In this document: positions 1 to 64,000 of the stretch, one piece after another
Numbering within the stretch: position 1 is the stretch's first letter
How the letters are laid out: every line of letters starts with the position of its first letter
Assembly: GCF_017939745.1 (NCBI RefSeq)
Contig: NZ_JAGKQQ010000001.1
Coordinates: 1,240,001 to 1,304,000, forward strand
Origin: Gemmata palustris
GTDB lineage: Bacteria > Planctomycetota > Planctomycetia > Gemmatales > Gemmataceae
Length of the DNA: 64,000 bases
Direction of reading: 5' to 3'
Notes under the pieces: model-generated
What the model was told of the DNA's origin: nothing
What the model saw: only the letters and a program-made list of their open reading frames with translations
Database searches by the model: none
Translations under genes and position numbers: made by a program

Positions 1-2
1 CG

Positions 3-434
3 GTCCCCATGAAGTACAACGCGGACGCGGCCGTCGAAGCGATTACCGCGGGGCTCATCACGTTCGCCGAGCCGCGCGCGAGTGATGCGTTCGACCGCCG
101 GCTCCCGTGGCGCTCGTATGGGCTCCGCATCGCAGAGGCGATGCGCAACTGGCGCCCGCTCTTCGACCCCGATTTCGATCCCACGCAGCCGAACAAATTC
201 AACGCCAGCTCGGTACCGCCGGTCGTGGACGATTTGTTCAAAGACGTGGTCCCGAACGTCCTCGCCCCGATGGACAAAGTGGATAGCTCGGGGAAACCCG
301 ACATCGGCTCGAAGGTGGACATTGAGGGCCTGCGAAGGCGCCTCTCGGCGATCCGCGAGAACCCGAAGCGCAGTACGACGCTGCTCCCTGACAACAAGCA
401 AACGGCGATCGATTTCGCGCCCGTGAAAAAGTGA
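3..434 (+). CDS. hypothetical protein, probably 5'-truncated by window edge
   Basis: The reading frame is open from base 3, so the ATG at 9 may be internal and the gene may begin outside the window. The visible part is about 141 residues, soluble, with no signal peptide or membrane segment, and ends in a lysine-rich tail. A segment near residues 38-65 is rich in Trp, Asp, Phe and Pro. I do not recognise the family. Codon use is like that of its neighbours (G/C in third position), which supports it being real. The shadow frames over the same bases lack this bias. Confidence 0.6.
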   Translation, partial: VPMKYNADAAVEAITAGLITFAEPRASDAFDRRLPWRSYGLRIAEAMRNWRPLFDPDFDPTQPNKFNASSVPPVVDDLFKDVVPNVLAPMDKVDSSGKPDIGSKVDIEGLRRRLSAIRENPKRSTTLLPDNKQTAIDFAPVKK

Positions 435-528
435 CGTAACGAGCCGCGCGTTTTGCGTTGCTTGCGGGCGCGCCGCGGGGGAGAATACACATCATTTTGC
501 GGGCCGTACCCGCGTGGAGGGAAATTCG

Positions 529-2820
529 ATGAGACGATTCCTGTTGGCCGTTGCGGTGCTCCTCGCCGCAACGACGACGCCCACCTTCGCCGGGTACATC
601 ATCATCCGCGTGCTGCTCGAGGGTAGCGGAGCTGGCCCCGGGGGCGACGGCGTTCCCGGCGGCGACGGCGGGCTCGGTACGGGCGGGTTGATGTTGCCCG
701 GTGCCGGCCCTCCGGGCGGTTACATGGGCTCCAAGGGCGGTCCCTCGGCTGGCGGCTACATGGGCTCCAAGGGCGGCCCCTCGGCTGGCCCGCCCGGTGG
801 GATGCCGATGATACCGGGCGGGGGGATGCCGGGTGGGCCACCGGGTTCGGCGAACAAAGGGGGCGTGGTCGAACACGATCCCACGCGCTCGATCGTGGTG
901 GTGATTCCGCTCGAAACCGACATTCTCAGGGGCCGGCTGAACCCGGGGAAGAACCCGGGTCCGAACAACCCCGAGTTCAAAAAGTTCGTCCTCCAGTATT
1001 ACGGCGCCAAACTGACGGCCAATCTCTTCGTCGATAGCACCAGCATCCAGTTGTACGACGAGTTGCTCAGAACCCCCGCGCCGAGGAAGACGCGCGGCAC
1101 CGAGATGCGCGACAAGTACGAGGCCTGGACGCGCGGGAAGAGCGACCCGCGGCTCCTCTACGACGCGATGGAACTCGCGCTCCAGTCCGGTTTCATCAAG
1201 GAAGCGGTTTCTTATGCGAACGAGCTGGTCGCGGCCGCCGCGGACCAGAAACTCGAGCTCCCGGTGCGCGACGTGAAGCCCTTCGTGGCCGCGTGGGGCG
1301 CGATGCAGAAGGCGGTGACCGGTCCCGCGCCCCAGCCGAGCGACGCCGAGGACTGGAAGGCGCGCCTCGACTACCGAAACGTTCGGGTGGTGGACCACTA
1401 TGCGCTCGTGTACGCGGACAACACCGCCAGTGAGGTGACCCGCCGGGCCACGCAACTGAACGAGAACTTTGCGGCCTTCTACCTCTGGCACGCGACCCGC
1501 GGGGTCGTGCTCCCGGTGCCCGAAAAGCCACTCGTCGCGGTACTCGCCCCTCAGGGCGCAGCGCTCCGCGGGCTGCATCACATGCTCGACGGCCTCCCGA
1601 TGGCCGACGCCTTCTACGCCCCCGATCACAACCTGCTCGTTCTTTCGCCGGAGCGGATGGACGACGTCGGCCAGACCTTCCTGCGCCAGACCCAACAAGT
1701 GTTCGCTCAAGGTCTCAACCGCGACCAGCTCCTCGCCGACCAGGTACCCAAACTCGATCACACCGGCGAAAAGGGCAGCCGCCCCGACGACGTGGCCCGC
1801 GCGTCCACCCTCGCCGCGGTCGAGAAGCTGGCGATCAACGAAGCCGATATCGCCGCCGTGAGCCGCGAAGGAACGCGCCAGTTGATGTACACTACCGGCG
1901 TGTTGCCGAAACACGTTACGCTCCCGTCGTGGCTCACCAACGGCGCCGTGAATTTCTTCACCCGACCGCGCGGACCGGCCTACGTGACGGTCGGTGACAG
2001 CGAAAAAATGCACATGCACGTTGCTCTTACAACGGGGTACGGCGTGCCGAATTACGTACTCCATCGCTACTTCCGCGACCTCGCGAGCAAAAAGGAGCTG
2101 CCCGCGGACCCGGCGCGGCTCCTGGAGAACGTTCTCGGCGACGTGTACTTCAGTGGCATCAAGGACGGCAACGATCCGGACCCGGCCCCGCCGAAGAAAG
2201 CCAAGAAGCCGACCCAACCGGTACAACCGGGGCCGGGCGACGGCGCCGGTCCCGGTCCCGGCCCGATGCGCCCTCCGATCGGTCCCGGTCCCGGTCCGAT
2301 GCGCCCCGGTTCCCTCGGGAGCGGCTCCAGTGCCGGTCCTCCGGCGATGCCGGGGTTGACCGGCGGGTTCGGCCCTCCGATGGGGGGCGGCTCGGGCGCA
2401 CTGTCGGCGGATTACGAAGACCCCGCGGTGGCGCTGCGTAAGAAGCAACAGCGACTGGCAATTAAGGCCAACGCGACCTCGTGGGCGCTTTACTACTACC
2501 TCGTGAAGTACAAACCCGAGCAACTACGGCAGTACGTCGCGGAACTGAACAAACTCCCCCGCGACCTGCCGATCGACGGCCGGACCGCGTTCGCGGTGTT
2601 CGCCCGGGTGTTCAAGCTCTCGACGGCCGACGACGGCTCGGTCGACGCGAAGGAACTGAAGAAGTTCGCTGACGAGTGGCTCACGTACATTAACAGTGTT
2701 CCGCTGATCGGCCTCGATGTCCCGCTCGTGGTCGCGGAACCTCCCAAAGCCGCACCGGGGACCGGTCCCGGTGGAATTCCTGGGATGCGTCCACCGGGGG
2801 GGCCGGACGGCGACAAATAG
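529..2820 (+). CDS. secreted Gly/Pro-rich protein, DUF1570-like
   Basis: A 763-residue protein with a clear signal peptide (MRRFLLAVAVLLAATTTPTFA). The ATG at 529 is preferred over the upstream in-frame GTG at 514 because GGAGGG lies 7 bases before it. A low-complexity Gly/Pro/Ser region (about residues 30-115) holds two copies of a 12-residue unit, and a second Gly/Pro linker sits near residues 550-620. The middle (about 280-480) resembles the planctomycete DUF1570 peptidase-MA-like fold, including a PSWLTNGAVNFF stretch, but I see no HExxH zinc site. Peptidase activity is therefore unproven. It is probably exported to the periplasm or cell surface. Confidence 0.75.
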   Translation: MRRFLLAVAVLLAATTTPTFAGYIIIRVLLEGSGAGPGGDGVPGGDGGLGTGGLMLPGAGPPGGYMGSKGGPSAGGYMGSKGGPSAGPPGGMPMIPGGGMPGGPPGSANKGGVVEHDPTRSIVVVIPLETDILRGRLNPGKNPGPNNPEFKKFVLQYYGAKLTANLFVDSTSIQLYDELLRTPAPRKTRGTEMRDKYEAWTRGKSDPRLLYDAMELALQSGFIKEAVSYANELVAAAADQKLELPVRDVKPFVAAWGAMQKAVTGPAPQPSDAEDWKARLDYRNVRVVDHYALVYADNTASEVTRRATQLNENFAAFYLWHATRGVVLPVPEKPLVAVLAPQGAALRGLHHMLDGLPMADAFYAPDHNLLVLSPERMDDVGQTFLRQTQQVFAQGLNRDQLLADQVPKLDHTGEKGSRPDDVARASTLAAVEKLAINEADIAAVSREGTRQLMYTTGVLPKHVTLPSWLTNGAVNFFTRPRGPAYVTVGDSEKMHMHVALTTGYGVPNYVLHRYFRDLASKKELPADPARLLENVLGDVYFSGIKDGNDPDPAPPKKAKKPTQPVQPGPGDGAGPGPGPMRPPIGPGPGPMRPGSLGSGSSAGPPAMPGLTGGFGPPMGGGSGALSADYEDPAVALRKKQQRLAIKANATSWALYYYLVKYKPEQLRQYVAELNKLPRDLPIDGRTAFAVFARVFKLSTADDGSVDAKELKKFADEWLTYINSVPLIGLDVPLVVAEPPKAAPGTGPGGIPGMRPPGGPDGDK
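721..792 (+). repeat. two tandem 36-bp coding repeats
   Basis: Bases 721-756 and 757-792 are two near-identical 36-bp units, differing at few positions, encoding YMGSKGGPSAGG followed by YMGSKGGPSAGP. They lie in the Gly/Pro-rich segment just after the signal peptide of the secreted protein and suggest recent in-frame duplication. Confidence 0.8.
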
Positions 2821-2844
2821 CACAGGAGAGCCGAGCGCGGACGC

Positions 2845-2872
2845 TTGACCTTCCGGCTGCTCTCTTTATGAT
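2845..2872 (+). promoter_or_regulatory. sigma-70 type promoter of tRNA-Leu
   Basis: TTGACC at 2845-2850 and TATGAT at 2867-2872 are separated by 16 bases, close to the housekeeping consensus. The start of transcription would fall about 25 bases before the tRNA. It lies in the short gap between the DUF1570-like gene and the tRNA. Confidence 0.65.
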
Positions 2873-2902
2873 ACCCTCACACCCGCCACGTGTGGGGGTG
2901 GC

Positions 2903-2986
2903 GCCGAGGTGGCGGAATTGGCAGACGCACTAGATTCAGGTTCTAGCGCTCGCAAGGGCGTGGAGGTTCAAGTCCTCTCCTCGGCA
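2903..2986 (+). tRNA. tRNA-Leu(CAG)
   Basis: Class II tRNA of 84 bases. Acceptor arms GCCGAGG (2903-2909) and CCTCGGC (2979-2985) pair perfectly, with discriminator A at 2986 and no encoded CCA. The anticodon stem CTAGA/TCTAG encloses loop TTCAGGT with anticodon CAG at 2937-2939, reading CUG leucine codons. The long variable arm (GCTCGCAAGGGC) and a T arm with TTCAAGT are present. It has its own promoter upstream and a strong terminator directly after. Confidence 0.96.
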
Positions 2987-2989
2987 CTC

Positions 2990-3029
2990 AAAGAACCACC
3001 GGCGAAAGCCGGTGGTTCTTTGCTTTTTA
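2990..3029 (+). terminator. intrinsic terminator of tRNA-Leu
   Basis: A perfect 14-bp inverted repeat (2990-3003 and 3008-3021) with a GAAA tetraloop is followed by GCTTTTT. It starts 3 bases after the tRNA discriminator base. Confidence 0.92.
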
Positions 3030-3261
3030 CCCACGATTTCAAGCGTTTCCGTCATTTGGCGATGCTCAGATGACTGGTTAACGAATATTACGGCGAGGTC
3101 ACCAAACAACCCAAAAATCGCACTTCTGGTGACCTCGCACCGAGAGCGCCCCACGGGGCACCTTCTGGGCACGTCGCCAACATTGGCAACCGGGTTGGGT
3201 GCGAACTTCCCACAACCGACCCAGCTTCCACGTTCCAGCGCACAACTCGGAGGTGGCGGGG

Positions 3262-3369
3262 TGGAGAAAGTTAACCTCGCCGACAAACTGGCGCTGTTTT
3301 CCGACCACTGGAAACCGAAGGTGGTCGGGGAACCGAACGGACCGCTCGTCAAACTGGTCAAGTTGTAAG
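3262..3369 (+). pseudogene. 5' fragment of a cupin-domain gene
   Basis: A GTG start preceded by GGAGG encodes about 35 residues ending at a TAA at 3367-3369. The peptide (VNLADKLALFSDHWKPKVVG, then NGPLVKLVKL) matches the usual N-terminus of small bacterial cupin proteins, which normally continue with a His-rich metal-binding motif of about 80 more residues. Here the frame stops exactly where that motif should begin, so only the 5' end survives. The metal-binding residues are absent and the product should be non-functional. It sits at the left edge of a region of decayed genes and IS remnants. Confidence 0.6.
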
Positions 3370-3606
3370 CGTTTGTACCGCCGGTGAGGGACCGATAGTC
3401 GGGTCGTCTCGCCCAAAGTCAATGCTGTCCAGAATCGGCGGCAGTCCTGCCGGGCGTCCACGGAACGGCGTGCCACTTTGCTCGTGAACTTCGGCCTTTT
3501 CCGACGAAGAACAGTGCTTCCTTCCGGTCCCCACGGAGGGCTTGGCGACTGCATTTCGGAGTCGTAACATTCAAATGTTTGAATCTAATCGGGAGACGGG
3601 CTGTCC
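3370..3606. other. intergenic region, no supportable gene
   Basis: The stretch from the tRNA terminator (3030) to the ArsR start holds only the cupin fragment. Bases 3370-3606 have short frames on both strands without family resemblance. The ArsR promoter probably lies in the AT-richer part near 3560-3595 (CATTCAAATGTTTGAATC), which contains the palindrome ATTCAAATGTTTGAAT. That palindrome is a plausible ArsR-type operator. Confidence 0.4.
3569..3584. promoter_or_regulatory. candidate ArsR-type operator
   Basis: ATTCAAATGTTTGAAT is an imperfect palindrome with AT-rich half sites ATTCAAA and TTTGAAT, located about 23 bases before the ArsR start codon. ArsR/SmtB repressors typically bind imperfect 12-2-12 AT-rich dyads containing ATTCAA-like half sites in their own promoters. 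Autoregulation is inferred. Confidence 0.5.
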
Positions 3607-3960
3607 ATGCCACACCGCGCGCTCGTGACGAAGGAACTGGCCGTCTTCGTGGGCGTCTTTGCGCACCCGCTCCGCATCCGCATCGTCGAGGAACTGCGGG
3701 CCGAGGAGCGGGACGTGAACGCCCTGCAAGCGGCCCTGGGCATCAGCCACTCCGGGGTGTCGCAGCACCTGATGGTGCTCCGCTCGCACCGCCTCGTGTC
3801 CGAGCGGCGGGAGGGGCGGCGGGTGTTCTACCGGCTCCGCCAGCCCGACATCGCCGCCTGGCTCATGGACGCCACCCGGTTCCTCGAACACGAATCCGCC
3901 GAGGCTGCGGAACTTCGCAAAGCCATCGACGAAACCCGCAAGGCGTGGGCGGCGAAATGA
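3607..3960 (+). CDS. ArsR-family winged-helix transcriptional regulator
   Basis: A 117-residue protein with the ArsR winged-helix fold. [13 protein letters not shown] is helix 1, and [20 protein letters not shown] at about residues 46-65 is the recognition helix region. Next comes the wing [11 protein letters not shown]. No Cys pair of the metal-sensing CxC type is visible in the recognition helix, so a metal ligand is not evident. The stop codon overlaps an ATG (ATGA) in the frame of the downstream carbonic anhydrase, suggesting translational coupling. It probably controls that gene and itself. Confidence 0.9.
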
Positions 3961-4016
3961 CCGGTCGCCGTGAGCGCACCGGGGCGACACCTCTTTCGAG
4001 AAAGATGACGAGGGCC

Positions 4017-4685
4017 ATGCAAAAGCTGATTCAGGGCATCCACCAGTTCCAGGGCAAGAGTTTCGTCCCCATGCAAGGGCTGTTCGAGCAGTTGGCGAAG
4101 GGCCAGAAGCCCGAAACCCTGTTCATCACCTGCTCCGACTCCCGGATCGACCCCGCCCTGCTGACCCAGGCCAAGCCCGGCGACCTGTTCATCCTCCGCA
4201 ACGCCGGGAACATCGTTCCGCCTCACGGGGCGGGCAACGGGGGCGAGGCGGCGACCATCGAGTTCGCCGTGGCCGCTCTCGGCGTCAAGGACATCATCAT
4301 CTGCGGCCACTCGCACTGCGGGGCCATGCACGGGCTGCTGAAACCGGACCAGGTCGCCGCCCTCCCCGCCGTGTCGGCCTGGCTGTCCCACGCCGAGACG
4401 ACCCGCCGCATCATGCGGGACAACTACGGCCACCTGGAGGGCGAGCGGTTGCTGACCGCCACCGTCGAGGAGAACGTGCTGGTGCAACTCGAGAACCTGC
4501 GGACGCTGCCCGCCGTCGGTTCTCGCTTGGTGCGGGGCGACCTGCACCTGCACGGGTGGGTCTACAAGATCGAAACCGGCGAAGTATTTGCCTATGACGT
4601 GGAGAGCGCGCAGTTCGTCAAGCTCGCCGAGTACAATCCGCAGATCGAACCGACCGTGCGGCGACGGACCACGAACGTCATCTGA
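4017..4685 (+). CDS. beta-class carbonic anhydrase
   Basis: A cytoplasmic 222-residue enzyme that interconverts CO2 and bicarbonate. Zinc ligands are visible: CSDSRIDP supplies Cys and Asp with the Asp/Arg dyad, and GHSHCGAM supplies His and Cys. The frame is open upstream; in-frame ATGs occur at 3957 (overlapping the ArsR stop), 4005 and 4017. I chose 4017 because it has GAGGG a few bases before it and gives the usual [13 protein letters not shown]-terminus. A start at 3957 would add 20 residues. It forms an operon with ArsR and was probably followed by tspO before that gene decayed. Confidence 0.93.
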
Positions 4686-4706
4686 GCGGCCCTCACGAGT
4701 AAAGGG

Positions 4707-4936
4707 ATGTGGTGATTACCTGGGGCGACTGGTACGACCCGCTCGCCAAGCCCTCGTGGACCCCGCCCCGGCGACGATCTGCCTGATCTGGACGCCCCTG
4801 TACCCGGTCATCCTGACCAGTTTTGGCTTCGTCTTCGTGCAGGCGTTACGGCGTAAATTGCCCCGGCGGTCGCCCTGCCGTTCGCCGTGAACCTCGTCGC
4901 CAACACGACGGCCCCGGCCTTTTTGGGGTCGGTCCG
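4707..4936 (+). pseudogene. tspO: tspO/MBR-family gene, frameshifted and truncated
   Basis: Reading across frames gives WGDWYDPLAKPSWTP, then PATICLIWTPLYPVILTSFG and FVFVQALRRKLPRR, then ALPFAVNLVAN. This is the N-terminal half of the TspO/MBR membrane protein, whose usual length is about 150-160 residues. Two single-base deletions are implied, one in the CCCCGCCCC tract after WTP and one in CGGCGGTCG before ALPFA. The gene stops where an IS1-like sequence begins on the other strand. The last three TM helices are gone, so no functional protein is expected. Confidence 0.75.
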
Positions 4937-5238
4937 GGGTGGTGTGGAGCGCCCTCTCGGTACATCGCGTTGACGAACCCTTGGATCCAGGACCGGGACC
5001 GACCGGTGATCCGGGCGATGGCCCGGACCACGACCCGCTCGCCCAGCAACCGGCGCACCAGCGCCCGGTCCGATTCGCCCACCGGACCGTTCTTCGGGGC
5101 CGCCACGAATCGCCGGACGCACCCGCGGCACCGGAACGTCGGGGTGCCCGACGCGTTCGCACCGTTCCGCACCACGTGCTCACCGGCGCAACGCGGGCAC
5201 GGTGGGATCGGGTCCGAACTAGCGGTAACTTCACTCAT
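4937..5238 (-). pseudogene. IS1-like transposase N-terminal fragment (InsA-type)
   Basis: Reading leftward from the ATG at 5238, the product has a zinc-finger CPRCAGEHVVRNG with a second pair in FRCRGC. It continues with a helix-turn-helix stretch (RLLGERVVVRAIARITGRS, then WIQGFV). This is the InsA-like N-terminus of IS1-family transposases. The frame runs without family resemblance into antisense tspO, and the catalytic DDE part (InsB-like) is absent. The junction with tspO near 4936 suggests insertion followed by deletion. Confidence 0.65.
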
Positions 5239-5242
5239 CCCG

Positions 5243-5780
5243 TTAGGCCAGGGACGTGCCGTCAGTGGGGCCACTGCCCCGCACCCGGTTCCCCGACGCC
5301 AATAGGACGTGTTCGAGGAACGTCTCGTCCCAACGGGCCTTGAGCCGGTTGTTTTGGATGCCGATCTCGGCCGTTGCGTTCTGGAGCATGGCCCGCGCCA
5401 TCTTGCGCACCACGGACACGTTCTCGGGTGCGTGCCCTTCCCGGAGCCGGTCATCATCTTCACGGAACGCCACGTCCCGAACCCGGTGGCGCGCGTGCTC
5501 GGTACCCCGGTGCCGGCGCGGCGCGCACCGGAACATCGTTCCGGACCGGTGCCCGCGGCTGATGTCATAGCGCACCTCTACGGCCGTCCGTCTCGTTCAC
5601 CTGTCGCCGGCTCACCGCGTACGCCACCGACTTCAAAAGGGTCCACCGGTCGCGTTCCCGGATGGCCTCCCGGTTCGTCCGCACGACGCCGAACCGGAGT
5701 TCCCCGCGACCGTGGGAGTGCTCGTCGGTCTGGTGCCCCTCACGCACCGCGAAAGCCGTCTCCAACGCCACTCGAACGGG
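5243..5780 (-). pseudogene. ISAs1-family transposase, 5'-truncated and frameshifted
   Basis: Two minus-strand frames join into the C-terminal part of an ISAs1-type DDE transposase. The first (to about 5565) carries HSHGRGELRFGVVRT and WTLLKSVAYAVSRRQVN. The second (5575-5243) carries RYDISRGHRSGT, DVAFREDDDRLREGHAPENV and ARWDETFLEHVL. The conserved order of these motifs is that of the family. A frameshift separates the two blocks, and the first half of the protein with its first catalytic Asp residues is missing. Not functional. Confidence 0.7.
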
Positions 5781-5843
5781 GGCGGGACATTGTTCAACCC
5801 GACCCGCGAATGCGCCCGGGGGGGCACCAGAAACGTGGAGCCG

Positions 5844-6195
5844 CTGAGCGGTTTTCAGGCTCGGTCGTAAACGAATGAGTATCCGGAAATCGTAGGCAAT
5901 TGAGTGCGTTTACCCGGCCGCGGCAGTGGGAGCGGTCGAGGGCCAGGCCAAGACGTTGGGCCTGTGGTTGAAGGCGCGGGGGCCGGTGGTGCAAGAAGAA
6001 CGTCCGTCCGATGGCGAGTCTCGTGTGCGTTCGCAACTCCATCCAGTGGGCGCTTATTGGGCTCTGGCCGCATGCCCCCAGAATTTTTGGATACACCCCA
6101 AGATGAATGCCGACCCGCCTCACCTTGACCGATGTAGGTCGTGTGTGAGATGTTCGGAGGCGTGAGCCGGCCGCACCGCGACCCGAGGAGCTCGA
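5844..6195. other. intergenic, no supportable gene
   Basis: About 350 bases between the ISAs1 remnant and the acyltransferase. Short frames exist on both strands but none has family resemblance or a convincing start. The acyltransferase promoter must lie in its right-hand part; I could not single out clear -10/-35 boxes. Confidence 0.4.
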
Positions 6196-7404
6196 GTGAA
6201 CACGCGCCCGCACGTTCCCTGGCTGAGCCACATGCGGGGGCTGTCGTCCCTGGTGGTTTGCGCCGCCCACACATACAACGCGATGGTCAGCCCGGTCACG
6301 GGCCTCGAGTTCACCGGTGACAAGTGGATGGGGGCGCTGTCGTACCTCGCCGTGTACGTGTTCTTCGTCATTTCGGGCTACTCGATCGCCCTTAGTATCC
6401 TCAGTAATAAGGACCGCAACGCCGGTCGATTCGCCGCGCGGGAGTTCGCGGCGGACCGGCTCGCGCGCCTCGTGCCGCCCCTCGTCGCGGCCCTGCTCGT
6501 CACGGTCGGCGTCTACCTGCTCGTTGTCGGGTTGGCACTGAACGGCGCGGGGAGCTACCAGCTCGGGGGCGAGAAATTTCTGCTGCGCAACAAGGTCGCG
6601 CTCGGTTGGAAGGACATCGCCACCCCGCTGGTCTTCCTGCAGACCGTGTGGCTCCCCCACGGCGTCGGGATGAACGGCTCCCTGTGGAGTCTGAGTTTCG
6701 AGTTCTGGTTCTACGTGATGGCGGGCCTCTTTACCCTCGTGGCCGTCAACCGCGACCCGCGGGCGGCCCTTCTACTGCTCCTCCTCGGGACCGGCTACTA
6801 CTACTCGAATGGTACGGGCCGCTTCCACCTCTGGTACCTGCCCGTGTGGTGCGCGGGGTGCCTGATGGCGGTTGGCTACCACCACGAGCGACTGTCGGCC
6901 CGGCCGCTCGTTCGCGCGCTGTTGGCCGCCCTCGCCCTCGCGAGCGTGGCGGTTCTGGTCCGCGCCGTCGCGCGGTACGGCGTCACGGTGTTCGACGTGT
7001 ACCGCCCCGGTGTCCCGACGCCATTGGTCTACGCCGCCCTGTCGGTGGTAATCGCGCTGCTCTGCGGCTCCGCTGCGGTCGGCCGGCTCGGTTTGGGGCG
7101 CGTCTTCAACTGGGCGTCGGAGTACAGTTACACCCTCTACGTGGTTCACTTCCCGCTGCTTCTACTCGCCATGTCGCTGTTCCGCCCGGTGACGCACGGC
7201 TGGGGCTTCGGCCCGATGCTGGCCGTCGGCACGGGCATCTTTGTCGCGATCAACGCCTTCGCGTACCTGCTGTCGCGCGTCGTGGAAAACCGGCGCACCT
7301 TCCGGCCCGTGTTCCAACGGGCGGTTCGAGCGCTCGCACCCGAGCGGCTGTCGGGCGCGGTCACCCGCGCGCTGTTCCGCCGCCTCCGGCACGTGCCCCG
7401 GTGA
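6196..7404 (+). CDS. acyltransferase 3 (OafA/YrhL-type) membrane protein
   Basis: A 402-residue integral membrane protein with about ten hydrophobic segments, of the acyltransferase-3 family that transfers acyl groups (often acetyl) to surface glycans. The N-terminal signature is present: MRGLSSLVVCAAHTYN gives the Arg-Gly and His motif, and VYVFFVISGYSIAL gives the FFxxSG motif. Further conserved parts are ADRLARLVPP and GSLWSLSFEFWFY. The GTG start at 6196 has GAGGAG 6 bases upstream. It stands alone, so its glycan target cannot be read from context. Confidence 0.9.
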   Translation: MNTRPHVPWLSHMRGLSSLVVCAAHTYNAMVSPVTGLEFTGDKWMGALSYLAVYVFFVISGYSIALSILSNKDRNAGRFAAREFAADRLARLVPPLVAALLVTVGVYLLVVGLALNGAGSYQLGGEKFLLRNKVALGWKDIATPLVFLQTVWLPHGVGMNGSLWSLSFEFWFYVMAGLFTLVAVNRDPRAALLLLLLGTGYYYSNGTGRFHLWYLPVWCAGCLMAVGYHHERLSARPLVRALLAALALASVAVLVRAVARYGVTVFDVYRPGVPTPLVYAALSVVIALLCGSAAVGRLGLGRVFNWASEYSYTLYVVHFPLLLLAMSLFRPVTHGWGFGPMLAVGTGIFVAINAFAYLLSRVVENRRTFRPVFQRAVRALAPERLSGAVTRALFRRLRHVPR

Positions 7405-7754
7405 CCGTGCCTTACGCCGCCGGAGGCAGTCGGCGGTCGATTCCCTGTTCCAGGTGCCCCCTTCAACTCGCCGAGGCGCCCGGCGGAGGAACTCCGAATT
7501 CCCTTCGGCGCCCTGTTTGTGGTGGAGTTCCCGGACCGCGCGGTAGTGCCGCATCGACTCGAGGCACACCGCGCTCGCCCCGACCCCATTGACGCCGGCG
7601 TTCACGTGCGCCAGCGAGCCGGCGGGCGGGTGCTGCGACGGATGGCGTCCGGTGAGTACCCAGTGTCCGCGGCCATCCGGTGATGCCGCGGGCCGGCCGA
7701 CCGGGGCGCCCGCCGAAGGCGCGGGTGGCGGTCCCGTGCGTCATAGGACACCAC
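7405..7754. other. intergenic, only degenerate minus-strand frames
   Basis: About 350 bases between the acyltransferase and the convergent amidohydrolase. On the minus strand two frames (7463-7744 and the 3' part of 7162-7605) can be read, but neither matches a family I know. It may be gene debris; I see no repeat or RNA gene. Confidence 0.35.
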
Positions 7755-9158
7755 CTATTTCTCTTTCGGCATCAGGTTCATTGCCGCAAGGCTCATCGTC
7801 CGCACACCGGTGCGGATGCTCGGTTCGGGCACGGGGGCGTAAGCGTCCGTGTGCATCCCCGGGAGGATCGGTGCGCCCGGCTTCTGAGCGGCGTCGAACT
7901 TTTCCTTGGAGATTGTGCCGAGGAAGTACATGAAGATTGGCGTTTTGCCGTCCGCGAAGCGCCCGAAGTCTTCCGCACCCATCACCGGCTTGCGGTTCCC
8001 GCGCACGTTCTCGGCCCCCAGGATTTCGCGGAACACGGCGCCGCACTTCTGCGCCAAGGGCACGTCGTTGTAAGTCGCGGGGGTGAACTCATCCAAACTC
8101 ACTTTTACTTCCGGCGGCGGGGCGTTCGCGCCGACGGCTGCGGCCTTCGCGATGCGGTCGATCGCCTTTAGCACGCGGTCGCGTGTCGCGTTGGTTGTGG
8201 TTCGCACCGTGAGTTGGAGCTTCACTTCGTTCGGAATGATGTTGTGCTTCGTGCCGCCGTGGATCGACCCGACCGTGACCACCACCGGGTCGAGCGGGTC
8301 CGTTTCGCGGCTCACGATCGTTTGTAGGTCGAGGATGATTCGCGCCGAAAGGACGATCGGATCAATTGTTACGTGCGGGGCCGCGCCGTGACCGCCTTTT
8401 CCCTTCACCAGAATGTCCACGGTGTCGGAGTTGGCCAGCGCGAGCCCTTCGCTGAAGCCGAGCGAGCCGGCCGCGTGCAGCGGGTCAGAGTGTAACGCGA
8501 GCGCGTAATCGGGCTTCGGGAACTTGGCGTAAAGCCCCGCGTCGAGCATTTGCTTCGCCCCCGCAACGATTTCTTCGGCGGGTTGGGCGACGAACACCAC
8601 CGTGCCGCTCCAGCGGTCCTTCATGGACGCGAGCACGCGCGCCGTGCCCGTCCAGCTCGCCATGTGGATGTCGTGACCGCACGCGTGCATCACACCGACT
8701 TCGACCCCGTCGCGGTTCTTCGTCTTCACCTTGCTCGCGTAGCTCAAGCCGGTTTGCTCCACGATCGGCAAGCCGTCCATATCGGTGCGGATCAGTACGA
8801 CTGGGCCGGGGCCGTTCTTCAGCACCGCGACCACGCCGTTCCCGCCGAACTTCTCCGTGACCTCGTAACCCGCTTTCTTCATTTCCTCGGCTAACCGCTT
8901 GGAGGTATTTACTTCCATCAGCGACAGTTCCGGGTGCGCGTGGATGTGCTGGTAGAGTGCGACCAAATCCTTGATCTCGCCGTCGAGCTTTTTGTCCACT
9001 TCCGCGAGTCGGTCTTTGACCCACTCGGAGGGCGGATTGGGCTGTGCTTTCGCGTCCGGTTGTGCGGGTTTATCGGCGACCGCCGGGTGCAGCCCCGCAC
9101 CGGAAATAGCGAGGGTGACGGTTAGAACTGCGAGTGCGGAAAGTCGGCGGGTCTGCAT
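7755..9158 (-). CDS. secreted M20-family metallo-amidohydrolase
   Basis: A 467-residue zinc or manganese amidohydrolase of the M20D type (hippurate/N-acyl-amino-acid amidohydrolases), with a signal peptide at residues 1-28, so it acts outside the cytoplasm. Metal-site motifs are in order: IRTDMDGLPIVE, MHACGHDIHMA, QPAEEIVAGAK, ALHSDP and MGAEDFGRF near the C-terminus. The start at 9158 begins MQTRRLSALAVL, giving a proper signal sequence, rather than the longer frame to 9263. The substrate is not determinable. It is divergent from the small gene at 9300. Confidence 0.9.
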   Translation of the reverse strand: MQTRRLSALAVLTVTLAISGAGLHPAVADKPAQPDAKAQPNPPSEWVKDRLAEVDKKLDGEIKDLVALYQHIHAHPELSLMEVNTSKRLAEEMKKAGYEVTEKFGGNGVVAVLKNGPGPVVLIRTDMDGLPIVEQTGLSYASKVKTKNRDGVEVGVMHACGHDIHMASWTGTARVLASMKDRWSGTVVFVAQPAEEIVAGAKQMLDAGLYAKFPKPDYALALHSDPLHAAGSLGFSEGLALANSDTVDILVKGKGGHGAAPHVTIDPIVLSARIILDLQTIVSRETDPLDPVVVTVGSIHGGTKHNIIPNEVKLQLTVRTTTNATRDRVLKAIDRIAKAAAVGANAPPPEVKVSLDEFTPATYNDVPLAQKCGAVFREILGAENVRGNRKPVMGAEDFGRFADGKTPIFMYFLGTISKEKFDAAQKPGAPILPGMHTDAYAPVPEPSIRTGVRTMSLAAMNLMPKEK

Positions 9159-9299
9159 GATCGGACCTTTCGCGATGAGAGCGTAATTGTGTGTAGCAAG
9201 TGCGCAAAAGGAGAGGATTCGGGCGTCAGAAGTCACTTGGCGGACGTACACTAAAGTAGGCACCTTCGTACCGATTTACCCACCACAGGAGCAACACCT

Positions 9300-9491
9300 A
9301 TGTCTGCCAAGACATTGACGGTACAGCAGCGGAAGTCCATTTTCCACGCGCTGGTTGAAGTGCAAGATACGCGGACCGTGACGATCGCGGACTCCAAGAA
9401 GGAGATCGCGTCGCGGTATCATATCACGAAAGAACAAGTGGAACTAATTGAGCGGGAAGGACTTGCGAAAGATTGGCCGCCGCTGGCGTGA
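9300..9491 (+). CDS. small conserved-looking protein, 63 aa
   Basis: A short cytoplasmic protein with AGGAG 8 bases before the ATG. It is highly charged, and the sequence SKKEIASRYHITKEQVELIE looks like a helix-turn-helix or short helical bundle, similar to sequence-specific DNA- or sigma-region-binding helices. No family name is recognised. It is divergently oriented to the amidohydrolase and separated from it by 141 bases, a gap that must contain both promoters. Confidence 0.65.
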   Translation: MSAKTLTVQQRKSIFHALVEVQDTRTVTIADSKKEIASRYHITKEQVELIEREGLAKDWPPLA

Positions 9492-9548
9492 TCGAGTGTG
9501 TGGGTCCGAGGTTCACGCGGACCCAGCCGTGAGAGAGCGAAAGGCAGA

Positions 9549-10319
9549 TCACGTCCCGAAGCGGTGCGGGAACATGTGGATTTCCGCACCGAACACCAGC
9601 GACATATTGATGGGCGTGAGAATTTCGTTCGGCGATCCCTGACACTGGATCGCGCCGCTGCGGAGACACAGGACTTCGTGGGCGTAAGTCTGCACCATGT
9701 TCAAATCGTGCGACACGAGTAGAACCGTTACCCCCATTTCGCGATTGATGGTCGCGATCAGCTCGTAAAACTTCTTTTGATCTTTGAAATCGATCCCGGC
9801 CGCGGGTTCATCGAGTAACAGCAGTTCCGGCTGTGGTTCGAGCGCCAGTGCGAGTAAGACACGCTGTAACTGGCCGCCCGATAACCCTTCGACGGGCACA
9901 TCCAAGCAATTCGCCACCTCGACGCGCTCCAACATTTCCCGGCTCTTGGCCGCGACCTTTTTGGAAATGCCGAAGAAGAGTGGGCGTCGGGAGAGCGTGA
10001 GCGCAAGGAAATCGCTCACCGTCAGCGGTAAGCGGGCGTCGAGCGTGAGGCGCTGGGGAACGTACCCGATCGCCTCCGGGTACGGTTGCGAGTGGTCGTG
10101 CCCGCAGTGGAACTTGATCGTCCCCTTGTGCGGGTACTCGTTGACCAGCGCGCGGAGCAGGGTGGTCTTCCCGGACCCGTTCAGGCCGATCAGCGCGGTA
10201 ATGGACCCGCGCGCGATGTTGGCCGTCACGCCGCGCAAGATCGGTTTGCCGCCCAATTCCACGCGCAAATCGCTGAGAGACACGAGGGGTCGCGCGACAA
10301 CTGGAAGAGCCAGGCTCAT
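9549..10319 (-). CDS. znuC: metal (Zn/Mn) ABC transporter ATP-binding protein
   Basis: A 256-residue ABC ATPase with Walker A GLNGSGKTT (about residue 43), Q-loop VPQRL, signature LSGGQLQRV, Walker B LLLLDEPAAGID and switch His VLLVSHDL. The order and the short His-rich CGHDH insert fit zinc/manganese importers of the ZnuC/MntB type. Its ATG overlaps the stop of the upstream substrate-binding gene by 4 bases (10316-10319), indicating one operon. The membrane permease that should follow is absent: the next gene leftward is divergent and unrelated. Confidence 0.88.
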   Translation of the reverse strand: MSLALPVVARPLVSLSDLRVELGGKPILRGVTANIARGSITALIGLNGSGKTTLLRALVNEYPHKGTIKFHCGHDHSQPYPEAIGYVPQRLTLDARLPLTVSDFLALTLSRRPLFFGISKKVAAKSREMLERVEVANCLDVPVEGLSGGQLQRVLLALALEPQPELLLLDEPAAGIDFKDQKKFYELIATINREMGVTVLLVSHDLNMVQTYAHEVLCLRSGAIQCQGSPNEILTPINMSLVFGAEIHMFPHRFGT

Positions 10320-11311
10320 TTCAACTTCTCGGCGAGTTTGTCGATGTTCTCCCGCATCTTCTTCTCGTACCAGTCCGCGGTCAGGTCTTCGGGCCGCACC
10401 GTTTCGAGGGGGTCGAACTCAACGAGTTCGGGGTCTTTCACGCCCTTCGCGACGAGTTCCTTGCGCAGCGCTTCGCCGGAGGTGCTCGTGGAGTATTGGG
10501 GTTCGGTCGCGATCACGCGAACCGGGGCGTCCTTGTTGGTGCAGATCTTGATGAGTTCCTTCATCTCCTTTGCGTCCGGCTCTTGACCGGGGTTCTTCGT
10601 CAGCACGCCCTTCACTTTGACCTTGTACGTCTTCTCGAAGTACGCGAGCGAGTCGTGGAAGGAGACGATCCTGCGGTCCTGCTTGTCCTTGAGCTTGTCC
10701 AACCCGTAGGTCTTGAGCGCGTTGAGTTTCGTGATGTAGGCCGCGGCGCGCGATTCGTAGCCCGCAGCGTGGGCCGGGTCCGCGGCCTTCAGTTCATCGC
10801 GAATGATGTTGACCAGCATCGCGGCGTGGTCGGGGCTGAGCCACACGTGCGGATCGATGCCGTGTTCGTGCTCGCCTTCGTGGTGCTCGTCGTGGGTGCA
10901 GCGGCCCTCGCAGAGACAGTCCTTATCGAGCTTTTCGCCGAGTTCGACGACCTTGAGTTTGCTGTTCCCGGAGCCGCCCTTCATCTTCTCGGCCTTTTTC
11001 TCGTCGAGGCCCAAACCGACGACGAAGAAGATGTCCGCTTTGCTGATGAGCTTCACATCCGCTTCGGTCGGGTCGAAGTCGTGTGGCCCCTTGGACGTCA
11101 TCAGGTTCTTGACGACCGCGTCGTCGCCCGCGACGTTCACGGCGAAGCAGTATAGCGGCGCGAACGAGACGACAACTTTCGGTCCCGGGTGGTCGGGCCA
11201 GGTCGCGCTGTTCGGGTCCGTCGTGCCTTTGCAGCCGAAAATGAGCAGCGGAATCGCGGTGACGACCGCGCCCACGAACACCGCTTTGAGCCAGAGCTGT
11301 CCGCTGTTCAT
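10316..11311 (-). CDS. znuA: metal ABC transporter substrate-binding lipoprotein (ZnuA-like)
   Basis: A 331-residue cluster A-I solute-binding protein. A lipobox-like IPLLIFGC lies near residues 20-27, suggesting membrane anchoring. Metal ligands are visible: GPHDFDPTEAD (first His), GIDPHVWLSPDHA (second His), SFHDSLAYF (third His) and the acidic ATEPQYS. A His/Glu-rich loop (HDEHHEGEHEHG) typical of zinc rather than manganese receptors precedes the second His. The start at 11311 has GAGGGAG upstream and avoids the non-coding extension to 11416. Zur-type control is likely for such operons, but I could not pick out a clear box. Confidence 0.9.
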   Translation of the reverse strand: MNSGQLWLKAVFVGAVVTAIPLLIFGCKGTTDPNSATWPDHPGPKVVVSFAPLYCFAVNVAGDDAVVKNLMTSKGPHDFDPTEADVKLISKADIFFVVGLGLDEKKAEKMKGGSGNSKLKVVELGEKLDKDCLCEGRCTHDEHHEGEHEHGIDPHVWLSPDHAAMLVNIIRDELKAADPAHAAGYESRAAAYITKLNALKTYGLDKLKDKQDRRIVSFHDSLAYFEKTYKVKVKGVLTKNPGQEPDAKEMKELIKICTNKDAPVRVIATEPQYSTSTSGEALRKELVAKGVKDPELVEFDPLETVRPEDLTADWYEKKMRENIDKLAEKLK

Positions 11312-11573
11312 GAGTAGCACTCCCTCGGAGTGGGTAGGGATAACATCGTAATACCAAAGCCATTCTACCGCGGACCCGGTTTGAAGACAAGAGACTGTGA
11401 CTGTGGAAACGCGCACCGCGCTCGTTCCGCGCGGTACCGTCCGGGTACGTGGGTTGTGCCGGTGTTATGGAGCGACTGCGCAGTGCGGGAGCCCCTGTGG
11501 AATTTTGGTTGAAGTGAGTGTTCCCGCCGCGCCGATGGACCGTATGTGCCATCGACCGCGCCGGGAGTGTCGC

Positions 11574-11789
11574 GTGACGCAAGAGCTCAATGTTCTCGCT
11601 CTGATCAAGGGCTCCGAGCGGTTCATCTTCGTCTACGACGACGACAGTAAGTCCGCGCTCATTGATGACATCCGCGACAAAGCGGCCGACCCCGCGGTGG
11701 CGCTGAACTGGTTCGACGCCTCCGTGCTGACGGAGCGCGTTCGCAACCCGGAAGCCCAACCGGACCCGGCCGACCTGCTCGGCGGGTGA
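11574..11789 (+). CDS. small conserved hypothetical protein upstream of xerC
   Basis: A 71-residue cytoplasmic protein starting at GTG with GGGAG 8 bases upstream. The sequence contains LALIKGSERFIFVYDD and VALNWFDASVLTERVR, a compact alpha/beta pattern. I believe similar short proteins occur next to xerC in related planctomycetes, but I do not know a function. The longer frame from 11397 is rejected because its first 59 residues look non-coding. It is followed after about 110 bases by the recombinase. Confidence 0.65.
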   Translation: MTQELNVLALIKGSERFIFVYDDDSKSALIDDIRDKAADPAVALNWFDASVLTERVRNPEAQPDPADLLGG

Positions 11790-11898
11790 CGACCCCGGTG
11801 CGTTTCGTTGTTGGAGCACGGCGGCCCCGACCGGACAATCTCACCACGAGTCGCAACGGACCTTGCGGCGCGGGTGCTCGCCCGGACGGGACGCTCTC

Positions 11899-12804
11899 TT
11901 GACGCTCGAAGTCGGTCTCGCCGAGTTCCTCACGCACCTCGGTCTGGAAAAGAACGCTTCCGACAAGACGGTGAAGTCGTACCGTGAGGATCTCACGCAG
12001 GCGCTCGTCTTCGCACGCGACCACCTCAAGAAGACCCAAATCAACCCCGTCGACTGGACCACGCGACTGGTCCGGGCGTTCGTTTCGTGGCTGCACGAGC
12101 AGGGGTACGCGAAGAGCACCGTGGCCCGGCGCCTCGCGGCCGTGCGCTCGTTCGGCAAGTACCTGTGTCGTCAGGGTATTTTGGAATCGAACCCGGCCCA
12201 GGCCCTGCGCGGGCCCCGACAGGACAAGAAGCTCCCGCACTTCTTGACTCTTGCGGATGTTCAAAAGTTGTTGGTCGCGCCCGGGGACACCGATTGGGCC
12301 GGGCGGCGCGATCGTGCCATGTTGGAGACGCTCTACGCTTCGGGGATTCGCGTTTCCGAGCTGGTCGGGCTCGACCTTTTGAGCGTCGACCTGAACGATG
12401 GGATCATCACGGTTCGGGGCAAGGGTAAGAAAGAGCGGCTCGCCTTATTGGGGCCGGACGCGACGAAGGCGATTTCGCGGTGGCTCGAAGACCGCACGGC
12501 CCTGCTCAACCGAACCGGCAAAGACACACAAGCGGTGTTCCTGAACAACAAGGGCGGCCGGCTCACGACTCGCAGCGTCGGCCGGCTGCTCGAGAAACAC
12601 TTGAAGACCGCGGGGCTCGACCCGCGGACCAGTCCGCACACGTTGAGACACAGCTTCGCGACGCACATGTTGGACGCCGGGGCCGACATTCGCGGGGTTC
12701 AAGAACTGCTCGGGCACAAGAGCCTGGCGACGACACAAGTTTACACACACGTTACTACGCAGCGACTCCAGAAGAGCTACCAGAAGGCCCACCCGCGGTC
12801 GTGA
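11899..12804 (+). CDS. xerC: tyrosine recombinase XerC/XerD type
   Basis: A 301-residue site-specific recombinase with an N-terminal SAM-like core-binding domain (residues 1-90) and a C-terminal catalytic domain. Catalytic residues are all present: Arg in ASGIRVSELVGL, Lys in VRGKGKKERLALL, His-x-x-Arg in SPHTLRHSFATHML, His in LLGHKSLATTQ and the nucleophilic Tyr in VYTHV. Length is typical for Xer proteins that resolve chromosome dimers at dif. The TTG at 11899 is chosen because it gives the standard N-terminus; an upstream TTG at 11863 would add 12 residues. It is not flanked by integron or phage genes, which fits a housekeeping role. Confidence 0.9.
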   Translation: MTLEVGLAEFLTHLGLEKNASDKTVKSYREDLTQALVFARDHLKKTQINPVDWTTRLVRAFVSWLHEQGYAKSTVARRLAAVRSFGKYLCRQGILESNPAQALRGPRQDKKLPHFLTLADVQKLLVAPGDTDWAGRRDRAMLETLYASGIRVSELVGLDLLSVDLNDGIITVRGKGKKERLALLGPDATKAISRWLEDRTALLNRTGKDTQAVFLNNKGGRLTTRSVGRLLEKHLKTAGLDPRTSPHTLRHSFATHMLDAGADIRGVQELLGHKSLATTQVYTHVTTQRLQKSYQKAHPRS

Positions 12805-12951
12805 GGGCGGGGGCACCCTTCGGTTTCCGTTTAGCGCCGGTCCTTTTAACGATGCTGCGCCCGGGGTGAGGGGGCGCACCGGGGCAGTACCGAACTGGGT
12901 TCGGCGCTAAGTTGTTCGCGTTCGTGTCGATTGGCACCAGGGGTTTGCTTC

Positions 12952-14133
12952 ATGAATAGTCCCGCTTCACGTCTGTGCGCCCTCTTTCCGCTCGTGACCG
13001 CCGCCGCGCTTTGGCACGCGCACCCCGCCGTCGCGCAGCCCGCGCGCCCGGCGGCTCCGGCCCAGGTCGCGTGGAGAACCGACTACAACACGGCCCGCAA
13101 GGAAGCGCAAGACAAGGGACTGCCGCTGCTCGTTGTCGTCGGTACCGAGGACTGCTTCTACTGCCGCAAACTCGAGGCCGGGCCGCTCAAAGACCCGGCG
13201 CTGACGCCGCTCCTCGCCTCGGGCTTCGTTCCGCTGAAGCTCGACGCACGGAACGCTCCCGAACTGGCGAAGGCACTGAAGGTGCAAATGTACCCCACGA
13301 CCGTGCTCGCGGGGCCGGACGGGAAGATCCACGCCTTCATTGAGGGCTACATCGAGACCGAGCGCCTCGCCGAGCAGATGAAGCGCACCGTGACCGCGGT
13401 CACCACCACGGACTGGGCCGCGCGCGACTTCAACGAGGCGTCGAAGGCACTGGCCGTCAGCGACTACCCGCGTGCTGTTTCGCTCTTGAAGGGCATCTCG
13501 AAGGACGCCGGGGACAAGCCCGTCGGGGTGAAGGCGAAGCAAATTCTGGGCGACGTGGAGAAGGTCGCGGCCGGGAAACTGGCGCAAGCGAAGCAACTCG
13601 AACAGCGCGGCCAGACCCAGGACGCGATGGACGCGCTCGCGGACGCGGTTCGCACCTACGCCGGTACGCAAGCCGCTTCGGACGCGGCGGCGACCCTCGC
13701 GGGGCTCACCGATCGCCCGGAAGTGCTCCAACAGCGCCGGTTGCGGGTCGCGCGCGACATGCTCGCGGTGGCCCGCGACGACTTCCGCGCCGGGCGCCTG
13801 TACGACTGCATGCAGAAGTGCGAGCAGGTCGCGAGCGCTTACTCCGAACTGCCCGAAGCCAAGGACGCGACCGCGCTACTCACCGACATCCGGGGCAATC
13901 CGGAGCGGCTCGCGAAGGCGTGCGACCAGATGAACGACCGCACCGCCGCGATGTACCTGGCTCTGGCGGATTCGTGGTCGAAAAAGGGCCAGGATGTGGA
14001 AGCGGCGTCCTGTTTGAAGAAGGTGATGGCACTGTGCCCGAACACGCGGCACGCGGACCTCGCCCAATCCGAGCTAACGAGACTCCAGAGCAAGACGAAC
14101 CCCGCGGTCCCGGCGGGACTGGTTCGGCCTTGA
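12952..14133 (+). CDS. secreted thioredoxin-fold protein with TPR-like C-terminus
   Basis: A 393-residue protein with a signal peptide (about residues 1-28). A thioredoxin-like domain (about 35-150) carries EDCFYCRKLE with Cys68 and Cys71, the CxxC redox pair, and MYPTTVLAGPDGK with the cis-Pro. The remainder is helical and repeat-like (LAQAKQLEQRGQTQDAMDAL and later blocks), consistent with degenerate TPRs. It is likely a periplasmic disulfide or thiol reductase or a scaffold. The ATG at 12952 gives a proper signal sequence; the frame opens earlier at 12931. Confidence 0.82.
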   Translation: MNSPASRLCALFPLVTAAALWHAHPAVAQPARPAAPAQVAWRTDYNTARKEAQDKGLPLLVVVGTEDCFYCRKLEAGPLKDPALTPLLASGFVPLKLDARNAPELAKALKVQMYPTTVLAGPDGKIHAFIEGYIETERLAEQMKRTVTAVTTTDWAARDFNEASKALAVSDYPRAVSLLKGISKDAGDKPVGVKAKQILGDVEKVAAGKLAQAKQLEQRGQTQDAMDALADAVRTYAGTQAASDAAATLAGLTDRPEVLQQRRLRVARDMLAVARDDFRAGRLYDCMQKCEQVASAYSELPEAKDATALLTDIRGNPERLAKACDQMNDRTAAMYLALADSWSKKGQDVEAASCLKKVMALCPNTRHADLAQSELTRLQSKTNPAVPAGLVRP

Positions 14134-14148
14134 TTCGTGGTTCGGTAG

Positions 14149-14284
14149 TTTTGTAGGGTGGGTCAAGGCTTTGCACAGGCCCACCACGTCGTGCGAAGAC
14201 CATCCACGAATCACGGCGCTGGGGCCGTTCGCCGCCGAAGACGGGCTGGTGGGCCTGCGCAAAGCCTTGACCCACCCTACAAAA
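14149..14284. repeat. MITE-like element with 38-bp terminal inverted repeats
   Basis: Bases 14149-14186 and 14247-14284 are inverted copies matching at 37 of 38 positions (they begin TTTTGTAGGGTGGGTCAAGG). They enclose 60 bases of non-coding sequence, for a total of 136 bp. It lies between convergent genes. I see no clear target duplication. Confidence 0.75.
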
Positions 14285-14327
14285 AAGACAGGGGCGGCAC
14301 TGACAGGAATGTCAGTGCCGCCCCTGT
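14281..14327 (-). terminator. strong intrinsic terminator for the 14376-17216 gene
   Basis: A perfect 18-bp inverted repeat (14288-14305 and 14310-14327) with a 4-base loop. Read on the minus strand it is followed by a run of six T, so it ends transcription of the large minus-strand gene. It may also act as a barrier to the convergent thioredoxin gene. Confidence 0.9.
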
Positions 14328-14375
14328 GCCATCACCTCAACGGCTCGGCCGGAAGCACAATCGCGCTCGCCGCTA

Positions 14376-17216
14376 TCAATCTCGCCCGCCGGACTTCGCG
14401 TTCTCGTCCAGCCGCTTCTTCTGCTCTTCCGTCTCGACGTACCGGAACTCTTTCTTCAGCAACTCGACCACCGACTGGTGCGACTTGCGGTAGGCCTCTT
14501 CCATGTAGTTACCCAGGACATCGCGGGCCGGGGCGCCGGGCGAGTACACGCTGCGCTTGAAGTCGTCGGCCGACTTCAGATCGCGCCGGATGAGCGTGGC
14601 AACGTAGTACGTGTCCTTCGGGCCGTCGGCGAACACGACCACCGTCTTGGCGGGCTTGTCGCGGTTGTCGATCAGGGCGTTCACCATCTCCATCGTGGGG
14701 TACGGGATGTTCGCCGACTCCGTGAGGGTGAACGGCTGAACGCGCCCCATCGGGTTGAAGCCCTGTTGGAACATCCGCTGGAGAACTTCGGGGCTGAGGC
14801 TGGCGATGTCGACCGGGGCGAGCGGGCACACGTCGTTGAGCGTGAACTTCTTCACCCGGCGGAACGCCTTCTCGTTGGAGAACGGGATCTCCTTCTGCAG
14901 CGCGAACACCTGTTCGTCCACGGTCTGCGAGACCAGCACCGCGTCGCTCTTGGAGCTGTTGCGGATCGCCTCGGCCATCGCGTTGGCGCGCTGGCTGGCC
15001 AGTTCGCGCGCCTTGAGCTGCTTCCACGCGGCCCGCACCGTGTCCCGCGCGGTAATCGCGTTGGTCTTCTTCGCCGGCACCTCTTCGGTCACCCAGTAGA
15101 TGTAGTTCGGGCGACCCTCCTCGCGCGCTTGCGGGAGGTCTTCCGGGTACGAGTGCGCGACGTAGACGCCCGCCGTCGGGACGCGCCGCGGGCTCTGGCT
15201 GCTCCGGTCGACGGTCCAGAAGAAGCTGCGGCCGAACGGCACGTACTTGTTGCCGCCGTGGGCGCCGCGTGCGCCCATGAGCCCTTCCTTTTGGGCCTCC
15301 ACGAGCGGGAACAGCCCGGGGTCTTCTTCCAGCGTCCACTCGTCGCGGGCCGCAGTGGAGGAGCCGAACTGAACACCCTGTTTCGTCAGCCCGCGGGCCT
15401 CGCGGAACTCCTTCACGTACTTCTCGATCGCGGCCTTGTCTTTCGGCTTGCCCTTGTCGGACAGCTTTTCCATTTCCTCAATGAACCGCGTCAGGTCGCC
15501 CTTCTCGGTCGACGAGGTCGGATCGATGAAATTGGTGCGGCTGCCGGTGAGGAGCGCCTTCGTCCGTTCTTTGATCGCGATCTTCATCAGTTCCGGGCGC
15601 ATGGCTTGCACCGACAGCGGCTTCGGTGCGGCCAGTTCCGCGCTCGCGGCGGCGCCGATGCTGGTCTGGAGGAAGCCCGGGCCGGGGATCGCGCCGAACA
15701 GCGGGAGCCCGACCTTGATGCGGTCGCGGATCTCGTAGGCGATCGGCGCCCCCATCGCGATTGATGCGCCGACGGCCGGGTGACCGAACGGGGCCGACTG
15801 GCCCGCCATCCCACCGAGTAGTGCCGCGAGTGTGCCCGGGCGCACCGCGCTCGTCGGCATCAGGTCGCGGGTAAACAAGACGCCGCTGGCGTACTCGTTC
15901 CGGAGCTGGCGCTTGAAATCGGACTCGTACTGGCTGTACGCGGCGTCAACGGCCGGTTCCTTGAGCACCAGCGGCGCGGTCGCGGCCATCGCCCACCCGC
16001 CGCCGGCGCCCGGCAGCGGCACGGCCGTCATCCCGGACGCCTTCGCCAGCACCTCGCCGACCTTCAACTGTTCGGTCGCGAGCTTTTCGTAGTACGGCTC
16101 CGAGCCGGTGATCGCGAGCCAACTGATCGCGAGTTTGCGTGGCTCCTTGAAGCCGAACGACTCCCGGGCCGGGTTCGGTTCGCTGTCCTGGTAGTTCTTG
16201 TACAGTTCATTGAGTTCCGCGTCGGTCGGCTCGGCCTTCACTTTGTCGAGGAACGCTAGCGCGGGCACCGCGACCAGTTCGTAAGTCGCCGGGCTGCACT
16301 GCTGCCGGTAGTACTCGAACATTTCGTAGGGGGTGCTGAAGACCGGCGCGGCGATGGGTTGGAACTTCGCCTGCGGACCGAGCACGGCGACCTGGGCGGC
16401 ACGCACCTTGAACTCGGTCACGAGCGCGTCCAGGCAGGCTTCCATGTTGAAGCCCTCCTGCTCGCGCAACCGCTTACTGACCTCGACATCGGAGCGCGGG
16501 GTCCAGAAATTATAAAGCTCGCGGTTCAGCAGGATCTTCGCGTCTTCCTTTGTGAAGTTGATGCCGAGCTGTTCGGCCTTCTTCTCCCACAACAGGAACT
16601 CGATGGTGTCGCGGCTCGTGCGGTTCGGCGCGTTGACGAAGAAGTGTGCGCCGTCCGCGGCGAGCCGGTGCCGCTGGAGCCCGAGCAGCGCCTGGAACGC
16701 GCGGGCGGCGTCCTTGTCCTCGCTCTTAATATTGGGGGCATTGGAGCCGATGACGAACGCGACCAAGTCCTCGGCCTCGCGGATCGTCTGCCGCGGCGTT
16801 TTGTTCCCGAACAGCGGGGTGTCGAGCATCTGCGGGTTGCCGCGGCTCAGGTTCAGGTACAGTTCGGCCTGGCTCGCTTGCTGGGCCATTGTTCGGCCGT
16901 CGTCGCTCAGCTTGCTCTGCTGCTGGTTCGCGTACTCCTTCACGGTCCGCCCGGTTTCGTCCGCGGCATACGTCATGAAGGTGTTCGCCATCACGCGGGC
17001 GCGGCGAACCCGAACCAGTTCACTGTCCTTGATCGTGGTGCCGTCGAGCTTGCAAGCGGCGTCGCCCCGGCCGCGCGCCCCGAGCCACTTCGTCGCGCGC
17101 TCGAAGAAGTCGTTGGCGCCGAACGACAGTGTAAACATGATCATGATGAAGACGGTCAGCACCGCGAACAGCGCCTTTTGGTTCCGCCGGAAAATATTGA
17201 ACGGATTGTAGGCCAT
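14376..17216 (-). CDS. large membrane-anchored protein, PpiD/SurA-like N-terminus
   Basis: A 946-residue protein with one N-terminal TM segment (about residues 13-33, AVLTVFIMIMFTLSFGA), leaving a large extracytoplasmic part. After the TM, CKLDGTTIKDSELVRVRRAR and the following helices resemble the N-terminal chaperone part of PpiD/SurA-type folding factors. I see no clear parvulin active-site motif, so isomerase activity is uncertain. A Gly/Ala-rich stretch lies near residues 410-540. The C-terminus is Lys/Glu-rich. It is likely an envelope folding or quality-control factor. It stands alone, divergent from topA, and is closed by the terminator at 14281. Confidence 0.72.
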   Translation of the reverse strand: MAYNPFNIFRRNQKALFAVLTVFIMIMFTLSFGANDFFERATKWLGARGRGDAACKLDGTTIKDSELVRVRRARVMANTFMTYAADETGRTVKEYANQQQSKLSDDGRTMAQQASQAELYLNLSRGNPQMLDTPLFGNKTPRQTIREAEDLVAFVIGSNAPNIKSEDKDAARAFQALLGLQRHRLAADGAHFFVNAPNRTSRDTIEFLLWEKKAEQLGINFTKEDAKILLNRELYNFWTPRSDVEVSKRLREQEGFNMEACLDALVTEFKVRAAQVAVLGPQAKFQPIAAPVFSTPYEMFEYYRQQCSPATYELVAVPALAFLDKVKAEPTDAELNELYKNYQDSEPNPARESFGFKEPRKLAISWLAITGSEPYYEKLATEQLKVGEVLAKASGMTAVPLPGAGGGWAMAATAPLVLKEPAVDAAYSQYESDFKRQLRNEYASGVLFTRDLMPTSAVRPGTLAALLGGMAGQSAPFGHPAVGASIAMGAPIAYEIRDRIKVGLPLFGAIPGPGFLQTSIGAAASAELAAPKPLSVQAMRPELMKIAIKERTKALLTGSRTNFIDPTSSTEKGDLTRFIEEMEKLSDKGKPKDKAAIEKYVKEFREARGLTKQGVQFGSSTAARDEWTLEEDPGLFPLVEAQKEGLMGARGAHGGNKYVPFGRSFFWTVDRSSQSPRRVPTAGVYVAHSYPEDLPQAREEGRPNYIYWVTEEVPAKKTNAITARDTVRAAWKQLKARELASQRANAMAEAIRNSSKSDAVLVSQTVDEQVFALQKEIPFSNEKAFRRVKKFTLNDVCPLAPVDIASLSPEVLQRMFQQGFNPMGRVQPFTLTESANIPYPTMEMVNALIDNRDKPAKTVVVFADGPKDTYYVATLIRRDLKSADDFKRSVYSPGAPARDVLGNYMEEAYRKSHQSVVELLKKEFRYVETEEQKKRLDENAKSGGRD

Positions 17217-17449
17217 TACTATTCCTCACTTTGCGGCGACCAGTTGGGCGCCGGCGGAAGGCCGGGGGGTTGACAGCCTTCGTAGCACTGTACTAAGGGT
17301 GATGGGCGCTTTCGGCCCTCGCCTTTATTCGACCGGTCCACCGATTGTAGTGATTGTCCAGTACGGAACAATTGGAAACGAGTCCACAGTTCGCCCCTCT
17401 AATAAGGGGTGATTATCGCCCGCGACATCCGTTGATGGAGTAACCGAGA

Positions 17450-20416
17450 GTGCCGACCCCCAAGAAAAACGCGGCCGCCGATAAGCCCGCTGCGGCCAAG
17501 AAGCCCCGCGCGAAAAAGGCCCCCGCAAAGAGCCCGGCCCCGGACACTCCCGATGCGCCCGCGGCACCGAGTGGTCCGCGCGGCAACTACGACCTAGTCG
17601 TGGTCGAATCGCCCGCGAAGGCGAAGACGATCAACAAGTACCTCGGGCCGAACTTCCGGGTGCTGGCGAGTTACGGCCACGTCCGCGACCTCGACACGAA
17701 GAAGAAGAAGGGCGAGGACATCGCGGGCATTGATATCACCAACGGGTGGAAGCTCCGCTACACGGTGGACGACGGCAGCAAGGACGCGGCCCGCGGCGGG
17801 CGCAAGTTTCGGTCCGCAAAGGACATCCTCGCCGAGATCGGGCGCGAAGCGGCGCGGGCCAACAACGTCTACCTGGCGAGCGACCCGGACCGCGAGGGCG
17901 AGTCGATCGCGTGGCACATCGCCGACGAACTGAAGCTGCCCGACGAGCGCACGTTCCGCATCCGGTTCAACGAAATCACCAAGAACGCGGTGACCGCGGC
18001 GCTCTCGGGCGCGGAGAAAATTAACGACCTGCGCGTCGCGGCACAAGAAGCGCGCCGGGCGATGGACCGCGTCGTGGGGTTCCCGCTGTCGAACCTCCTC
18101 GGCAAGAAGGTCGCGAACAAGCTGAGCGCGGGCCGCGTGCAGTCGGTCGCGGTCAAATTGATCGTGGACCGCGAGCGCGAGATCGAAGCCTTCAAGACCG
18201 AAGAATACTGGAAGATCACCGCGCTTCTTGCGGCGCCGGGCGTCCACGTCGCGTGGACCTCGGACCCTGCGAAGTCCAAAATCTTCGCGAAGAAGAAGAC
18301 CGAAGTCGCGAAGCCGGTCGCGTGGCACAAACCGAGCGAAGAAGACACGCAGGGCGACCCGGACGAACCGGTTGTTGACACCGAAACCAGTGACGCACCG
18401 CCCGAACCCGGCGAGGGGGGCGAAGCTCCCGCAACGCCCGTAGCGGACGGCAGCAGCATCCCCACGCCGCCGACGGACTCGTTCCTCGCAAACTTAGTGA
18501 AGTGGGACAACGCAGACCCGAAACTCACGAACGAAACCGAAGCGGACGTGGTGGTTGCGTCGCTCGCCGGGGTGCCGTTCGTTGTCACGCGAGTGGAGCA
18601 AAAGGACCGGCTCGACCGGCCGCTCGCGCCGTTCACCACTAGCACGCTCCAACAGCAGGCCAACGCCCGGATGAAGTTCAGTGCCAGTCGCACGATGCAG
18701 ACGGCGCAGAAGCTGTACGAAGGTATCGAACTGTCGGGCATGGGTCAGACGGCGCTCATCACCTACATGCGTACCGACAGCACGCGGGTCTCGAACGACG
18801 CGCTCGCGACGGTGCGCGATTTCATCAAGGCGGACGCGCGTCTCGGTGCGAACTATCTACCTGCTGCACCAAACACTTACGCTTCCAACAAGGGCGCGCA
18901 GGAGGGCCACGAAGCGATCCGCCCAACGGACGTGACCATCACCCCGGCTCGGGCGCAAGCGGCGGGCTTGGGCGGCGACCAACTCCGGCTCTACGAACTG
19001 ATCTGGAAGCGGTTCGTCGCGAGCCAGTGCGTGCCGGCGAAACTCAAGGTGACGACCTACGACATCACCGCGGGCCGCGGGCTGTTCCGGGCCAGCGGGC
19101 GCGTGATCGCGTTCGACGGGTACCGCCGGGTGCTCCCGCCGGTCGGCAAGCAAGAAGACGCGGAACTCCCGCCGGTGAAGGAAAAGGACGTGCTGAACCG
19201 GCTCGACTTGTTCGAGAGCCAGCACTTCACGCAGCCGCCGCCGCGCTTCAACGAAGGCTCGCTCGTGAAGTCGCTCGAAAAGGAAGGCATCGGCCGACCG
19301 AGTACGTATGCGAGCATCATCAGCACGATCCAGAAGCGCGGGTACGTTACGCAGGACCGCGGGCGGTTCTTCGCCACCGAGATCGGGAAGGTGGTGACGG
19401 ACCTTCTGGTGAAGCACTTCCCGGACATTATGGACCTGAAGTTCACCAGCCACTTCGAGGACGAACTCGACGAGATCGAGACCGGGAAGTTCAAGTACCG
19501 GGACGTCCTCGACGAGTTCTGGGGGAAGTTCTCACCGACGCTGAAGAAGGCCGACACCGAGATGCCGGTGGCCCGCGAGCTGACCGGCGAAATGTGCCCG
19601 AAGTGCGGCAAACCGCTGCAGAAGCGCTACAGCGCGACGACCGGCGGGTTCTTCGTCGGCTGCACCGGCTACAGCGACGATCCGGCGTGTAAGTACATTC
19701 AACCGCGCCCGGGTGAGACCGAGCGCGAGGGGCCGATGACCACGGACATTCCGTGCCCCGCGTGCGGCAAGTTCATGGTCCGCAAGGTCGGGCGGTTCGG
19801 CGTGTTCTACACGTGCGAGGGGGCGCCGGAGTGCCCCACGACGATGAACGAAAACGCGGAAGGCGTCCGCACCGTCACCGCGCTCCCGACGAAGCACAAG
19901 TGCCCGAAGTGCGAAAAACACAACCTGCTTTTGAAGGAGAGCAAGGTCGGCAAGAAGTACGTCCAGTGCCCGGACCCGAAGTGCAAGTTCATCTCGGACG
20001 CGGACGCGGACGGCGCCCCGGTGAAGCCCGCGGACACCGGGATCGCGTGCGAGAAGTGCGGTAGTCCGATGGTCATTAAGGTCGCGTGGCGCGGGCCGTT
20101 CCTCTCGTGCAGCGGGTTCCCGAAGTGCCGCAACGCGAAGTCGATCAACGCCGAACTGAAGGAGAAGCTGAAGGACATCCTCCCGCCGATGCCGGAGAAG
20201 AGCGAGAAGAAGAAGGAAGAAATGCCGGCGGTGGAGATCAGCGACACGTGCCCGGAGTGCGGCGCGGCGATGAAGCTGATGAAGTCGCGCTTCGGCCCGG
20301 GGTACTACCTCGGGTGCTCGAAGTACCCGAAGTGCAAGGGCAAGGGCAAGATGACGCCCGAACTCCAGGCGAAGATCGATGCCGCGACTGCCGCCGCAGC
20401 ACAGGCGCCGGCGTAG
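17450..20416 (+). CDS. topA: DNA topoisomerase I (type IA)
   Basis: A 988-residue relaxing topoisomerase. A Lys/Ala/Pro-rich tail (1-42) precedes the TOPRIM domain (VVVESPAKAKTINKYLG; acidic triad ASDPDREGESIAWH). The active-site Tyr439 lies in ALITYMRTDSTRVSND. An acidic Pro/Glu-rich insertion of about 60 residues (about 283-343) splits the core. The C-terminus has five four-Cys zinc fingers in a row, starting CPKCGKPL, CPACGKFM, CPKCEKHN, CEKCGSPM and CPECGAAM; E. coli TopA has three. The GTG start is taken because no ATG fits. It is an essential housekeeping enzyme that removes negative supercoils. Confidence 0.97.
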   Translation: MPTPKKNAAADKPAAAKKPRAKKAPAKSPAPDTPDAPAAPSGPRGNYDLVVVESPAKAKTINKYLGPNFRVLASYGHVRDLDTKKKKGEDIAGIDITNGWKLRYTVDDGSKDAARGGRKFRSAKDILAEIGREAARANNVYLASDPDREGESIAWHIADELKLPDERTFRIRFNEITKNAVTAALSGAEKINDLRVAAQEARRAMDRVVGFPLSNLLGKKVANKLSAGRVQSVAVKLIVDREREIEAFKTEEYWKITALLAAPGVHVAWTSDPAKSKIFAKKKTEVAKPVAWHKPSEEDTQGDPDEPVVDTETSDAPPEPGEGGEAPATPVADGSSIPTPPTDSFLANLVKWDNADPKLTNETEADVVVASLAGVPFVVTRVEQKDRLDRPLAPFTTSTLQQQANARMKFSASRTMQTAQKLYEGIELSGMGQTALITYMRTDSTRVSNDALATVRDFIKADARLGANYLPAAPNTYASNKGAQEGHEAIRPTDVTITPARAQAAGLGGDQLRLYELIWKRFVASQCVPAKLKVTTYDITAGRGLFRASGRVIAFDGYRRVLPPVGKQEDAELPPVKEKDVLNRLDLFESQHFTQPPPRFNEGSLVKSLEKEGIGRPSTYASIISTIQKRGYVTQDRGRFFATEIGKVVTDLLVKHFPDIMDLKFTSHFEDELDEIETGKFKYRDVLDEFWGKFSPTLKKADTEMPVARELTGEMCPKCGKPLQKRYSATTGGFFVGCTGYSDDPACKYIQPRPGETEREGPMTTDIPCPACGKFMVRKVGRFGVFYTCEGAPECPTTMNENAEGVRTVTALPTKHKCPKCEKHNLLLKESKVGKKYVQCPDPKCKFISDADADGAPVKPADTGIACEKCGSPMVIKVAWRGPFLSCSGFPKCRNAKSINAELKEKLKDILPPMPEKSEKKKEEMPAVEISDTCPECGAAMKLMKSRFGPGYYLGCSKYPKCKGKGKMTPELQAKIDAATAAAAQAPA

Positions 20417-20502
20417 GTCGAAAGGCAACTTACCCCCTCCCTAAAGGGAAGGGAGAAAAGGCCATTTAGTGAGCGAGTTCGTGCAAGGATTGTAGAGCCA
20501 CC

Positions 20503-20572
20503 CCACCCGCTCGTTGGCACTCGCGGTTCGCCAAGAGACTCAGGCGAACCGCGAGTGCCAACGAGCGGGTGG
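20503..20572. repeat. perfect 30-bp inverted repeat (long hairpin)
   Basis: 20503-20532 and 20543-20572 are perfect inverted copies (starting CCACCCGCTCGTTGGCACTC) around a 10-base loop. It lies after topA and before a convergent gene. There is no T-run, so it is either a Rho-independent-like barrier or a mobile palindrome. An RNA hairpin of this strength would protect the topA transcript 3' end. Confidence 0.8.
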
Positions 20573-20616
20573 TAGTTCTAAATGGCCCAGGTAAGGGCGG
20601 GGTAGGTCACTTCACA

Positions 20617-21123
20617 TCACGTCGTGTAGAACGACGGGAGCCGCGGCCACAGGTACAGGCTAATCATCATGCAGCCGGCGACGACGGCCGCGAGGCCGCC
20701 GATCAGCATCGAGAACACCGCCAGTGTATTCCCGACGAACTTCCCGCCGGATCGTTCCACGGCCCGCATCGCGGCCCCGCCCATGAGCGCCGCGCCGAAG
20801 CCGAGCACGAACGGCAGCACGTAAGCGCAGATCTGCACCGAGTAGTTCGCGATCTTCGACCGCTCGGTCGTCGCCAGTACCTTGCGGTCGATGCGCTCGC
20901 CGAGCACCCTCGTCTCCCCGCTCACCCACTGGCGCTCGACCCACGTTCCCGGCTGCGCCGGCAGCCCGGCCGACCCGCGGGCCTCGCGCAGTGGGGTGCC
21001 GGCGATGTGCTTCTCGGCGTGCATCGATCCGTAGAGCGCCAGCACGCCGGCGATGACCGCTGTCACGATACTGAGCTTGGCCGCGCCGTGAACCGGCGCG
21101 CCGCGTGTCGATCCCGTCACCAT
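20617..21123 (-). CDS. hypothetical membrane protein, three TM segments
   Basis: A 168-residue protein. TM segments lie at about residues 16-32 (LSIVTAVIAGVLALYGSM), 96-116 (ICAYVLPFVLGFGAALMGGA) and 132-158. A soluble loop of about 60 residues separates the first two. AAGGA lies about 10 bases before the ATG. It is divergent from the MFS gene, with 80 bases between starts. No family recognised; function unknown. Confidence 0.75.
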   Translation of the reverse strand: MVTGSTRGAPVHGAAKLSIVTAVIAGVLALYGSMHAEKHIAGTPLREARGSAGLPAQPGTWVERQWVSGETRVLGERIDRKVLATTERSKIANYSVQICAYVLPFVLGFGAALMGGAAMRAVERSGGKFVGNTLAVFSMLIGGLAAVVAGCMMISLYLWPRLPSFYTT

Positions 21124-21203
21124 CTCGGTATGTCCTTGCTGGCTTGGTGCGTCGCGGTCGAGTAAGGTGTGCGGGTCGCACTCTCCCCCGACCCCGGCAA
21201 CAC

Positions 21204-22472
21204 ATGAGTACCGTCCCCGCCGCTCCGATCACCTCGCCGTGGCGCTGGTGGGTGTGCGTTCTGTTGATGCTCGCGACCGTCATCAACTATATGGACCGCA
21301 TGGCCCTGAACCAGATGGCGAAGGAGATCAAGGGCGCGTTCGGGCTGAACAACGAGCAGTACGGTTGGCTCGAAAGTGTGTTCTCGCTGGCCTTCGCGAT
21401 CGGGGCGATCGGCACGGGCTACATCGTGGACCGCGCGAGCGTGCGGTGGGTGTATCCGCTGATGGTGGTGGGCTGGTCCTTTGCCGGCATTCTGACGGGG
21501 TTCGCCGGTTCGTTCTGGATGCTCCTTACCTGTCGGTTCCTGCTCGGCCTGTTTGAAGCGGGGAACTGGCCGTGCGGCATCCGCACCACGCGCGCGGTGC
21601 TCTCACCCGCGGAGCGGTCGTTCGGGAACTCGTTGTTTCAGAGTGGAACCGCGCTCGGGGCGGTCATTACTCCGCTCATGGTGCTGGCACTTCTCCAGCG
21701 GGCCGAGGCGAGTGGCGGGACGGACACTTGGCGCCTGCCGTTCCGCGTAATCGGCTGTTTGGGGTTGGTGTGGGTCGCGCTCTGGTTCATTACCGTGCCC
21801 AAGCGGATGCTTCACCCTACTGGTGGGGCCGCGCCCGCGCACCAGGGCGCGACGCGCTTCGTCGAAGTGTTCCGCGACCGGCGCTTCTGGGCGCTCGTCG
21901 CGATGGTAACGGCGGTGAATTTCACGTGGCACGGGTACCGCACGTGGTTGCCGCTGTACCTCCAGGAGCAGCGCGGCTACTCGCGCGAAGAGATGAGCGC
22001 GTTCACCACGGTCTATTACCTCGTCGCGGACGTCGGTTCGTGGACAGTGGGCATCGTCACGCTCGTTCTGTGCAAGCGCGGGCTGGCGATTCACATCAGC
22101 AGATTGCTCGCGTTCGGCGGGTGCGCGGCGCTCACGGTTTGCACGGCGAGCGTCCCGTTCCTGCCGAACGGGTGGGGGCTCGAAGCGGGGCTGCTCGCGG
22201 TCGCGTTCGGCGCGCTCGGATTGTTCCCGACGTACTTCGCGCTCACTCAGGAATTGTCGTCGCGGCACCAGGGGAAGGTCACCGGTACGCTCGGCGCGTG
22301 TGCGCACCTCTCGCTGTTCGTGATGTACCCCATTGAGGGGTGGATTTGCGACGCCACGAAGTCTTACGAATGGGTGCTCGGCGGTGTGGGCGCGTTCCCG
22401 CTGTTCGCGCTCGTGGTGATGCTGGTTTTGTGGCCACCGGGATATGAACCGCCTCCGCGGGTGGGAAAATAA
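21204..22472 (+). CDS. MFS transporter, ACS (anion/hexuronate) type
   Basis: A 422-residue protein with about 12 TM segments. The first-helix motif TVINYMDRMALNQMAKEI and the loop motif GYIVDRASVRWVYPLM fit the anion:cation symporter branch that includes hexuronate and galactonate transporters. The frame opens at 21105, but the ATG at 21204 gives the proper cytoplasmic N-terminus before helix 1. No catabolic genes are adjacent, so the substrate is inferred only at the class level. Confidence 0.88.
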   Translation: MSTVPAAPITSPWRWWVCVLLMLATVINYMDRMALNQMAKEIKGAFGLNNEQYGWLESVFSLAFAIGAIGTGYIVDRASVRWVYPLMVVGWSFAGILTGFAGSFWMLLTCRFLLGLFEAGNWPCGIRTTRAVLSPAERSFGNSLFQSGTALGAVITPLMVLALLQRAEASGGTDTWRLPFRVIGCLGLVWVALWFITVPKRMLHPTGGAAPAHQGATRFVEVFRDRRFWALVAMVTAVNFTWHGYRTWLPLYLQEQRGYSREEMSAFTTVYYLVADVGSWTVGIVTLVLCKRGLAIHISRLLAFGGCAALTVCTASVPFLPNGWGLEAGLLAVAFGALGLFPTYFALTQELSSRHQGKVTGTLGACAHLSLFVMYPIEGWICDATKSYEWVLGGVGAFPLFALVVMLVLWPPGYEPPPRVGK

Positions 22473-22488
22473 AGGTGTTTCGGCTTGT

Positions 22489-24363
22489 TTAGTTGGGTGA
22501 GTGCGTCGTGTACCGGTTCGGTCGGTCGTTCTGATACTCCACAAGCCAGCGACGACACTCGTCGCGGAGGGAGCCGCGGGTTGTCCGGTCGAGCGCATTT
22601 TGTTGCCACTTCACAGCCTCAGTAAACCGTCCGCACTCGGCGAGAGCCGCGGCGTAGGCGCTCAGACAGGTTGCCTCGGTCCAGTTCGATAATTTGCACG
22701 CGCGCCGGGCTACTTTCACGGCCTCTTTGCCGTTGCGCACGGTTGGATCGAGGGACGTGGCCAGAATCGCGGCCCGTTCCCGGCGCGGGAGCCAATGGTT
22801 TGGCGCGAGTGCGATGCTCATGATGGCAGCAGTGTGTGCTCGATCATCGCGCCCCTTGCTGCGGAGATCGAATAAACATTCTAATAGAACGGCAATCGGT
22901 TGATTGGTCAGATCGGATTCACCGATCGCGAAAAGTGCGTCGCACGCCTTACGGAAGTCCCCCGATAGGATCAGGTGGCGCGCGAGCCGGGCGCGGCAAT
23001 GCGCGCTTTCCGGCGCGAGCCGGATTGCTCTCCTGGTATCGGCGACCGCCTTGGAATAGCGGTCGCGCTTGGAATAACACTCGGCGCGGTCCAAGAGCGC
23101 CTCGGGGAACGTCTCTTTGTCCTTCGGGTGCGGGGCTTTGAGACACTGTGTGAAACACTCGATTGCTTCGGTCACGCGCCCGGTATTCGCCAGACACCTG
23201 CCACGGGCCAGCAGAACGTACCCGTTAAAATGCGACCCCAGGAACGGGTTCCACACGGCGAGATCGTCCAAGGATCGCTGCGCCTCCACGAACGCATCGA
23301 GGCGCACCTGGCAGAGCGCGCGTGCGTACAGGGCAAGGTCGAAGGCCGGGTTCAGCTCCAGCGCTCGGGCAAGAGCTGTTTCGGCGCGGGGGTCGTCCCC
23401 ACGCGAGATGAACAAACAGGCATCTTCGATCAGCGCCCTCGCGTTGTTGGGGTCGTGTTCCCGCGCGAGACGTATCGTTCTGCGAATACGTTTTATGTCT
23501 GCCCCGGTTTGGTCGGGCAACTGTCGCAGGAATCTGGCATACTCGACAAAGGCACATGCGTTATCTGGGCACTGTTCCGTCGCGCGCCGGTAGAACTTTC
23601 GTGCCTCGGTCACGTCCCCTTGCTTTGAACAGTCGCGGGCGAGTTCTAGGTACGCATCGAGTAACTGTGGGTCGAGTTCGATGGCTCGCTTCAGATCGAT
23701 GGTGCGCTGGTTCGGATCACGGTCCTCCTCTTCGGTCCACCAATTGGGATCACCAAACGCATGGATACACGCCGCGATCATCTTCGCGCGCAACAGATAC
23801 GCTTCCGCGTTGTCTGGGTGCTTGGCTATCTCGGCGTCCATCAACTCGATCACTAACGAATCGGGGCCGCACGCGCTCCGCACCCGGGCGCTGAGCATCC
23901 GATCCTTTTTACGTGCGTTCCCGTTCCAATTTTCGATACATTTTCCACCCTGGTACAGGTTGCGGCCCAAATAATCGTCGTGCCCTTCTGTTCGCCAATA
24001 CAGTTCAAACGCCAGTTCCGGAAAATCTGACGCGACCTTGGCGACCCATTTGAGCGCCGGGCGGGACGCGGTGTAAAAGTCGAAATACGCTTCTCTTCCG
24101 GCGTCTCTAACAAACTTGGCTCCCAAGACGTATCGGTTGACATCCCAGTTCCTAACTTGCCAGCGTTCAGCGCCTTCGGGCGCGATTTTAGCGAGTAGTT
24201 TGGACGGAACGGGAAACAAGTTGTGGAACACGCGCCACGCACTTTCGGGGGCTTCCTCTCCCGCGAAGTACGTTGCACACGGAGCGGTCGCGATGTGGAG
24301 CCACCGAGTGATGTCCGCCGGCCTGCCGCGAACGTGCAGGCGGTGACTGCATTCGTTTGCCAT
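22489..24363 (-). CDS. Api92/YubB-like ferredoxin-fold domain fused to TPR array
   Basis: A 624-residue cytoplasmic protein. Residues 1-150 show the pattern of the Api92/YubB ferredoxin-like domain found in phage and plasmid proteins: MANECSHRLHVRGRPADI, FHNLFPVP, WQVRNWDVNRYVLGAKF, YFDFYTASRPALKWVAKVA and FPELAFELYWR. From about 165 to 600 there are roughly ten TPR-like helical pairs, with repeats such as LDAYLELARDCSKQGDVTEA and ALLDRAECYSKRDRYSKAVA. TPRs mediate protein contacts; the N-terminal role is unknown. It is less GC-rich in places than its neighbours, hinting at transfer. It stands alone, convergent with the MFS gene. Confidence 0.72.
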   Translation of the reverse strand: MANECSHRLHVRGRPADITRWLHIATAPCATYFAGEEAPESAWRVFHNLFPVPSKLLAKIAPEGAERWQVRNWDVNRYVLGAKFVRDAGREAYFDFYTASRPALKWVAKVASDFPELAFELYWRTEGHDDYLGRNLYQGGKCIENWNGNARKKDRMLSARVRSACGPDSLVIELMDAEIAKHPDNAEAYLLRAKMIAACIHAFGDPNWWTEEEDRDPNQRTIDLKRAIELDPQLLDAYLELARDCSKQGDVTEARKFYRRATEQCPDNACAFVEYARFLRQLPDQTGADIKRIRRTIRLAREHDPNNARALIEDACLFISRGDDPRAETALARALELNPAFDLALYARALCQVRLDAFVEAQRSLDDLAVWNPFLGSHFNGYVLLARGRCLANTGRVTEAIECFTQCLKAPHPKDKETFPEALLDRAECYSKRDRYSKAVADTRRAIRLAPESAHCRARLARHLILSGDFRKACDALFAIGESDLTNQPIAVLLECLFDLRSKGRDDRAHTAAIMSIALAPNHWLPRRERAAILATSLDPTVRNGKEAVKVARRACKLSNWTEATCLSAYAAALAECGRFTEAVKWQQNALDRTTRGSLRDECRRWLVEYQNDRPNRYTTHSPN

Positions 24364-24608
24364 TGGGCGACCTCAAAACGAAGAAATGCAAACAGCTTAA
24401 CCCAGATGTGCGGTATGAGAATGCTCGAAATCGCGCAATTGAGATGATTACGGAGAAGTATTGGTGTTTCTTCGGGTTGTCGCTGATGCGGTACTCGAGT
24501 CTTCTAGCCAATCGAATTGCTTCTTTTCGTGTCAATACGAACGGAGCGGTCGCAAATTCACTGGTTTACGGTCGCTCCGTTTCACTGGAACCGGTAGTAT
24601 CGGTCCCT

Positions 24609-25955
24609 CTATGCCCGACTGAACGCGGGCTTGCGCTCGTCCTTCTCTTTCGTGACTTCGGGGGTCGGCTCCTCGACCGAGTCTTCGGTGCTGGGCGGTG
24701 CCGGGGTGGTCGGGTTCTTCAGTCGGTCCACGAACACGGCCATGCGGGTCAGCCCTTCGCGGAGTCGGCCCTCGTCGGTCGCGAAGCTCACGCGAACGTG
24801 GCCCGCGCCGCTCGGCCCGAACGCGACGCCGGGGCCGACCAGTACGCCCTCTTCCTTCAGCAACTTTTCCGCGAACGTGCGGCCGTTCACGTTCAAGCCC
24901 GAGACCGGCACCCACACGAAGTACCCGCCGCTGGGCTGTTCGGGCTCGAGGCCCATCGCGCGCAGGCGGTCCAGTGTGTACTGCCGCTTGGAGCTGAACC
25001 GCTCATTGATATCCGCTGACGTCGGTTCGGCGAGCAGCCGCGCCGCGGCCTGTTGGCACACCGGCGGAACGTAAGGCGCGCTCAAATTCGCGGTGAGCTG
25101 GCAAGCCCTGATAAGGTGCCGCGGACCGGCGAGCCAGCCGACGCGCATCCCGGGTTGCCCGAACTCCTGCGACACCGAACCGGCCGTGAGCGTGAGTCGG
25201 TCCGCGCCGGGCATCGTAGCCAGACCGCGCGGCTTATCGGGCCGGAACGCGGCAAACGACTCGTCCAGGTACACCAACACCCCGTACCCGCCCGCGATCC
25301 AGGCGATGTGTTCGAGGTCTTCGTTCGTGAGGCACCCGCCCGTGGGGTTGCCCGGGTCGGTCAGCACGAGCATCTTCGCGCCGCGCATCGCGCGCTCGAA
25401 AGTTGCCGCGATGTACCGGCACCGACCGTCTTCGGTCCACGTCGGCACCCAACGCACGTTCGCGTGCCGAGACTTGGTTCCCAGCGCGAAGAGCGGTGAA
25501 CACGGGTCGAACATCACGACGCGGTCGCCGGGGTTCACGAACGCATCGAGTGCGGCCGTGAACGCGGCCGTAGCGCCGTGCGTCGCGAGGACGTCCGTGG
25601 CCGGGTTGACGGTGCGCCCGGTGGACTGGTACCGGTCGGCGATGATGCGGGCCAGCACGGGGAGCGTCGTGGGCACGCGGCCGGGGGCGGAAAACGCATC
25701 GGTGCGGCCCACGCTCACGGCCCCGCGTGCGGGCGGGGCGTCCGGCGTGGGCTGGTTCAGGTCGAGCACGTCGAGGTTCGGAACGTGCGCGACCATCGCC
25801 GGGTCGAGAAGGTCGTCCAGCGGCGCGGCCAGCACGCGATCCGAGTAGTATTTGAGGTACGCAGCGCCGCCGTCGGTGAGGCGCCGGGCGCGCGGGGTGA
25901 ACCGCGCGAGCCGTGTGCGAACGAGCAGCTTCGTGAGCCAGAAGGGGATTGCCAC
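24609..25955 (-). CDS. class I/II aminotransferase-fold protein lacking the PLP lysine
   Basis: A 448-residue fold-type I protein of the aspartate-aminotransferase kind. Conserved parts: ATHGATAAFTAALDAFVNPG, TDPGNPTGG (substrate/PLP Asn region), VLVYLDESFAAF (Asp with Phe instead of the usual Tyr) and HVRVSFATDEGRLREG (carboxylate Arg). The Schiff-base motif, normally SxSKxxxxxGxRxG, reads SVSQEFGQPGMRVG, with Gln263 (CAG) in place of Lys. Classical transamination should be impossible. The C-terminal 40 residues are a Pro/Glu/Lys-rich tail. The GTG start at 25955 has GGAGG upstream. It may be a binding or regulatory protein, or use another mechanism. Confidence 0.82.
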   Translation of the reverse strand: MAIPFWLTKLLVRTRLARFTPRARRLTDGGAAYLKYYSDRVLAAPLDDLLDPAMVAHVPNLDVLDLNQPTPDAPPARGAVSVGRTDAFSAPGRVPTTLPVLARIIADRYQSTGRTVNPATDVLATHGATAAFTAALDAFVNPGDRVVMFDPCSPLFALGTKSRHANVRWVPTWTEDGRCRYIAATFERAMRGAKMLVLTDPGNPTGGCLTNEDLEHIAWIAGGYGVLVYLDESFAAFRPDKPRGLATMPGADRLTLTAGSVSQEFGQPGMRVGWLAGPRHLIRACQLTANLSAPYVPPVCQQAAARLLAEPTSADINERFSSKRQYTLDRLRAMGLEPEQPSGGYFVWVPVSGLNVNGRTFAEKLLKEEGVLVGPGVAFGPSGAGHVRVSFATDEGRLREGLTRMAVFVDRLKNPTTPAPPSTEDSVEEPTPEVTKEKDERKPAFSRA

Positions 25956-26145
25956 GCTGGAGCCTCCGTGCGCTGGTGAGGGTGGAGATTGTGCCAGAAC
26001 GGGTACCGCGGTGTAAAGCCCGGCTCAAATTGAGCGCGAACGCGCTGCGACAGCGATGGGCTCTTCCGCAAGAAATAATCGTGGAAGCCCCCGGGAGCTT
26101 TGTGCCTCTATTCCCGGGACGGACTTACTTCTGGAAGGTTCAGGC

Positions 26146-28239
26146 ATGGCACACGAACCATCGACCGCGATCCTCGATCCCCTCCGGCGGCTCATTTCGC
26201 GGCAGACCGGCAGCGCGCTGACTGATGCGCAGTTGTTAGAGAATTTCGTTGCGCGGCGCGAAGAGGCGTCGTTCGAGGTGCTCCTTTGGCGCCACGGCGC
26301 GATGGTCCTCGCGCTGTGCAAGCGCGTGCTCCGCGATTCACACGAAGCCGAGGATGCGTTCCAGGCGACGTTTCTCGTGCTCGCGCGCAAGGCCGGTTCG
26401 ATCGGGCGCGGTGAAGCGGTCGCGTGCTGGCTGTACAAGGTCGCGCACCGTATCGCCGTGCGCCTTCGGACGACGGCCGTGAAGCGACAACTCGGGACCG
26501 AATCACCGGACGCTGTTTTGGCCCCAGAAACGCCCGACGACGCGGAATGGCGCGACCTGCGCCCGGTACTCGATGACGAAATCGCGCGATTGCCGGACAA
26601 GTATCGCGCGCCCTTCGTTCTCTGCTATCTCGAAGGGCGCACCAACGAAGAGGCCGCAGCACAACTCGGTTGCCCAAAGGGAACCGTGTTGTCGCGTCTC
26701 TCCCGCGGGCGCGAGCGGTTGCGGGATCGACTCGCACGCCGCGGAGTCGCGCTCACGGCCAGTGCGCTGGCCATCACCCTTTCTCGAAATGCGGCCACGG
26801 CGACCGTTCCGCCCGCACTGGTGCCGACCACGATCAACGTCGCGATCCCGTTCGCGGCGGGCAAAGCGGGAAGTGAACGGGTTCCCGCACACATCGCCGC
26901 CCTCACCAACGGAGTGTTACGCGCGATGACGTTCAGGCACGTTAAGACCGCAGCGCTCGCTCTGGTCTCGCTTGTCGTTCTGGGGATCGGAGTCACCTGG
27001 GCGGCGTTCGACGATGGTGGCGCCCCCGGATCGGTTGAACCTCTTGTTCTGGTCGAAGAGCCGAAGGCACCGCCGACTGCGGACCCCAAAGTTGCGCCGT
27101 CCGTCGAGACCGAGCGGCCCGCTCCGCCCATTCGGGGGCGAGTGACTGATATTGCGAAAGATGGGAAGTCCGTCACCATCACCGGCGTGGCGGGTGCGTA
27201 TGCGTGGTACGGCGGAAACCGCCTCCCAGAAGACCCGGAACCAACGGTGGTGGTCGTCAAATTGAGTGAAAAAACGGTCGTGACTTACCAGGGCGTTGGC
27301 ATGAATGGGGCGAAATTCACGAGAGGCCACGATGCGTATGTGATGTTTGCTGGCGCCATGAAGGATATTGCAGCTACCATCGAGTTCAACGGATCGACAC
27401 AAGTGCAACGGAATCAATCCATTAGCGGTAGCGTCGATGCGGTCGCGGATGATGGTAAGTCCTTCTCATTGGCACAAACGAGCATTCTGGGGCCTTTTCC
27501 CATTCGCCCATATGGTAATGCTAAAATTAGTGTGACGAAGATTGACATCCCATTTGATGACAAAACGGTGCTCACCTTCTCGAACGTCGCGCGGGGTAAG
27601 GCCAAGCTCACACCGAGTCATTACAGCACGGTGTGGTACGCGGACGACGGCCGAACCGCTGGTAAAGTGTTTTTCAATGGCCAGGACCCGGGGGGACGCG
27701 AGGGGAAGCTGCCGGATGTTGCAGGCACCGTCACGCGTGTGGCCGACGACAAGGCCATTGTGGTCGAGGTTCCTCCCAAACTAGCCGCAGAAGCCCCGAC
27801 GCGGGTTGCGGTCCATTTGAATGACAAAACGACTGAAGTGTTTCGTGATGTGCCACTCGACGGCGCGAAAGCCGCTCCGGGCATGCAAGCGCAAGTGTGG
27901 CTCGCGGACGGATCGAAGGACACGGCCGCAAAGGTGACGTTCACCGGGAGCACCCCCGAGCGGTGGGCGATCGTGACCGGCAAGATTGTCTCGGTGGCGA
28001 AGGACGGCAAATCGTTCACGGTGGAATCGCCTCCGGCCAAACGCGGCGACCGGGCGAAACGCACGGAGGTGAAACTCGCCTCCGTGACGAAAGTTACGTT
28101 TAATGGGGTCGGGCCGGGGGAGGCCAAAGTGACGGAAGGACTTAACGTTTACGCTCGGATGCTCGATGACTACCCGGACACTGCCGCCGGTGTCACCTTC
28201 ACGAAAGATGGCTGGCAACCAACAACCCTGTTCTGGTAA
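26146..28239 (+). CDS. ECF sigma factor fused to TM segment and four extracytoplasmic repeats
   Basis: A 697-residue protein. Sigma region 2 (about 35-105: LLWRHGAMVLALCKRVLRDS, EAEDAFQATFLVLARKAG) and region 4 (about 140-195: LPDKYRAPFVLCYLEGRTNE, LGCPKGTVLSRLSRGRERL) are intact. A TM helix follows at about 265-286 (ALALVSLVVLGIGVTWAAF). The outer part holds four repeats of roughly 85-100 residues starting near 330, 426, 525 and 610. Each has a V-x-x-V-A-x-D-G-K-S-type opening and ends in a TAAxVxFxG motif. Fusion of sigma and receptor in one chain is known in planctomycetes. GGAAGG lies 11 bases before the ATG, chosen over the longer open frame. Confidence 0.88.
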   Translation: MAHEPSTAILDPLRRLISRQTGSALTDAQLLENFVARREEASFEVLLWRHGAMVLALCKRVLRDSHEAEDAFQATFLVLARKAGSIGRGEAVACWLYKVAHRIAVRLRTTAVKRQLGTESPDAVLAPETPDDAEWRDLRPVLDDEIARLPDKYRAPFVLCYLEGRTNEEAAAQLGCPKGTVLSRLSRGRERLRDRLARRGVALTASALAITLSRNAATATVPPALVPTTINVAIPFAAGKAGSERVPAHIAALTNGVLRAMTFRHVKTAALALVSLVVLGIGVTWAAFDDGGAPGSVEPLVLVEEPKAPPTADPKVAPSVETERPAPPIRGRVTDIAKDGKSVTITGVAGAYAWYGGNRLPEDPEPTVVVVKLSEKTVVTYQGVGMNGAKFTRGHDAYVMFAGAMKDIAATIEFNGSTQVQRNQSISGSVDAVADDGKSFSLAQTSILGPFPIRPYGNAKISVTKIDIPFDDKTVLTFSNVARGKAKLTPSHYSTVWYADDGRTAGKVFFNGQDPGGREGKLPDVAGTVTRVADDKAIVVEVPPKLAAEAPTRVAVHLNDKTTEVFRDVPLDGAKAAPGMQAQVWLADGSKDTAAKVTFTGSTPERWAIVTGKIVSVAKDGKSFTVESPPAKRGDRAKRTEVKLASVTKVTFNGVGPGEAKVTEGLNVYARMLDDYPDTAAGVTFTKDGWQPTTLFW

Positions 28240-28269
28240 CGCCGGGGCACTGGGGAACGCGAGCAAACA

Positions 28270-28325
28270 GCGGGTAGCCGTTCGTGCCGTCACAGGCGGC
28301 ACGAACGGCTACCCGCTCATTTTTT
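28270..28325 (+). terminator. intrinsic terminator after the ECF sigma gene
   Basis: A perfect 20-bp inverted repeat (28270-28289 and 28297-28316) with a 7-base loop, followed by CATTTTTTGG. It lies 31 bases after the sigma gene stop and before the response regulator gene. Confidence 0.88.
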
Positions 28326-28405
28326 GGCACATTCGCAAGCGTGCCGGCGCGCAACTCGGCACCGTGCGCGCGTTCCCCGCGTGTCAATGCCTATGATGAC
28401 CCTAT

Positions 28406-29626
28406 ATGACCGACACTGTAATCATCGTGGACGACGAGGAATCCGTCCGCCGCACGTTCCATGAGTGGCTTGCGAGCGCGATGCCGGAGGCGCGCGTGTT
28501 CGCGGTCGCGGATTCGGAATCGGCGCTCCGGATCGCCAACGAACACGCGGTCGATCTCGCCGTCCTCGACTGGAACCTCGGGTCCGGGAGCGACGGGCTC
28601 CGGCTGCTCGAAGACCTCGTCGAGTTCCGGCCGGACGTGGTCGCCATCCTCGTCACCGGGTTCGCGCACCAAGCGACGCCGCTCGACGCGCTCCGCATGG
28701 GCGTGCGCGACTACATCGACAAGAACCAGGACTTGAACCGCGACACGTTCGTCGCGGCCGTTCGCCGGCAACTCGACCGCATCCGCCCGGTCAAGCAGCA
28801 GCGCGAACTGAACCTCCGGCTCGCCGCGTTCCGCGAAGCCGTCGAGAAGGTGCTGCCGATCGTCCAAACGTCGGCCGCGTTCAACGACCCGGTTCCGCTC
28901 CCGGCCGCGGTGAAATCCCTCCTGCGGTTCGTGATCCGTGGCACGCGCGCCGCGGACGGCGCGCTGATCGTGCGCCACACGGCGGCCGACGGCACCGAGT
29001 CCACGGTCGCTTACGGCTCGGACGGCGAGCCGCTGCCGGCCCCGCTGGTACCCTTCGGGCGGTCGCTCGCCGCGAGTGTCATTAGCTTTCAGGAACCGGT
29101 CGCGCTGAACGACTTCGACCCGAAGGCGCTCGGCCCTCTGGAACTGCTGCCGTTTGAAGCGAACCGCTCGTGTATTCTCGCGGCGCCGCTGCGCGTGGCG
29201 AGCGACACGGTTGTGGTCGTGGAACTGTTCGATAAGGCCGCGCCCGGGTTCAGTGACGAGGACCGGCGCCTGGTCACGTCCGCGGCCGAAGTCGGGACGG
29301 ACCTCCTGCGCCAGGCGGTCGCGGAGCGACAAACGCACAAGCTGCTCTTCGACGCGGTAGACGCCGCGCTCCAGGCGACGGCGCACTTCAGCGACGCGCC
29401 GATGCTCTCGTCGGACGCCGCCGTTCCGCTCCCTTCGGTCATGGCCCGACTGAGGGAAGGGCTGGGAGCGGACTCGAACGCGACCGCCCCGCCGGAAACC
29501 ACACTCCGGCTCGTGGAAGCGGTCCGAACGCTCGCCGTGAGGCACGGCCCGAGTGCCGTGGAGCACTGCGTTAAGGTGGTGAACGACCTCCGCGAACTCC
29601 TCGACGAAATCACTGGCAGCGCGTGA
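28406..29626 (+). CDS. response regulator with REC and GAF-like domains
   Basis: A 406-residue cytoplasmic protein. The receiver domain (1-120) has the acidic pocket IIVDDEE, phospho-acceptor Asp55 in LAVLDWNLG, Thr in LVTGFA and Lys in DYIDKNQ. A linker helix leads to a GAF-like sensor domain at about 155-310 (FVIRGTRAADGALIVRHTAA to FSDEDRRLVTSAAEVGTDLL). The rest is helical. No HTH or enzymatic output is visible, so it likely signals by protein contact. No histidine kinase is adjacent. The subtilase 128 bases downstream on the same strand may be co-transcribed. Confidence 0.88.
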   Translation: MTDTVIIVDDEESVRRTFHEWLASAMPEARVFAVADSESALRIANEHAVDLAVLDWNLGSGSDGLRLLEDLVEFRPDVVAILVTGFAHQATPLDALRMGVRDYIDKNQDLNRDTFVAAVRRQLDRIRPVKQQRELNLRLAAFREAVEKVLPIVQTSAAFNDPVPLPAAVKSLLRFVIRGTRAADGALIVRHTAADGTESTVAYGSDGEPLPAPLVPFGRSLAASVISFQEPVALNDFDPKALGPLELLPFEANRSCILAAPLRVASDTVVVVELFDKAAPGFSDEDRRLVTSAAEVGTDLLRQAVAERQTHKLLFDAVDAALQATAHFSDAPMLSSDAAVPLPSVMARLREGLGADSNATAPPETTLRLVEAVRTLAVRHGPSAVEHCVKVVNDLRELLDEITGSA

Positions 29627-29753
29627 CAGAGAAGCGTTTGTGACGGTATCAACAGGGCAGACGGGATCGAAGAGGAATCTGTACCGGACTTCTCCCGTCG
29701 ATCCCGTTCACCCCGTCAAAAGCGCTTCTGGTTTGTTTTCTGCTGGAACTCTG

Positions 29754-30584
29754 ATGACCGAAATGGCTCCCACCGTGTTCGACGAGATCTTCGCCCGGTT
29801 GACCCCGAACAGCATCTTTCAGGATGCCCGGGCGACCGGGGAGGGTATCGCCGTCGCCGTGATCGACTCCGGCGTGGAACGCGCCGTGCTCGAAACCAAG
29901 TTCCGCGACGCGGGCACGTCCATTCAGCTCATCGAGGGCGCGGTGTTCCGGCCGACCGGTCCGCCGCTCGAGTACACCGGGCACCAGTCCTCGCCGCACG
30001 GGACCACCGTCGCGGACATCGTTCTCACGCTCGCGCCGCGAGTGAAGCTCTACTCCGCCGACGTGTTCGGCCCGACCGGGTCGTGCGAGGTGGAAACGGT
30101 AATCGCTGCACTGCACCACGCGATCGACGTGTGGAAGGTGAAAGTTATCAACCTCTCGCTCGGGGTGCCCGAACACAAGCTGCAGCAACTCCCGCGGCGC
30201 CAACAGTTGCAGCGGGCGATCGAAGAAGCGTACTTCCGCGACGTACTGGTGTTCGCCGCCGCCCACAACGAGCACCCGCTGACGCGGAGTTACCCGGCCG
30301 CGTTCGCGCCGCCGCTCATCTCGGTGGACAAGGGCTTGTTCGATGACCCGCTGCGGTTCGCGTACAAGCTGAGCGAGCAGGTCGAGTTCCAGGCGCACAG
30401 CCGCGGGTACTTGGGACCGTTCGCCCGCGAACCGGCAACGAGCTGGGCGACGCCCCACTTGGCCGGCATCGCGGCCCGCATTCTCTCTCTGAAACCGGAC
30501 CTGAAGCCGTTCGAGATCAAAACGATCCTGTACTGGCTGTTCCGCAGTGGTTGGAACGGTCACGCGACCGCGGCACCGGTATAG
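29754..30584 (+). CDS. subtilisin-like serine protease (S8), no signal peptide
   Basis: A 276-residue protease domain with a full triad: Asp38 in AVAVIDSGVE, His82 in SSPHGTTVAD and Ser230 in EPATSWATPHLAG, plus the oxyanion Asn172 in AAAHNEHP. It has no signal peptide and no prodomain with the start at 29754 (MTEMAPTVFDEIF), so it is probably cytoplasmic. The frame is open from 29640, but those residues look non-coding. It follows the REC-GAF gene, suggesting signal-coupled proteolysis; this is inference. Confidence 0.87.
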   Translation: MTEMAPTVFDEIFARLTPNSIFQDARATGEGIAVAVIDSGVERAVLETKFRDAGTSIQLIEGAVFRPTGPPLEYTGHQSSPHGTTVADIVLTLAPRVKLYSADVFGPTGSCEVETVIAALHHAIDVWKVKVINLSLGVPEHKLQQLPRRQQLQRAIEEAYFRDVLVFAAAHNEHPLTRSYPAAFAPPLISVDKGLFDDPLRFAYKLSEQVEFQAHSRGYLGPFAREPATSWATPHLAGIAARILSLKPDLKPFEIKTILYWLFRSGWNGHATAAPV

Positions 30585-30668
30585 GGATCGTGGAACCTCT
30601 TGACGGAGAGCTCCCACCGCGCCGGCGCTGATGGGGCGGGCATCTGCCGATCGTCACCCGGTTTAACG

Positions 30669-31700
30669 TCACTTCTTTTCGCCGCGCAGTTCGAGTACCG
30701 CGTCGCCGAACGCGCGGCCGATTTTGCACATCGTCTTCGCGCTGCCGAGGTAGTGGTACGGATAGTCGCTGCCCACCTTGTTCCACTCGTCGGCGTTCTC
30801 ACGCCAGCCCTTCTTGAAGATCGCCTCCGCGTCGGTGTCCCAGAACGCATCCGTCTTCACCAGTGCGACGTTCCCGCGGAACTCGGGTACGTCCATCACG
30901 GCCGCCTGAGCGTCCTTGAATTTCTTGATGTTCGCGCTCGGCTTCGATCCTTCCACGCCCATTTGCCCGACCACGAACGGGAGCTTCGGCGCCTTCAGGT
31001 CTTTCCGCACGTCGCGGATGAAGTGCGTGAGATTGGCGGCGTACTCGGCGGTCGCATCGGCGCTAATCATATCGTTCCAACCCTGGAACCACACGAGCCC
31101 GGCGATTTCGTATCCCTGGTCCCCGTAGGCCGGGAAGTGCTTTTTCAGGTTCGCGAGCGTGTCCCCAACTTCGTCGAGCATCGCCCGGTACGAGTCCCCG
31201 AACGGTTTCTTCACGTCGGCGAGTGTCGCGTTCTCCTTGCCCTTCTGCTTTCGGAGGTCGGCGAGCATTTTGTCGAGGGCCGCATCTGGGGGGAGGCCCG
31301 CGGAGGGCGAGCGGAAGTCGCGGTACAGGCTGCGCCCGCCCCACGCGGTCTTGATGAGCAGCACGGGTTCGGTGAGCCGGTCGCCGACCACCGCGCCGAA
31401 TTCGAGTTCCGGCCCGATGCACTTCGGCGACCCGTACCCGACTGTGAGTTTGCCCTTACGCTCGAGAAACTTGATCCACACGTCGTCGCGCTCGATCCAC
31501 TGACCGTCCTTCTGCCAGTGTTTGAAGAGGTCGCGCGTGGCCGGCTGTTGGGCCTGGTAGTCGACCAGCGCTATCTTCGCCTTGCCCTCCATGTTCGACT
31601 GCCCGGCGAGGACGAACACTTTCACCGGTTTCGGTGGATCCGCGGCCGTGAGTGGTGAAAGGGACGTCAAGAGAAGCGACAGAACGAGCAGCGTTCGCAC
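30669..31700 (-). CDS. secreted SASA-family carbohydrate esterase
   Basis: A 343-residue protein with a signal peptide (VRTLLVLSLLLTSLSPLTAA) from a GTG start at 31700. The SGNH-like fold of the sialate O-acetylesterase family is shown by KVFVLAGQSNMEGKA (nucleophile Ser in GQSN), LVWFQGWNDM (oxyanion block) and a C-terminal YPYHYLGSAKTM supplying the His. It probably deacetylates polysaccharides outside the cytoplasm. The frame runs on to 32186, but that extension is antisense to the start of the lipoprotein gene and is rejected. It is divergent from that lipoprotein gene. Confidence 0.87.
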   Translation of the reverse strand: MRTLLVLSLLLTSLSPLTAADPPKPVKVFVLAGQSNMEGKAKIALVDYQAQQPATRDLFKHWQKDGQWIERDDVWIKFLERKGKLTVGYGSPKCIGPELEFGAVVGDRLTEPVLLIKTAWGGRSLYRDFRSPSAGLPPDAALDKMLADLRKQKGKENATLADVKKPFGDSYRAMLDEVGDTLANLKKHFPAYGDQGYEIAGLVWFQGWNDMISADATAEYAANLTHFIRDVRKDLKAPKLPFVVGQMGVEGSKPSANIKKFKDAQAAVMDVPEFRGNVALVKTDAFWDTDAEAIFKKGWRENADEWNKVGSDYPYHYLGSAKTMCKIGRAFGDAVLELRGEKK

Positions 31701-31926
31701 GGTTCGGGCCTCGGCGCGAGGGTAGGAGCGGCGGGAGTGCCCATTGTTCCCGAACGGCGCGCGGCATCGCAACCGAAAACTGCCCGACCGCATTCCGCGC
31801 CTCTCCCCTTCAATCCGACGCCGCTCCCCAACGTGACCGGCCGCACCGCGGTTATCCAATAGACGCGGCACTCCGTAATGCGGTACAAAACAGAGCGAGT
31901 GTTCTTGGATTCTGGGAGGCAACGGG

Positions 31927-32772
31927 ATGGCACGGTACACGGCTTGGGCGGCGTTCGTGGGGACCGTGGTGCTCGTCGCCGGGTGCGGGCCGGAGAAGGA
32001 ACTGCCCACGGCCGTGCCGCAAAGCGATAGTGGGAACCAGCAGCCGGTCGCGCCAGCAAAATCCGATCCCGAGGCGCGGGCCGTTATTGATAAGGCGGTG
32101 AAGGCGCTCACGGGCGGGAAGCCCGAACTCCTCGCGAAGGGGAAGTTCTCTCGCTGCGTGATGAAGGGGCAGATTTTCTCGATCACTCAGGCGAATCAGG
32201 CCGAAGACACGAACCGGACGGTGGTGACCGCCTGGCCGGACCGGTTCTTCTCAGCCAACGAGCGGTTCCCGGCCACCGGTCGCGTGCTGGACGAAGTCTG
32301 GTTGCGCCGACCGGACCTGGCCATCGCCAGCAACGGTGTGTCGGTTCCGCTCTCGAACATTGACGTGTTCGAGCGCTACTTCGCGGCCGACGTGGTGGGG
32401 CAGAACTGGATGCCACTGCTGCTACCGGTAACCGATCCGAAGGCGGTGGTCTTCGACCTCGAGCAGATCACGGCGGGGAAGCTTGAGCTTTCTCGCCTCA
32501 AATTGTCACTGGGCGATTTCCCGTTCTATCTGCTCACGTTCGATGCGAAGACCGATCTGTTGCTGCGGGCCGAGTACACGAGCAGCCTGGACAACGTGTT
32601 GCGGCCCACCACGATGGTCTTCTCGGGCCACAAGGCCGTAGAGGGGCTGATGCTCCCGCACCAGTTTGAGTGCCGACACAACGGCTCGGTCGTTGAAAAG
32701 TTGACCGTCGAGAAGTGGGAATTCCCCGCGACCATCAGCGATCAGGAGTTCAGCCCACCGAAGAAGAAGTAA
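31927..32772 (+). CDS. lipoprotein, unknown function
   Basis: A 281-residue protein with an N-terminal lipobox (VVLVAGCGPEKE), so it should be lipid-anchored. A Pro/Ser linker follows, then a beta-rich domain (about residues 60-275) with the LolA-like alternation of strands, e.g. LKLSLGDFPFYLLTFDAK and TSSLDNVLRPTTMVFSGHK. Similarity to outer-membrane lipoprotein carriers is weak and only structural in style. It is convergent with the MCE gene, with 12 bases between stops. Confidence 0.75.
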   Translation: MARYTAWAAFVGTVVLVAGCGPEKELPTAVPQSDSGNQQPVAPAKSDPEARAVIDKAVKALTGGKPELLAKGKFSRCVMKGQIFSITQANQAEDTNRTVVTAWPDRFFSANERFPATGRVLDEVWLRRPDLAIASNGVSVPLSNIDVFERYFAADVVGQNWMPLLLPVTDPKAVVFDLEQITAGKLELSRLKLSLGDFPFYLLTFDAKTDLLLRAEYTSSLDNVLRPTTMVFSGHKAVEGLMLPHQFECRHNGSVVEKLTVEKWEFPATISDQEFSPPKKK

Positions 32773-32784
32773 GAGGGCGTTCAT

Positions 32785-34308
32785 TTATGGCGGATAGCCC
32801 TGCACGGGTGGGGGCTTTCCGCCGGGAGCCGGTTCCAGCCAACTCGGTCCGCTGAACGGGCGGGCGGACGAGGCCGGGGGCCAGTCCGGGCGGAAGCTCG
32901 GCACGCCGGGCAGGTCTTTTAGCCCCGCGCTGGGGCGCAGCGCCCCGCCGATGCCGATCAGTTCCGGCCGGCGGGCGACCTTATCGGCGAACACTTCCAA
33001 GTCGCGGGTGACTTTCTCCGAGCGCGCCAGAATGCGGGCCAGCGACCCGGCCGCGGCGTCGAGGTTCTGGTACACGCCGGGCTCGGTGATTAGCTTTTGA
33101 ATCGTGCCGTTCTCTTTACCGAACGCGGTCACGATGCCGCGAATCTCCGCGATCATCTTGCTCAACTGGTCCGCCGCGTCCGTCACGTTTTTCACCAGGC
33201 TCTCGGACCGCGCCGCGAGCGGGCGGGTCACGGCCCGCACGTCGGCAACGATCTGCCCGACCTCGGTCACGCGGCCGTCAATGTTCTTGATGGTTTTCTC
33301 GGCGGTATCGAGGATCGCACCGAGCGAACCGGCGAACTTGACAACGGTCACAGCAACGCTGTTGAGGTTCTTCAGCACCTCCGCGAACTGTTTGCGGTTC
33401 TCCGGGGACAGAACGTCGTTCACCCCATCGAACGCCTGGCGCGCGCCCTTCACGGCTGCGGCCACCTCGGGTTCGAGGCGCTTCATCGTGGCGCGGAAGT
33501 CGTCCACCGCGGGCTTGATCGTGCGGAGCGCTTCCTGGGCGTCGCGGATGAGCGCTTTGATGTTCGGTTCTTCTGGGCCGGCCGGTTGCGCTGCGACAAC
33601 GAAGCCGACAGGCAGGTCGGCGCCCGCGGCCGGCGCACCGGCTCGTGGAGGCGCGGGTCCGTCCGCACCCAGAAGGTTCTGGAGCTTCGCGTTGGTCTTC
33701 TTGAGTTCGGGAATGAACGCGCGGACGTCCTTGAACAGCCCGGTCGCTTCGTCCACCGCCAGTTCCATTTTCGGGCTCAGGTCGCCGATCTTCTCCATCT
33801 TCTCGAAAGCTCTGGTGATTTTGTCGAGCGACTGTTGCGCGGTGGCCAGCGCGTTGGTGGCCGGCCCGACGAAGCTCCGGGGCGTGATGGGCGGGGCGCC
33901 GAGAATATCGCTCTCGGGGGGCCATTCGTCGCCGCGCGGGACCGGCTGATTGTCCGGCCCGAGTTTGGGCAGAAAGTCGATCGCCGTGTCCCCGCTGAGC
34001 AGCCCGCGCGTGATGTGGGCTTCTTCCGAGGTGCGCGGGAGGTACTTGCGCTCGACGGCGATCCGCACCCGGACCTGCCCGCTCACCGGGTCGAGGTCGA
34101 GTGCCGTCACCTGGCCGATGCGCACGCCCGATTTGCGGATGGGTGTTCCCGGCCCGATCCCCGGCGCTTCGGGAAACAGAACGGAGTATTTGGCGTCGGT
34201 CGAGAACAGCCGCGGCGTGCCGCCGAACAGTACGACGAGGCCCGCGAGCGCGATCAGCGACGCGCCCATGAACAGCCCCAAGCGTAGCCGTAGCGCCCGC
34301 TCCGCCAT
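32785..34308 (-). CDS. MCE/MlaD-family lipid transport protein
   Basis: A 507-residue protein with one N-terminal TM (about 8-28) and a single MCE domain at about 38-120 (YSVLFPEAPGIGPGTPIRKS, VRIGQVTALDLDP). A long helical region (about 140-430) follows with heptad-like stretches, then a Pro-rich tail. MCE proteins form hexameric tunnels for lipids between membranes. The partner permease (MlaE) and ATPase (MlaF) are not within the window. The gene is preceded by a lipoprotein gene on the same strand. Confidence 0.87.
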   Translation of the reverse strand: MAERALRLRLGLFMGASLIALAGLVVLFGGTPRLFSTDAKYSVLFPEAPGIGPGTPIRKSGVRIGQVTALDLDPVSGQVRVRIAVERKYLPRTSEEAHITRGLLSGDTAIDFLPKLGPDNQPVPRGDEWPPESDILGAPPITPRSFVGPATNALATAQQSLDKITRAFEKMEKIGDLSPKMELAVDEATGLFKDVRAFIPELKKTNAKLQNLLGADGPAPPRAGAPAAGADLPVGFVVAAQPAGPEEPNIKALIRDAQEALRTIKPAVDDFRATMKRLEPEVAAAVKGARQAFDGVNDVLSPENRKQFAEVLKNLNSVAVTVVKFAGSLGAILDTAEKTIKNIDGRVTEVGQIVADVRAVTRPLAARSESLVKNVTDAADQLSKMIAEIRGIVTAFGKENGTIQKLITEPGVYQNLDAAAGSLARILARSEKVTRDLEVFADKVARRPELIGIGGALRPSAGLKDLPGVPSFRPDWPPASSARPFSGPSWLEPAPGGKPPPVQGYPP

Positions 34309-34320
34309 CGTTCACAAGTT

Positions 34321-34410
34321 CCACGTTCCGTGTTGCACGTTCCGCGCGAAGACGATCGGCTCGGCTTTCGCGTTTTTAACTCGGAACGTGCAACTCGGGA
34401 CTCGGAACTC
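34321..34410. repeat. imperfect palindromic intergenic repeat
   Basis: The gap between two minus-strand genes contains CACGTTCCGTGTTGCACGTTCCG and its partly inverted partner CGGAACGTGCAAC. The shared arm GTTGCACGTTCCG is a perfect 13-bp match. The internal tandem repetition of ACGTTCCG suggests a small repeat-derived hairpin that may modulate expression of the MCE gene. Confidence 0.5.
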
Positions 34411-34412
34411 TC

Positions 34413-35033
34413 CTATTTGCACTGGCGAATCCGCCGCAGAATTTCCTGCTCGAAGGCGTAGTCCCGTCCGACCTTGAACCAGGACCGGTTCGTGGCGGTT
34501 TCGGGACTGACGACTTCCAACTGTCGGTCCACCGTGGGCGATTCCTGGAACACCGCGTTGCCCACCGTCGCGCGGGCCGGGCGCGGGACGTCTTCGAGCT
34601 CCTTCTCGACGACGACGTACACAAGATACCCGCCGCGGTCCCCGGCGCGAATCTCCACGGTCGCGATCTGGCGCACGCTCTGGAACGTCGCGAACAGGCG
34701 CTGGCGCGCGTCCGGGTTCCCGGCCTTCCAGAACTGCTCGTACCCGGGGGCGACGCGCGGCTTGGTCGTCACGCGCCCCTCATACGGGTTGGGCGTTTGG
34801 AGCTCGAAGTAGTCGTCGAGCACCTCGATGACCTTTTCAAAGACCTCGCGGTACGATTCGGCCGTGGGCTGGCCGGGCGACACGAGGACCGGGTTCTCGA
34901 TCTCCGTGCGGCGAACGGTCAGCGGGTTGTCAAGGGGCGGAGCGACGGCGCAGCCGGTCTGACCGAGGGCGAGGGCACAGACCGCGATCGCGGCGGCCCG
35001 GAGCCGGTGCGTAACTACTCGCCGCGTGCCCAT
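34413..35033 (-). CDS. lipoprotein upstream of the MCE gene
   Basis: A 206-residue protein with a signal sequence and lipobox (CALALGQTGCAV). The mature part is predicted soluble alpha/beta with SYREVFEKVIEVLDDYFELQ and GYLVYVVVEKELEDVPRP. Family not recognised. The ATG at 35033 has GAGAGG upstream. It is on the same strand and 104 bases before the MCE gene, so the two may act together in envelope lipid transport; inference from context only. Confidence 0.78.
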   Translation of the reverse strand: MGTRRVVTHRLRAAAIAVCALALGQTGCAVAPPLDNPLTVRRTEIENPVLVSPGQPTAESYREVFEKVIEVLDDYFELQTPNPYEGRVTTKPRVAPGYEQFWKAGNPDARQRLFATFQSVRQIATVEIRAGDRGGYLVYVVVEKELEDVPRPARATVGNAVFQESPTVDRQLEVVSPETATNRSWFKVGRDYAFEQEILRRIRQCK

Positions 35034-35553
35034 GCGGGGTGCCTCTCGTCCAGCCGTTGGCGTGAAGGGCGCCGGTATGCCAGCGCGGGGCGCTGCGGTC
35101 AAGTCAGTGTTGAGCGGTTCGCGCGAACAGCGCGCGATTGCGGGCCGTTAACCCATTTTGTGCGAATTGAAATCGGGCGATTGGGAAGAGGGGCTATTTC
35201 GGTTGATCGGGTTCCCGTGGTGGATTGAACGAGGCGCGACCGCGAGAGCACCTCCCGCGCGCTCGCGCCTCATTATTTTAGGAGACTTCTCGCTGATCTC
35301 TATCAAGCCGATGGCCAGCGATAGGCCTCAAAAAACATGTCGGCAAGTCCGGCCGGTGGGCCAAGGAGTCCAGCTCTTGAGGTAGTTGGCGGAGCCGCGG
35401 CGGGCGCGGGTGGCCTTGCGGTACCCGAGTTCGGCTCGCAACTCCCGCCACGGGAGCACGGTCATCCGGTTCGGGGCCGTGGGCGCGAGGGCGCCGTTCG
35501 TCGAACCGGTGGAGCCGGTTGGTAACGGTCCGGGCGACCGGACCACTTCCGGG
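35034..35553. other. intergenic region with possible gene debris
   Basis: About 520 bases. A minus-strand frame at 35328-35546 includes MTVLPWRELRAELGYRKA and ANYLKSWTPWPTG, which reads like protein-coding sequence but matches no family I recognise and lacks a convincing start. It could be a remnant of a longer gene. The rest shows no RNA gene or strong repeat. Confidence 0.35.
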
Positions 35554-36954
35554 TCACTTCACGCTACTGGGTGTGAGTTTCCCCAAGTTGGCGAACAGCC
35601 CGACGAGCGAGGCCATGAGCTTCTTGAAGTCGCCTTCGTGCAGGCTCTCGTTGGGGGCGTGCGCGTTACTCGCCGGGTCTTCGATGCCCATGAGCAGCGC
35701 GGGGGCGCCGCCGAACAGTTCCGAGAGCGGGCCGACGAACCCGATGCTTCCTCCGCCGCCGATCGCGACCGGGTCGCGGTCGAAGCCTGTGCGCATCGCG
35801 GAAAGGGCGGCCTCGAACGCGGGGCCGTTCGGGTCGGTCATCCACCACTTCACCGGCGGGCCGGCCGGAGTTACAGCCACCTCGCAGCCCCACGGCGGGT
35901 TCGCGGTGAGGAACGCCGTGAGCTTCTCCAGGACGTTTTCCGGGGTCTGGTCCGGCACGATTCGGCAACTCACGATCGCCGACGCCTTCGGCAGCACCTG
36001 GTTCGATGCACCCTTGATCGAGCTCGCTTCCTGCGCGATCACCGTGATGGCCGGTCGGCGCCACGTCTGGGCGTAGTCGCTGTACCCTTTCTCCGTCGAT
36101 AATCGTGCGCCGGGAACCATGCCGATCGACTGCCGGACCTTCTCGGCGTCGGCCGGCAGTTTGTTGAACGCGGCGCGCTCCTTATCGGTGAGCGGGCGCA
36201 CCTCGTCGTAATAGCCCGGGATCGGGAGCGGCCCGTTGTCCCAATACAGTCGGCCGAGGATCGCGTTCAGTGCGATGGCCGCATCCGGCAGCGTTCCGCC
36301 GCCCATTCCGCTATGGACCGGGATCTTCGCCGTGGTCACGTCAACCCGCACGGCGACGATCCCACGCAGTGAGTAGGTAATGCTCGGAATCCCGACTTCG
36401 ATGTTCTCCGTGTCGCACACGACGATCACATCGGACTTGAGCCTGTCTCGGTGCGTTTCAAAGAACTTCAGGAGGTTCTTCGAGCCGACCTCTTCTTCGC
36501 CCTCCACGAGCATCTTGATGTTCACGGGGAGCGTGTTGCCGGTCTTTCGGTACGCCGCGATCGCAGCGAGTTGGGCCGAGATCGCGGCTTTATCGTCGGC
36601 GGACCCGCGAGCATAGAGTCGGCCGTCGCGCCGGGTGAGTTTCCACGGGTCGCTGAGCCACTGCTCGACGAAGTTCACCGGCTGAACGTCGTGGTGCGCG
36701 TAGAGGAACACTGTCGGCTTACCGGGGGCCTCGAGCCACTCGCCGTAGGCATACGGCAGCGACTGGCCGACGCGCAGGATGTCGACGTTGTGCAGCCCGG
36801 CCTGCCGCATCTGATCGCAGGTGAGCTTCGCGGTGCGATCGATTTCGGGGTTGTGTTCACCGTCGGTACTGATGCTCTGGATCGCGACCAGTTCGGCCAA
36901 CCCCTGAACGATGTCTTCGTGATTCTTGTTCAGCCAGTCGAGTGCGGCTTGCAT
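35554..36954 (-). CDS. M20-family dipeptidase
   Basis: A 466-residue cytoplasmic metallopeptidase. Dinuclear metal-site residues are present in order: FLYAHHDVQPV, LYARGSADDKAAI, VEGEEEVGS (catalytic Glu and metal Glu), VVCDTE and a C-terminal AHAPNESLHE. A dimerisation or lid insertion sits between about 195 and 320, including KIPVHSGMGGGTLPDA. The family hydrolyses dipeptides or related amide substrates; the exact substrate is unclear. It has no operon partner. Confidence 0.92.
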   Translation of the reverse strand: MQAALDWLNKNHEDIVQGLAELVAIQSISTDGEHNPEIDRTAKLTCDQMRQAGLHNVDILRVGQSLPYAYGEWLEAPGKPTVFLYAHHDVQPVNFVEQWLSDPWKLTRRDGRLYARGSADDKAAISAQLAAIAAYRKTGNTLPVNIKMLVEGEEEVGSKNLLKFFETHRDRLKSDVIVVCDTENIEVGIPSITYSLRGIVAVRVDVTTAKIPVHSGMGGGTLPDAAIALNAILGRLYWDNGPLPIPGYYDEVRPLTDKERAAFNKLPADAEKVRQSIGMVPGARLSTEKGYSDYAQTWRRPAITVIAQEASSIKGASNQVLPKASAIVSCRIVPDQTPENVLEKLTAFLTANPPWGCEVAVTPAGPPVKWWMTDPNGPAFEAALSAMRTGFDRDPVAIGGGGSIGFVGPLSELFGGAPALLMGIEDPASNAHAPNESLHEGDFKKLMASLVGLFANLGKLTPSSVK

Positions 36955-37105
36955 GAGGGTAGCCCCCGTGAATAGGTGCCATCACTCTACCGGTCGGGCG
37001 GGTCAGGGTAAACCCGCGTGGTATGCTATCCGGAACCGTTCCATTTGGTGCGGTCCGCTGATTCCGAGCGCGGGCCGCACGCGGGCACCACCCACGAGGC
37101 TCCTC

Positions 37106-37666
37106 ATGTCCACGTCCCCCTCCGCACTGGCGACCGAACTCGCGTTTCGCGCGAAGTTCCTTCGGATCGCGTGCTTGGCCAACATCGTGCTGTTCGTGCT
37201 GCTGGTCGGCGGCGGAACCGCACTCATCACCACGGTGGCGCGGGCGACTGGGGCCAGCACTGCGGCGGGCGACGAGAAGGACATCCGTGCCGTGCTCGAC
37301 GCACAAGTGATCGCGTGGAACAAGGGCGATCTCGACGGGTTCATGGCCGGGTACTGGAACGACGACCAACTGACGTTCATCTCCGGTGGCGACATCACGA
37401 CCGGGTGGAAGAAGACGAAAGAGCGCTACGAGAAGCGGTATAAGGCCGACGGTAAGGAGATGGGCAAGCTCGTGTTCAGTGATCTGCATGTCGAGACGTT
37501 TAGCCCGAACGCGGCCATGATGCGCGGGAAGTTCGAGTTAACGTTCGAGAAGGAGAAGGACGACGCGAAGAAGACCGCGCGCGGGCGCTTCACACTGATC
37601 CTGCGCAAGACCCCGGACGGCTGGAAGATCGTCCACGATCACACTTCGGCCGAAGAAAAGAAGTGA
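37106..37666 (+). CDS. membrane-anchored SnoaL-like/DUF4440 protein
   Basis: A 186-residue protein with one TM segment at about 25-45 (IACLANIVLFVLLVGGGTAL). A compact SnoaL-like alpha+beta domain follows (about 58-180: KDIRAVLDAQVIAWNKGDLD, FMAGYWNDDQLTFISGGDIT, TLILRKTPDGWKIVHDHTS). The fold is the NTF2-like one often used for small-molecule binding. GAGG lies 8 bases before the ATG. No catalytic role can be assigned. Confidence 0.85.
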   Translation: MSTSPSALATELAFRAKFLRIACLANIVLFVLLVGGGTALITTVARATGASTAAGDEKDIRAVLDAQVIAWNKGDLDGFMAGYWNDDQLTFISGGDITTGWKKTKERYEKRYKADGKEMGKLVFSDLHVETFSPNAAMMRGKFELTFEKEKDDAKKTARGRFTLILRKTPDGWKIVHDHTSAEEKK

Positions 37667-37683
37667 ACGGCGAAGGAATTTAT

Positions 37684-37842
37684 GTTTATAGGAGTTACGC
37701 AGTTGAGGGCATCTCGCGCCCTAAGTTGTTTGATTTCAACCTCTTGCGATGCGGCCGCTTGTGCGAGCTTTCTAAGGCGCAAGCTGTTATCTAGCAATGC
37801 TTTAGGGCATGACATGCCATCAACTGCGTAACTCCTAGTTTA
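37684..37842. mobile_element. 149-bp MITE with 24-bp TIRs and 5-bp target duplication
   Basis: Terminal inverted repeats 37689-37712 and 37814-37837 (TAGGAGTTACGCAGTTGAGG at the outer end) match at 23 of 24 positions. The element (37689-37837) is flanked by direct repeats GTTTA at 37684-37688 and 37838-37842. The interior has no open frame of use. This is the structure of a non-autonomous transposon moved in trans by an IS transposase with matching ends. Confidence 0.88.
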
Positions 37843-37870
37843 TCTGGAGGAAACTCATTGCGAGGCAAAT

Positions 37871-38410
37871 ATGCGTCACTCGAATTGGTGGAACCGCGGA
37901 ACTGCGCTAGGGTTATCGGTTGGGATACTCCTCGGGGGCAGTGGCGCATGGCTTGCGGCTCATGAGCGGCTCCAAGAAATGAAAGCAGAGACACCCGACC
38001 GAAACGCTCAAAGGGAAGGGGCGGGGGCGGCTGTTTTACCTCCGGTTCGAGCGTCGGAAGAACTGGAGTCCGCGAAAAATAAAGCGCAACTCGGCTGTCG
38101 GCTGCTATCACACGCCGTTGATTCTTACGCAGTGAGTTCATCGAACCCGGCTGTCACGGACGACGAAAGAATGCCCGTGAGTGTGGCGGACCTGAACGTC
38201 CCGCCGTTTCGTGAGGCTTCGTTCTTGCCGAACGGCAAGAGTGACACCATTGATCCTTGGGGTAAGACGTATCGGCTCACGTTGGTGCATCAGCCTGACG
38301 GGATCAAATGCGTTCTCGTACAGACGACCGCGCCCGATGGGGTTCAAATCAGCCAATTCGGAATCGGTGCGGAGAAGGCGTTCCCGAAATTTTTAGGTGT
38401 GAGTAAGTAA
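37871..38410 (+). CDS. anchored protein with GspG-like C-terminal motif
   Basis: A 179-residue protein with an N-terminal TM (about 10-30). The C-terminal half contains SDTIDPWGKTYRLTL and DGVQISQFGIGA, the pattern of the C-terminal loop of type II secretion major pseudopilin GspG (DPWG...Y, then DGxxxxSxGxD). The Gly/Phe-Thr-Leu-x-Glu prepilin cleavage site is absent, so it is probably not an assembled pilin. It begins just after the MITE, which must therefore contain or displace its promoter. Confidence 0.65.
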   Translation: MRHSNWWNRGTALGLSVGILLGGSGAWLAAHERLQEMKAETPDRNAQREGAGAAVLPPVRASEELESAKNKAQLGCRLLSHAVDSYAVSSSNPAVTDDERMPVSVADLNVPPFREASFLPNGKSDTIDPWGKTYRLTLVHQPDGIKCVLVQTTAPDGVQISQFGIGAEKAFPKFLGVSK

Positions 38411-38446
38411 ACAGGCATGTAGCAATCACTTCCCCGAGGTTCGGCG

Positions 38447-38929
38447 ATGATCCCGTTGCCCACGATCGATGCGCTGGATTCGATCACGATTCCAATCGCG
38501 TGCCCGGTGTCGTGGGACGCAATGCGAGGTGACAACCGTACCCGGTTCTGCGACAAGTGCAGCCAGAACGTCCACGACGTGAGCGAACTCACGCGCGCCG
38601 AAGCCGTGCAGTTGGTGGCCGGCGGGGACAAACTCCCGTGTCTGCGCATCTACCGGCGCCCCGACGGGCACGTGATGACGTCCGACTGTGCGACGAAACG
38701 CGAGCGCGTCTGGAAGTGGCTCGACCGGCGCTCGGCGCGGGCCGCGGCACTGTTCGCGGTCGTGTTTATGGCGGGGTGTGACCGCGATCGATATTTGGGA
38801 GAAACCGCAGGTGTCCCGTGTCGGTACGAATCGTTGCTAGAGCAAACTGTGGAAGCCGGCGCACAAAGCATTGTTGAGGGTGTCGCGTCCGAAGCCGCGC
38901 GCCGGAACGAAGCCGAGGCGGGGCGGTAG
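38447..38929 (+). CDS. Cys-rich anchored protein, planctomycete-type motif
   Basis: A 160-residue protein. The first 85 residues hold the pattern CPVSWDAMRGDNRTRFC then DKCSQNVHDVSELTRAEA, and later LPCLRIYRRPDGHVMTSDC. A recurring cysteine arrangement of this kind occurs in planctomycete proteins of unknown function and suggests a zinc or metal site with about five Cys. A TM or lipobox-like stretch follows (AAALFAVVFMAGCDRD). I do not know its function. It precedes the permease gene on the same strand. Confidence 0.65.
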   Translation: MIPLPTIDALDSITIPIACPVSWDAMRGDNRTRFCDKCSQNVHDVSELTRAEAVQLVAGGDKLPCLRIYRRPDGHVMTSDCATKRERVWKWLDRRSARAAALFAVVFMAGCDRDRYLGETAGVPCRYESLLEQTVEAGAQSIVEGVASEAARRNEAEAGR

Positions 38930-38953
38930 CTCGGCCTTCCATACAACGTTTGC

Positions 38954-40525
38954 ATGTCAACACCAGCCCCGCCCGCGCCGGAAGAGTCCGACGACGTTCG
39001 CACCCTGCACAAACTCGGGTACGCGCAGGAACTCGCCCGCGTACTCGGCGGGTTCTCGAACTTCGCCATCTCGCTGTCCATCATCTGCATTCTCGCAGGG
39101 GGGATCACCTCCTTTCACGTGGGGTTCTGTTCCGTCGGTGGGGCCTCTATTGGCATCGCGTGGCCGCTAGTCGGGCTGTTCGCGCTGTGCGTGGCCGCAA
39201 CGATGGGGCAGATCGCGTCCGCGTTCCCGACGGCCGGCGGGTTGTACCACTGGGCGGCCACTCTCGGCGGGCGCGGGTGGGGGTGGGCGACCGCGTGGTT
39301 CAACCTCGCGGGGCTGGTTGCGGTGCTGGCAGCGATCAACGTCGGCACGTTCCGGTTCGCGCTGGGTGCGTTCGCCCCGGACGTGAAGCCCACCCCCGCG
39401 ATGCAGTTCGCGGTCGTGGCACTCATCACCGCGTCGCACGCGATCATCAATCACCTGGGTATCCGCGTCACGCGCATCCTCACTGATTTCAGTGGGTACT
39501 GGATTCTGTTTGTTGCAGTCGTGATTACGGTCGCGCTGGGTGTGGCCGCGCCGAGTTACGACTTCGAGCGACTCTGGACGTTCACGAACTACAGCGGCTT
39601 CCCCCACTCACCCGAACCCGGTGTTGAGGGGGCGGAAAGCGTCGATCCGGTGTGGCCGGCGAAGCAATCACTTGTGTGGTTGTTCGCTCTCGGCTTCCTG
39701 CTCCCCGCGTACACCATCACCGGGTTCGATGCGTCCGCACACGTCTCGGAGGAAACGGAGAACGCCGCCCGGAACGTCCCGCGGGGAATCGTCCGGTCCG
39801 TCTGGGTGTCCGCGCTCTTCGGCTGGTTCATGTTGTGTGCGGTGGTGCTGGCGATGCGCGACCCGACTGCGGTAGCGGAGAGGGGAGAGCAGGCGTTCGT
39901 GTTCACGATGGGCGATGTGCTCCCGCGCTGGCTGTGCCTCGTGTTGTGCGGTGGAATCGTGCTCGCGCAATACCTGTGCGGACTCGCCACGGTCACCTCG
40001 ACCTCGCGCATGGCGTTCGCGTTCGCACGCGACGGTGGGCTACCGTTCTCGAAGTGGGTGCGATTCGTGTCGCCGAGGTTCCGCACGCCGCCGGTATCGA
40101 TTTGGCTCGTCGCGACATTGGCGGTGTTGTTCACGCTGTTCGCCGAAGCCTACGCGACCATCGCCGCGTCCGCCGCGGTGCTGCTGTACATCTCGTATGT
40201 GTTGCCGACCGCGATCGGCGTGATCGCTTACGGGCGGTGGTGGACGGCGATGGGGCCGTGGACCCTCGGCCGGTGGTTCCGGCCGCTCGCGGTGATTAGC
40301 GTTCTCGGGTGCGGGCTGTTGCTGGTGATTGGCGTGCAACCGCCGAGCGAGAAGGCCGCGTATGTGGTAGGGGCGATGGTCGCGGTGCTCACGGTGATGT
40401 GGTTCACTGTGGCTCGCTACACGTTCCCGGGTCCTCCGCACGGGATCGAAACGCGGGCACAGGCGGATTCGATTGCCGCGGCCGAAGCCGCGGTCCACGA
40501 GGGCGAAAAAGGAGCCGCGCCGTGA
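38954..40525 (+). CDS. APC-superfamily amino-acid/amine permease
   Basis: A 523-residue protein with about 12 TM segments. The N-terminus (LGYAQELARVLGGFSNFAIS) fits the amine/choline and GABA permease branch. TM6 with LPAYTITGFDASAHVSEETE holds the substrate-binding unwound helix. Its stop overlaps the GTG start of eutC by 4 bases, so the two are translated together. With eutC, ethanolamine is a reasonable substrate, but this is inferred. Confidence 0.88.
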   Translation: MSTPAPPAPEESDDVRTLHKLGYAQELARVLGGFSNFAISLSIICILAGGITSFHVGFCSVGGASIGIAWPLVGLFALCVAATMGQIASAFPTAGGLYHWAATLGGRGWGWATAWFNLAGLVAVLAAINVGTFRFALGAFAPDVKPTPAMQFAVVALITASHAIINHLGIRVTRILTDFSGYWILFVAVVITVALGVAAPSYDFERLWTFTNYSGFPHSPEPGVEGAESVDPVWPAKQSLVWLFALGFLLPAYTITGFDASAHVSEETENAARNVPRGIVRSVWVSALFGWFMLCAVVLAMRDPTAVAERGEQAFVFTMGDVLPRWLCLVLCGGIVLAQYLCGLATVTSTSRMAFAFARDGGLPFSKWVRFVSPRFRTPPVSIWLVATLAVLFTLFAEAYATIAASAAVLLYISYVLPTAIGVIAYGRWWTAMGPWTLGRWFRPLAVISVLGCGLLLVIGVQPPSEKAAYVVGAMVAVLTVMWFTVARYTFPGPPHGIETRAQADSIAAAEAAVHEGEKGAAP

Positions 40526-41310
40526 GTGACAACTCGCCGGCACCGCTCGATCCGGTCGAACTCGCGCTGGCCCAAACACCGGCCCGCGTGCTGGTCGGGC
40601 GCGCGGGGCTCGGCTATCGGACGTCGACGTGGCTCCGGCTCCGCGAAGATCACGCTGCCGCACGCGACGCGGTCCACACTGAAGTGGATCTGGAACGTGA
40701 CTTCGGGGCCGAGCGGGTCGCGCGCTTCGGTCTGTTCGGTGTCGAGTCGCAAGTCGCGTCAAAAGGGGAATACCTGCGAAGGCCCGATTTGGGGCGAAAA
40801 CTCAGTGACACATCCCGCGAACGTGTTCGCGCGGAGTGCTCGTCGGGGTGTGACGTTCAGGTGATAATCGGCGACGGGCTTTCCGCCACCGCGGTCGCGA
40901 CCCAGGCGCCGGAACTGCTCGACCGGTTGCACGCAGCGGCGACGCAACGCGGGTGGTCGTTCGGCAGACCGGTTTTTGTACGCTACTGCCGCGTTGGAGT
41001 AATGAACGACATCGGTGACCTGCTCGCGCCGGCCGTGGTGGTGCTGCTGATCGGCGAGCGACCGGGACTGGCGACGGCCGAGAGCCTGTCCGCGTACATG
41101 GCGTTCCACCCGCGCGGGGGGCACACGGATGCGGATCGCAACCTCATCTCGAACATCCACGCGCGCGGCGTCGGACTGACCGAAGCCGCACAGCGAATCA
41201 TCGCGCTCGCCGATCAGTTCCGGGCGGCCGGGCGCAGCGGCGTCGGAATGACTGAAGTGTTGGGTTCCTGCCTCTCGACACATCCCGCATCAATCTCGGA
41301 ATCAACGTGA
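40522..41310 (+). CDS. eutC: ethanolamine ammonia-lyase small subunit
   Basis: A 262-residue EutC homologue, the light subunit of the adenosylcobalamin-dependent ethanolamine ammonia-lyase (ethanolamine to acetaldehyde and ammonia). Conserved regions: ARVLVGRAGLGYRTSTWLRL, LREDHAAARDAV, VQVIIGDGLSATAV, GRPVFVRYCRVGVMNDIG and VVLLIGERPGLATAESLSAY with PRGGHTDADRNLISNIH. The GTG start overlaps the permease stop with GGAG upstream. The catalytic large subunit eutB is not found in the window, before or after, which is unusual because eutB and eutC are normally adjacent. Confidence 0.92.
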   Translation: MSDNSPAPLDPVELALAQTPARVLVGRAGLGYRTSTWLRLREDHAAARDAVHTEVDLERDFGAERVARFGLFGVESQVASKGEYLRRPDLGRKLSDTSRERVRAECSSGCDVQVIIGDGLSATAVATQAPELLDRLHAAATQRGWSFGRPVFVRYCRVGVMNDIGDLLAPAVVVLLIGERPGLATAESLSAYMAFHPRGGHTDADRNLISNIHARGVGLTEAAQRIIALADQFRAAGRSGVGMTEVLGSCLSTHPASISEST

Positions 41311-41392
41311 GTCGCGTGTGACATTCAGCGCCTGGACGCGCGCAATTGGGTGGGGTACCATCGAATCTGCTTCTCCACTCGGAGGTGTCGCC

Positions 41393-41962
41393 ATGCTCCG
41401 TGCGCTCGCCCCGCTCCTCGCCGTTGCGGTCCTCATTGCTTCTACGCAGGCCGCGCCCGTTCCCAAACACCTCATGCGGAATAACGAGGCGCTGTACTTC
41501 CCGACGACGGTCGGGACGAAGTGGGTCTATGTGCTCAACGGCCAGAACGAGACGACCGATGAGATTACGGCCGTCGAGGATAAGGGCGGCGGGAAGCTCG
41601 TGACGGTCAACGGCAACTCTAACGACCCGACCTGTTGGCAGGTGTCCGGGGCGGGCGTGTTCATCGTGTCGATGGGCAAAGAGGTCTGTAATCCGGCTAT
41701 CCCGATGCTCAGACTCCCACACGAGAAAGGCGCAGCGTGGACCTCCCAGAGCCTGAACGCGGACAAAATTCGGGGGCTGTTCGCGTCCCACGGGCCGGAA
41801 CCGGTCGAGGTCGGGGCGGGTAAGTTTCAGGCCATTCGAGTCGAAGTCGAGTGGGTCCAGAACAACAAAGTGACGTTCTGGTACGCGCCCGAGGTCGGGG
41901 TCGTGAAGGCGGGTGGTGGGTTGATAAAGGAGCTGAAGTCCTTCACGCCGGGCAAGCGCTAA
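41393..41962 (+). CDS. secreted hypothetical protein, 189 aa
   Basis: A small secreted protein with a signal peptide (MLRALAPLLAVAVLIASTQA) and an ideal GGAGGT upstream. The mature beta-rich domain includes YFPTTVGTKWVYVLNGQNET and VEVEWVQNNKVTFWYAPEVG. This pattern is common in planctomycete secreted proteins of unknown role. No catalytic motif is visible. It lies 83 bases after eutC, with its own likely promoter. Confidence 0.75.
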   Translation: MLRALAPLLAVAVLIASTQAAPVPKHLMRNNEALYFPTTVGTKWVYVLNGQNETTDEITAVEDKGGGKLVTVNGNSNDPTCWQVSGAGVFIVSMGKEVCNPAIPMLRLPHEKGAAWTSQSLNADKIRGLFASHGPEPVEVGAGKFQAIRVEVEWVQNNKVTFWYAPEVGVVKAGGGLIKELKSFTPGKR

Positions 41963-42025
41963 GAGCGTCGGCCGGGTACAGCCCGGCCGGTATGTTTTTG
42001 CCCACTCTCGCGGACCCGTCCTGAA

Positions 42026-44812
42026 TCACTTCTTGGATTTCACTTGGGGGAGCGCGCTCAACATCTTCGTGACGTGGCTCGCGATCCCCTGAACCACGAG
42101 CCGATCTTTTAAAAGAGTGATCCTACCGAACTGCCCGAGTATCTGCTTCAAATCAGCAACTAACTTGTCATCAACGTCCCACTCAATCAGAACCTCAACC
42201 CGTACTAACTCGGTTTTTCCGCTAGTTTCCAGTTCGGCACCTGAAACGGCCCGGACAAGTAACGGGTCCACTTTCTCGTCAGCCAAGATGAGGGTGAAAC
42301 TCTTTTCGCTGCGAATGACGAGGAATCCTTTCGGGATCAGTGCTTCGTTGAGAATGTCGGTGATTTCGGCGATCGTGAACCGCTGGTCCACTTTAGGTGG
42401 TGCGAACGTAAACGTTCCCGTGGGCTTGGAACTGACATTGGCTTTCAGTCCCGTTACAGTCGCGTAGGCGTCGAGCACTTCGGCCCAGGGCGCGTTTTTG
42501 AAGTTGAGTGTGAGCGCCTTTACTTCTGGCAGAACCATGTGTGGATCAGTATCGGGCCGGGCGGTTCTGTCGTTGCCGAAGCGCGGATCGAATCCGGGCG
42601 CTGTTGGTCCGCCCGCGGGCTTTCGCGGATCGAATCCGCCCGGAGGGGTGACCGGGTTGGGTTTCGGGTTCGGGGCCGCTTTTTCGATGTCTTCGAGAGT
42701 TTTGACGATCCGCGCGACGTTCCCGGCCGTGTCGCAGACGACGATGCGATTCCCTCGCGCGAACACGATCTCGCCGAACGGTGACAGGAGTTTGCGGAGT
42801 TCGTCTTTGACGTCTGCCGCGTCTAACACGCGGAGCGGAATAGCAACTTGCACCAGTTCCGTGCGACCGTAGCTCCCGAGGTCTTTCAGCTCGATCTGGT
42901 GAATCATTTTGGCGTCGAGTTTCTCGTCCGCGGGGTGAATGAAGAACGTGAGCTTCCCGCGCACCAGGATCATCTTTTGTTGCATCATCCCTTCGTTGAT
43001 GAAATCGGTAATCTCGGTGAGGGAGAACGTGCGGTTCCCCGGGGTGCAGGTGAATTTCCCGGTGGGTTTCACGGTGGTGACGAGCGAGAGACCGGAGAGC
43101 TTGGAGTACGTGTCGAGCACTTCGTCCCAGGGTGCGTCTTTCACGTTGAAGGTGAACGTCTTGGCACTCGGCAGAACCATGTGCGGGTCGACACCCGGCT
43201 TGGTGTGGAACGGGTCGAGTCCTTCCGCCCCGAATTGCGGGTCCGTGCCGGGTGGTGTCGGCTTGGCCTCTTGTTTCACGATCAACTTCTCCATCTCATC
43301 GACGATCCGGGTAGCGGTTTCGATCTCGTCCGGTGGGCCGACGAGGATTAGTTGATTTTGTGCCGGCAATGCCACCACCTGCAAGCGTCGTGGTGCTATG
43401 AGCGTTTGAATGACTGGGGTTACTTCCTCGGCTTTCCGATTCCTCAACCGTAGCACGCGCGTGGTAGACTCGGCAGGTTCGCCGGCGAGCACCTTCGCGA
43501 GCAGTTTCTGAACGGTCTGTGTGTCCTTTTCTGTCGCGTACACGAGCAGCACGTGGTCACCCGGGACCGGGACGATGGTCACACGCGACTTGCCGAACGC
43601 TTCCGCGAGCGTCTTGGCGGTTTCGGCGCAATCCGCCTTTTTGTCGAGGCGGAACACGCTCGGCTTCTTGGTGGCCGGTTCGCCGAGTTTCACGAGCACG
43701 GATTCGATCTGTGATGTTGTCTTGGCGTCGGCGAAGACGAGCAGTGCTTTGTCTTCTGGAAGGGGCGTGATCGTTGTGGTTCTCGCGTCGAATAGTTTCG
43801 TGAGTGTGGCGGCAGCTTCGCCGCTATCGAGCACGCGCAGCGGAACAACGGTGAGCGCCTTCGGCCCGCTGGTTACGGCGGCCGGTTTCTCCGCCTCTTT
43901 AAGCCCGAGTAATTCCAGCGGGGATTTCGGTTCCGGCGCGGGTTGCGCGCTGGCGTTCGTGAAATGAAACAGACCGACGGCGCTCGCGAGCACCAGTCCG
44001 CAGCACACGATTACGGACGCTACGGCCCGGACGTTTTTCAAGAACATGGCTCTCAATACTCCTTCGGTTGTGTCCGCGGCGCGGCGCGAGATCAGGCCGT
44101 TGGCCGTCGCGCGCACGAGATTATCGATTGCGACCGCGCGAACCGTGTTCGTCACTGTTGCGGGGAGCGTTGCGCTCGCGATACGGTCCGTGAGTGCGGC
44201 CAAGAGCACCCCCGCTGCGGGTGTACCCACGCGCGCCGTCAGGCGAGCCGCGAGCAACTCGCGTGCTCGTGCTAGGCGCCCCGCGACCGTTCCCTCGGGG
44301 CACGCGAGCCGGTGCGCGACCTCTTTGCGCGTGTGGCCCTCAAGGTCGCACAGCACGATGAGCGCCCGGTAGCGCTCGGGCAAGCGGCTCAGTTCGTCGT
44401 CGAGGACCGCGAGCAATTCGTTGTGTTCGTCCGGTGACGGGGCGGGCGGTTCGGTGATTTCTGCGAGCGGCCGGACGCGCGCCGCCCGGCGCGCGTTCGA
44501 TTGCCGGAGCTTGCGGGCCGTGTTGTACGCGACGCCGTGCAGCCACTGCGCGAGCGGGCGCTGCGTGTCGATGGTTGTGGCCCGACGCGCGAGGACCAGG
44601 AACGCGGCCTGAAACGCATCGTCCGCGTCGGTCGCGTTGCCGAGCACGCGCCGGCACACGCCCAGCACCATCGGACCGTGTCGGCGCACGACCGCTGCGA
44701 ACGCGCGCTCGTCCCGCAATCGCACGAAGAGGTCGAGCAACTGGCCGTCGGTGCGGTCCCCGCGGGCGGCTTCTTCGGCGATGGTGTCGAGGATCTGAAC
44801 GACGGTGTTCAC
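42026..44812 (-). CDS. ECF sigma factor fused to TM helix and secretin-like domains
   Basis: A 928-residue chimera. Residues 1-195 are an ECF sigma factor (RRHGPMVLGVCRRVLGNATD, ADDAFQAAFLVLARRAT; region 4: LPERYRALIVLCDLEGHTRK, EGTVAGRLARARELL). A TM helix lies at about 260-281. The outside portion contains repeated secretin N-domain-like units (VVPLRVLDSGEAAATLTKLF, TRVLRLRNRKAEEVTPVIQT). It also contains two copies of a block with the pattern FKNAPWAEVLDAYATVTGLK and FNVKDAPWDEVLDTYSKLSG, each ending in an ITDxxNE motif as in GspD-type N0 domains. The start is GTG at 44812. It likely couples an envelope input to transcription in one chain. Confidence 0.86.
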   Translation of the reverse strand: MNTVVQILDTIAEEAARGDRTDGQLLDLFVRLRDERAFAAVVRRHGPMVLGVCRRVLGNATDADDAFQAAFLVLARRATTIDTQRPLAQWLHGVAYNTARKLRQSNARRAARVRPLAEITEPPAPSPDEHNELLAVLDDELSRLPERYRALIVLCDLEGHTRKEVAHRLACPEGTVAGRLARARELLAARLTARVGTPAAGVLLAALTDRIASATLPATVTNTVRAVAIDNLVRATANGLISRRAADTTEGVLRAMFLKNVRAVASVIVCCGLVLASAVGLFHFTNASAQPAPEPKSPLELLGLKEAEKPAAVTSGPKALTVVPLRVLDSGEAAATLTKLFDARTTTITPLPEDKALLVFADAKTTSQIESVLVKLGEPATKKPSVFRLDKKADCAETAKTLAEAFGKSRVTIVPVPGDHVLLVYATEKDTQTVQKLLAKVLAGEPAESTTRVLRLRNRKAEEVTPVIQTLIAPRRLQVVALPAQNQLILVGPPDEIETATRIVDEMEKLIVKQEAKPTPPGTDPQFGAEGLDPFHTKPGVDPHMVLPSAKTFTFNVKDAPWDEVLDTYSKLSGLSLVTTVKPTGKFTCTPGNRTFSLTEITDFINEGMMQQKMILVRGKLTFFIHPADEKLDAKMIHQIELKDLGSYGRTELVQVAIPLRVLDAADVKDELRKLLSPFGEIVFARGNRIVVCDTAGNVARIVKTLEDIEKAAPNPKPNPVTPPGGFDPRKPAGGPTAPGFDPRFGNDRTARPDTDPHMVLPEVKALTLNFKNAPWAEVLDAYATVTGLKANVSSKPTGTFTFAPPKVDQRFTIAEITDILNEALIPKGFLVIRSEKSFTLILADEKVDPLLVRAVSGAELETSGKTELVRVEVLIEWDVDDKLVADLKQILGQFGRITLLKDRLVVQGIASHVTKMLSALPQVKSKK

Positions 44813-44931
44813 GCGCCCTCGCTGTTGGCTTCGTTGCGTTCCACACCCATTACTTCCCGCAGTGCCTCAGTTTGATACAAGCGCTGGTGAGATTACAACC
44901 GAAGGATTGATGAGAACTACCGGATGAAATG

Positions 44932-44968
44932 ACGCGGGCCGGGGATTTCGCCCCCGGCCCGCGTGTTT
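44932..44968 (+). terminator. hairpin with short T-run, orphan on plus strand
   Basis: A 13-bp inverted repeat (44932-44944 and 44952-44964) with a 7-base loop, followed by GTTTTG. It has terminator form on the plus strand, but no plus-strand gene lies just upstream, so it may stop antisense or read-through transcription upstream of the sigma-secretin gene. Confidence 0.55.
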
Positions 44969-45081
44969 TGTGACCGGCTTTGGCAGAACGCGAACGTTCC
45001 ACCAAGCCCGATCAATGTTCCCGTGTTGTCTACTTCTCTTCCTGAGGCGCGGAACGCTCACGGCAACGCCCGGACTCGACA

Positions 45082-45197
45082 AGAGCGTTTCACCGCAGAG
45101 GGCACATGAGGGCGCGGAGAAGACCGGATTGAAAACGAATCATTTCAGTCCTTGCTTTCCTCCGCGCCCTCATGTGCCCTCTGCGGTGAAACGCTCT
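45082..45197. repeat. palindromic intergenic element, family A copy 1
   Basis: A 116-bp element with inverted arms of about 37 bases; the outer end reads AGAGCGTTTCACCGCAGAGG. Its loop contains CCGGATTGAAAACGAAT, shared with the copy at 52470-52580. No open frame. It is MITE-like or a structured intergenic repeat. Confidence 0.85.
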
Positions 45198-45262
45198 CAC
45201 AAAAGCTGCCCCAAACGATGACAAAGCTATACCCGGTGTGGGCGGATCGCAACAAACTGGTT

Positions 45263-45441
45263 CTTGAGTGTAGTCCGCTCGCTCCGCGAGCGGTTGCCCC
45301 GCTGACACTGTGTTGAAAGCCTGTGCTTTCTGCTCGTGGCACGGGGCTCTGGCCTGTGGAGGCGCTACACAGCCCAGAGGCACGTGCCACCAAACCAAAG
45401 ACCAAATGCCCCGCTCGCGGAGCGAGCGGACTACACTTAAG
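45263..45441. repeat. MITE-like element with 31-bp inverted ends
   Basis: 45263-45293 and 45411-45441 are inverted copies matching at 30 of 31 positions (outer part AGTGTAGTCCGCTCGCTCCG). The interior has a smaller imperfect palindrome around GGCACGGGGCTCTGG and CCAGAGGCACGTGCC. It lies just beyond the 3' end of the alpha-2-macroglobulin gene. Confidence 0.78.
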
Positions 45442-45459
45442 ACACATCGCGAACGCCTG

Positions 45460-48400
45460 TCACTCGTTACCGGGCATCGGGGCGATCTTGATCGACAGCG
45501 GTTCGACCCAGTGCTTGTGGTCCGCGTCGTAGTACAGGTACCCGCGGCTTGCAGGGCCGCGGTACGTGCCGGGAACGTCGCACACCAAGTCTACCGATAG
45601 CGCGATCTTCTGTTCCGGCGCCAGTTCGCGCCAGTAGAGGATCAGTTCGCGGTCACGGGTCTCGAAGTAACTGATCTGGCCCTTTTCGCGCAGGTCGGTC
45701 AGTTGCTTCATGTCGGTCGGGACTTTCATCCCGGCCGGGATGCCGACGATCGCCATCGTCATCCCCTGTCCTTGCTTCTGGCGGTTCTCCAGGGTCACCG
45801 CGAGCGGAACCGTATCGCCCTCGGTGGCTTCGGCTTTGGCCAGCTTCGTGGAGATCTGCACCGCGCACTTCTCCGCGCTCAGCGGGGTCAGCGTCGTGTA
45901 GGTGTAGCTCAGAGCGAACGGGTACGGTTGCTTCGCGGTCGTGACGACTTCCAGTTCGGTCTTACTCCCGAGCTTGAAGACCGCTTCCGAGTTCGGGATG
46001 TCGAGGGCGATTACCTCAACGTCTTTTTCGGTAAACTGGCGCGCGCTGACCACGTTGTCGCCCACGCGCACACTCAGTTCGCCGCTCTCCGCCGGGTGCG
46101 CGTTCTTCTTCGCGAAGAGTGCGAGCGCTTTGAGCGCCATGACGGTCGATTGCGTCGAGCCGAACCCGCCGTACCCACCGCGCTGTTGCGCGATCCACTT
46201 CGTGGCGTCCTTGATCGCCGTGCCGTAGGCCGGGTCGTTGGTCCGCAGCCAGCCGAGGAGTGCCAGGGCAGTCACTTCGATCTCCAGATCGCGCCCGCCG
46301 GACCGGGTGATGCTCGTCACCGCTCCAGTAACCCCGCCGTTCTTGAGGTGCTTTTCCTTCAGTCGGTCGAGCAGTTTGTGGGCGGTTTCGCGGTCGCCGC
46401 GCTGGAGCATCACGTTCGCGACCAGCGCAACGAAGTACGCATCCTTACCGCCGACCGAGTTCTCGTTGAGCGCCTCGGCCTTCAGCGTGGCGATTTCAGT
46501 CTTGAGGTCCAGCTTCTCTTGGTCGTCCGGGTCGCTCTCGACGAGTGCCCAGACGATGTAGGCGTCCACCGTGTGCTTGGGGGCGGAGCCGAAGCTGTGC
46601 CCGTCCGGTCCGCGCTTGAAGCCGCCTTTCCCGTCGCGCCGAGAGAGCAGGTACGCTTGTGTCCGTTGGATCAGCACCGGGTCGACCGGGTGAACCCGGG
46701 CCATGTCCTTGAACTGGAGCAACCCGTAAGCGGTGAGCGCCTCGTGTTGCCGGTCCGCGGCCCCGAACCACTCGAAGCCGTGCTTCGTCCGCTCGGGGGT
46801 GTCCGGGCACTCGAACGAAGTCAGTCGGCCGTACCCCTTATCGAGCAACCCCTTCGCCTTTGCAGCGGCCGCCGGGTTGGTTTGGTTCGTCTGGTTCATG
46901 TAGTCGAGGATCAGCGCGTTCGGGTAGTTCGTGGTCGAGGTCTGCTCGAAGCACCCGTAAGGTTCGCGGAGCAACCCGTCCAGGCCCTTCACGAGATCGG
47001 CCATTGACGTCGGGTACATTTCGAGCCGCACCTGGAGCGAGCCCGGCACCACGTCCTTGGGCAGCGTGATGCTCCCGCGCGCGCGGCCCTTCTCCAGCAT
47101 GTCGCTGACCGAGCCGACACGCGGGAAGCCATCGGGCACGACGCGGATTGACCGCTTGATGATGTCCGGGTCGCCGCCCGTGCTCCGGCCCTCAATCAGT
47201 AGGCTCGCGTCGCCCTGGAGTTGATCCGCGTTCAGGCGCAGGAGCTTGCGGCCCTTCGCATTCGGTGAGAGTTCGATCGTCTCCTGGAGCGGCCCTTTGG
47301 TCTTGAACCCGGTGGCCGTCGTGTTGAACGTCACGCTCCGTGCCACGTCGCTGTCGTTGGTCACGCGGATCGGTGTCTCCACCGTGTCCGTGTGCGAAAT
47401 TTCTAGCGGCAGTTTGGGATCGAGGCTGAACGGCTTGCGCGCTTCGATGGTCGTGGTAATTGCCCCAATGCGCCCGTCGAGCGTGTGCCCGGCGACGAGC
47501 ACCTGGTACCGCGCGATGTCGTCCGAAAGCTGGAACTCGATCGTGGACTTGCCGTTCTCGGGCAGCACCAGAACCGGGTGCCAGTACACGGTTTCCGTGA
47601 AATCCGAACGCACTTCACCCAGTTGCGGGTCTCGCTCGTGGGCGTACTCACGCACCATGAACGGCATAATCACGGGCAGAGCCGACCTACGACCGTCGCT
47701 TTTGTGATTGAATCCTTCACTCCCTAGTTTTGCGCTACGTCGGAGTGCGGCGGCAGCGACGGCGACGCGGGCGTCGTAGTCCACGCTACCTCGATCACGG
47801 CTAGTGCCGTCGTTGGCAAACATCCCACCTTTCGAGGGAATGCCGTTCCTGCCATTCCCGAGGCGCGGGGAAGGCTTGCCGCCTGACCCCGGGGGGGCTC
47901 CGCCGGTCGCAGGCATCCCCACAGCGGGTAAGCCTGGGGGCGCGGCTTTCGGTCCCGCCGGAGCACCGGGGGGACGTAAAGGTGTGTCTAAGTCGGGCAT
48001 CGAACCGGAATCGTCTACCGGTCTAGGTGTTCGTGTTCCTCGGCCTCCTTGCACAGCCTCAATCCGTGGCACTGGTCCTGAGACGGTTTGGTCGACCATG
48101 CCACCCGGAGGCTTGATCGAGCTGCCGACGAAGGAGAACGTCGAGTTCGCGTTGGAACCCATGTTGCTTGACAGCGACACCAGCACTCCGCAAATAGCCA
48201 GCGTGGTGATGCCCGCGATGTACGGGCGCAGGCGCCCGGCCGGTTTCGTTGCGGTCGCGGACATCAGGCGCGAGACCACAATGAAGATCACGATCGCAAC
48301 CAGCGCGGCGATCAGCAGCGGCAGCAGCGCCGCACCGAACCGTTCGTACCGTTCCTTGTAGGCCGATAGTGCGCCTTGCGCCTCGGTCTTCAGTGCCTGG

Positions 48401-51213
48401 GCCGCCGAAACGTGCGCCTGGGCGTCCGCTAGCTTCTGAGTCAGCGTTGCGGGGATCGCGCTCCACTGTGTTTCGGTCGTGGCCGTTCGGATGCGGGCCG
48501 TTTCCATTTGCGGCATGAATTCCGCGTTCACGCGCTGCTTTTCGAGTTCGAGTAACTGGAGCGGTGCAGTCGGGCGCTGACCGTGCGCGACCAGCATCGT
48601 GTTCACGTCCGTTCGGTCCACCGGTTGAGGAGGCGGCACGTCCTGTTCGGCGAACCGGCGCCAGCCCTGCGTGCCCAGGAGCAGGTCAAGAGCTACGGCC
48701 GCTTTCGGGTGGTCCGTGAGCAGGAAGTCCGCGTGCTCGAGTTCGGCCGAGTTCTTCACCTCGCCCGACAACAGGAAGTGTGTGGGGAGCAGGCGATCGT
48801 TCTTGTTGTCCGCCATCGTGATAACGCTGCGGTTTACCACGCCCACCATCAGCACCGCGGGAGTTGGCGTGCCCTTTTCTGTAGTCGCGGACAGATCAAG
48901 ACGAACTTTGCCGCTGGGCGTGTACCGGGCTCGCTCCGGGTTCGCGCTCAGAACGAGGCGCTCACCGGGACCGCGGAAGACGAGCCGTTCGGATCGGGGA
49001 ACGAGCGTCGTTTGGCCGGCATCATCGGCTCGTTCCTCGAACACGGTGACGCGCGTGACACCGCCCGCGGTGTCGTCGCTCTTGAGCCAGACTTCTGTGG
49101 GTTTGTTCGCATTCAGGGTGACCTTCTGTTGCGCGATGAGCCGCTCACGGACATACGCGCCCACGTGTACCGTCTTCGGCCCGCGAGCGGTTTGCAGTTG
49201 CACGCGGATCGTGCCGCCCTTTTCGGTCACGGCATCGAGTGCGGTGAGCGCCACACCGTCGGGCTTCACTTCGGGCAGCGGAAACCCGTCCTTGGTCGGC
49301 GCGGTGATGCCGCTGGGCGACGTGAGCTTGAGGAAGTAATTCGTTCCCGCTTTCGGCGTCAGCGTGAAGACGCCGTGCCCGCGATTGACGCCCGGGTTCT
49401 CGGGGTCCGTGAGCGTGCTCACTTCTGCAAGCGTATTTGTGCCGTCGGTGATGATACCTTTGAGATCGGCAGGTTTAGCGCTTGGGGCGGGCGTGCGGAC
49501 CATGAAGTACACGCGACCGGGCACGCCTTCGACCATGTCCCCACCTTCGGGGAAGAACTCGACGCGGAGGTTCTTCGTTACGAGCGGAATCGGTCGGACG
49601 ATCGTTTCAGAATCGCTGCCGTCGCGAATGTTCACGCTCAGAGTGGCTGCGGGGGCCGCGCCCGGAGTGACCTTCTCGAAGACTTCAGCCGGGAGCTTAA
49701 AGCGCACGTCCAGGAAGACCTTCGTTCCGCTCGCATCGGTGATGAAGCGCGAATCCGGTTGTTGGAAGAAGGCCGAGCGGTCCGTTGAGGCGACGACGTT
49801 GGCGGTCGCGTTCTTCATCGGTCCGCCGGCGGTGCGCGAAACATCGATCCGCGCCTGCACGAACTCGTTGGGACCGTATGACTTGCCATCGAACTCCAGT
49901 TTCTTCTCGAACGTATCCGGGACGTACCGGTTCACAATGAACTTGCGCGTTTCGAGGAGCACTTCTTTGCCCGTTTCGGCGCTTGCCTCGAAGAGATCGA
50001 GCTTGTATTCACCGCCAGGCGCGTCCGATGCCAGCGTGTGTTCGCCGACCCCGATTCCGCGGAGCGGCTTGTTATCCGGTCCCAGGACGGGGCGAATGTC
50101 TTGGAGTAGTCGGCCGTTGCCCTCGTCGAGCGCGGTGACGGCGTCGCCCGGGTCGCGCAGTCGGAACTTCAGGTGCAGGTCCGTTCCCGGCGGGCGGAGC
50201 GTGGAGCGATCCAGCGTGAGCGAGCGGAACCGGATCGTTTCGCCCGGCTTGTAGAGCGGCTTGTCCGTGACGAGGTGCGTGACGAATACCGGGCGCGCGA
50301 GCGGCAACCGTTCGGCCAATACGCTCTTGCGGTCGTCGGTGAATGCGGTCACTTCGAGGAAGAGATCGGAGCCGGGCTTCACCTTCTCCCAGAACGCGAC
50401 CGGGAGCTCGAGCGTCGTGGCGCCGACGGGCTTGTCGTGCGTTTGACGCAAGAGTTCCTGGTCCTTCGCGTCCTTCACCACGACGTCCATCTTTTGTGGC
50501 CGACCGATCGCGCCGTGCCGCAGCGTTTCGATCTGCCACTTGTTCGGCGCACCGGGCTGAATGTGCGCGGGGCCGGTCAGCCGGACGACGAAATCCTTGT
50601 CCTCGATCGCTTTGCGGGCGCTCTCGTAGGCCGCCTGATACTGGGCCGTGAGCGCGGCTTCCGCCGCGAGTGCGGCATCCATGTGCTTCCGCGATTCCCT
50701 TATGGCTTCCGCTTTTTCGACCTCGACGCGCGCGACCTCGTCGAGTTGGGCCTGGAGCGCGAGCTGCTTGTCGGCGACCTCGCGTGAGCGCGAATACCAG
50801 CCGTAATACTGCGATCCGGCCAGTGTGCCGAGCGTGCCGACGACGGCCAGCCAGACCACCAACCTGCGGGAACGTGGGCGGCGCATGACGTTCTCCTGCT
50901 GTTTGGGTGAGGAATTAGGTGAAACGCGCGCGGATGGCACTTCGGCCGGCGCACGCGGAACGGGCGCCGGCTTCGGGCCAGGCGCTGGGGATTCGGGCGG
51001 CGCCTGGGGGAGCGCGCGGGGTTCGGGGAGACCGGCCACGTGGCCGATGAGGTCCGCGAAGAAGCTCATGAACCGGATGTAATGCTCCTCGGCCTCGGGG
51101 TGCATGAGGACGAGTTCTTCCAGCCGGTGGAGCTGCTCCGGGCTGATCGTCTCTTCGCAGAGGGCGTCGAGGAGCGGCTGTAGCTCCGCAATAACGTCAG
51201 ATTCGGGGGTCAC
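45460..51213 (-). CDS. anti-sigma-like domain fused to alpha-2-macroglobulin
   Basis: A 1917-residue protein. Residues 1-60 (ELQPLLDALCEETISPEQLH, PEAEEHYIRFMSFFADL) match the short N-terminal domain that planctomycete anti-sigma-like membrane proteins use, followed by a Pro-rich linker and one TM (about 118-137). The outside part is a bacterial alpha-2-macroglobulin: MG2-like (FVTHLVTDKPLYKPGETIRF), A2M core, thioester motif GCFEQ with Cys1421, and the helical thioester domain with repeated ALTAYGLLQF and VEVTALALLGWLRTND. Two extra hydrophobic segments lie near 950-1010. The GTG start overlaps the sigma gene stop by 4 bases. The frame runs on to 51915 but that part is antisense/out-of-frame sigma and is excluded. 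No PBP1C partner is nearby. Confidence 0.9.
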   Translation of the reverse strand: MTPESDVIAELQPLLDALCEETISPEQLHRLEELVLMHPEAEEHYIRFMSFFADLIGHVAGLPEPRALPQAPPESPAPGPKPAPVPRAPAEVPSARVSPNSSPKQQENVMRRPRSRRLVVWLAVVGTLGTLAGSQYYGWYSRSREVADKQLALQAQLDEVARVEVEKAEAIRESRKHMDAALAAEAALTAQYQAAYESARKAIEDKDFVVRLTGPAHIQPGAPNKWQIETLRHGAIGRPQKMDVVVKDAKDQELLRQTHDKPVGATTLELPVAFWEKVKPGSDLFLEVTAFTDDRKSVLAERLPLARPVFVTHLVTDKPLYKPGETIRFRSLTLDRSTLRPPGTDLHLKFRLRDPGDAVTALDEGNGRLLQDIRPVLGPDNKPLRGIGVGEHTLASDAPGGEYKLDLFEASAETGKEVLLETRKFIVNRYVPDTFEKKLEFDGKSYGPNEFVQARIDVSRTAGGPMKNATANVVASTDRSAFFQQPDSRFITDASGTKVFLDVRFKLPAEVFEKVTPGAAPAATLSVNIRDGSDSETIVRPIPLVTKNLRVEFFPEGGDMVEGVPGRVYFMVRTPAPSAKPADLKGIITDGTNTLAEVSTLTDPENPGVNRGHGVFTLTPKAGTNYFLKLTSPSGITAPTKDGFPLPEVKPDGVALTALDAVTEKGGTIRVQLQTARGPKTVHVGAYVRERLIAQQKVTLNANKPTEVWLKSDDTAGGVTRVTVFEERADDAGQTTLVPRSERLVFRGPGERLVLSANPERARYTPSGKVRLDLSATTEKGTPTPAVLMVGVVNRSVITMADNKNDRLLPTHFLLSGEVKNSAELEHADFLLTDHPKAAVALDLLLGTQGWRRFAEQDVPPPQPVDRTDVNTMLVAHGQRPTAPLQLLELEKQRVNAEFMPQMETARIRTATTETQWSAIPATLTQKLADAQAHVSAAQALKTEAQGALSAYKERYERFGAALLPLLIAALVAIVIFIVVSRLMSATATKPAGRLRPYIAGITTLAICGVLVSLSSNMGSNANSTFSFVGSSIKPPGGMVDQTVSGPVPRIEAVQGGRGTRTPRPVDDSGSMPDLDTPLRPPGAPAGPKAAPPGLPAVGMPATGGAPPGSGGKPSPRLGNGRNGIPSKGGMFANDGTSRDRGSVDYDARVAVAAAALRRSAKLGSEGFNHKSDGRRSALPVIMPFMVREYAHERDPQLGEVRSDFTETVYWHPVLVLPENGKSTIEFQLSDDIARYQVLVAGHTLDGRIGAITTTIEARKPFSLDPKLPLEISHTDTVETPIRVTNDSDVARSVTFNTTATGFKTKGPLQETIELSPNAKGRKLLRLNADQLQGDASLLIEGRSTGGDPDIIKRSIRVVPDGFPRVGSVSDMLEKGRARGSITLPKDVVPGSLQVRLEMYPTSMADLVKGLDGLLREPYGCFEQTSTTNYPNALILDYMNQTNQTNPAAAAKAKGLLDKGYGRLTSFECPDTPERTKHGFEWFGAADRQHEALTAYGLLQFKDMARVHPVDPVLIQRTQAYLLSRRDGKGGFKRGPDGHSFGSAPKHTVDAYIVWALVESDPDDQEKLDLKTEIATLKAEALNENSVGGKDAYFVALVANVMLQRGDRETAHKLLDRLKEKHLKNGGVTGAVTSITRSGGRDLEIEVTALALLGWLRTNDPAYGTAIKDATKWIAQQRGGYGGFGSTQSTVMALKALALFAKKNAHPAESGELSVRVGDNVVSARQFTEKDVEVIALDIPNSEAVFKLGSKTELEVVTTAKQPYPFALSYTYTTLTPLSAEKCAVQISTKLAKAEATEGDTVPLAVTLENRQKQGQGMTMAIVGIPAGMKVPTDMKQLTDLREKGQISYFETRDRELILYWRELAPEQKIALSVDLVCDVPGTYRGPASRGYLYYDADHKHWVEPLSIKIAPMPGNE

Positions 51214-51800
51214 GCGCGGCCCTCCTGGGTGAGCGTCTTCTGGACGCACTGCATGAGCGCTTCGCGGACCTTGGCCAGTGCCTTGTACACCGCGTCCACG
51301 GAGCGCCCGACTTGTTCCGATGTGGATTGCGTGGTCGCGCCGTCGGCGAACCGTCGCGTGAGGAGATCGCGGTCCGTGCCCGGGAGCTTTTCGATACATG
51401 TCGCGAGTGCGTCCCGGCGTTCGTCGAGTTTCAGCGCATCCGCTTGCCCGGCCGCGGTTTCGGCGATGCGCTTCAGAAAGATCTGACTCAAACGGGCCTG
51501 CGCGCGGTTCGACTTCTTGTTGAAGTCGAGCACCTTGTGGTACGCGACCCGGCGCGCCCACGCCAGGAACTCCGTCGGGGGCTCGGTCGCATCGAACTTG
51601 TCCCACATCGTGAGGCTGGTTTCCTGCAGCACGTCGTCCGCGTCCGCACGGTTCGGGAGCAGCGTGAGGACGTAGGCGTACAGGCGGCGCTGGTTCTGGA
51701 GAAACAACCGGAGGAACAGTCGGTTCTTGTCCGGGGTCGGGTGGTCGGCTTCGTCCGGCTCTGCGGGCGAGACCGATCCGTAGTCGGCGTCCACTGCCAT
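51210..51800 (-). CDS. ECF-type sigma factor (Rhodopirellula/Verrucomicrobium family)
   Basis: A 196-residue sigma factor. Region 2 reads LFLRLFLQNQRRLYAYVLTL, then RADADDVLQETSLTMWDKFD and FLAWARRVAYHKVLDFNKKS. Region 4 reads LPGTDRDLLTRRFADGATTQ and QVGRSVDAVYKALAKVREAL. This fits the planctomycete/verrucomicrobial gvs1-type family, whose genes are usually followed by an anti-sigma-like membrane protein. Here that partner is the alpha-2-macroglobulin fusion, which overlaps it by 4 bases. The ATG at 51800 is chosen over the frame start at 51992. Confidence 0.9.
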   Translation of the reverse strand: MAVDADYGSVSPAEPDEADHPTPDKNRLFLRLFLQNQRRLYAYVLTLLPNRADADDVLQETSLTMWDKFDATEPPTEFLAWARRVAYHKVLDFNKKSNRAQARLSQIFLKRIAETAAGQADALKLDERRDALATCIEKLPGTDRDLLTRRFADGATTQSTSEQVGRSVDAVYKALAKVREALMQCVQKTLTQEGRA

Positions 51801-51852
51801 AACAGGAGCCCTTGTGGGGAAGAGGAGGATCGCAGCCGGTTCCCGGGCGCGC

Positions 51853-51896
51853 GGGTGCCTCGTCCGCATCTTTACAGCAAAGCGGACAAGGCACCC
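51853..51896 (-). promoter_or_regulatory. hairpin in the leader of the sigma gene
   Basis: Arms 51853-51867 and 51882-51896 (GGGTGCCTCGTCCGC and GCGGACAAGGCACCC) match at 14 of 15 positions around a 14-base loop. It lies 53 bases upstream of the sigma start codon and could be an operator or leader structure. Confidence 0.45.
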
Positions 51897-51951
51897 GAAC
51901 TTTTGGGTGTGGCACTGGTGCGATCCGTATCCGCTACTTAGTTGACACCGA

Positions 51952-51982
51952 AACCGCGGATTGGAAGAAAAATTCCGCGGTT
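51952..51982. promoter_or_regulatory. 9-bp inverted repeat upstream of the sigma/A2M operon
   Basis: AACCGCGGA (51952-51960) and TCCGCGGTT (51974-51982) are perfect inverted copies around 13 bases. The spacing of 22 bases between repeat centres fits a dimer-binding operator. It lies between the divergent sigma gene and the small gene at 52158. Rest of 51801-52157: no other gene seen. Confidence 0.45.
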
Positions 51983-52157
51983 CACGCGACAAGCACTCAA
52001 GCCGATTTGTGTTCCGTCTGTTCCGGCGACGCAGACTGTCGGGGTGGCGCCAGCGCGCCGTGAAATTGGCGTGTGCAGCGCACGGGTCTGCCGCTTGCGG
52101 TTCGTGGTCCCGACTGGCACTCTATGCGCTCGGGACCGGGAACTGGGGGCGCTGATT

Positions 52158-52400
52158 ATGGTCGGGCAAGTCGGGTTGAACGGCGTGACGGTATACGCAT
52201 ACGTCCTCGCGGACGCGGACGAGTTGCGGGTCCGCGTGTCGGCCGACGACTGGGAGCGGCTCGGGTTGTCGCCCGGCCAGCGCGTGCGCGTGGAGCGGGG
52301 CGGGCGCGCGGAAGCGCCGTTGCTCCTGGCCGCAGCCGAACAGGAACCGCCTGTCGTGTGGCTGCGCCTCGTCTCGCTCGTCGCGCGGAAGGCGTCGTGA
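52158..52400 (+). CDS. small hypothetical protein, 80 aa
   Basis: A short protein starting MVGQVGLNGVTVYAYVLADA, with LGLSPGQRVRVERGGRAEAP, a small beta-rich pattern. GGGGGC lies about 9 bases before the ATG. I know no family. Coding is supported by the third-position G/C bias, but the length is small. Confidence 0.5.
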   Translation: MVGQVGLNGVTVYAYVLADADELRVRVSADDWERLGLSPGQRVRVERGGRAEAPLLLAAAEQEPPVVWLRLVSLVARKAS

Positions 52401-52469
52401 TTTCTTGCCGCGCACACGCATCTCGCGGATCGCTGTTCCCGCGCTCCTTTGGTAGGGGTAACTCTCGTT

Positions 52470-52580
52470 AAGAGCGTTTCACCGCAGAGGGCACAGAGAG
52501 CGCGGAGAAAGGCCGGATTGAAAACGAATCCTTTCGGCCTTTCTCCGCGCTCTCTGTGCCCTCTGCGGTGAAACGCTCTT
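52470..52580. repeat. palindromic intergenic element, family A copy 2
   Basis: A 111-bp element with perfect 45-bp inverted arms (52470-52514 and 52536-52580) and a 21-base loop GGATTGAAAACGAATC.... Arms and loop core match the element at 45082-45197, 7.3 kb away. It is non-coding and lies in the gap before the helicase. Confidence 0.88.
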
Positions 52581-52999
52581 GCGAACTCCTGAAGCGTGTT
52601 CACCACAAAGAAAATGCAGAAAAATCATCTGGGAAGTGGAATCTGACACCAATTTCTCTTGGCTTTCTGGTACAATGCCTACTGCAACCAAAACAGCAAT
52701 CGATTGCATTCTGCCGAGATATTTCGTGAGTGTTTTGGTGTCAATAACCGAGGGTTAGTCGCTGCTAACAATCACCTCCGAAACGCCCAAAGCGACTATT
52801 TGCAAGTCGCTAACTGGCATGTCGTTACGGCAAATCGCCAACAATAGCGGCCCGGAAAATGTTAGCAAATGTTAGCCATCGCTCGGCCCGCGTGCTGCGG
52901 GTAAAACGGTGTTGCGCAGCGTTTTGCGGCGCCGGTTTTCAGTGAAACTCATACTTTAAGAGATTACGCTTGCTGGATCTACAACCGGGGAATGACCAT
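52581..52999. other. long untranslated leader of the DEAD-box helicase
   Basis: About 420 bases with markedly lower GC than the surroundings and no supportable gene. It contains repeated CAAATGTTAGCCATCG-like and GCTAAC/GTTAGC stretches (for example at 52755-52785 and 52860-52880). Long leaders are known on cold-shock RNA helicase genes, where they act in autoregulation; that role here is inferred from position and composition only. Confidence 0.5.
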
Positions 53000-54682
53000 A
53001 TGGTCGAGACGATAGCGGCAACGACGGCGACGGTCACGACGGTGTCGGGGTTCGCGAACTTGGGTCTGGATAATCGCCTCGTTGATGCACTATCCGGTCT
53101 CGGCTACGAAGAGCCGACCCCCATCCAGCGCGAAGCGATCCCGCCACTCATTGAGGGCCGCGACCTCATCGGACAGGCCGCGACGGGCACCGGCAAAACC
53201 GCCGCGTTCGCGCTCCCGGTCCTTCACCGGCTCTCGACCCTCGCCACCCGCACTCGCCCGACCGCTTTGATTCTGGTTCCCACACGTGAACTGGCAATGC
53301 AGGTCGCGGAATCCGTCGAGCGCTATGGTAAGCCGCTCGGTATCCGCGTGCTGCCCGTTTACGGCGGCACGGGCATGGACGTGCAACTCCGCGCGCTGCA
53401 CCGCGGCGTCGATGTCGTCGTCGCGACGCCGGGCCGGGCACTCGACCACCTGCGCCGCGGATCGCTCACGCTCAGCGAAGTCGCGGTCGTGGTGCTGGAC
53501 GAAGCCGACGAAATGCTCGACATGGGGTTCGCCGAAGACATCGAAGCACTTCTGTCCGCGACCCCGACGACCCGGCAAACGGTTCTGTTCTCCGCGACGA
53601 TGGCTCCCCGTATCCGATCGATCGCCGGCCGCCACCTGACGAACGCGGTCGAAATCGTGATCGCCCGCGCTCCGGTCGCGGCCGGGTCCGCTCCGCGCGT
53701 GCGCCAGACGGCATACCTCGTTCCGCGTGCGCACAAGTTGGCCGCGCTCGGTCGCGTGCTCGACGTGGAAGCACCGAAAGCCGCGCTGATCTTCTGCAAG
53801 ACGCGCTCGGAAGTCGATCAACTGACCGAAGCCTTGGCCGCACGCGGGTACCGCCCGGAAGCACTGCACGGCGGGATGTCGCAGGACCAGCGCGACCGCG
53901 TGATGCGGCTATTCCGGTCGGGCCAAGCCGACCTGCTCGTGGCGACCGACGTGGCGGCACGCGGACTGGACGTCGACCACCTCACGCACGTCGTCAACTA
54001 CCAACTCCCGCTCGGGACCGAGGCTTACGTCCACCGGATCGGGCGCGTGGGTCGGGCCGGACGCGAGGGCGTGGCCCTCACCGTGGCCGAGCCGCGTGAG
54101 CAGTCGGCACTGCGGGCCATCGAGCGCGTGACCGGTCAGCGGATCGAGTTCGCGCGAGTGCCCACCGCGGCCGACCTGCACGCGCGCCGAGCGGAGCGAA
54201 CCAAGGACGCGATTCGCGCGACCATCGCGGAAGGCGAACTCGATCGGTTCCGCGGGATCGTCGAATCGCTGGCCAGCGAGTTCGACCCGACGGCCATTGC
54301 CCTGGCCGCACTGAAGTTGGCCCACCGTGCGGAGATCGGCGACGCCCCGGACGAACCCGACATCCCCACCACCGTACCGGAAGCGGCCCGCACCCCAATG
54401 CGGGCACGCGGGCCGCACCAGCAGCAGACGCGCTCGCCCGGTCCGCGGTTGGCCCGCATCTACATTAGCGCGGGCCGCGAAGCCGGGATCGCGCCGCGCG
54501 ACTTGGTCGGGGCGATCGCGAACGAAGCGGGGCTTCCCGGCCGCGACATCCGCGGGATCGAAATCACCGACCGGTTCTCCATCGTCGAAGTGCCCGAGGA
54601 CGCGGCCGAGCACGTGATCGAATCACTGAACGGCGCCCGCTTGCGAGGCCGACGGGTCAGCGCTCGTCGCGATCGGCATTGA
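53000..54682 (+). CDS. DEAD-box ATP-dependent RNA helicase with DbpA-type RNA-binding domain
   Basis: A 560-residue helicase. Q-motif GYEEPTPIQREAI, Walker A AATGTGKT (about residues 60-67), motif Ia PTRELAMQ, motif II VLDEADEM, motif III FSATM, motif IV ALIFCKTRSEV, motif V ATDVAARGLDVD and motif VI HRIGRVGRAG are all intact. A linker is followed by a C-terminal domain (about 485-555: RIYISAGREAGIAPRDLVGA to IVEVPEDAAEHVIESL) of the DbpA RNA-binding type. This suggests ribosome biogenesis or cold-stress RNA remodelling in the cytoplasm. The ATG at 53000 has GGGGA upstream; a TTG at 52970 is less likely. Confidence 0.94.
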   Translation: MVETIAATTATVTTVSGFANLGLDNRLVDALSGLGYEEPTPIQREAIPPLIEGRDLIGQAATGTGKTAAFALPVLHRLSTLATRTRPTALILVPTRELAMQVAESVERYGKPLGIRVLPVYGGTGMDVQLRALHRGVDVVVATPGRALDHLRRGSLTLSEVAVVVLDEADEMLDMGFAEDIEALLSATPTTRQTVLFSATMAPRIRSIAGRHLTNAVEIVIARAPVAAGSAPRVRQTAYLVPRAHKLAALGRVLDVEAPKAALIFCKTRSEVDQLTEALAARGYRPEALHGGMSQDQRDRVMRLFRSGQADLLVATDVAARGLDVDHLTHVVNYQLPLGTEAYVHRIGRVGRAGREGVALTVAEPREQSALRAIERVTGQRIEFARVPTAADLHARRAERTKDAIRATIAEGELDRFRGIVESLASEFDPTAIALAALKLAHRAEIGDAPDEPDIPTTVPEAARTPMRARGPHQQQTRSPGPRLARIYISAGREAGIAPRDLVGAIANEAGLPGRDIRGIEITDRFSIVEVPEDAAEHVIESLNGARLRGRRVSARRDRH

Positions 54683-54698
54683 GCGCGGGTTGATCTCG

Positions 54699-54752
54699 AA
54701 AAGCGAAGCGGGACCGAGCCAACGTTGGCTCGGTCCCGCTTCGCTTTTATCG
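54699..54752. terminator. bidirectional terminator between helicase and RND adaptor
   Basis: A perfect 24-bp inverted repeat (54699-54722 and 54725-54748) with A-rich left and T-rich right ends. It ends transcription from both the plus-strand helicase and the minus-strand efflux operon. Confidence 0.92.
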
Positions 54753-54771
54753 TACTGAGTAAGATGCCGCG

Positions 54772-56025
54772 TTAGCGATCACTCGCGGCGACGGGTTCGA
54801 CTTCCGTTCCTTCAGCGAGATCGTCCCCCGGGCGCACCACGAGCTTCTCCCCGCCGACCAACCCCTCTGTGACTTCCACCACGGTGCCGTAGTCGCGACC
54901 CAACTTCACCGCCCGATACCCGACCTTGCCGGTAGATTCGACGACGGCCACCTTCGCTCCCTCGGCGCGGATGACGACCGCGGCCCCGGGTACGCGGACC
55001 ACGTTGACCGGTGCATCCAACTGGAACTTCACCTGCAGGTACATGCCCGGCAGAAGCGCGTGGTCCTGGTTCGGAACATCGACTTCTACGCGAAGCGTGC
55101 GCGTCTGCACGTTCACGGAGTTCGTCGTCCGCGCCACGGCCCCTTTGTACTCGCGCCCCGGAACTTCCCGGCGAGACACGGGCGCTGACTGACCGGCATG
55201 AACAGCGGTCGCGAACGTTTGGGGAATGTCCGCGAACACCCTCAGTGTGTCGATCTGCGCGAGGTGGAACATTTCGCGGCCCACCGAACTGTCGGCGACG
55301 ACGAGCGCTCCCGAGTCGTAGTTCCGGGCCGTGATGACCCCGCCGAAGGGCGCGATAACTTTCTGGAACTGCTGAAGGTCTTCCAGGCGCTTGACGTTCG
55401 CTTCGCCCGCTCGGATCGTGGCTTCGGACAGGCGGACTGTGGCTTGCGCGACCTTTAGAGCCGCCTCCGCTTCGTCCATTTCCTGGCGCGAGCCGACGCC
55501 CGTCTCGAAGGTTTGTCGGACGCGGACCAAATTCAAGCGAGCGAGTTCTGCGCTCGCACGGTTCCGGTCCCGTGTCGCGATCGACTCGGTCACGGACGCT
55601 CGCGCCTGGAGCAATTGCGCGTCCACTTCCGGCGTTTCGATCTCGGCGAGCAACTGTCCTTCTTTCACTTGGTCCCCGATGTCCACCAACCACCGGCGCA
55701 GGTACCCACTCGTTCGGGCGTAGACGGCCGTTTCGCGTAACGGGGACGCTGTGCCGGGAAGCACCTGCTCGACGCGGGACGGGGCACGTTCGGCGATCGC
55801 CGTGAGGACGCGCGGACGGTCCGAACGCGCGGCCTCTGCGACTTCGGTACGGTCGGTCAGTTGCTTGTTTCGTGCCCGTACACCGGCAACCCCCAGTGCG
55901 CTGAGGGCCGCGAGCGCGAGTACGGCCAGGAGAGCCAGTCGCAAAAAGGACGGTCGCGCCGGAGCCGCTTCAGGGCCTTCGTGGGCCGCGTGCGCGGGGT
56001 GCGAAGCGGGGTTCGGAGTGCTCAT
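54772..56025 (-). CDS. RND efflux periplasmic adaptor (membrane-fusion protein)
   Basis: A 417-residue adaptor with one N-terminal TM (about 30-50), then the lipoyl/barrel-sandwich halves (VYARTSGYLRRWLVDIGDQV, FGGVITARNYDSGALVV), an alpha-helical hairpin (about 135-200) and the beta-barrel/MP domains (GREYKGAVARTTNSVNVQTR, LLPGMYLQVKFQLDAPVNVV). It links the inner-membrane pump to the outer membrane. Its ATG overlaps the pump stop by 4 bases, so pump and adaptor are one operon, with the adaptor second, the reverse of the common order. No outer-membrane TolC-like factor is present. Confidence 0.93.
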   Translation of the reverse strand: MSTPNPASHPAHAAHEGPEAAPARPSFLRLALLAVLALAALSALGVAGVRARNKQLTDRTEVAEAARSDRPRVLTAIAERAPSRVEQVLPGTASPLRETAVYARTSGYLRRWLVDIGDQVKEGQLLAEIETPEVDAQLLQARASVTESIATRDRNRASAELARLNLVRVRQTFETGVGSRQEMDEAEAALKVAQATVRLSEATIRAGEANVKRLEDLQQFQKVIAPFGGVITARNYDSGALVVADSSVGREMFHLAQIDTLRVFADIPQTFATAVHAGQSAPVSRREVPGREYKGAVARTTNSVNVQTRTLRVEVDVPNQDHALLPGMYLQVKFQLDAPVNVVRVPGAAVVIRAEGAKVAVVESTGKVGYRAVKLGRDYGTVVEVTEGLVGGEKLVVRPGDDLAEGTEVEPVAASDR

Positions 56026-59000
56026 GACTGGCTCCCTTCGGGGCGGGGGGCGTTGCTCGCCGCTTCGCCCGAGGACCGGCGGCGAAGCAGGCTGTACATA
56101 ACGGGCACGAAGAACAGCGTGTACATGGTCGCAATGGTCAACCCACCGATGACGGCCCGACCGAGCGGGGCGTTTTGCTCGCCGCCCTCGCCGTGACCCA
56201 GCGACATCGGCAACATGCCGGCGATCATCGCCATCGCGGTCATGAGCACGGGCCGCAGGCGGGTCGAACCAGCGGCGAGGGCGGCTTCTCGTCCGTCCAG
56301 GCCCGTGGCCCGCTGCTCGTTGGCGAACGTCACCATCAGGATGCTGTTCGCGGTCGCCACGCCCACGGTCATGATCCCGCCCATCAGGGCCGGGACGCTG
56401 ACAGTGGTTCCCGTGGCGAAAAGCGCCCAGAGGATACCGGCGGCAGCCCCCGGGAGCGCGGTGAGGATGACGAACGGGTCGATCCACGACTGGAAGTTGA
56501 CGACCATCAGCATGTAGACGAGCAAGACCGCGAACAGCAGTCCGAAACCGAGACCCGCGAACGATTCGTCCATGCTCTCAATCTGCCCGCGGATCGCGAT
56601 CGTGCTCCCCTTCGGGAGCGTTCCGCGGGTTTCTTCGACCAAAGTGCGGATCTCGCTCGCCGCGCCGCCGAGGTCGCGGTCCTGTACGGTCGCGCACACT
56701 TCGTAAACGGTTTGCACGTTGTAGTGGCTGATGAGCCCGGCCGATTCCGACCGCCGCAGTGAAGCCATGTTGGTCAACAGTTGCGGCTGGCCGATCCCGC
56801 CGGTCGTGGTAACCGGCGTGCTGAGCAGGGCATCGACGGAGTCGATCTTCCCCTGCGGAGTTTGTACCGCGACGCGGTAGTTCACGCCGTTCTTGGGGCT
56901 CACCCAGAAGTTCGGCGTGCCCTGGAACGATGAACTCAGCGACACGAGCAGTGACCGCGCCGCTTCCTGCTGCGTCACGTTCAGCCCGCTCGCCATCACG
57001 CGGTCCACATCGATGCGCAGTTCCGGTGCGTCCGGGATTTGCCGCAGGCGCACGTCTACCACACCCGGAACGCGCGCGAGCCGCTCTCGAAGTCGCTTCG
57101 CGACCGCGAGGTTCTCTTCGCGCCGAACACCCACGACCTGAACATTGATCGGTGCCGACTTACCGAACGTGAGTACCTGCCCGGTCACGTCGGCCGGGAG
57201 GAAGTCGAACGTGCAGCCCGGGAACCGCTTCGGTAGTTCCTGCCGCAGTCGGCGGATGTGTTCCGCCGTTGGCTGGTGGCCGGGTTTGAGCGACACCAGG
57301 ATCTCGCCGTCGTAGACGCTCACGAGCTCGTTGTTGATGTAGGCGGTGTTCGTATAGAACGGGGACACGCCCATGTTGTCGAGGATCGTGTCGCGTTCCT
57401 CGGCCGGCACCTCTTCGCGGATCACGTCCTCGATCTGTCCGAATATTCGTTCCGTTTCCTCAATGCGTGTGCCGACCGGTGCCCGGACGTGGAGCCGGAT
57501 CTGGCCCGCATCGACCGCGGGGAAGAAGTCGCGCCCGATGAACGGTATCAGTGCGAACGAGCCGACCGCAAACGCCAACATCAGCGCGACCGTGATTCCG
57601 CGGTTGGCGAGCGCCCAGGCCAGCAGCCCGCGGTAGGCTTGCCGCACCATCTCGAAGGCTTGCTCGAACCGGGCGTGCAGCCGACCGAACACCCCACCCG
57701 ATTCGTGGTGCCCGCTCGCGTACTGTTCGGCCTCGCGGCCCAACAGGAACAGCATCAGCGTCGGCACGAGCGTCCGCGACAAGAAGTAGCTCGCGAGCAT
57801 GGCGAAGATGACCGCCAGCGCGAGCGGCACGAACAGATACGCGGCCGGACCGGTCAGGAACACGACCGGAACGAACACGATGCAGATGGCCAACGTCGAC
57901 ACGAGAGCCGGTACCGCGATTTGAGCGGCCCCGTCAAGGATGGCCTCGCGCAGCGGCTTCCGCATTCCCAGGTTTCGGTGAACGTTCTCGATTTCGACCG
58001 TCGCGTCGTCCACCAAGATGCCGACCGCCAGCGCCAGACCGCCGAGTGTCATCACGTTGAGCGTTTCACCGACCGCCCACATCGCGATAATCGAGCACAG
58101 GACCGACAGCGGGATAGAAATCACGACGATGAGCGTCGAGCGCCACGACCCGAGGAAGACGAGGATCAGGAGCGCCGTGAGGCCCGCGGCGATCGCGCCT
58201 TCCTTCAGCACCCCATCGACCGACTCGCGGACGAACACTGATTGGTCGAAGAGAATTTCCAGCTTCAGTTCCGGCGGAAGTTGCGCCTGAATCCCGGGTA
58301 GCGCGGCCCGAACGCGGGCCACGACGTCCAGCGTGGACGCCCCCTCGCTCTTGAGAATCGGTAGCAGTACCGCGCGCTTACCGTCGCGCCGAACGACGTT
58401 CGTTTGGACCGCGTAACCGTCTCGGACTTGCGCCACGTCGCGCAGGTACACCGGGGCGCCGTTAACCGTCTTGACCGGGATCTGGTTGAACGCATCCACC
58501 ACTTCCGGGCTGCTGTTCACCTTGATGTTGAAATCGGTGTCGCCGATCTTCGCGGTTCCGGCAGGAAGAATCAGGTTCTGGGCGTTCACCGCGGCGCTAA
58601 CGTCGGCCGCGGACAGTCCTCGGGCGTAGAGCTGATCCGGCTGGAGGTCCACCATGATCTGGCGCGGTTTACCACCATAAGGCTGCGGCACCCGCGCGCC
58701 CTGGACCGTGCCGAGCCGTTGAATAATGAAGTTGGCCGCGAAGTCGTACAGTTCGGCTTCGGTCAGCGTGTCGCTCGACACCGCGATTTGCGCGACCGGT
58801 ACGCTCGTCGCGCTGTACCGGACGATGTACGGCGGCGTCGTGCCGGGTGGCATGTTGTTCAAAACGGTTTGGCAAGTAGCAGTGACTTGTGCGGTCGCGG
58901 CCTCGATCTTGGCCTTCGGCTGGAAATAGATGCGAATCACCCCGGTCCCGGTGTACGCCTGACTCTCCATGTGCTCGATGTCGTTCACCGACGCGGTCAG

Positions 59001-59210
59001 CACCCGCTCGGTCACGAGCAAGATGCGCTTCTCCACATCGTCGGGCGGCATTCCGGGGTAGAGGTAGACGACGGTAACGACCGGGATGTCGATGTCCGGG
59101 AAGTTGTCCACGGGCATCTTGCGGATCGCCACCATCCCGACCACGAGGATGAGGATGGACGCGACGACGAACGTATACGAGCGATCAAGGGCGAGCCTGA
59201 CGATCCACAT
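56022..59210 (-). CDS. RND-family (HAE1-type) efflux permease
   Basis: A 1062-residue inner-membrane pump with about 12 TM helices and two large periplasmic loops. The N-terminus MWIVRLALDRSYTFVVASIL, porter-loop IRIYFQPKAKIEAATAQVTA, TM4 block VLVGILVDDATVEIENVHRN-like sequence with the paired Asp residues in GILVDDA, and SLGHGEGGEQNAPLGRAVIG near the end are as expected. Proton-driven drug or solvent export is the family role; substrate unknown. The start at 59210 is used because GAGGGG precedes it; the frame opens at 59249. Probably repressed by the divergent GntR-type regulator. Confidence 0.94.
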   Translation of the reverse strand: MWIVRLALDRSYTFVVASILILVVGMVAIRKMPVDNFPDIDIPVVTVVYLYPGMPPDDVEKRILLVTERVLTASVNDIEHMESQAYTGTGVIRIYFQPKAKIEAATAQVTATCQTVLNNMPPGTTPPYIVRYSATSVPVAQIAVSSDTLTEAELYDFAANFIIQRLGTVQGARVPQPYGGKPRQIMVDLQPDQLYARGLSAADVSAAVNAQNLILPAGTAKIGDTDFNIKVNSSPEVVDAFNQIPVKTVNGAPVYLRDVAQVRDGYAVQTNVVRRDGKRAVLLPILKSEGASTLDVVARVRAALPGIQAQLPPELKLEILFDQSVFVRESVDGVLKEGAIAAGLTALLILVFLGSWRSTLIVVISIPLSVLCSIIAMWAVGETLNVMTLGGLALAVGILVDDATVEIENVHRNLGMRKPLREAILDGAAQIAVPALVSTLAICIVFVPVVFLTGPAAYLFVPLALAVIFAMLASYFLSRTLVPTLMLFLLGREAEQYASGHHESGGVFGRLHARFEQAFEMVRQAYRGLLAWALANRGITVALMLAFAVGSFALIPFIGRDFFPAVDAGQIRLHVRAPVGTRIEETERIFGQIEDVIREEVPAEERDTILDNMGVSPFYTNTAYINNELVSVYDGEILVSLKPGHQPTAEHIRRLRQELPKRFPGCTFDFLPADVTGQVLTFGKSAPINVQVVGVRREENLAVAKRLRERLARVPGVVDVRLRQIPDAPELRIDVDRVMASGLNVTQQEAARSLLVSLSSSFQGTPNFWVSPKNGVNYRVAVQTPQGKIDSVDALLSTPVTTTGGIGQPQLLTNMASLRRSESAGLISHYNVQTVYEVCATVQDRDLGGAASEIRTLVEETRGTLPKGSTIAIRGQIESMDESFAGLGFGLLFAVLLVYMLMVVNFQSWIDPFVILTALPGAAAGILWALFATGTTVSVPALMGGIMTVGVATANSILMVTFANEQRATGLDGREAALAAGSTRLRPVLMTAMAMIAGMLPMSLGHGEGGEQNAPLGRAVIGGLTIATMYTLFFVPVMYSLLRRRSSGEAASNAPRPEGSQS

Positions 59211-59311
59211 TTGCCGGCCCCTCGGAAAGCACCGGTCGGCCCGCTCCAAGAAATGCGTGCGGGCCGACCCGTTCGCTTAAGGGATACCGACACAGAAAGG
59301 GGGGCTGACAG

Positions 59312-59334
59312 GAATTATCGATAATTGATAATTC
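59312..59334. promoter_or_regulatory. candidate operator of the GntR/FCD regulator
   Basis: GAATTATC (59312-59319) and GATAATTC (59327-59334) are perfect inverted repeats separated by 7 bases, AT-rich in a GC-rich gap. They lie between the divergent RND operon and the regulator gene, about 100 bases from the pump start. This is the position expected of an operator controlling both. Confidence 0.65.
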
Positions 59335-59408
59335 GCGATTCGACTTGTTGGCGGATTGCCCGCATGGGACGAATAATACCCAAAGACCTACTCTCCGAGG
59401 TTCGCACG

Positions 59409-60059
59409 ATGTCCGTGAAAAAAGCGAGCGTCCGGGATCAGGTCCGCCGAACCCTTACGGAACGCATTTTGGCAGGGCATTACAAACCCGGGGAACGGCT
59501 CATCGAGCTTCAAGTTGCGCGGGAACTGGGCACGAGCCAGGGGTCTGTTCGCGAGGCCCTGCGCGAATTGGAGGCAACACACTTAGTCGAAACGACTCCC
59601 CACCGCGGAACACGGGTACGGATCGTCGGGGTACCGGAGATCCGCGAAGCGTATTCGGCTCGTGGGCTGTTGGAGCAAGCCGCAGCGGGTACTGCTGCCG
59701 CGGCATTCGTGAGCGGGGTCGAGGAGCTGCGTGCGGAGGTGGCGTGCATTCTGCGTGCGGCCGATGCAAAGGATTACGCCGACCAAGCGGCCCACGTTTA
59801 TACGCTCCACAGAATGATCGTCGCGGCTTCTGGGAACGCGACGCTTCTCCGCCTCTGGGAATCGCTGGCGTTCGAGACCTGGGTGCGCATCCGCCTCGGT
59901 TGGGGCGAAATTAACCGCAAACTGGCCGAAACGTCTTACGCCCGGATTCTCGCGACTCTGGAGCGTGGCGACGGCGCTGCGGCCGGTCAACTCCTCCGGG
60001 AACACGCCGAAGCGTTTGCACCTCCGGCTGAGTCGGCCGTTACGACAACCAGTGCGTAG
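59409..60059 (+). CDS. GntR-family transcriptional regulator with FCD domain
   Basis: A 216-residue protein. The winged helix (about 5-70: RDQVRRTLTERILAGHYKPG, LGTSQGSVREALRELEATHL) is typical of GntR, and the helical C-terminal FCD effector domain (about 85-205) includes AYSARGLLEQAAAG and HRMIVAASGNATLLRLWESL with conserved His/Asp positions that often bind a metal or organic acid. The start ATG at 59409 has CCGAGG upstream; earlier ATGs exist at 59325 and 59364. It is divergent from the RND pump and likely represses it via the 59312-59334 palindrome. Confidence 0.9.
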   Translation: MSVKKASVRDQVRRTLTERILAGHYKPGERLIELQVARELGTSQGSVREALRELEATHLVETTPHRGTRVRIVGVPEIREAYSARGLLEQAAAGTAAAAFVSGVEELRAEVACILRAADAKDYADQAAHVYTLHRMIVAASGNATLLRLWESLAFETWVRIRLGWGEINRKLAETSYARILATLERGDGAAAGQLLREHAEAFAPPAESAVTTTSA

Positions 60060-60068
60060 GGAACAGGA

Positions 60069-62843
60069 TCACGGCCGGCGCACCCGGCACCCACCTCCAT
60101 CGGCGAAGATCACGATCACCTCATTGGAGTCGGGGCGAGCGGTAAGGGAGACGACACAGGATGGCACGGAGAGCGTGACTGAGGCCGACACGATCAATTG
60201 ATTTCCCGCGACGCGAAGCCAGTGAATCTCGTTCGTGTTGGTGGCTGCGGCAATGGTACTCGGCGCGACCAAGCAGGCTACCGTGACCCCGGTTGGGTGT
60301 TCGGCGAACGAGCTGCGCGTGCGAGGTTGATTCTCATCTCTTGCGTCGAACTCCGCCCAACACAGATAACCGCCGCGATCTACTGTCACAACTTCCAGCA
60401 CGGATGGCGCGGGTGTCAACCAATCGATTTCGGCGCCCGGAATAGCGGGGGCTTTCCACAAACACACGGGCGCATCGGAGTCCGGGCGGTACCAGATGCC
60501 CGTACCCGCCCAGCACCAGACGCCCCCATCGGCAAACCTCGCGAGCAAACGCACGGGTAATTCGTCACCGATGAACAAGGCGGTGGGATCAGATTGGAGA
60601 TACGGTCCCGCGAAGGCGAGGTTCTCGACGGGCGTCGAAACCGCGATTCGGTGTTCGCCCGCACGAAACGTTGCCGCCGATTGCAGGTAGATTGTGGGGT
60701 CTGTGCTCTCGCCGGTCGGGAGAGTGTACTGCGTTGTGGGGCGGAATGTGCCCCCGCGGTCCGCAGCGAAACAGCGGAGCCGCCATTTCCCATCTGCCCC
60801 GTTGGTGACCGCGTAGATCACATCACCGCGAGCGGACGCCGACAGTGCGGTGACTCGTTCGCTCTTTGTCGCCACCGATTGAACCCGTCCGTCCGATACC
60901 CGCCAACAGACGATCTCGCCCGCGCCGGCCACGACCACATCAAACGTTCCGCGCACGGCCACCACCGCGGTCACGGGACCAGCGATCAGGCGCCGGTCCG
61001 GTTCCCGCGGGTGATCCGGTTTGGGTGATTCGGGCGGCGCGGGTGGCGCCGATCGACCGCGCACCGCGAACATCGCGTCGCGGTTGACGGGTGGCGCCCA
61101 AACCTGTTCGGAGCGGAACAAGTCGTCCGCCAGCGTGCCCGCTTCGCCGAGGAGGGCGTGCGTGCGCAGGTGCTCAGCGAACATCAAACGCACCCGGTCC
61201 GCCAGATCCGCGCGGGCGTCTTCGGGGAGAAAATCCATACTTGTGCGGAGAGCGTGGTTGAAGAATCGGCCCGCGTCGCGCGGCCGGTCGAGGAGAGCGC
61301 TTCCCGCTTCGTTCACCAGGATCTCGTAGCCGGGTCGGTTGTCGGCCGCGCTGTACTCGTCGAGTAACCGCGTGCCGCAGGTCACGGATTCCGCGGTAGT
61401 TGAGGCCAGCCAGCCCAGGCGGTAGAACTCGGTCGCGGGGTCGCGGCGGTGCGCCTTCGCCCGCATCAGGTCGCCGGCGGCGAGGAACCGCCCGTCCGCC
61501 TTCAATCGGTTGGCGGCCATGAGAAAGCGCGCCACCGCCCGCTCTTCGTGCCCCAAGCGCCGGAGCAACTCGGCCGCGTTTTCGTGTAGACCCATCCGGT
61601 CGTACAACCGCAGTGCCTCGTCGTGAATCCCGGCGCGCTCGAACGCTTCGGCCGCGGCGCGCGGGTCGTTCAGCCGGTCCCGGAACAGCACCGCTGCGTC
61701 GCGGAACAGTCCGCCGGCCAGGAGCGCGTTCGCGGCCCCGCGCAGGTCGCGGAGGAGCACGCCGTACAGGTACGCGGCGCGCCGGTGGTCGCCGCGGGCG
61801 CTCGCCTCGGCCGCCAGCCGGCGGTACTCGCGGGCCAACTCGTCCCACACGTCAGCGCCACCCAGCCACACCGCCCCCGCGCCCCCGCGCCCGGTCCCAA
61901 CCAAGTCGCGGAGCGAGTACCGCGGATCGCGCCGGGTGAGCTTGGCGTCGGTGCCCACGCGGGCCGGTTGGTCGGGATCGGCTACCGCGATCGGCGCGTG
62001 CTGGAGCCCCTTCTCGACGTCGCCCGATTGCAACTGGCGGAGCACCTCGCGCAGCGCCGCCTCCTGCTCGCCGAACAGTTTCTCACTCAGTCGCGGCACG
62101 CGCTCGATCGCCCGGCGCGCGAGGTCGGCGCCGGCCCGCGCCAGTCCGCCCGCACCGAGTTGCTTGCCGAGCCACGCGAGCACCCCCCCCACCGCGAGCC
62201 CCGCGCCCGCGACGGCCCGACCCAGCATTGACCCGGACGCGGGCGGGCGCGCGGCCTCGGGGACGGCCTTCCCGGTGCCGCTCTTCGCGCCTTGACCGGC
62301 ACCGGGAAGGGGATCGGCGTCGGGCGCACCCGCACCCAGGATCTCGATCACGGCCTCCATCGGTGGGACCGGGCGCTCGATTACCATTAAGGTGTTGGGG
62401 CGGTCCGGGCGCTCCGGGAACGATCGCCATTCGGAGCGGCGCACTGCGCGAGGTTTGAGCCAATCGGTGATCGGGAGCGGTGCCGTTACGTCGAACGCGA
62501 GCACAGTTCCGCCCGCCGTCACGATCAGCCCGCGGGTCCGAGTCAGACTCGTGGCCTCATCGGGGAGCAGGGCCGGGAGCAGGTTCGCGTCGACGGGTAC
62601 GAACAGATCGCCGGCCGACCGGCGCAGCCTGATCGCGCCGGGGACCGCGCGCGCGTCCGGTGCGGGCGGGACTAGCAGGAAGCCCCCGCGCACCGCGAAT
62701 ACCGCCGGCAGCTCGTTGAATCGCGCGCACGCGCCGGCTATCGAACTCGCGTCGGCGGCCGGTAGCAGGAACGCATCAGCCGGGTTGGTGGTCGGCTCGC
62801 GCCGAACCAGCCGAAACGGTACTTCCACGGTTCTCTCCCGCAT
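60069..62843 (-). CDS. MoxR-vWA-beta-propeller ternary system protein, bpX6-like
   Basis: A 924-residue cytoplasmic protein. N-terminal about 180 residues are beta-rich. A Gly/Ala-rich linker (about 210-250) leads to the bpX6-like helical core: QEAALREVLRQLQSGDVEKG, DVWDELAREYRRLAAEASAR, GDHRRAAYLYGVLLRDLRGA, GGLFRDAAVLFRDRLNDPRA and LYDRMGLHENAAELLRRLGH, a TPR-like block. The C-terminal third is a WD-like beta-propeller (AVVAVRGTFDVVVAGAGEIV to VIFADGGGCRVRRP). Assignment to bpX6 is from memory of the family pattern. The ATG at 62843 overlaps the upstream gene by 68 bases; a GTG at 62828 with GGGAGAG upstream is a credible alternative. Confidence 0.72.
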   Translation of the reverse strand: MRERTVEVPFRLVRREPTTNPADAFLLPAADASSIAGACARFNELPAVFAVRGGFLLVPPAPDARAVPGAIRLRRSAGDLFVPVDANLLPALLPDEATSLTRTRGLIVTAGGTVLAFDVTAPLPITDWLKPRAVRRSEWRSFPERPDRPNTLMVIERPVPPMEAVIEILGAGAPDADPLPGAGQGAKSGTGKAVPEAARPPASGSMLGRAVAGAGLAVGGVLAWLGKQLGAGGLARAGADLARRAIERVPRLSEKLFGEQEAALREVLRQLQSGDVEKGLQHAPIAVADPDQPARVGTDAKLTRRDPRYSLRDLVGTGRGGAGAVWLGGADVWDELAREYRRLAAEASARGDHRRAAYLYGVLLRDLRGAANALLAGGLFRDAAVLFRDRLNDPRAAAEAFERAGIHDEALRLYDRMGLHENAAELLRRLGHEERAVARFLMAANRLKADGRFLAAGDLMRAKAHRRDPATEFYRLGWLASTTAESVTCGTRLLDEYSAADNRPGYEILVNEAGSALLDRPRDAGRFFNHALRTSMDFLPEDARADLADRVRLMFAEHLRTHALLGEAGTLADDLFRSEQVWAPPVNRDAMFAVRGRSAPPAPPESPKPDHPREPDRRLIAGPVTAVVAVRGTFDVVVAGAGEIVCWRVSDGRVQSVATKSERVTALSASARGDVIYAVTNGADGKWRLRCFAADRGGTFRPTTQYTLPTGESTDPTIYLQSAATFRAGEHRIAVSTPVENLAFAGPYLQSDPTALFIGDELPVRLLARFADGGVWCWAGTGIWYRPDSDAPVCLWKAPAIPGAEIDWLTPAPSVLEVVTVDRGGYLCWAEFDARDENQPRTRSSFAEHPTGVTVACLVAPSTIAAATNTNEIHWLRVAGNQLIVSASVTLSVPSCVVSLTARPDSNEVIVIFADGGGCRVRRP

Positions 62844-64000
62844 CAAGAATGGCCCGTCCGATTTTCTTGTCCGCGTCCGGTGTGGCCGGGCCGCCGATCA
62901 GTCGCACGTCGCCCCAAAATACCCCGCCGGGAATCCATGCTGCCGCGCGTTCTCGTCGGACCACGAACGCCGCCACCAACGATCCGTCGCGCCGGGACAG
63001 CAGAACCTGCCCGAGCCGATCGACGATCGCGCTCCACCCGTCAACGTAGACCGATTCGCGGAGCGGGAACCGAACCGGGTCGTAGTTGGCCGGGGAGTAA
63101 TAAGCCATAGTTCTCTGTGGTTTTGCCTGTTCGGTTACCTCCCAGCGCGACGCATAGTGGAGCGCGCCGGCTTCGGTGCGGAACCGGTGTTGGTGCCCGC
63201 CGATCTTGATCGTCAGCATGAATGGTGTCGCGTTGAAATCGACCTGTAACCCGTTATGCAGTGCGGCGTGCGCTTCGGTGGCGATGGGCTGGGCGGGTAC
63301 CGCCGTGTCCGTCACCACGACCGCGTGCAGTGCGTCGCAGCGGGCGAGTAGCATCCCGTTGGCGGATAGCGCGAAGGCGTTGCGCGGGGGGTGCTGGACC
63401 TCGCCGAGAACGTCGCCGTCGGGTCCGCGGAGCAGTAGGAGGTTTCGTTCGCCGGCGTTCGAGTAGGACAGGGCCAAGACGTCACCGGCGAGTTGGACGC
63501 GGTGGAACTCCGCGCCGGCGAGGAACAACTTCCCGTCCCGGAGCGGGGCCGGGGTGCGCCAGGCGGTCGGCGGTTGTTGGATCGTGATGGCGCCCCGATT
63601 TGTGTGGAGCAGGAACGGTGTGGCCCATGTGCTGGTACTCGGGAACTGGGTCACCACGGGCAGCTCGAAGGGCGGTGCCCCGTACACAGCGCGGTCCCAT
63701 GCGAGGCACGCCAGGCTGATGAGTGTCGAAACGGGCGGCCCGGGGAAGGGGAACCGGCCGTGCGTGCCGAGATCGAGGGCGCACCCGGTGCCCGAAGCCG
63801 TGCGGACCGTGATACAGTGCAGGTCCGAGTGAGCGGACCAGTGCGCGTCGCTCGCAGCCGGGCCGAGCACGTGCAACGTGACCCGGCGCGCTTCCCGGTC
63901 GTAGTGCGCGGCGACGAGTTGCTCAGCGACGGGTGGCTCCGATGCGCCGGACGCCACGATCGGTGTGCCGGCTGCGTGCAGGGTTTCGGCTTGGGGCGCG
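62776..64000 (-). CDS. beta-propeller-type partner protein, 5' end outside window
   Basis: The reading frame is open to the right window edge, so the first codon (GTG at 63957) is probably internal and the gene is truncated. The visible 400+ residues are beta-rich with repeated short strand motifs, as in a propeller. The C-terminal part WSAIVDRLGQVLLSRRDGSL, VVRRERAAAWIPGGVFWG and GPATPDADKKIGRAILDA resembles the end of bpX-type proteins in MoxR-vWA-propeller ternary systems. It overlaps the bpX6-like gene by 68 bases, so they are co-translated. The MoxR ATPase and vWA genes should lie to the right, beyond the window. Confidence 0.65.
   Translation of the reverse strand, partial: APQAETLHAAGTPIVASGASEPPVAEQLVAAHYDREARRVTLHVLGPAASDAHWSAHSDLHCITVRTASGTGCALDLGTHGRFPFPGPPVSTLISLACLAWDRAVYGAPPFELPVVTQFPSTSTWATPFLLHTNRGAITIQQPPTAWRTPAPLRDGKLFLAGAEFHRVQLAGDVLALSYSNAGERNLLLLRGPDGDVLGEVQHPPRNAFALSANGMLLARCDALHAVVVTDTAVPAQPIATEAHAALHNGLQVDFNATPFMLTIKIGGHQHRFRTEAGALHYASRWEVTEQAKPQRTMAYYSPANYDPVRFPLRESVYVDGWSAIVDRLGQVLLSRRDGSLVAAFVVRRERAAAWIPGGVFWGDVRLIGGPATPDADKKIGRAILDAGENRGSTVSAGSARADHQPG

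What the first reader, a model, noticed from the sequence alone, without database searches (positions are those of the whole stretch)
45460..51800. Sigma factor coupled to an alpha-2-macroglobulin anti-sigma fusion
An ECF sigma factor overlaps by 4 bases a 1917-residue protein whose N-terminus looks like a planctomycete anti-sigma domain and whose outside part is a thioester-bearing alpha-2-macroglobulin (GCFEQ, Cys1421). Alpha-2-macroglobulins trap proteases. A chain with the trap outside and a sigma-binding domain inside would be a protease-damage sensor that signals directly to transcription. Usual bacterial forms are linked to PBP1C, which is absent here.
Basis: partly seen in the sequence, partly recalled or inferred. 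Interest (0 to 1): 0.85.

Follow-up and report, generated by a model that had tools for sequence, protein, structure and literature searches.

The report
Alpha-2-macroglobulin wired to a sigma factor
A bacterial relative of our blood's protease trap sits across the membrane with a tail shaped like the proteins that hold transcription factors in check, and the gene next door encodes a matching factor, so this looks like a trap that can switch on its own gene.

Summary
On the minus strand an ECF sigma gene (51210-51800) overlaps by 4 bases a 1917-residue protein (45460-51213) with MG2, A2M and TED domains and thioester GCFEQ (Cys1421). The pairing recurs: 85 of 113 informative loci, in 79 genomes of five Planctomycetia families, have an ECF gene upstream. 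The tail is very probably an anti-sigma domain: 43 of 85 linked tails carry the zinc motif Hx3Cx2C (0 of 28 unlinked); the window's zinc-less tail is predicted as three helices like PupR, RsiW and MucA. Sigma and tail are exchanged together: one relative with a 72% identical MG7/TED core has sigma 20% and tail 18% identical. The operon's predicted promoter, TTCCAAT-N12/13-GTCAACT, occurs in 10 of 10 genomes with this sigma type and 0 of 10 others. A membrane hairpin and ~170 disordered residues sit where the bait region should be. The trigger is untested; linker cleavage is inferred. Seven of 84 assessable sigma-linked relatives lack the thioester, so signalling need not use it. In passing: five sigma-less relatives have an in-frame TGA, probably selenocysteine, at the thioester cysteine.

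The parts
51940..51966 (-). Predicted ECF promoter: -35 TTCCAAT, 13 nt, -10 GTCAACT, upstream of the sigma gene
   Evidence: Near the sigma gene in 9 of 10 loci of this sigma type, about 1.3 kb further off in the tenth; exact pattern in 10 of 10 genomes of that type, 0 of 10 others, backward control 0 of 20; only site in own genome at 13-nt spacing with up to 1 mismatch
51210..51800 (-). ECF sigma factor, 196 aa (ATG at 51800)
   Evidence: Pfam Sigma70_r2 and r4_2, NCBIfam TIGR02989 over cut-off; the ATG and its surroundings are seen in close relatives
45460..51213 (-). Membrane anti-sigma / alpha-2-macroglobulin fusion, 1917 aa (GTG start, 4-base overlap with sigma)
51037..51213 (-). Residues 1-59: three-helix putative anti-sigma domain (helices 6-19, 25-37, 39-59)
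   Evidence: AlphaFold block pLDDT 81-97; best structural alignments PupR, RsiW, MucA; co-exchange with sigma
50818..50862 (-). Residues ~118-132: TM1
   Evidence: Predicted helix, pLDDT about 60; under my hydrophobicity threshold in the window and L131, over it in 83 of 85 linked relatives
48166..48330 (-). Residues 962-1016: membrane hairpin (TM2 962-980, TM3 998-1016, short basic loop)
   Evidence: Kyte-Doolittle peaks 3.27 and 1.76; TM pair detected in 79 of 85 sigma-linked loci; helices in the model
47647..48165 (-). Residues 1017-1189: disordered linker in the bait-region position
   Evidence: pLDDT under 50 over model 418-590; it ends where alignment to human A2M resumes at residue 1191
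46120..47007 (-). Residues 1403-1698: TED with thioester GCFEQ (Cys1421)
   Evidence: Pfam PF07678; cysteine position

Best explanation
It is a one-chain transmembrane anti-sigma factor whose sensor is an A2M-type ectodomain, co-expressed with its own ECF sigma. At rest residues 1-59 hold the sigma under the membrane. The MG domains, the disordered linker and the thioester domain lie outside, and the chain dips back through the membrane as a hairpin where other A2Ms carry the bait region. A disturbance of the ectodomain, most likely protease cleavage of the exposed 170-residue linker, lets the TED half swing or leave, exposes the thioester to tag the attacker, and (by conformational change or follow-up proteolysis of the anti-sigma tail) frees the sigma. 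The sigma then mainly transcribes its own operon and so makes more trap. Shown by computation: gene pairing, anti-sigma-like nature of the tail, co-exchange with sigma, topology features, dedicated promoter pattern. Inferred: sigma binding, promoter use, trigger, release step, covalent trapping. My odds: anti-sigma coupling 0.9, self-induction 0.8, linker cleavage as the trigger 0.5.
For: Sigma upstream on the same strand in 85 of 113 informative loci, 24 with the same 4-base overlap, 82 within 210 nt. Tails 74-160 aa in the 83 linked copies where TM1 was detected. Zinc motif Hx3Cx2C in 43 of 85 linked tails, 0 of 28 unlinked. 33 of the 77 tails scanned (of 85) hit Pfam zf-HC2; a profile of 25 zinc tails chosen from these hits solved chains 3hug_B (2.2e-5; its anti-sigma identity is recalled), RsrA (8.9e-4), RsiW (0.0045), DdvA (0.01). 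Window tail: three helices; the four best alignments are all anti-sigma domains, Z 6.5-5.2. Partial rank correlation sigma-tail given core 0.675, 0 of 999 permutations as high; core-tail given sigma 0.12 (77 loci). L163: core 72%, sigma 20%, tail 18% identical to the window. A second switch: L045 and L006 carry another sigma-like gene and another tail. Promoter pattern in 10 of 10 genomes of this type, 0 of 10 others. A2M fold: CD109 E 1.4e-29.
Against: No experiment. The window's own tail has no family hit, its profile did not align to the zinc-type tails except in the TM, Foldseek E-values for it are 0.9 or worse, and the tool warns that Z under about 13 for helical bundles may mean only a common arrangement. 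The fourth helix of class I anti-sigma domains was not seen. Seven of 84 sigma-linked relatives lack the thioester. In G002 the promoter pattern is parted from the sigma gene by about 1.3 kb with an integrase-like ORF. No release protease was looked for. The model of residues 600-1720 is of medium quality (pTM 0.42).
Confidence: 0.68

Rival explanations
1. Same wiring, but the signal is not proteolysis: the MG ectodomain responds to binding or covalent capture of a surface, like complement or insect TEPs, or to envelope stress, and the thioester is an optional effector.
For: Five sigma-linked paralogues, one in the window's own genome, end within or soon after the MG7 start and lack TED, yet keep sigma, zinc-type tail and one or two mid hydrophobic segments; two more lost the cysteine (GPFEQ, GGLEQ). 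Closest folds are CD109, A2M, TEP and complement.
Against: 77 of 84 keep GCxEQ, and the disordered segment lies in the bait position.
Confidence: 0.25
2. The tail is a feedback gauge rather than a damage sensor: newly made, unassembled A2M holds sigma, so the cell adjusts the amount of trap; no outside signal passes through the chain.
For: The promoter pattern seems almost confined to the operon itself; tail and sigma can be exchanged while the ectodomain stays.
Against: A membrane anti-sigma domain fused to a large conserved ectodomain is the usual sensor layout; the hairpin is detected in 79 of 85 linked loci, which suggests the ectodomain talks to the membrane.
Confidence: 0.2
3. Chance neighbours: sigma factor and A2M are unrelated in function.
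For: ECF genes are numerous here (at least 135 region-2 matches).
Against: 85 of 113 loci across five families, with co-exchange of sigma and tail and shared overlaps.
Confidence: 0.02

Closest known systems
Class I membrane anti-sigma factors (RsiW, MucA, RskA type; PupR/FecR type)
   Same: Cytoplasmic helical domain, TM, ectodomain outside, gene next to an ECF sigma; zinc motif in 43 of 85 linked tails
   Different: Ectodomain is a whole A2M with two more TM helices; window copy lacks the zinc motif; fourth helix not seen
Animal A2M / CD109 / TEP family
   Same: MG domains, A2M domain, TED with GCxEQ; best sequence and fold matches among solved structures
   Different: Bait position holds helices, a membrane hairpin and a disordered linker; cytoplasmic signalling tail
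Bacterial A2M of the E. coli ECAM/YfhM type
   Same: Inner-membrane-anchored periplasmic A2M with CxEQ motif (passages of PMC4498604)
   Different: E. coli A2M ranks 43rd in the fold search, behind animal forms. Separate GCVEQ A2M genes with short tails and no sigma seen occur in the window's genus (L072-L075; L073 is cut at its 5' side); that these are the ECAM type is my reading
Planctomycete ECF sigma factors with fused domains (WD40)
   Same: Lineage rich in unusual ECF wiring (passages of PMC8567305)
   Different: Here sigma is plain and the sensor is on the anti-sigma partner

Membership tests
ECF sigma factor | Only regions 2 and 4, short protein | tested here: met
   Pfam r2 33-100 and r4_2 131-183 in a 197-codon frame; TIGR02989 over cut-off
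Class I anti-sigma factor | N-terminal three-helix bundle plus a fourth helix (definition from passages of PMC7406223) | tested here: inconclusive
   Three confident helices in the window tail, no fourth; top alignments PupR, RsiW, MucA at Z 5.2-6.5, Foldseek E not significant
Class I anti-sigma factor | Hx3Cx2C zinc motif (about 56% of members in passages of PMC7406223) | tested here: not met
   Absent from the window tail; present in 43 of 85 linked relatives. Known members without it exist, so this does not exclude membership
Class I anti-sigma factor | Gene next to and probably co-transcribed with its ECF | tested here: met
   4-base overlap; sigma upstream in 85 of 113 informative loci
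Class I anti-sigma factor | Binds and inhibits its sigma | not testable with these tools
   Indirect only: sigma-tail co-exchange
Alpha-2-macroglobulin | MG2, A2M and TED domains over curated cut-offs | tested here: met
Alpha-2-macroglobulin | CxEQ thioester motif | tested here: met
   GCFEQ at 1420-1424; kept in 77 of 84 linked relatives
Alpha-2-macroglobulin | Bait region before MG7 | tested here: inconclusive
   Disordered residues 1017-1189 in that position, after a membrane hairpin; cleavage not testable
Alpha-2-macroglobulin | C-terminal MG / receptor-binding domain | tested here: inconclusive
   bMG10 17.7 bits, cut-off 26.2
ECAM/YfhM-type bacterial A2M with PBP1C | PBP1C gene beside it | tested here: inconclusive
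   None among the five window genes scanned; no genome-wide search
Bacterial selenoprotein (relatives L066, L070, L071, L122, L127 only) | In-frame TGA at a Cys position of homologues, hairpin after it, Sec machinery in the genome | tested here: met
   TGA. Hairpin. selA in all five genomes; selB and tRNA-Sec in the three tested
Bacterial selenoprotein (relatives) | Match to the known bacterial SECIS consensus | not tested
   Only folding and pair counts were done
Bacterial selenoprotein (relatives) | Selenium in the purified protein | not testable with these tools
   -

The most novel reading that the evidence does not exclude
Planctomycetes run a self-inducing bacterial counterpart of complement: an A2M whose bait region is threaded through the membrane, so that the cut that springs the thioester trap also frees a sigma factor dedicated to making more traps. 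In some sigma-less relatives the trap's reactive bond has been rebuilt as a selenoester.
Probability: 0.35. Interest if true: 0.93.

Novelty: new variant of a known kind. Interest (0 to 1): 0.8.

Why it matters
What bacterial A2Ms do in the cell is little tested (my knowledge). Here the molecule is tied to a transcription switch with a predicted promoter, so a reporter can read out what it senses. The repeated exchange of sigma plus tail under a constant ectodomain is a natural domain-swap experiment for sigma/anti-sigma specificity. A selenocysteine at the thioester would be an unusual use of selenium, in bond chemistry rather than redox catalysis.

Tried and rejected
Chance neighbours: rejected (85 of 113 loci). 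Widespread anti-sigma domain: a profile of the window-type tails found only itself in the window's genome. Zinc-type and window-type tails as one family by profile comparison: hhalign aligned only the TM stretch, so the link rests on fold, position and co-exchange. Wider regulon: one mismatch at 13-nt spacing gave 4 extra sites in the 10 genomes of this sigma type (G016 three, G005 one) and 5 in the 10 control genomes, with 3 backward-control sites; the further exact sites in G005 (L211) and G286 (L212) were looked at without a clear target. Sigma families: of 8 relatives tested outside the window type, none passes a listed model other than the superfamily model TIGR02937; the 2 of window type pass TIGR02989.

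Limits. Start codons were chosen by rule (first start codon after the sigma stop, or in the frame), TMs by a Kyte-Doolittle threshold, sigma by a profile built from hits in these loci. The profile misses divergent sigmas: L045, counted as sigma-less, has a sigma-like gene upstream. Dropped before the counts: L010 (duplicate of L145) and 8 sigma-less loci cut at the 5' side. L164 seems broken upstream but was kept. L069 is cut by its contig end, so its missing TED is not a loss. L061, L069 and L076 have 510-623 nt between sigma and A2M by my start rule. The tally at the foot counts four TGA loci twice; one search is the corrected count. Family labels were entered by hand. Unlinked tails are 5-64 aa except L045 (115) and L052 (111; its frame holds the L047-type start later) and two undetermined. 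The 121 loci are this subfamily, not all A2Ms: weak matches (about 1e-20 to 1e-29) were not fetched from that call, and its list was cut. The 77-locus matrix ignores tree structure, so the permutation count is a guide, not a probability.

Selenocysteine, against: 50-nt folds, which cut the outer stem, gave only z -1.3, -1.6 and -0.3; pairs with double changes alone do not beat shuffles (57 of 500 as high); L066 and L070 are near-identical, so the five are not independent.

Papers: searches listed no paper on an A2M fused to an anti-sigma domain or on an A2M selenoprotein. 14 and 26 had no hits; one had 14 (10 listed), 46 had 8, 104 had 11 (10 listed), 105 had 3. I saw listings, and passages found by term for PMC12485934, PMC12839542, PMC13188914, PMC12013277 and PMC4807772; supplements were not seen. 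The library lacks most subscription journals. Searches were for background.
Full report
The thing itself. On the minus strand, 51210-51800 encodes an ECF sigma factor (TIGR02989, 144.7 bits) and 45460-51213 a 1917-residue protein whose GTG start overlaps the sigma stop by 4 bases. Pfam finds MG2, A2M and TED domains over their cut-offs and a sub-threshold bMG10. The thioester motif GCFEQ has its cysteine at 1421. Among solved sequences the best matches are A2M and CD109 chains. A model of residues 600-1720 (mean pLDDT 70, pTM 0.42) matches CD109 at E 1.4e-29, with E. coli A2M at rank 43. It is the only TED match in its 9.2-Mb genome.

Layout. The order is: three-helix tail (1-59), linker, TM1 (~118-132), MG domains, a long helical stretch running into TM2 (962-980), a short basic loop, TM3 (998-1016), 170 residues predicted disordered (1017-1189), then MG7 and TED. 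Alignment to human A2M resumes at residue 1191, where the animal bait region ends (that position is recalled, not from a call). So the bait region is replaced by a membrane hairpin plus a disordered linker. By the positive-inside rule the tail and the hairpin loop are inside and the rest outside (inference).

How common. A search of 41 related genomes and of 397 Planctomycetia genomes (155 with a match at E 1e-20 or better) gave the loci fetched. I examined 121: the window, L042-L081 and L120-L199. Eight sigma-less ones are cut at the 5' side. Of the 113 informative loci, 85 have an ECF sigma gene on the same strand upstream, in 79 genomes of five families; 82 of the 85 lie within 210 nt, the other three 510-623 nt away, and 24 show the same 4-base overlap. 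One more, L045, has a divergent sigma-like gene that my profile missed (Sigma70_r4). The TM pair is detected in 79 of 85 linked and 8 of 28 unlinked loci; the other six linked loci show one hydrophobic peak there. Chance is an unlikely cause: the window's genome has at least 135 region-2 matches in 9.2 Mb.

The tail looks like an anti-sigma domain. In linked relatives, tails of 74-160 residues precede TM1 (83 of 85, TM1 not called in two), and 43 of 85 carry Hx3Cx2C; none of 28 unlinked copies does. Of 77 tails scanned (of 85), 33 hit zf-HC2. A profile of 25 zinc tails, chosen by me, hits the solved chains 3hug_B (2.2e-5), RsrA, RsiW and DdvA, and weakly a CHAT protein (0.27). The window's own tail has no such motif or hit. 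Its predicted fold has three confident helices. The Foldseek E-values are not significant, but in the re-alignment the four best rows are PupR, RsiW and MucA twice (Z 6.5 to 5.2). Against: profile comparison of window-type with zinc-type tails aligned only the TM.

Natural swap. Comparing 77 linked loci with an intact thioester region, sigma identity follows tail identity once core identity is taken out (partial rank r 0.675, 0 of 999 permutations as high), while tail and core of the same chain hardly correlate once sigma is taken out (0.12); sigma and core given tail keep 0.34. The clearest case is L163: its MG7/TED core is 72% identical to the window's, as near as the same-type copies L054, L145 and L149, and 60% over residues 600-1720, but its sigma is 20% and its tail 18% identical. 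L045 and L006 show another switch, to a different sigma-like gene with a different tail. A tail that changes with the neighbouring sigma and not with its own chain is what a cognate anti-sigma domain should do.

Output. Upstream of the sigma gene lies TTCCAAT-N12/13-GTCAACT (window 51940-51966), seen close to the sigma gene in 9 of 10 loci of this sigma type. As an exact pattern it is in 10 of 10 genomes of that type and 0 of 10 others; the backward control is 0 of 20. In the tenth (G002, L046) it lies about 1.3 kb further upstream, with an ORF between that reads like an IS3-type integrase (that name is recalled). G005 and G286 have one further exact site each. At 13-nt spacing with one mismatch the window's genome still has only this site, and genomes of this type show no excess over controls. 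Of seven other sigma groups tested, three show paired boxes above shuffles that look like promoters (6 of 11, 6 of 7 and 5 of 6 loci); the best match of the five TED-less loci seems to reflect close kinship, and the rest show little. Positive autoregulation is usual for ECFs (passages of PMC8103513). So the main output is probably the operon itself.

Thioester. 77 of 84 assessable linked relatives keep GCxEQ (L069 left out because its contig ends early). Five linked paralogues (L061 in the window's own genome, L076, L077, L078, L081) end soon after the MG7 start without TED, and two (L195, L198) have GPFEQ and GGLEQ. So the wiring can exist without the thioester; conversely second paralogues in the window's genus such as L047 keep hairpin and thioester but have no sigma found and a short tail. 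Sensor and switch are separable modules.

Mechanism. Most likely a transmembrane anti-sigma factor whose ectodomain is an A2M, and cutting or displacing the linker in the bait position frees sigma, which makes more of both. Pairing, tail likeness, swap, hairpin and promoter pattern are computed; binding, promoter use, trigger, release and trapping are inferred. For E. coli A2M, cleavage of the bait region untethers a disordered segment and exposes the thioester (passages of PMC4498604), which fits a linker cut as the trigger but does not show it.

Side finding. In five relatives without a sigma gene found upstream (L066, L070, L071, L122, L127) the codon of the thioester cysteine is TGA, with frame and homology continuing. 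In 60-nt folds a hairpin follows in all five (z -4.9, -4.9, -2.3, -2.3, -2.0); eight cysteine homologues of the same clade give z from -1.49 to +0.97. Fifty-nt folds of three of the five gave weak scores. With the L066 structure, 92% of cells pair in the TGA set (1 of 500 shuffles as high; covariation 0.267, 1 of 500; double changes at 3 pairs, 57 of 500) against 62.5% in the cysteine set (447 of 500; 0.045, 440 of 500; 2 pairs). The structure comes from L066, which favours the first set. selA is present in all five genomes and absent in three of the 15 others searched; selB and tRNA-Sec are over cut-off in the three tested. This predicts selenocysteine at the thioester. Two recent works on prokaryotic selenoproteins contain no mention of macroglobulin or thioester in their main text (term searches of PMC13188914 and PMC12013277).

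Noticed in passing
L066:10193-10195, L070:5981-5983, L071:9135-9137, L122:7063-7065 (+); L127:989-991 (-): In-frame TGA exactly at the thioester cysteine of A2Ms with no sigma gene found upstream, followed by a hairpin; predicted selenocysteine, possibly a selenoester. TGA and Cys forms occur in the same genus (G231 and G149, both g30).
   Followed up: partly
L061:5939-10330 (own genome, G000:C1 about 7515938-7520329): Own-genome paralogue with zinc anti-sigma tail (zf-HC2 over cut-off) and a sigma gene 571 nt upstream, MG domains but no TED: a thioester-less version of the same wiring.
   Followed up: partly
L195 and L198: Sigma-linked A2Ms that lost the thioester cysteine (GPFEQ, GGLEQ), in the two genomes (G231, G149) that also carry the single-TM TGA or Cys A2M.
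   Followed up: no
L045:4212-5024 and L006:3-920: Divergent sigma-like gene (only Sigma70_r4 detected in L045) beside a close A2M relative, with a third kind of tail.
   Followed up: partly
L046:8688-9458 (-): Integrase-like ORF (IS3-type by recalled motif) between the predicted promoter and the sigma gene; may cut the operon off from its promoter in that genome.
   Followed up: no
G000, G022, G028, G029 and others: selA, selB and tRNA-Sec are also present in the window's own genome, whose A2M uses cysteine.
   Followed up: no
window 42026-44812 (-): Sigma-70 regions 2 and 4 fused to two Secretin_N stretches in one 928-aa frame, downstream of the A2M gene.
   Followed up: no
window about 52472-52579: Long near-perfect inverted repeat, seen by eye, between the sigma promoter and the helicase gene; possibly a mobile-element remnant.
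   Followed up: no
window 26056-28239 (+): Another sigma-70 region 2/4 protein with a long C-terminal extension (727 aa).
   Followed up: no
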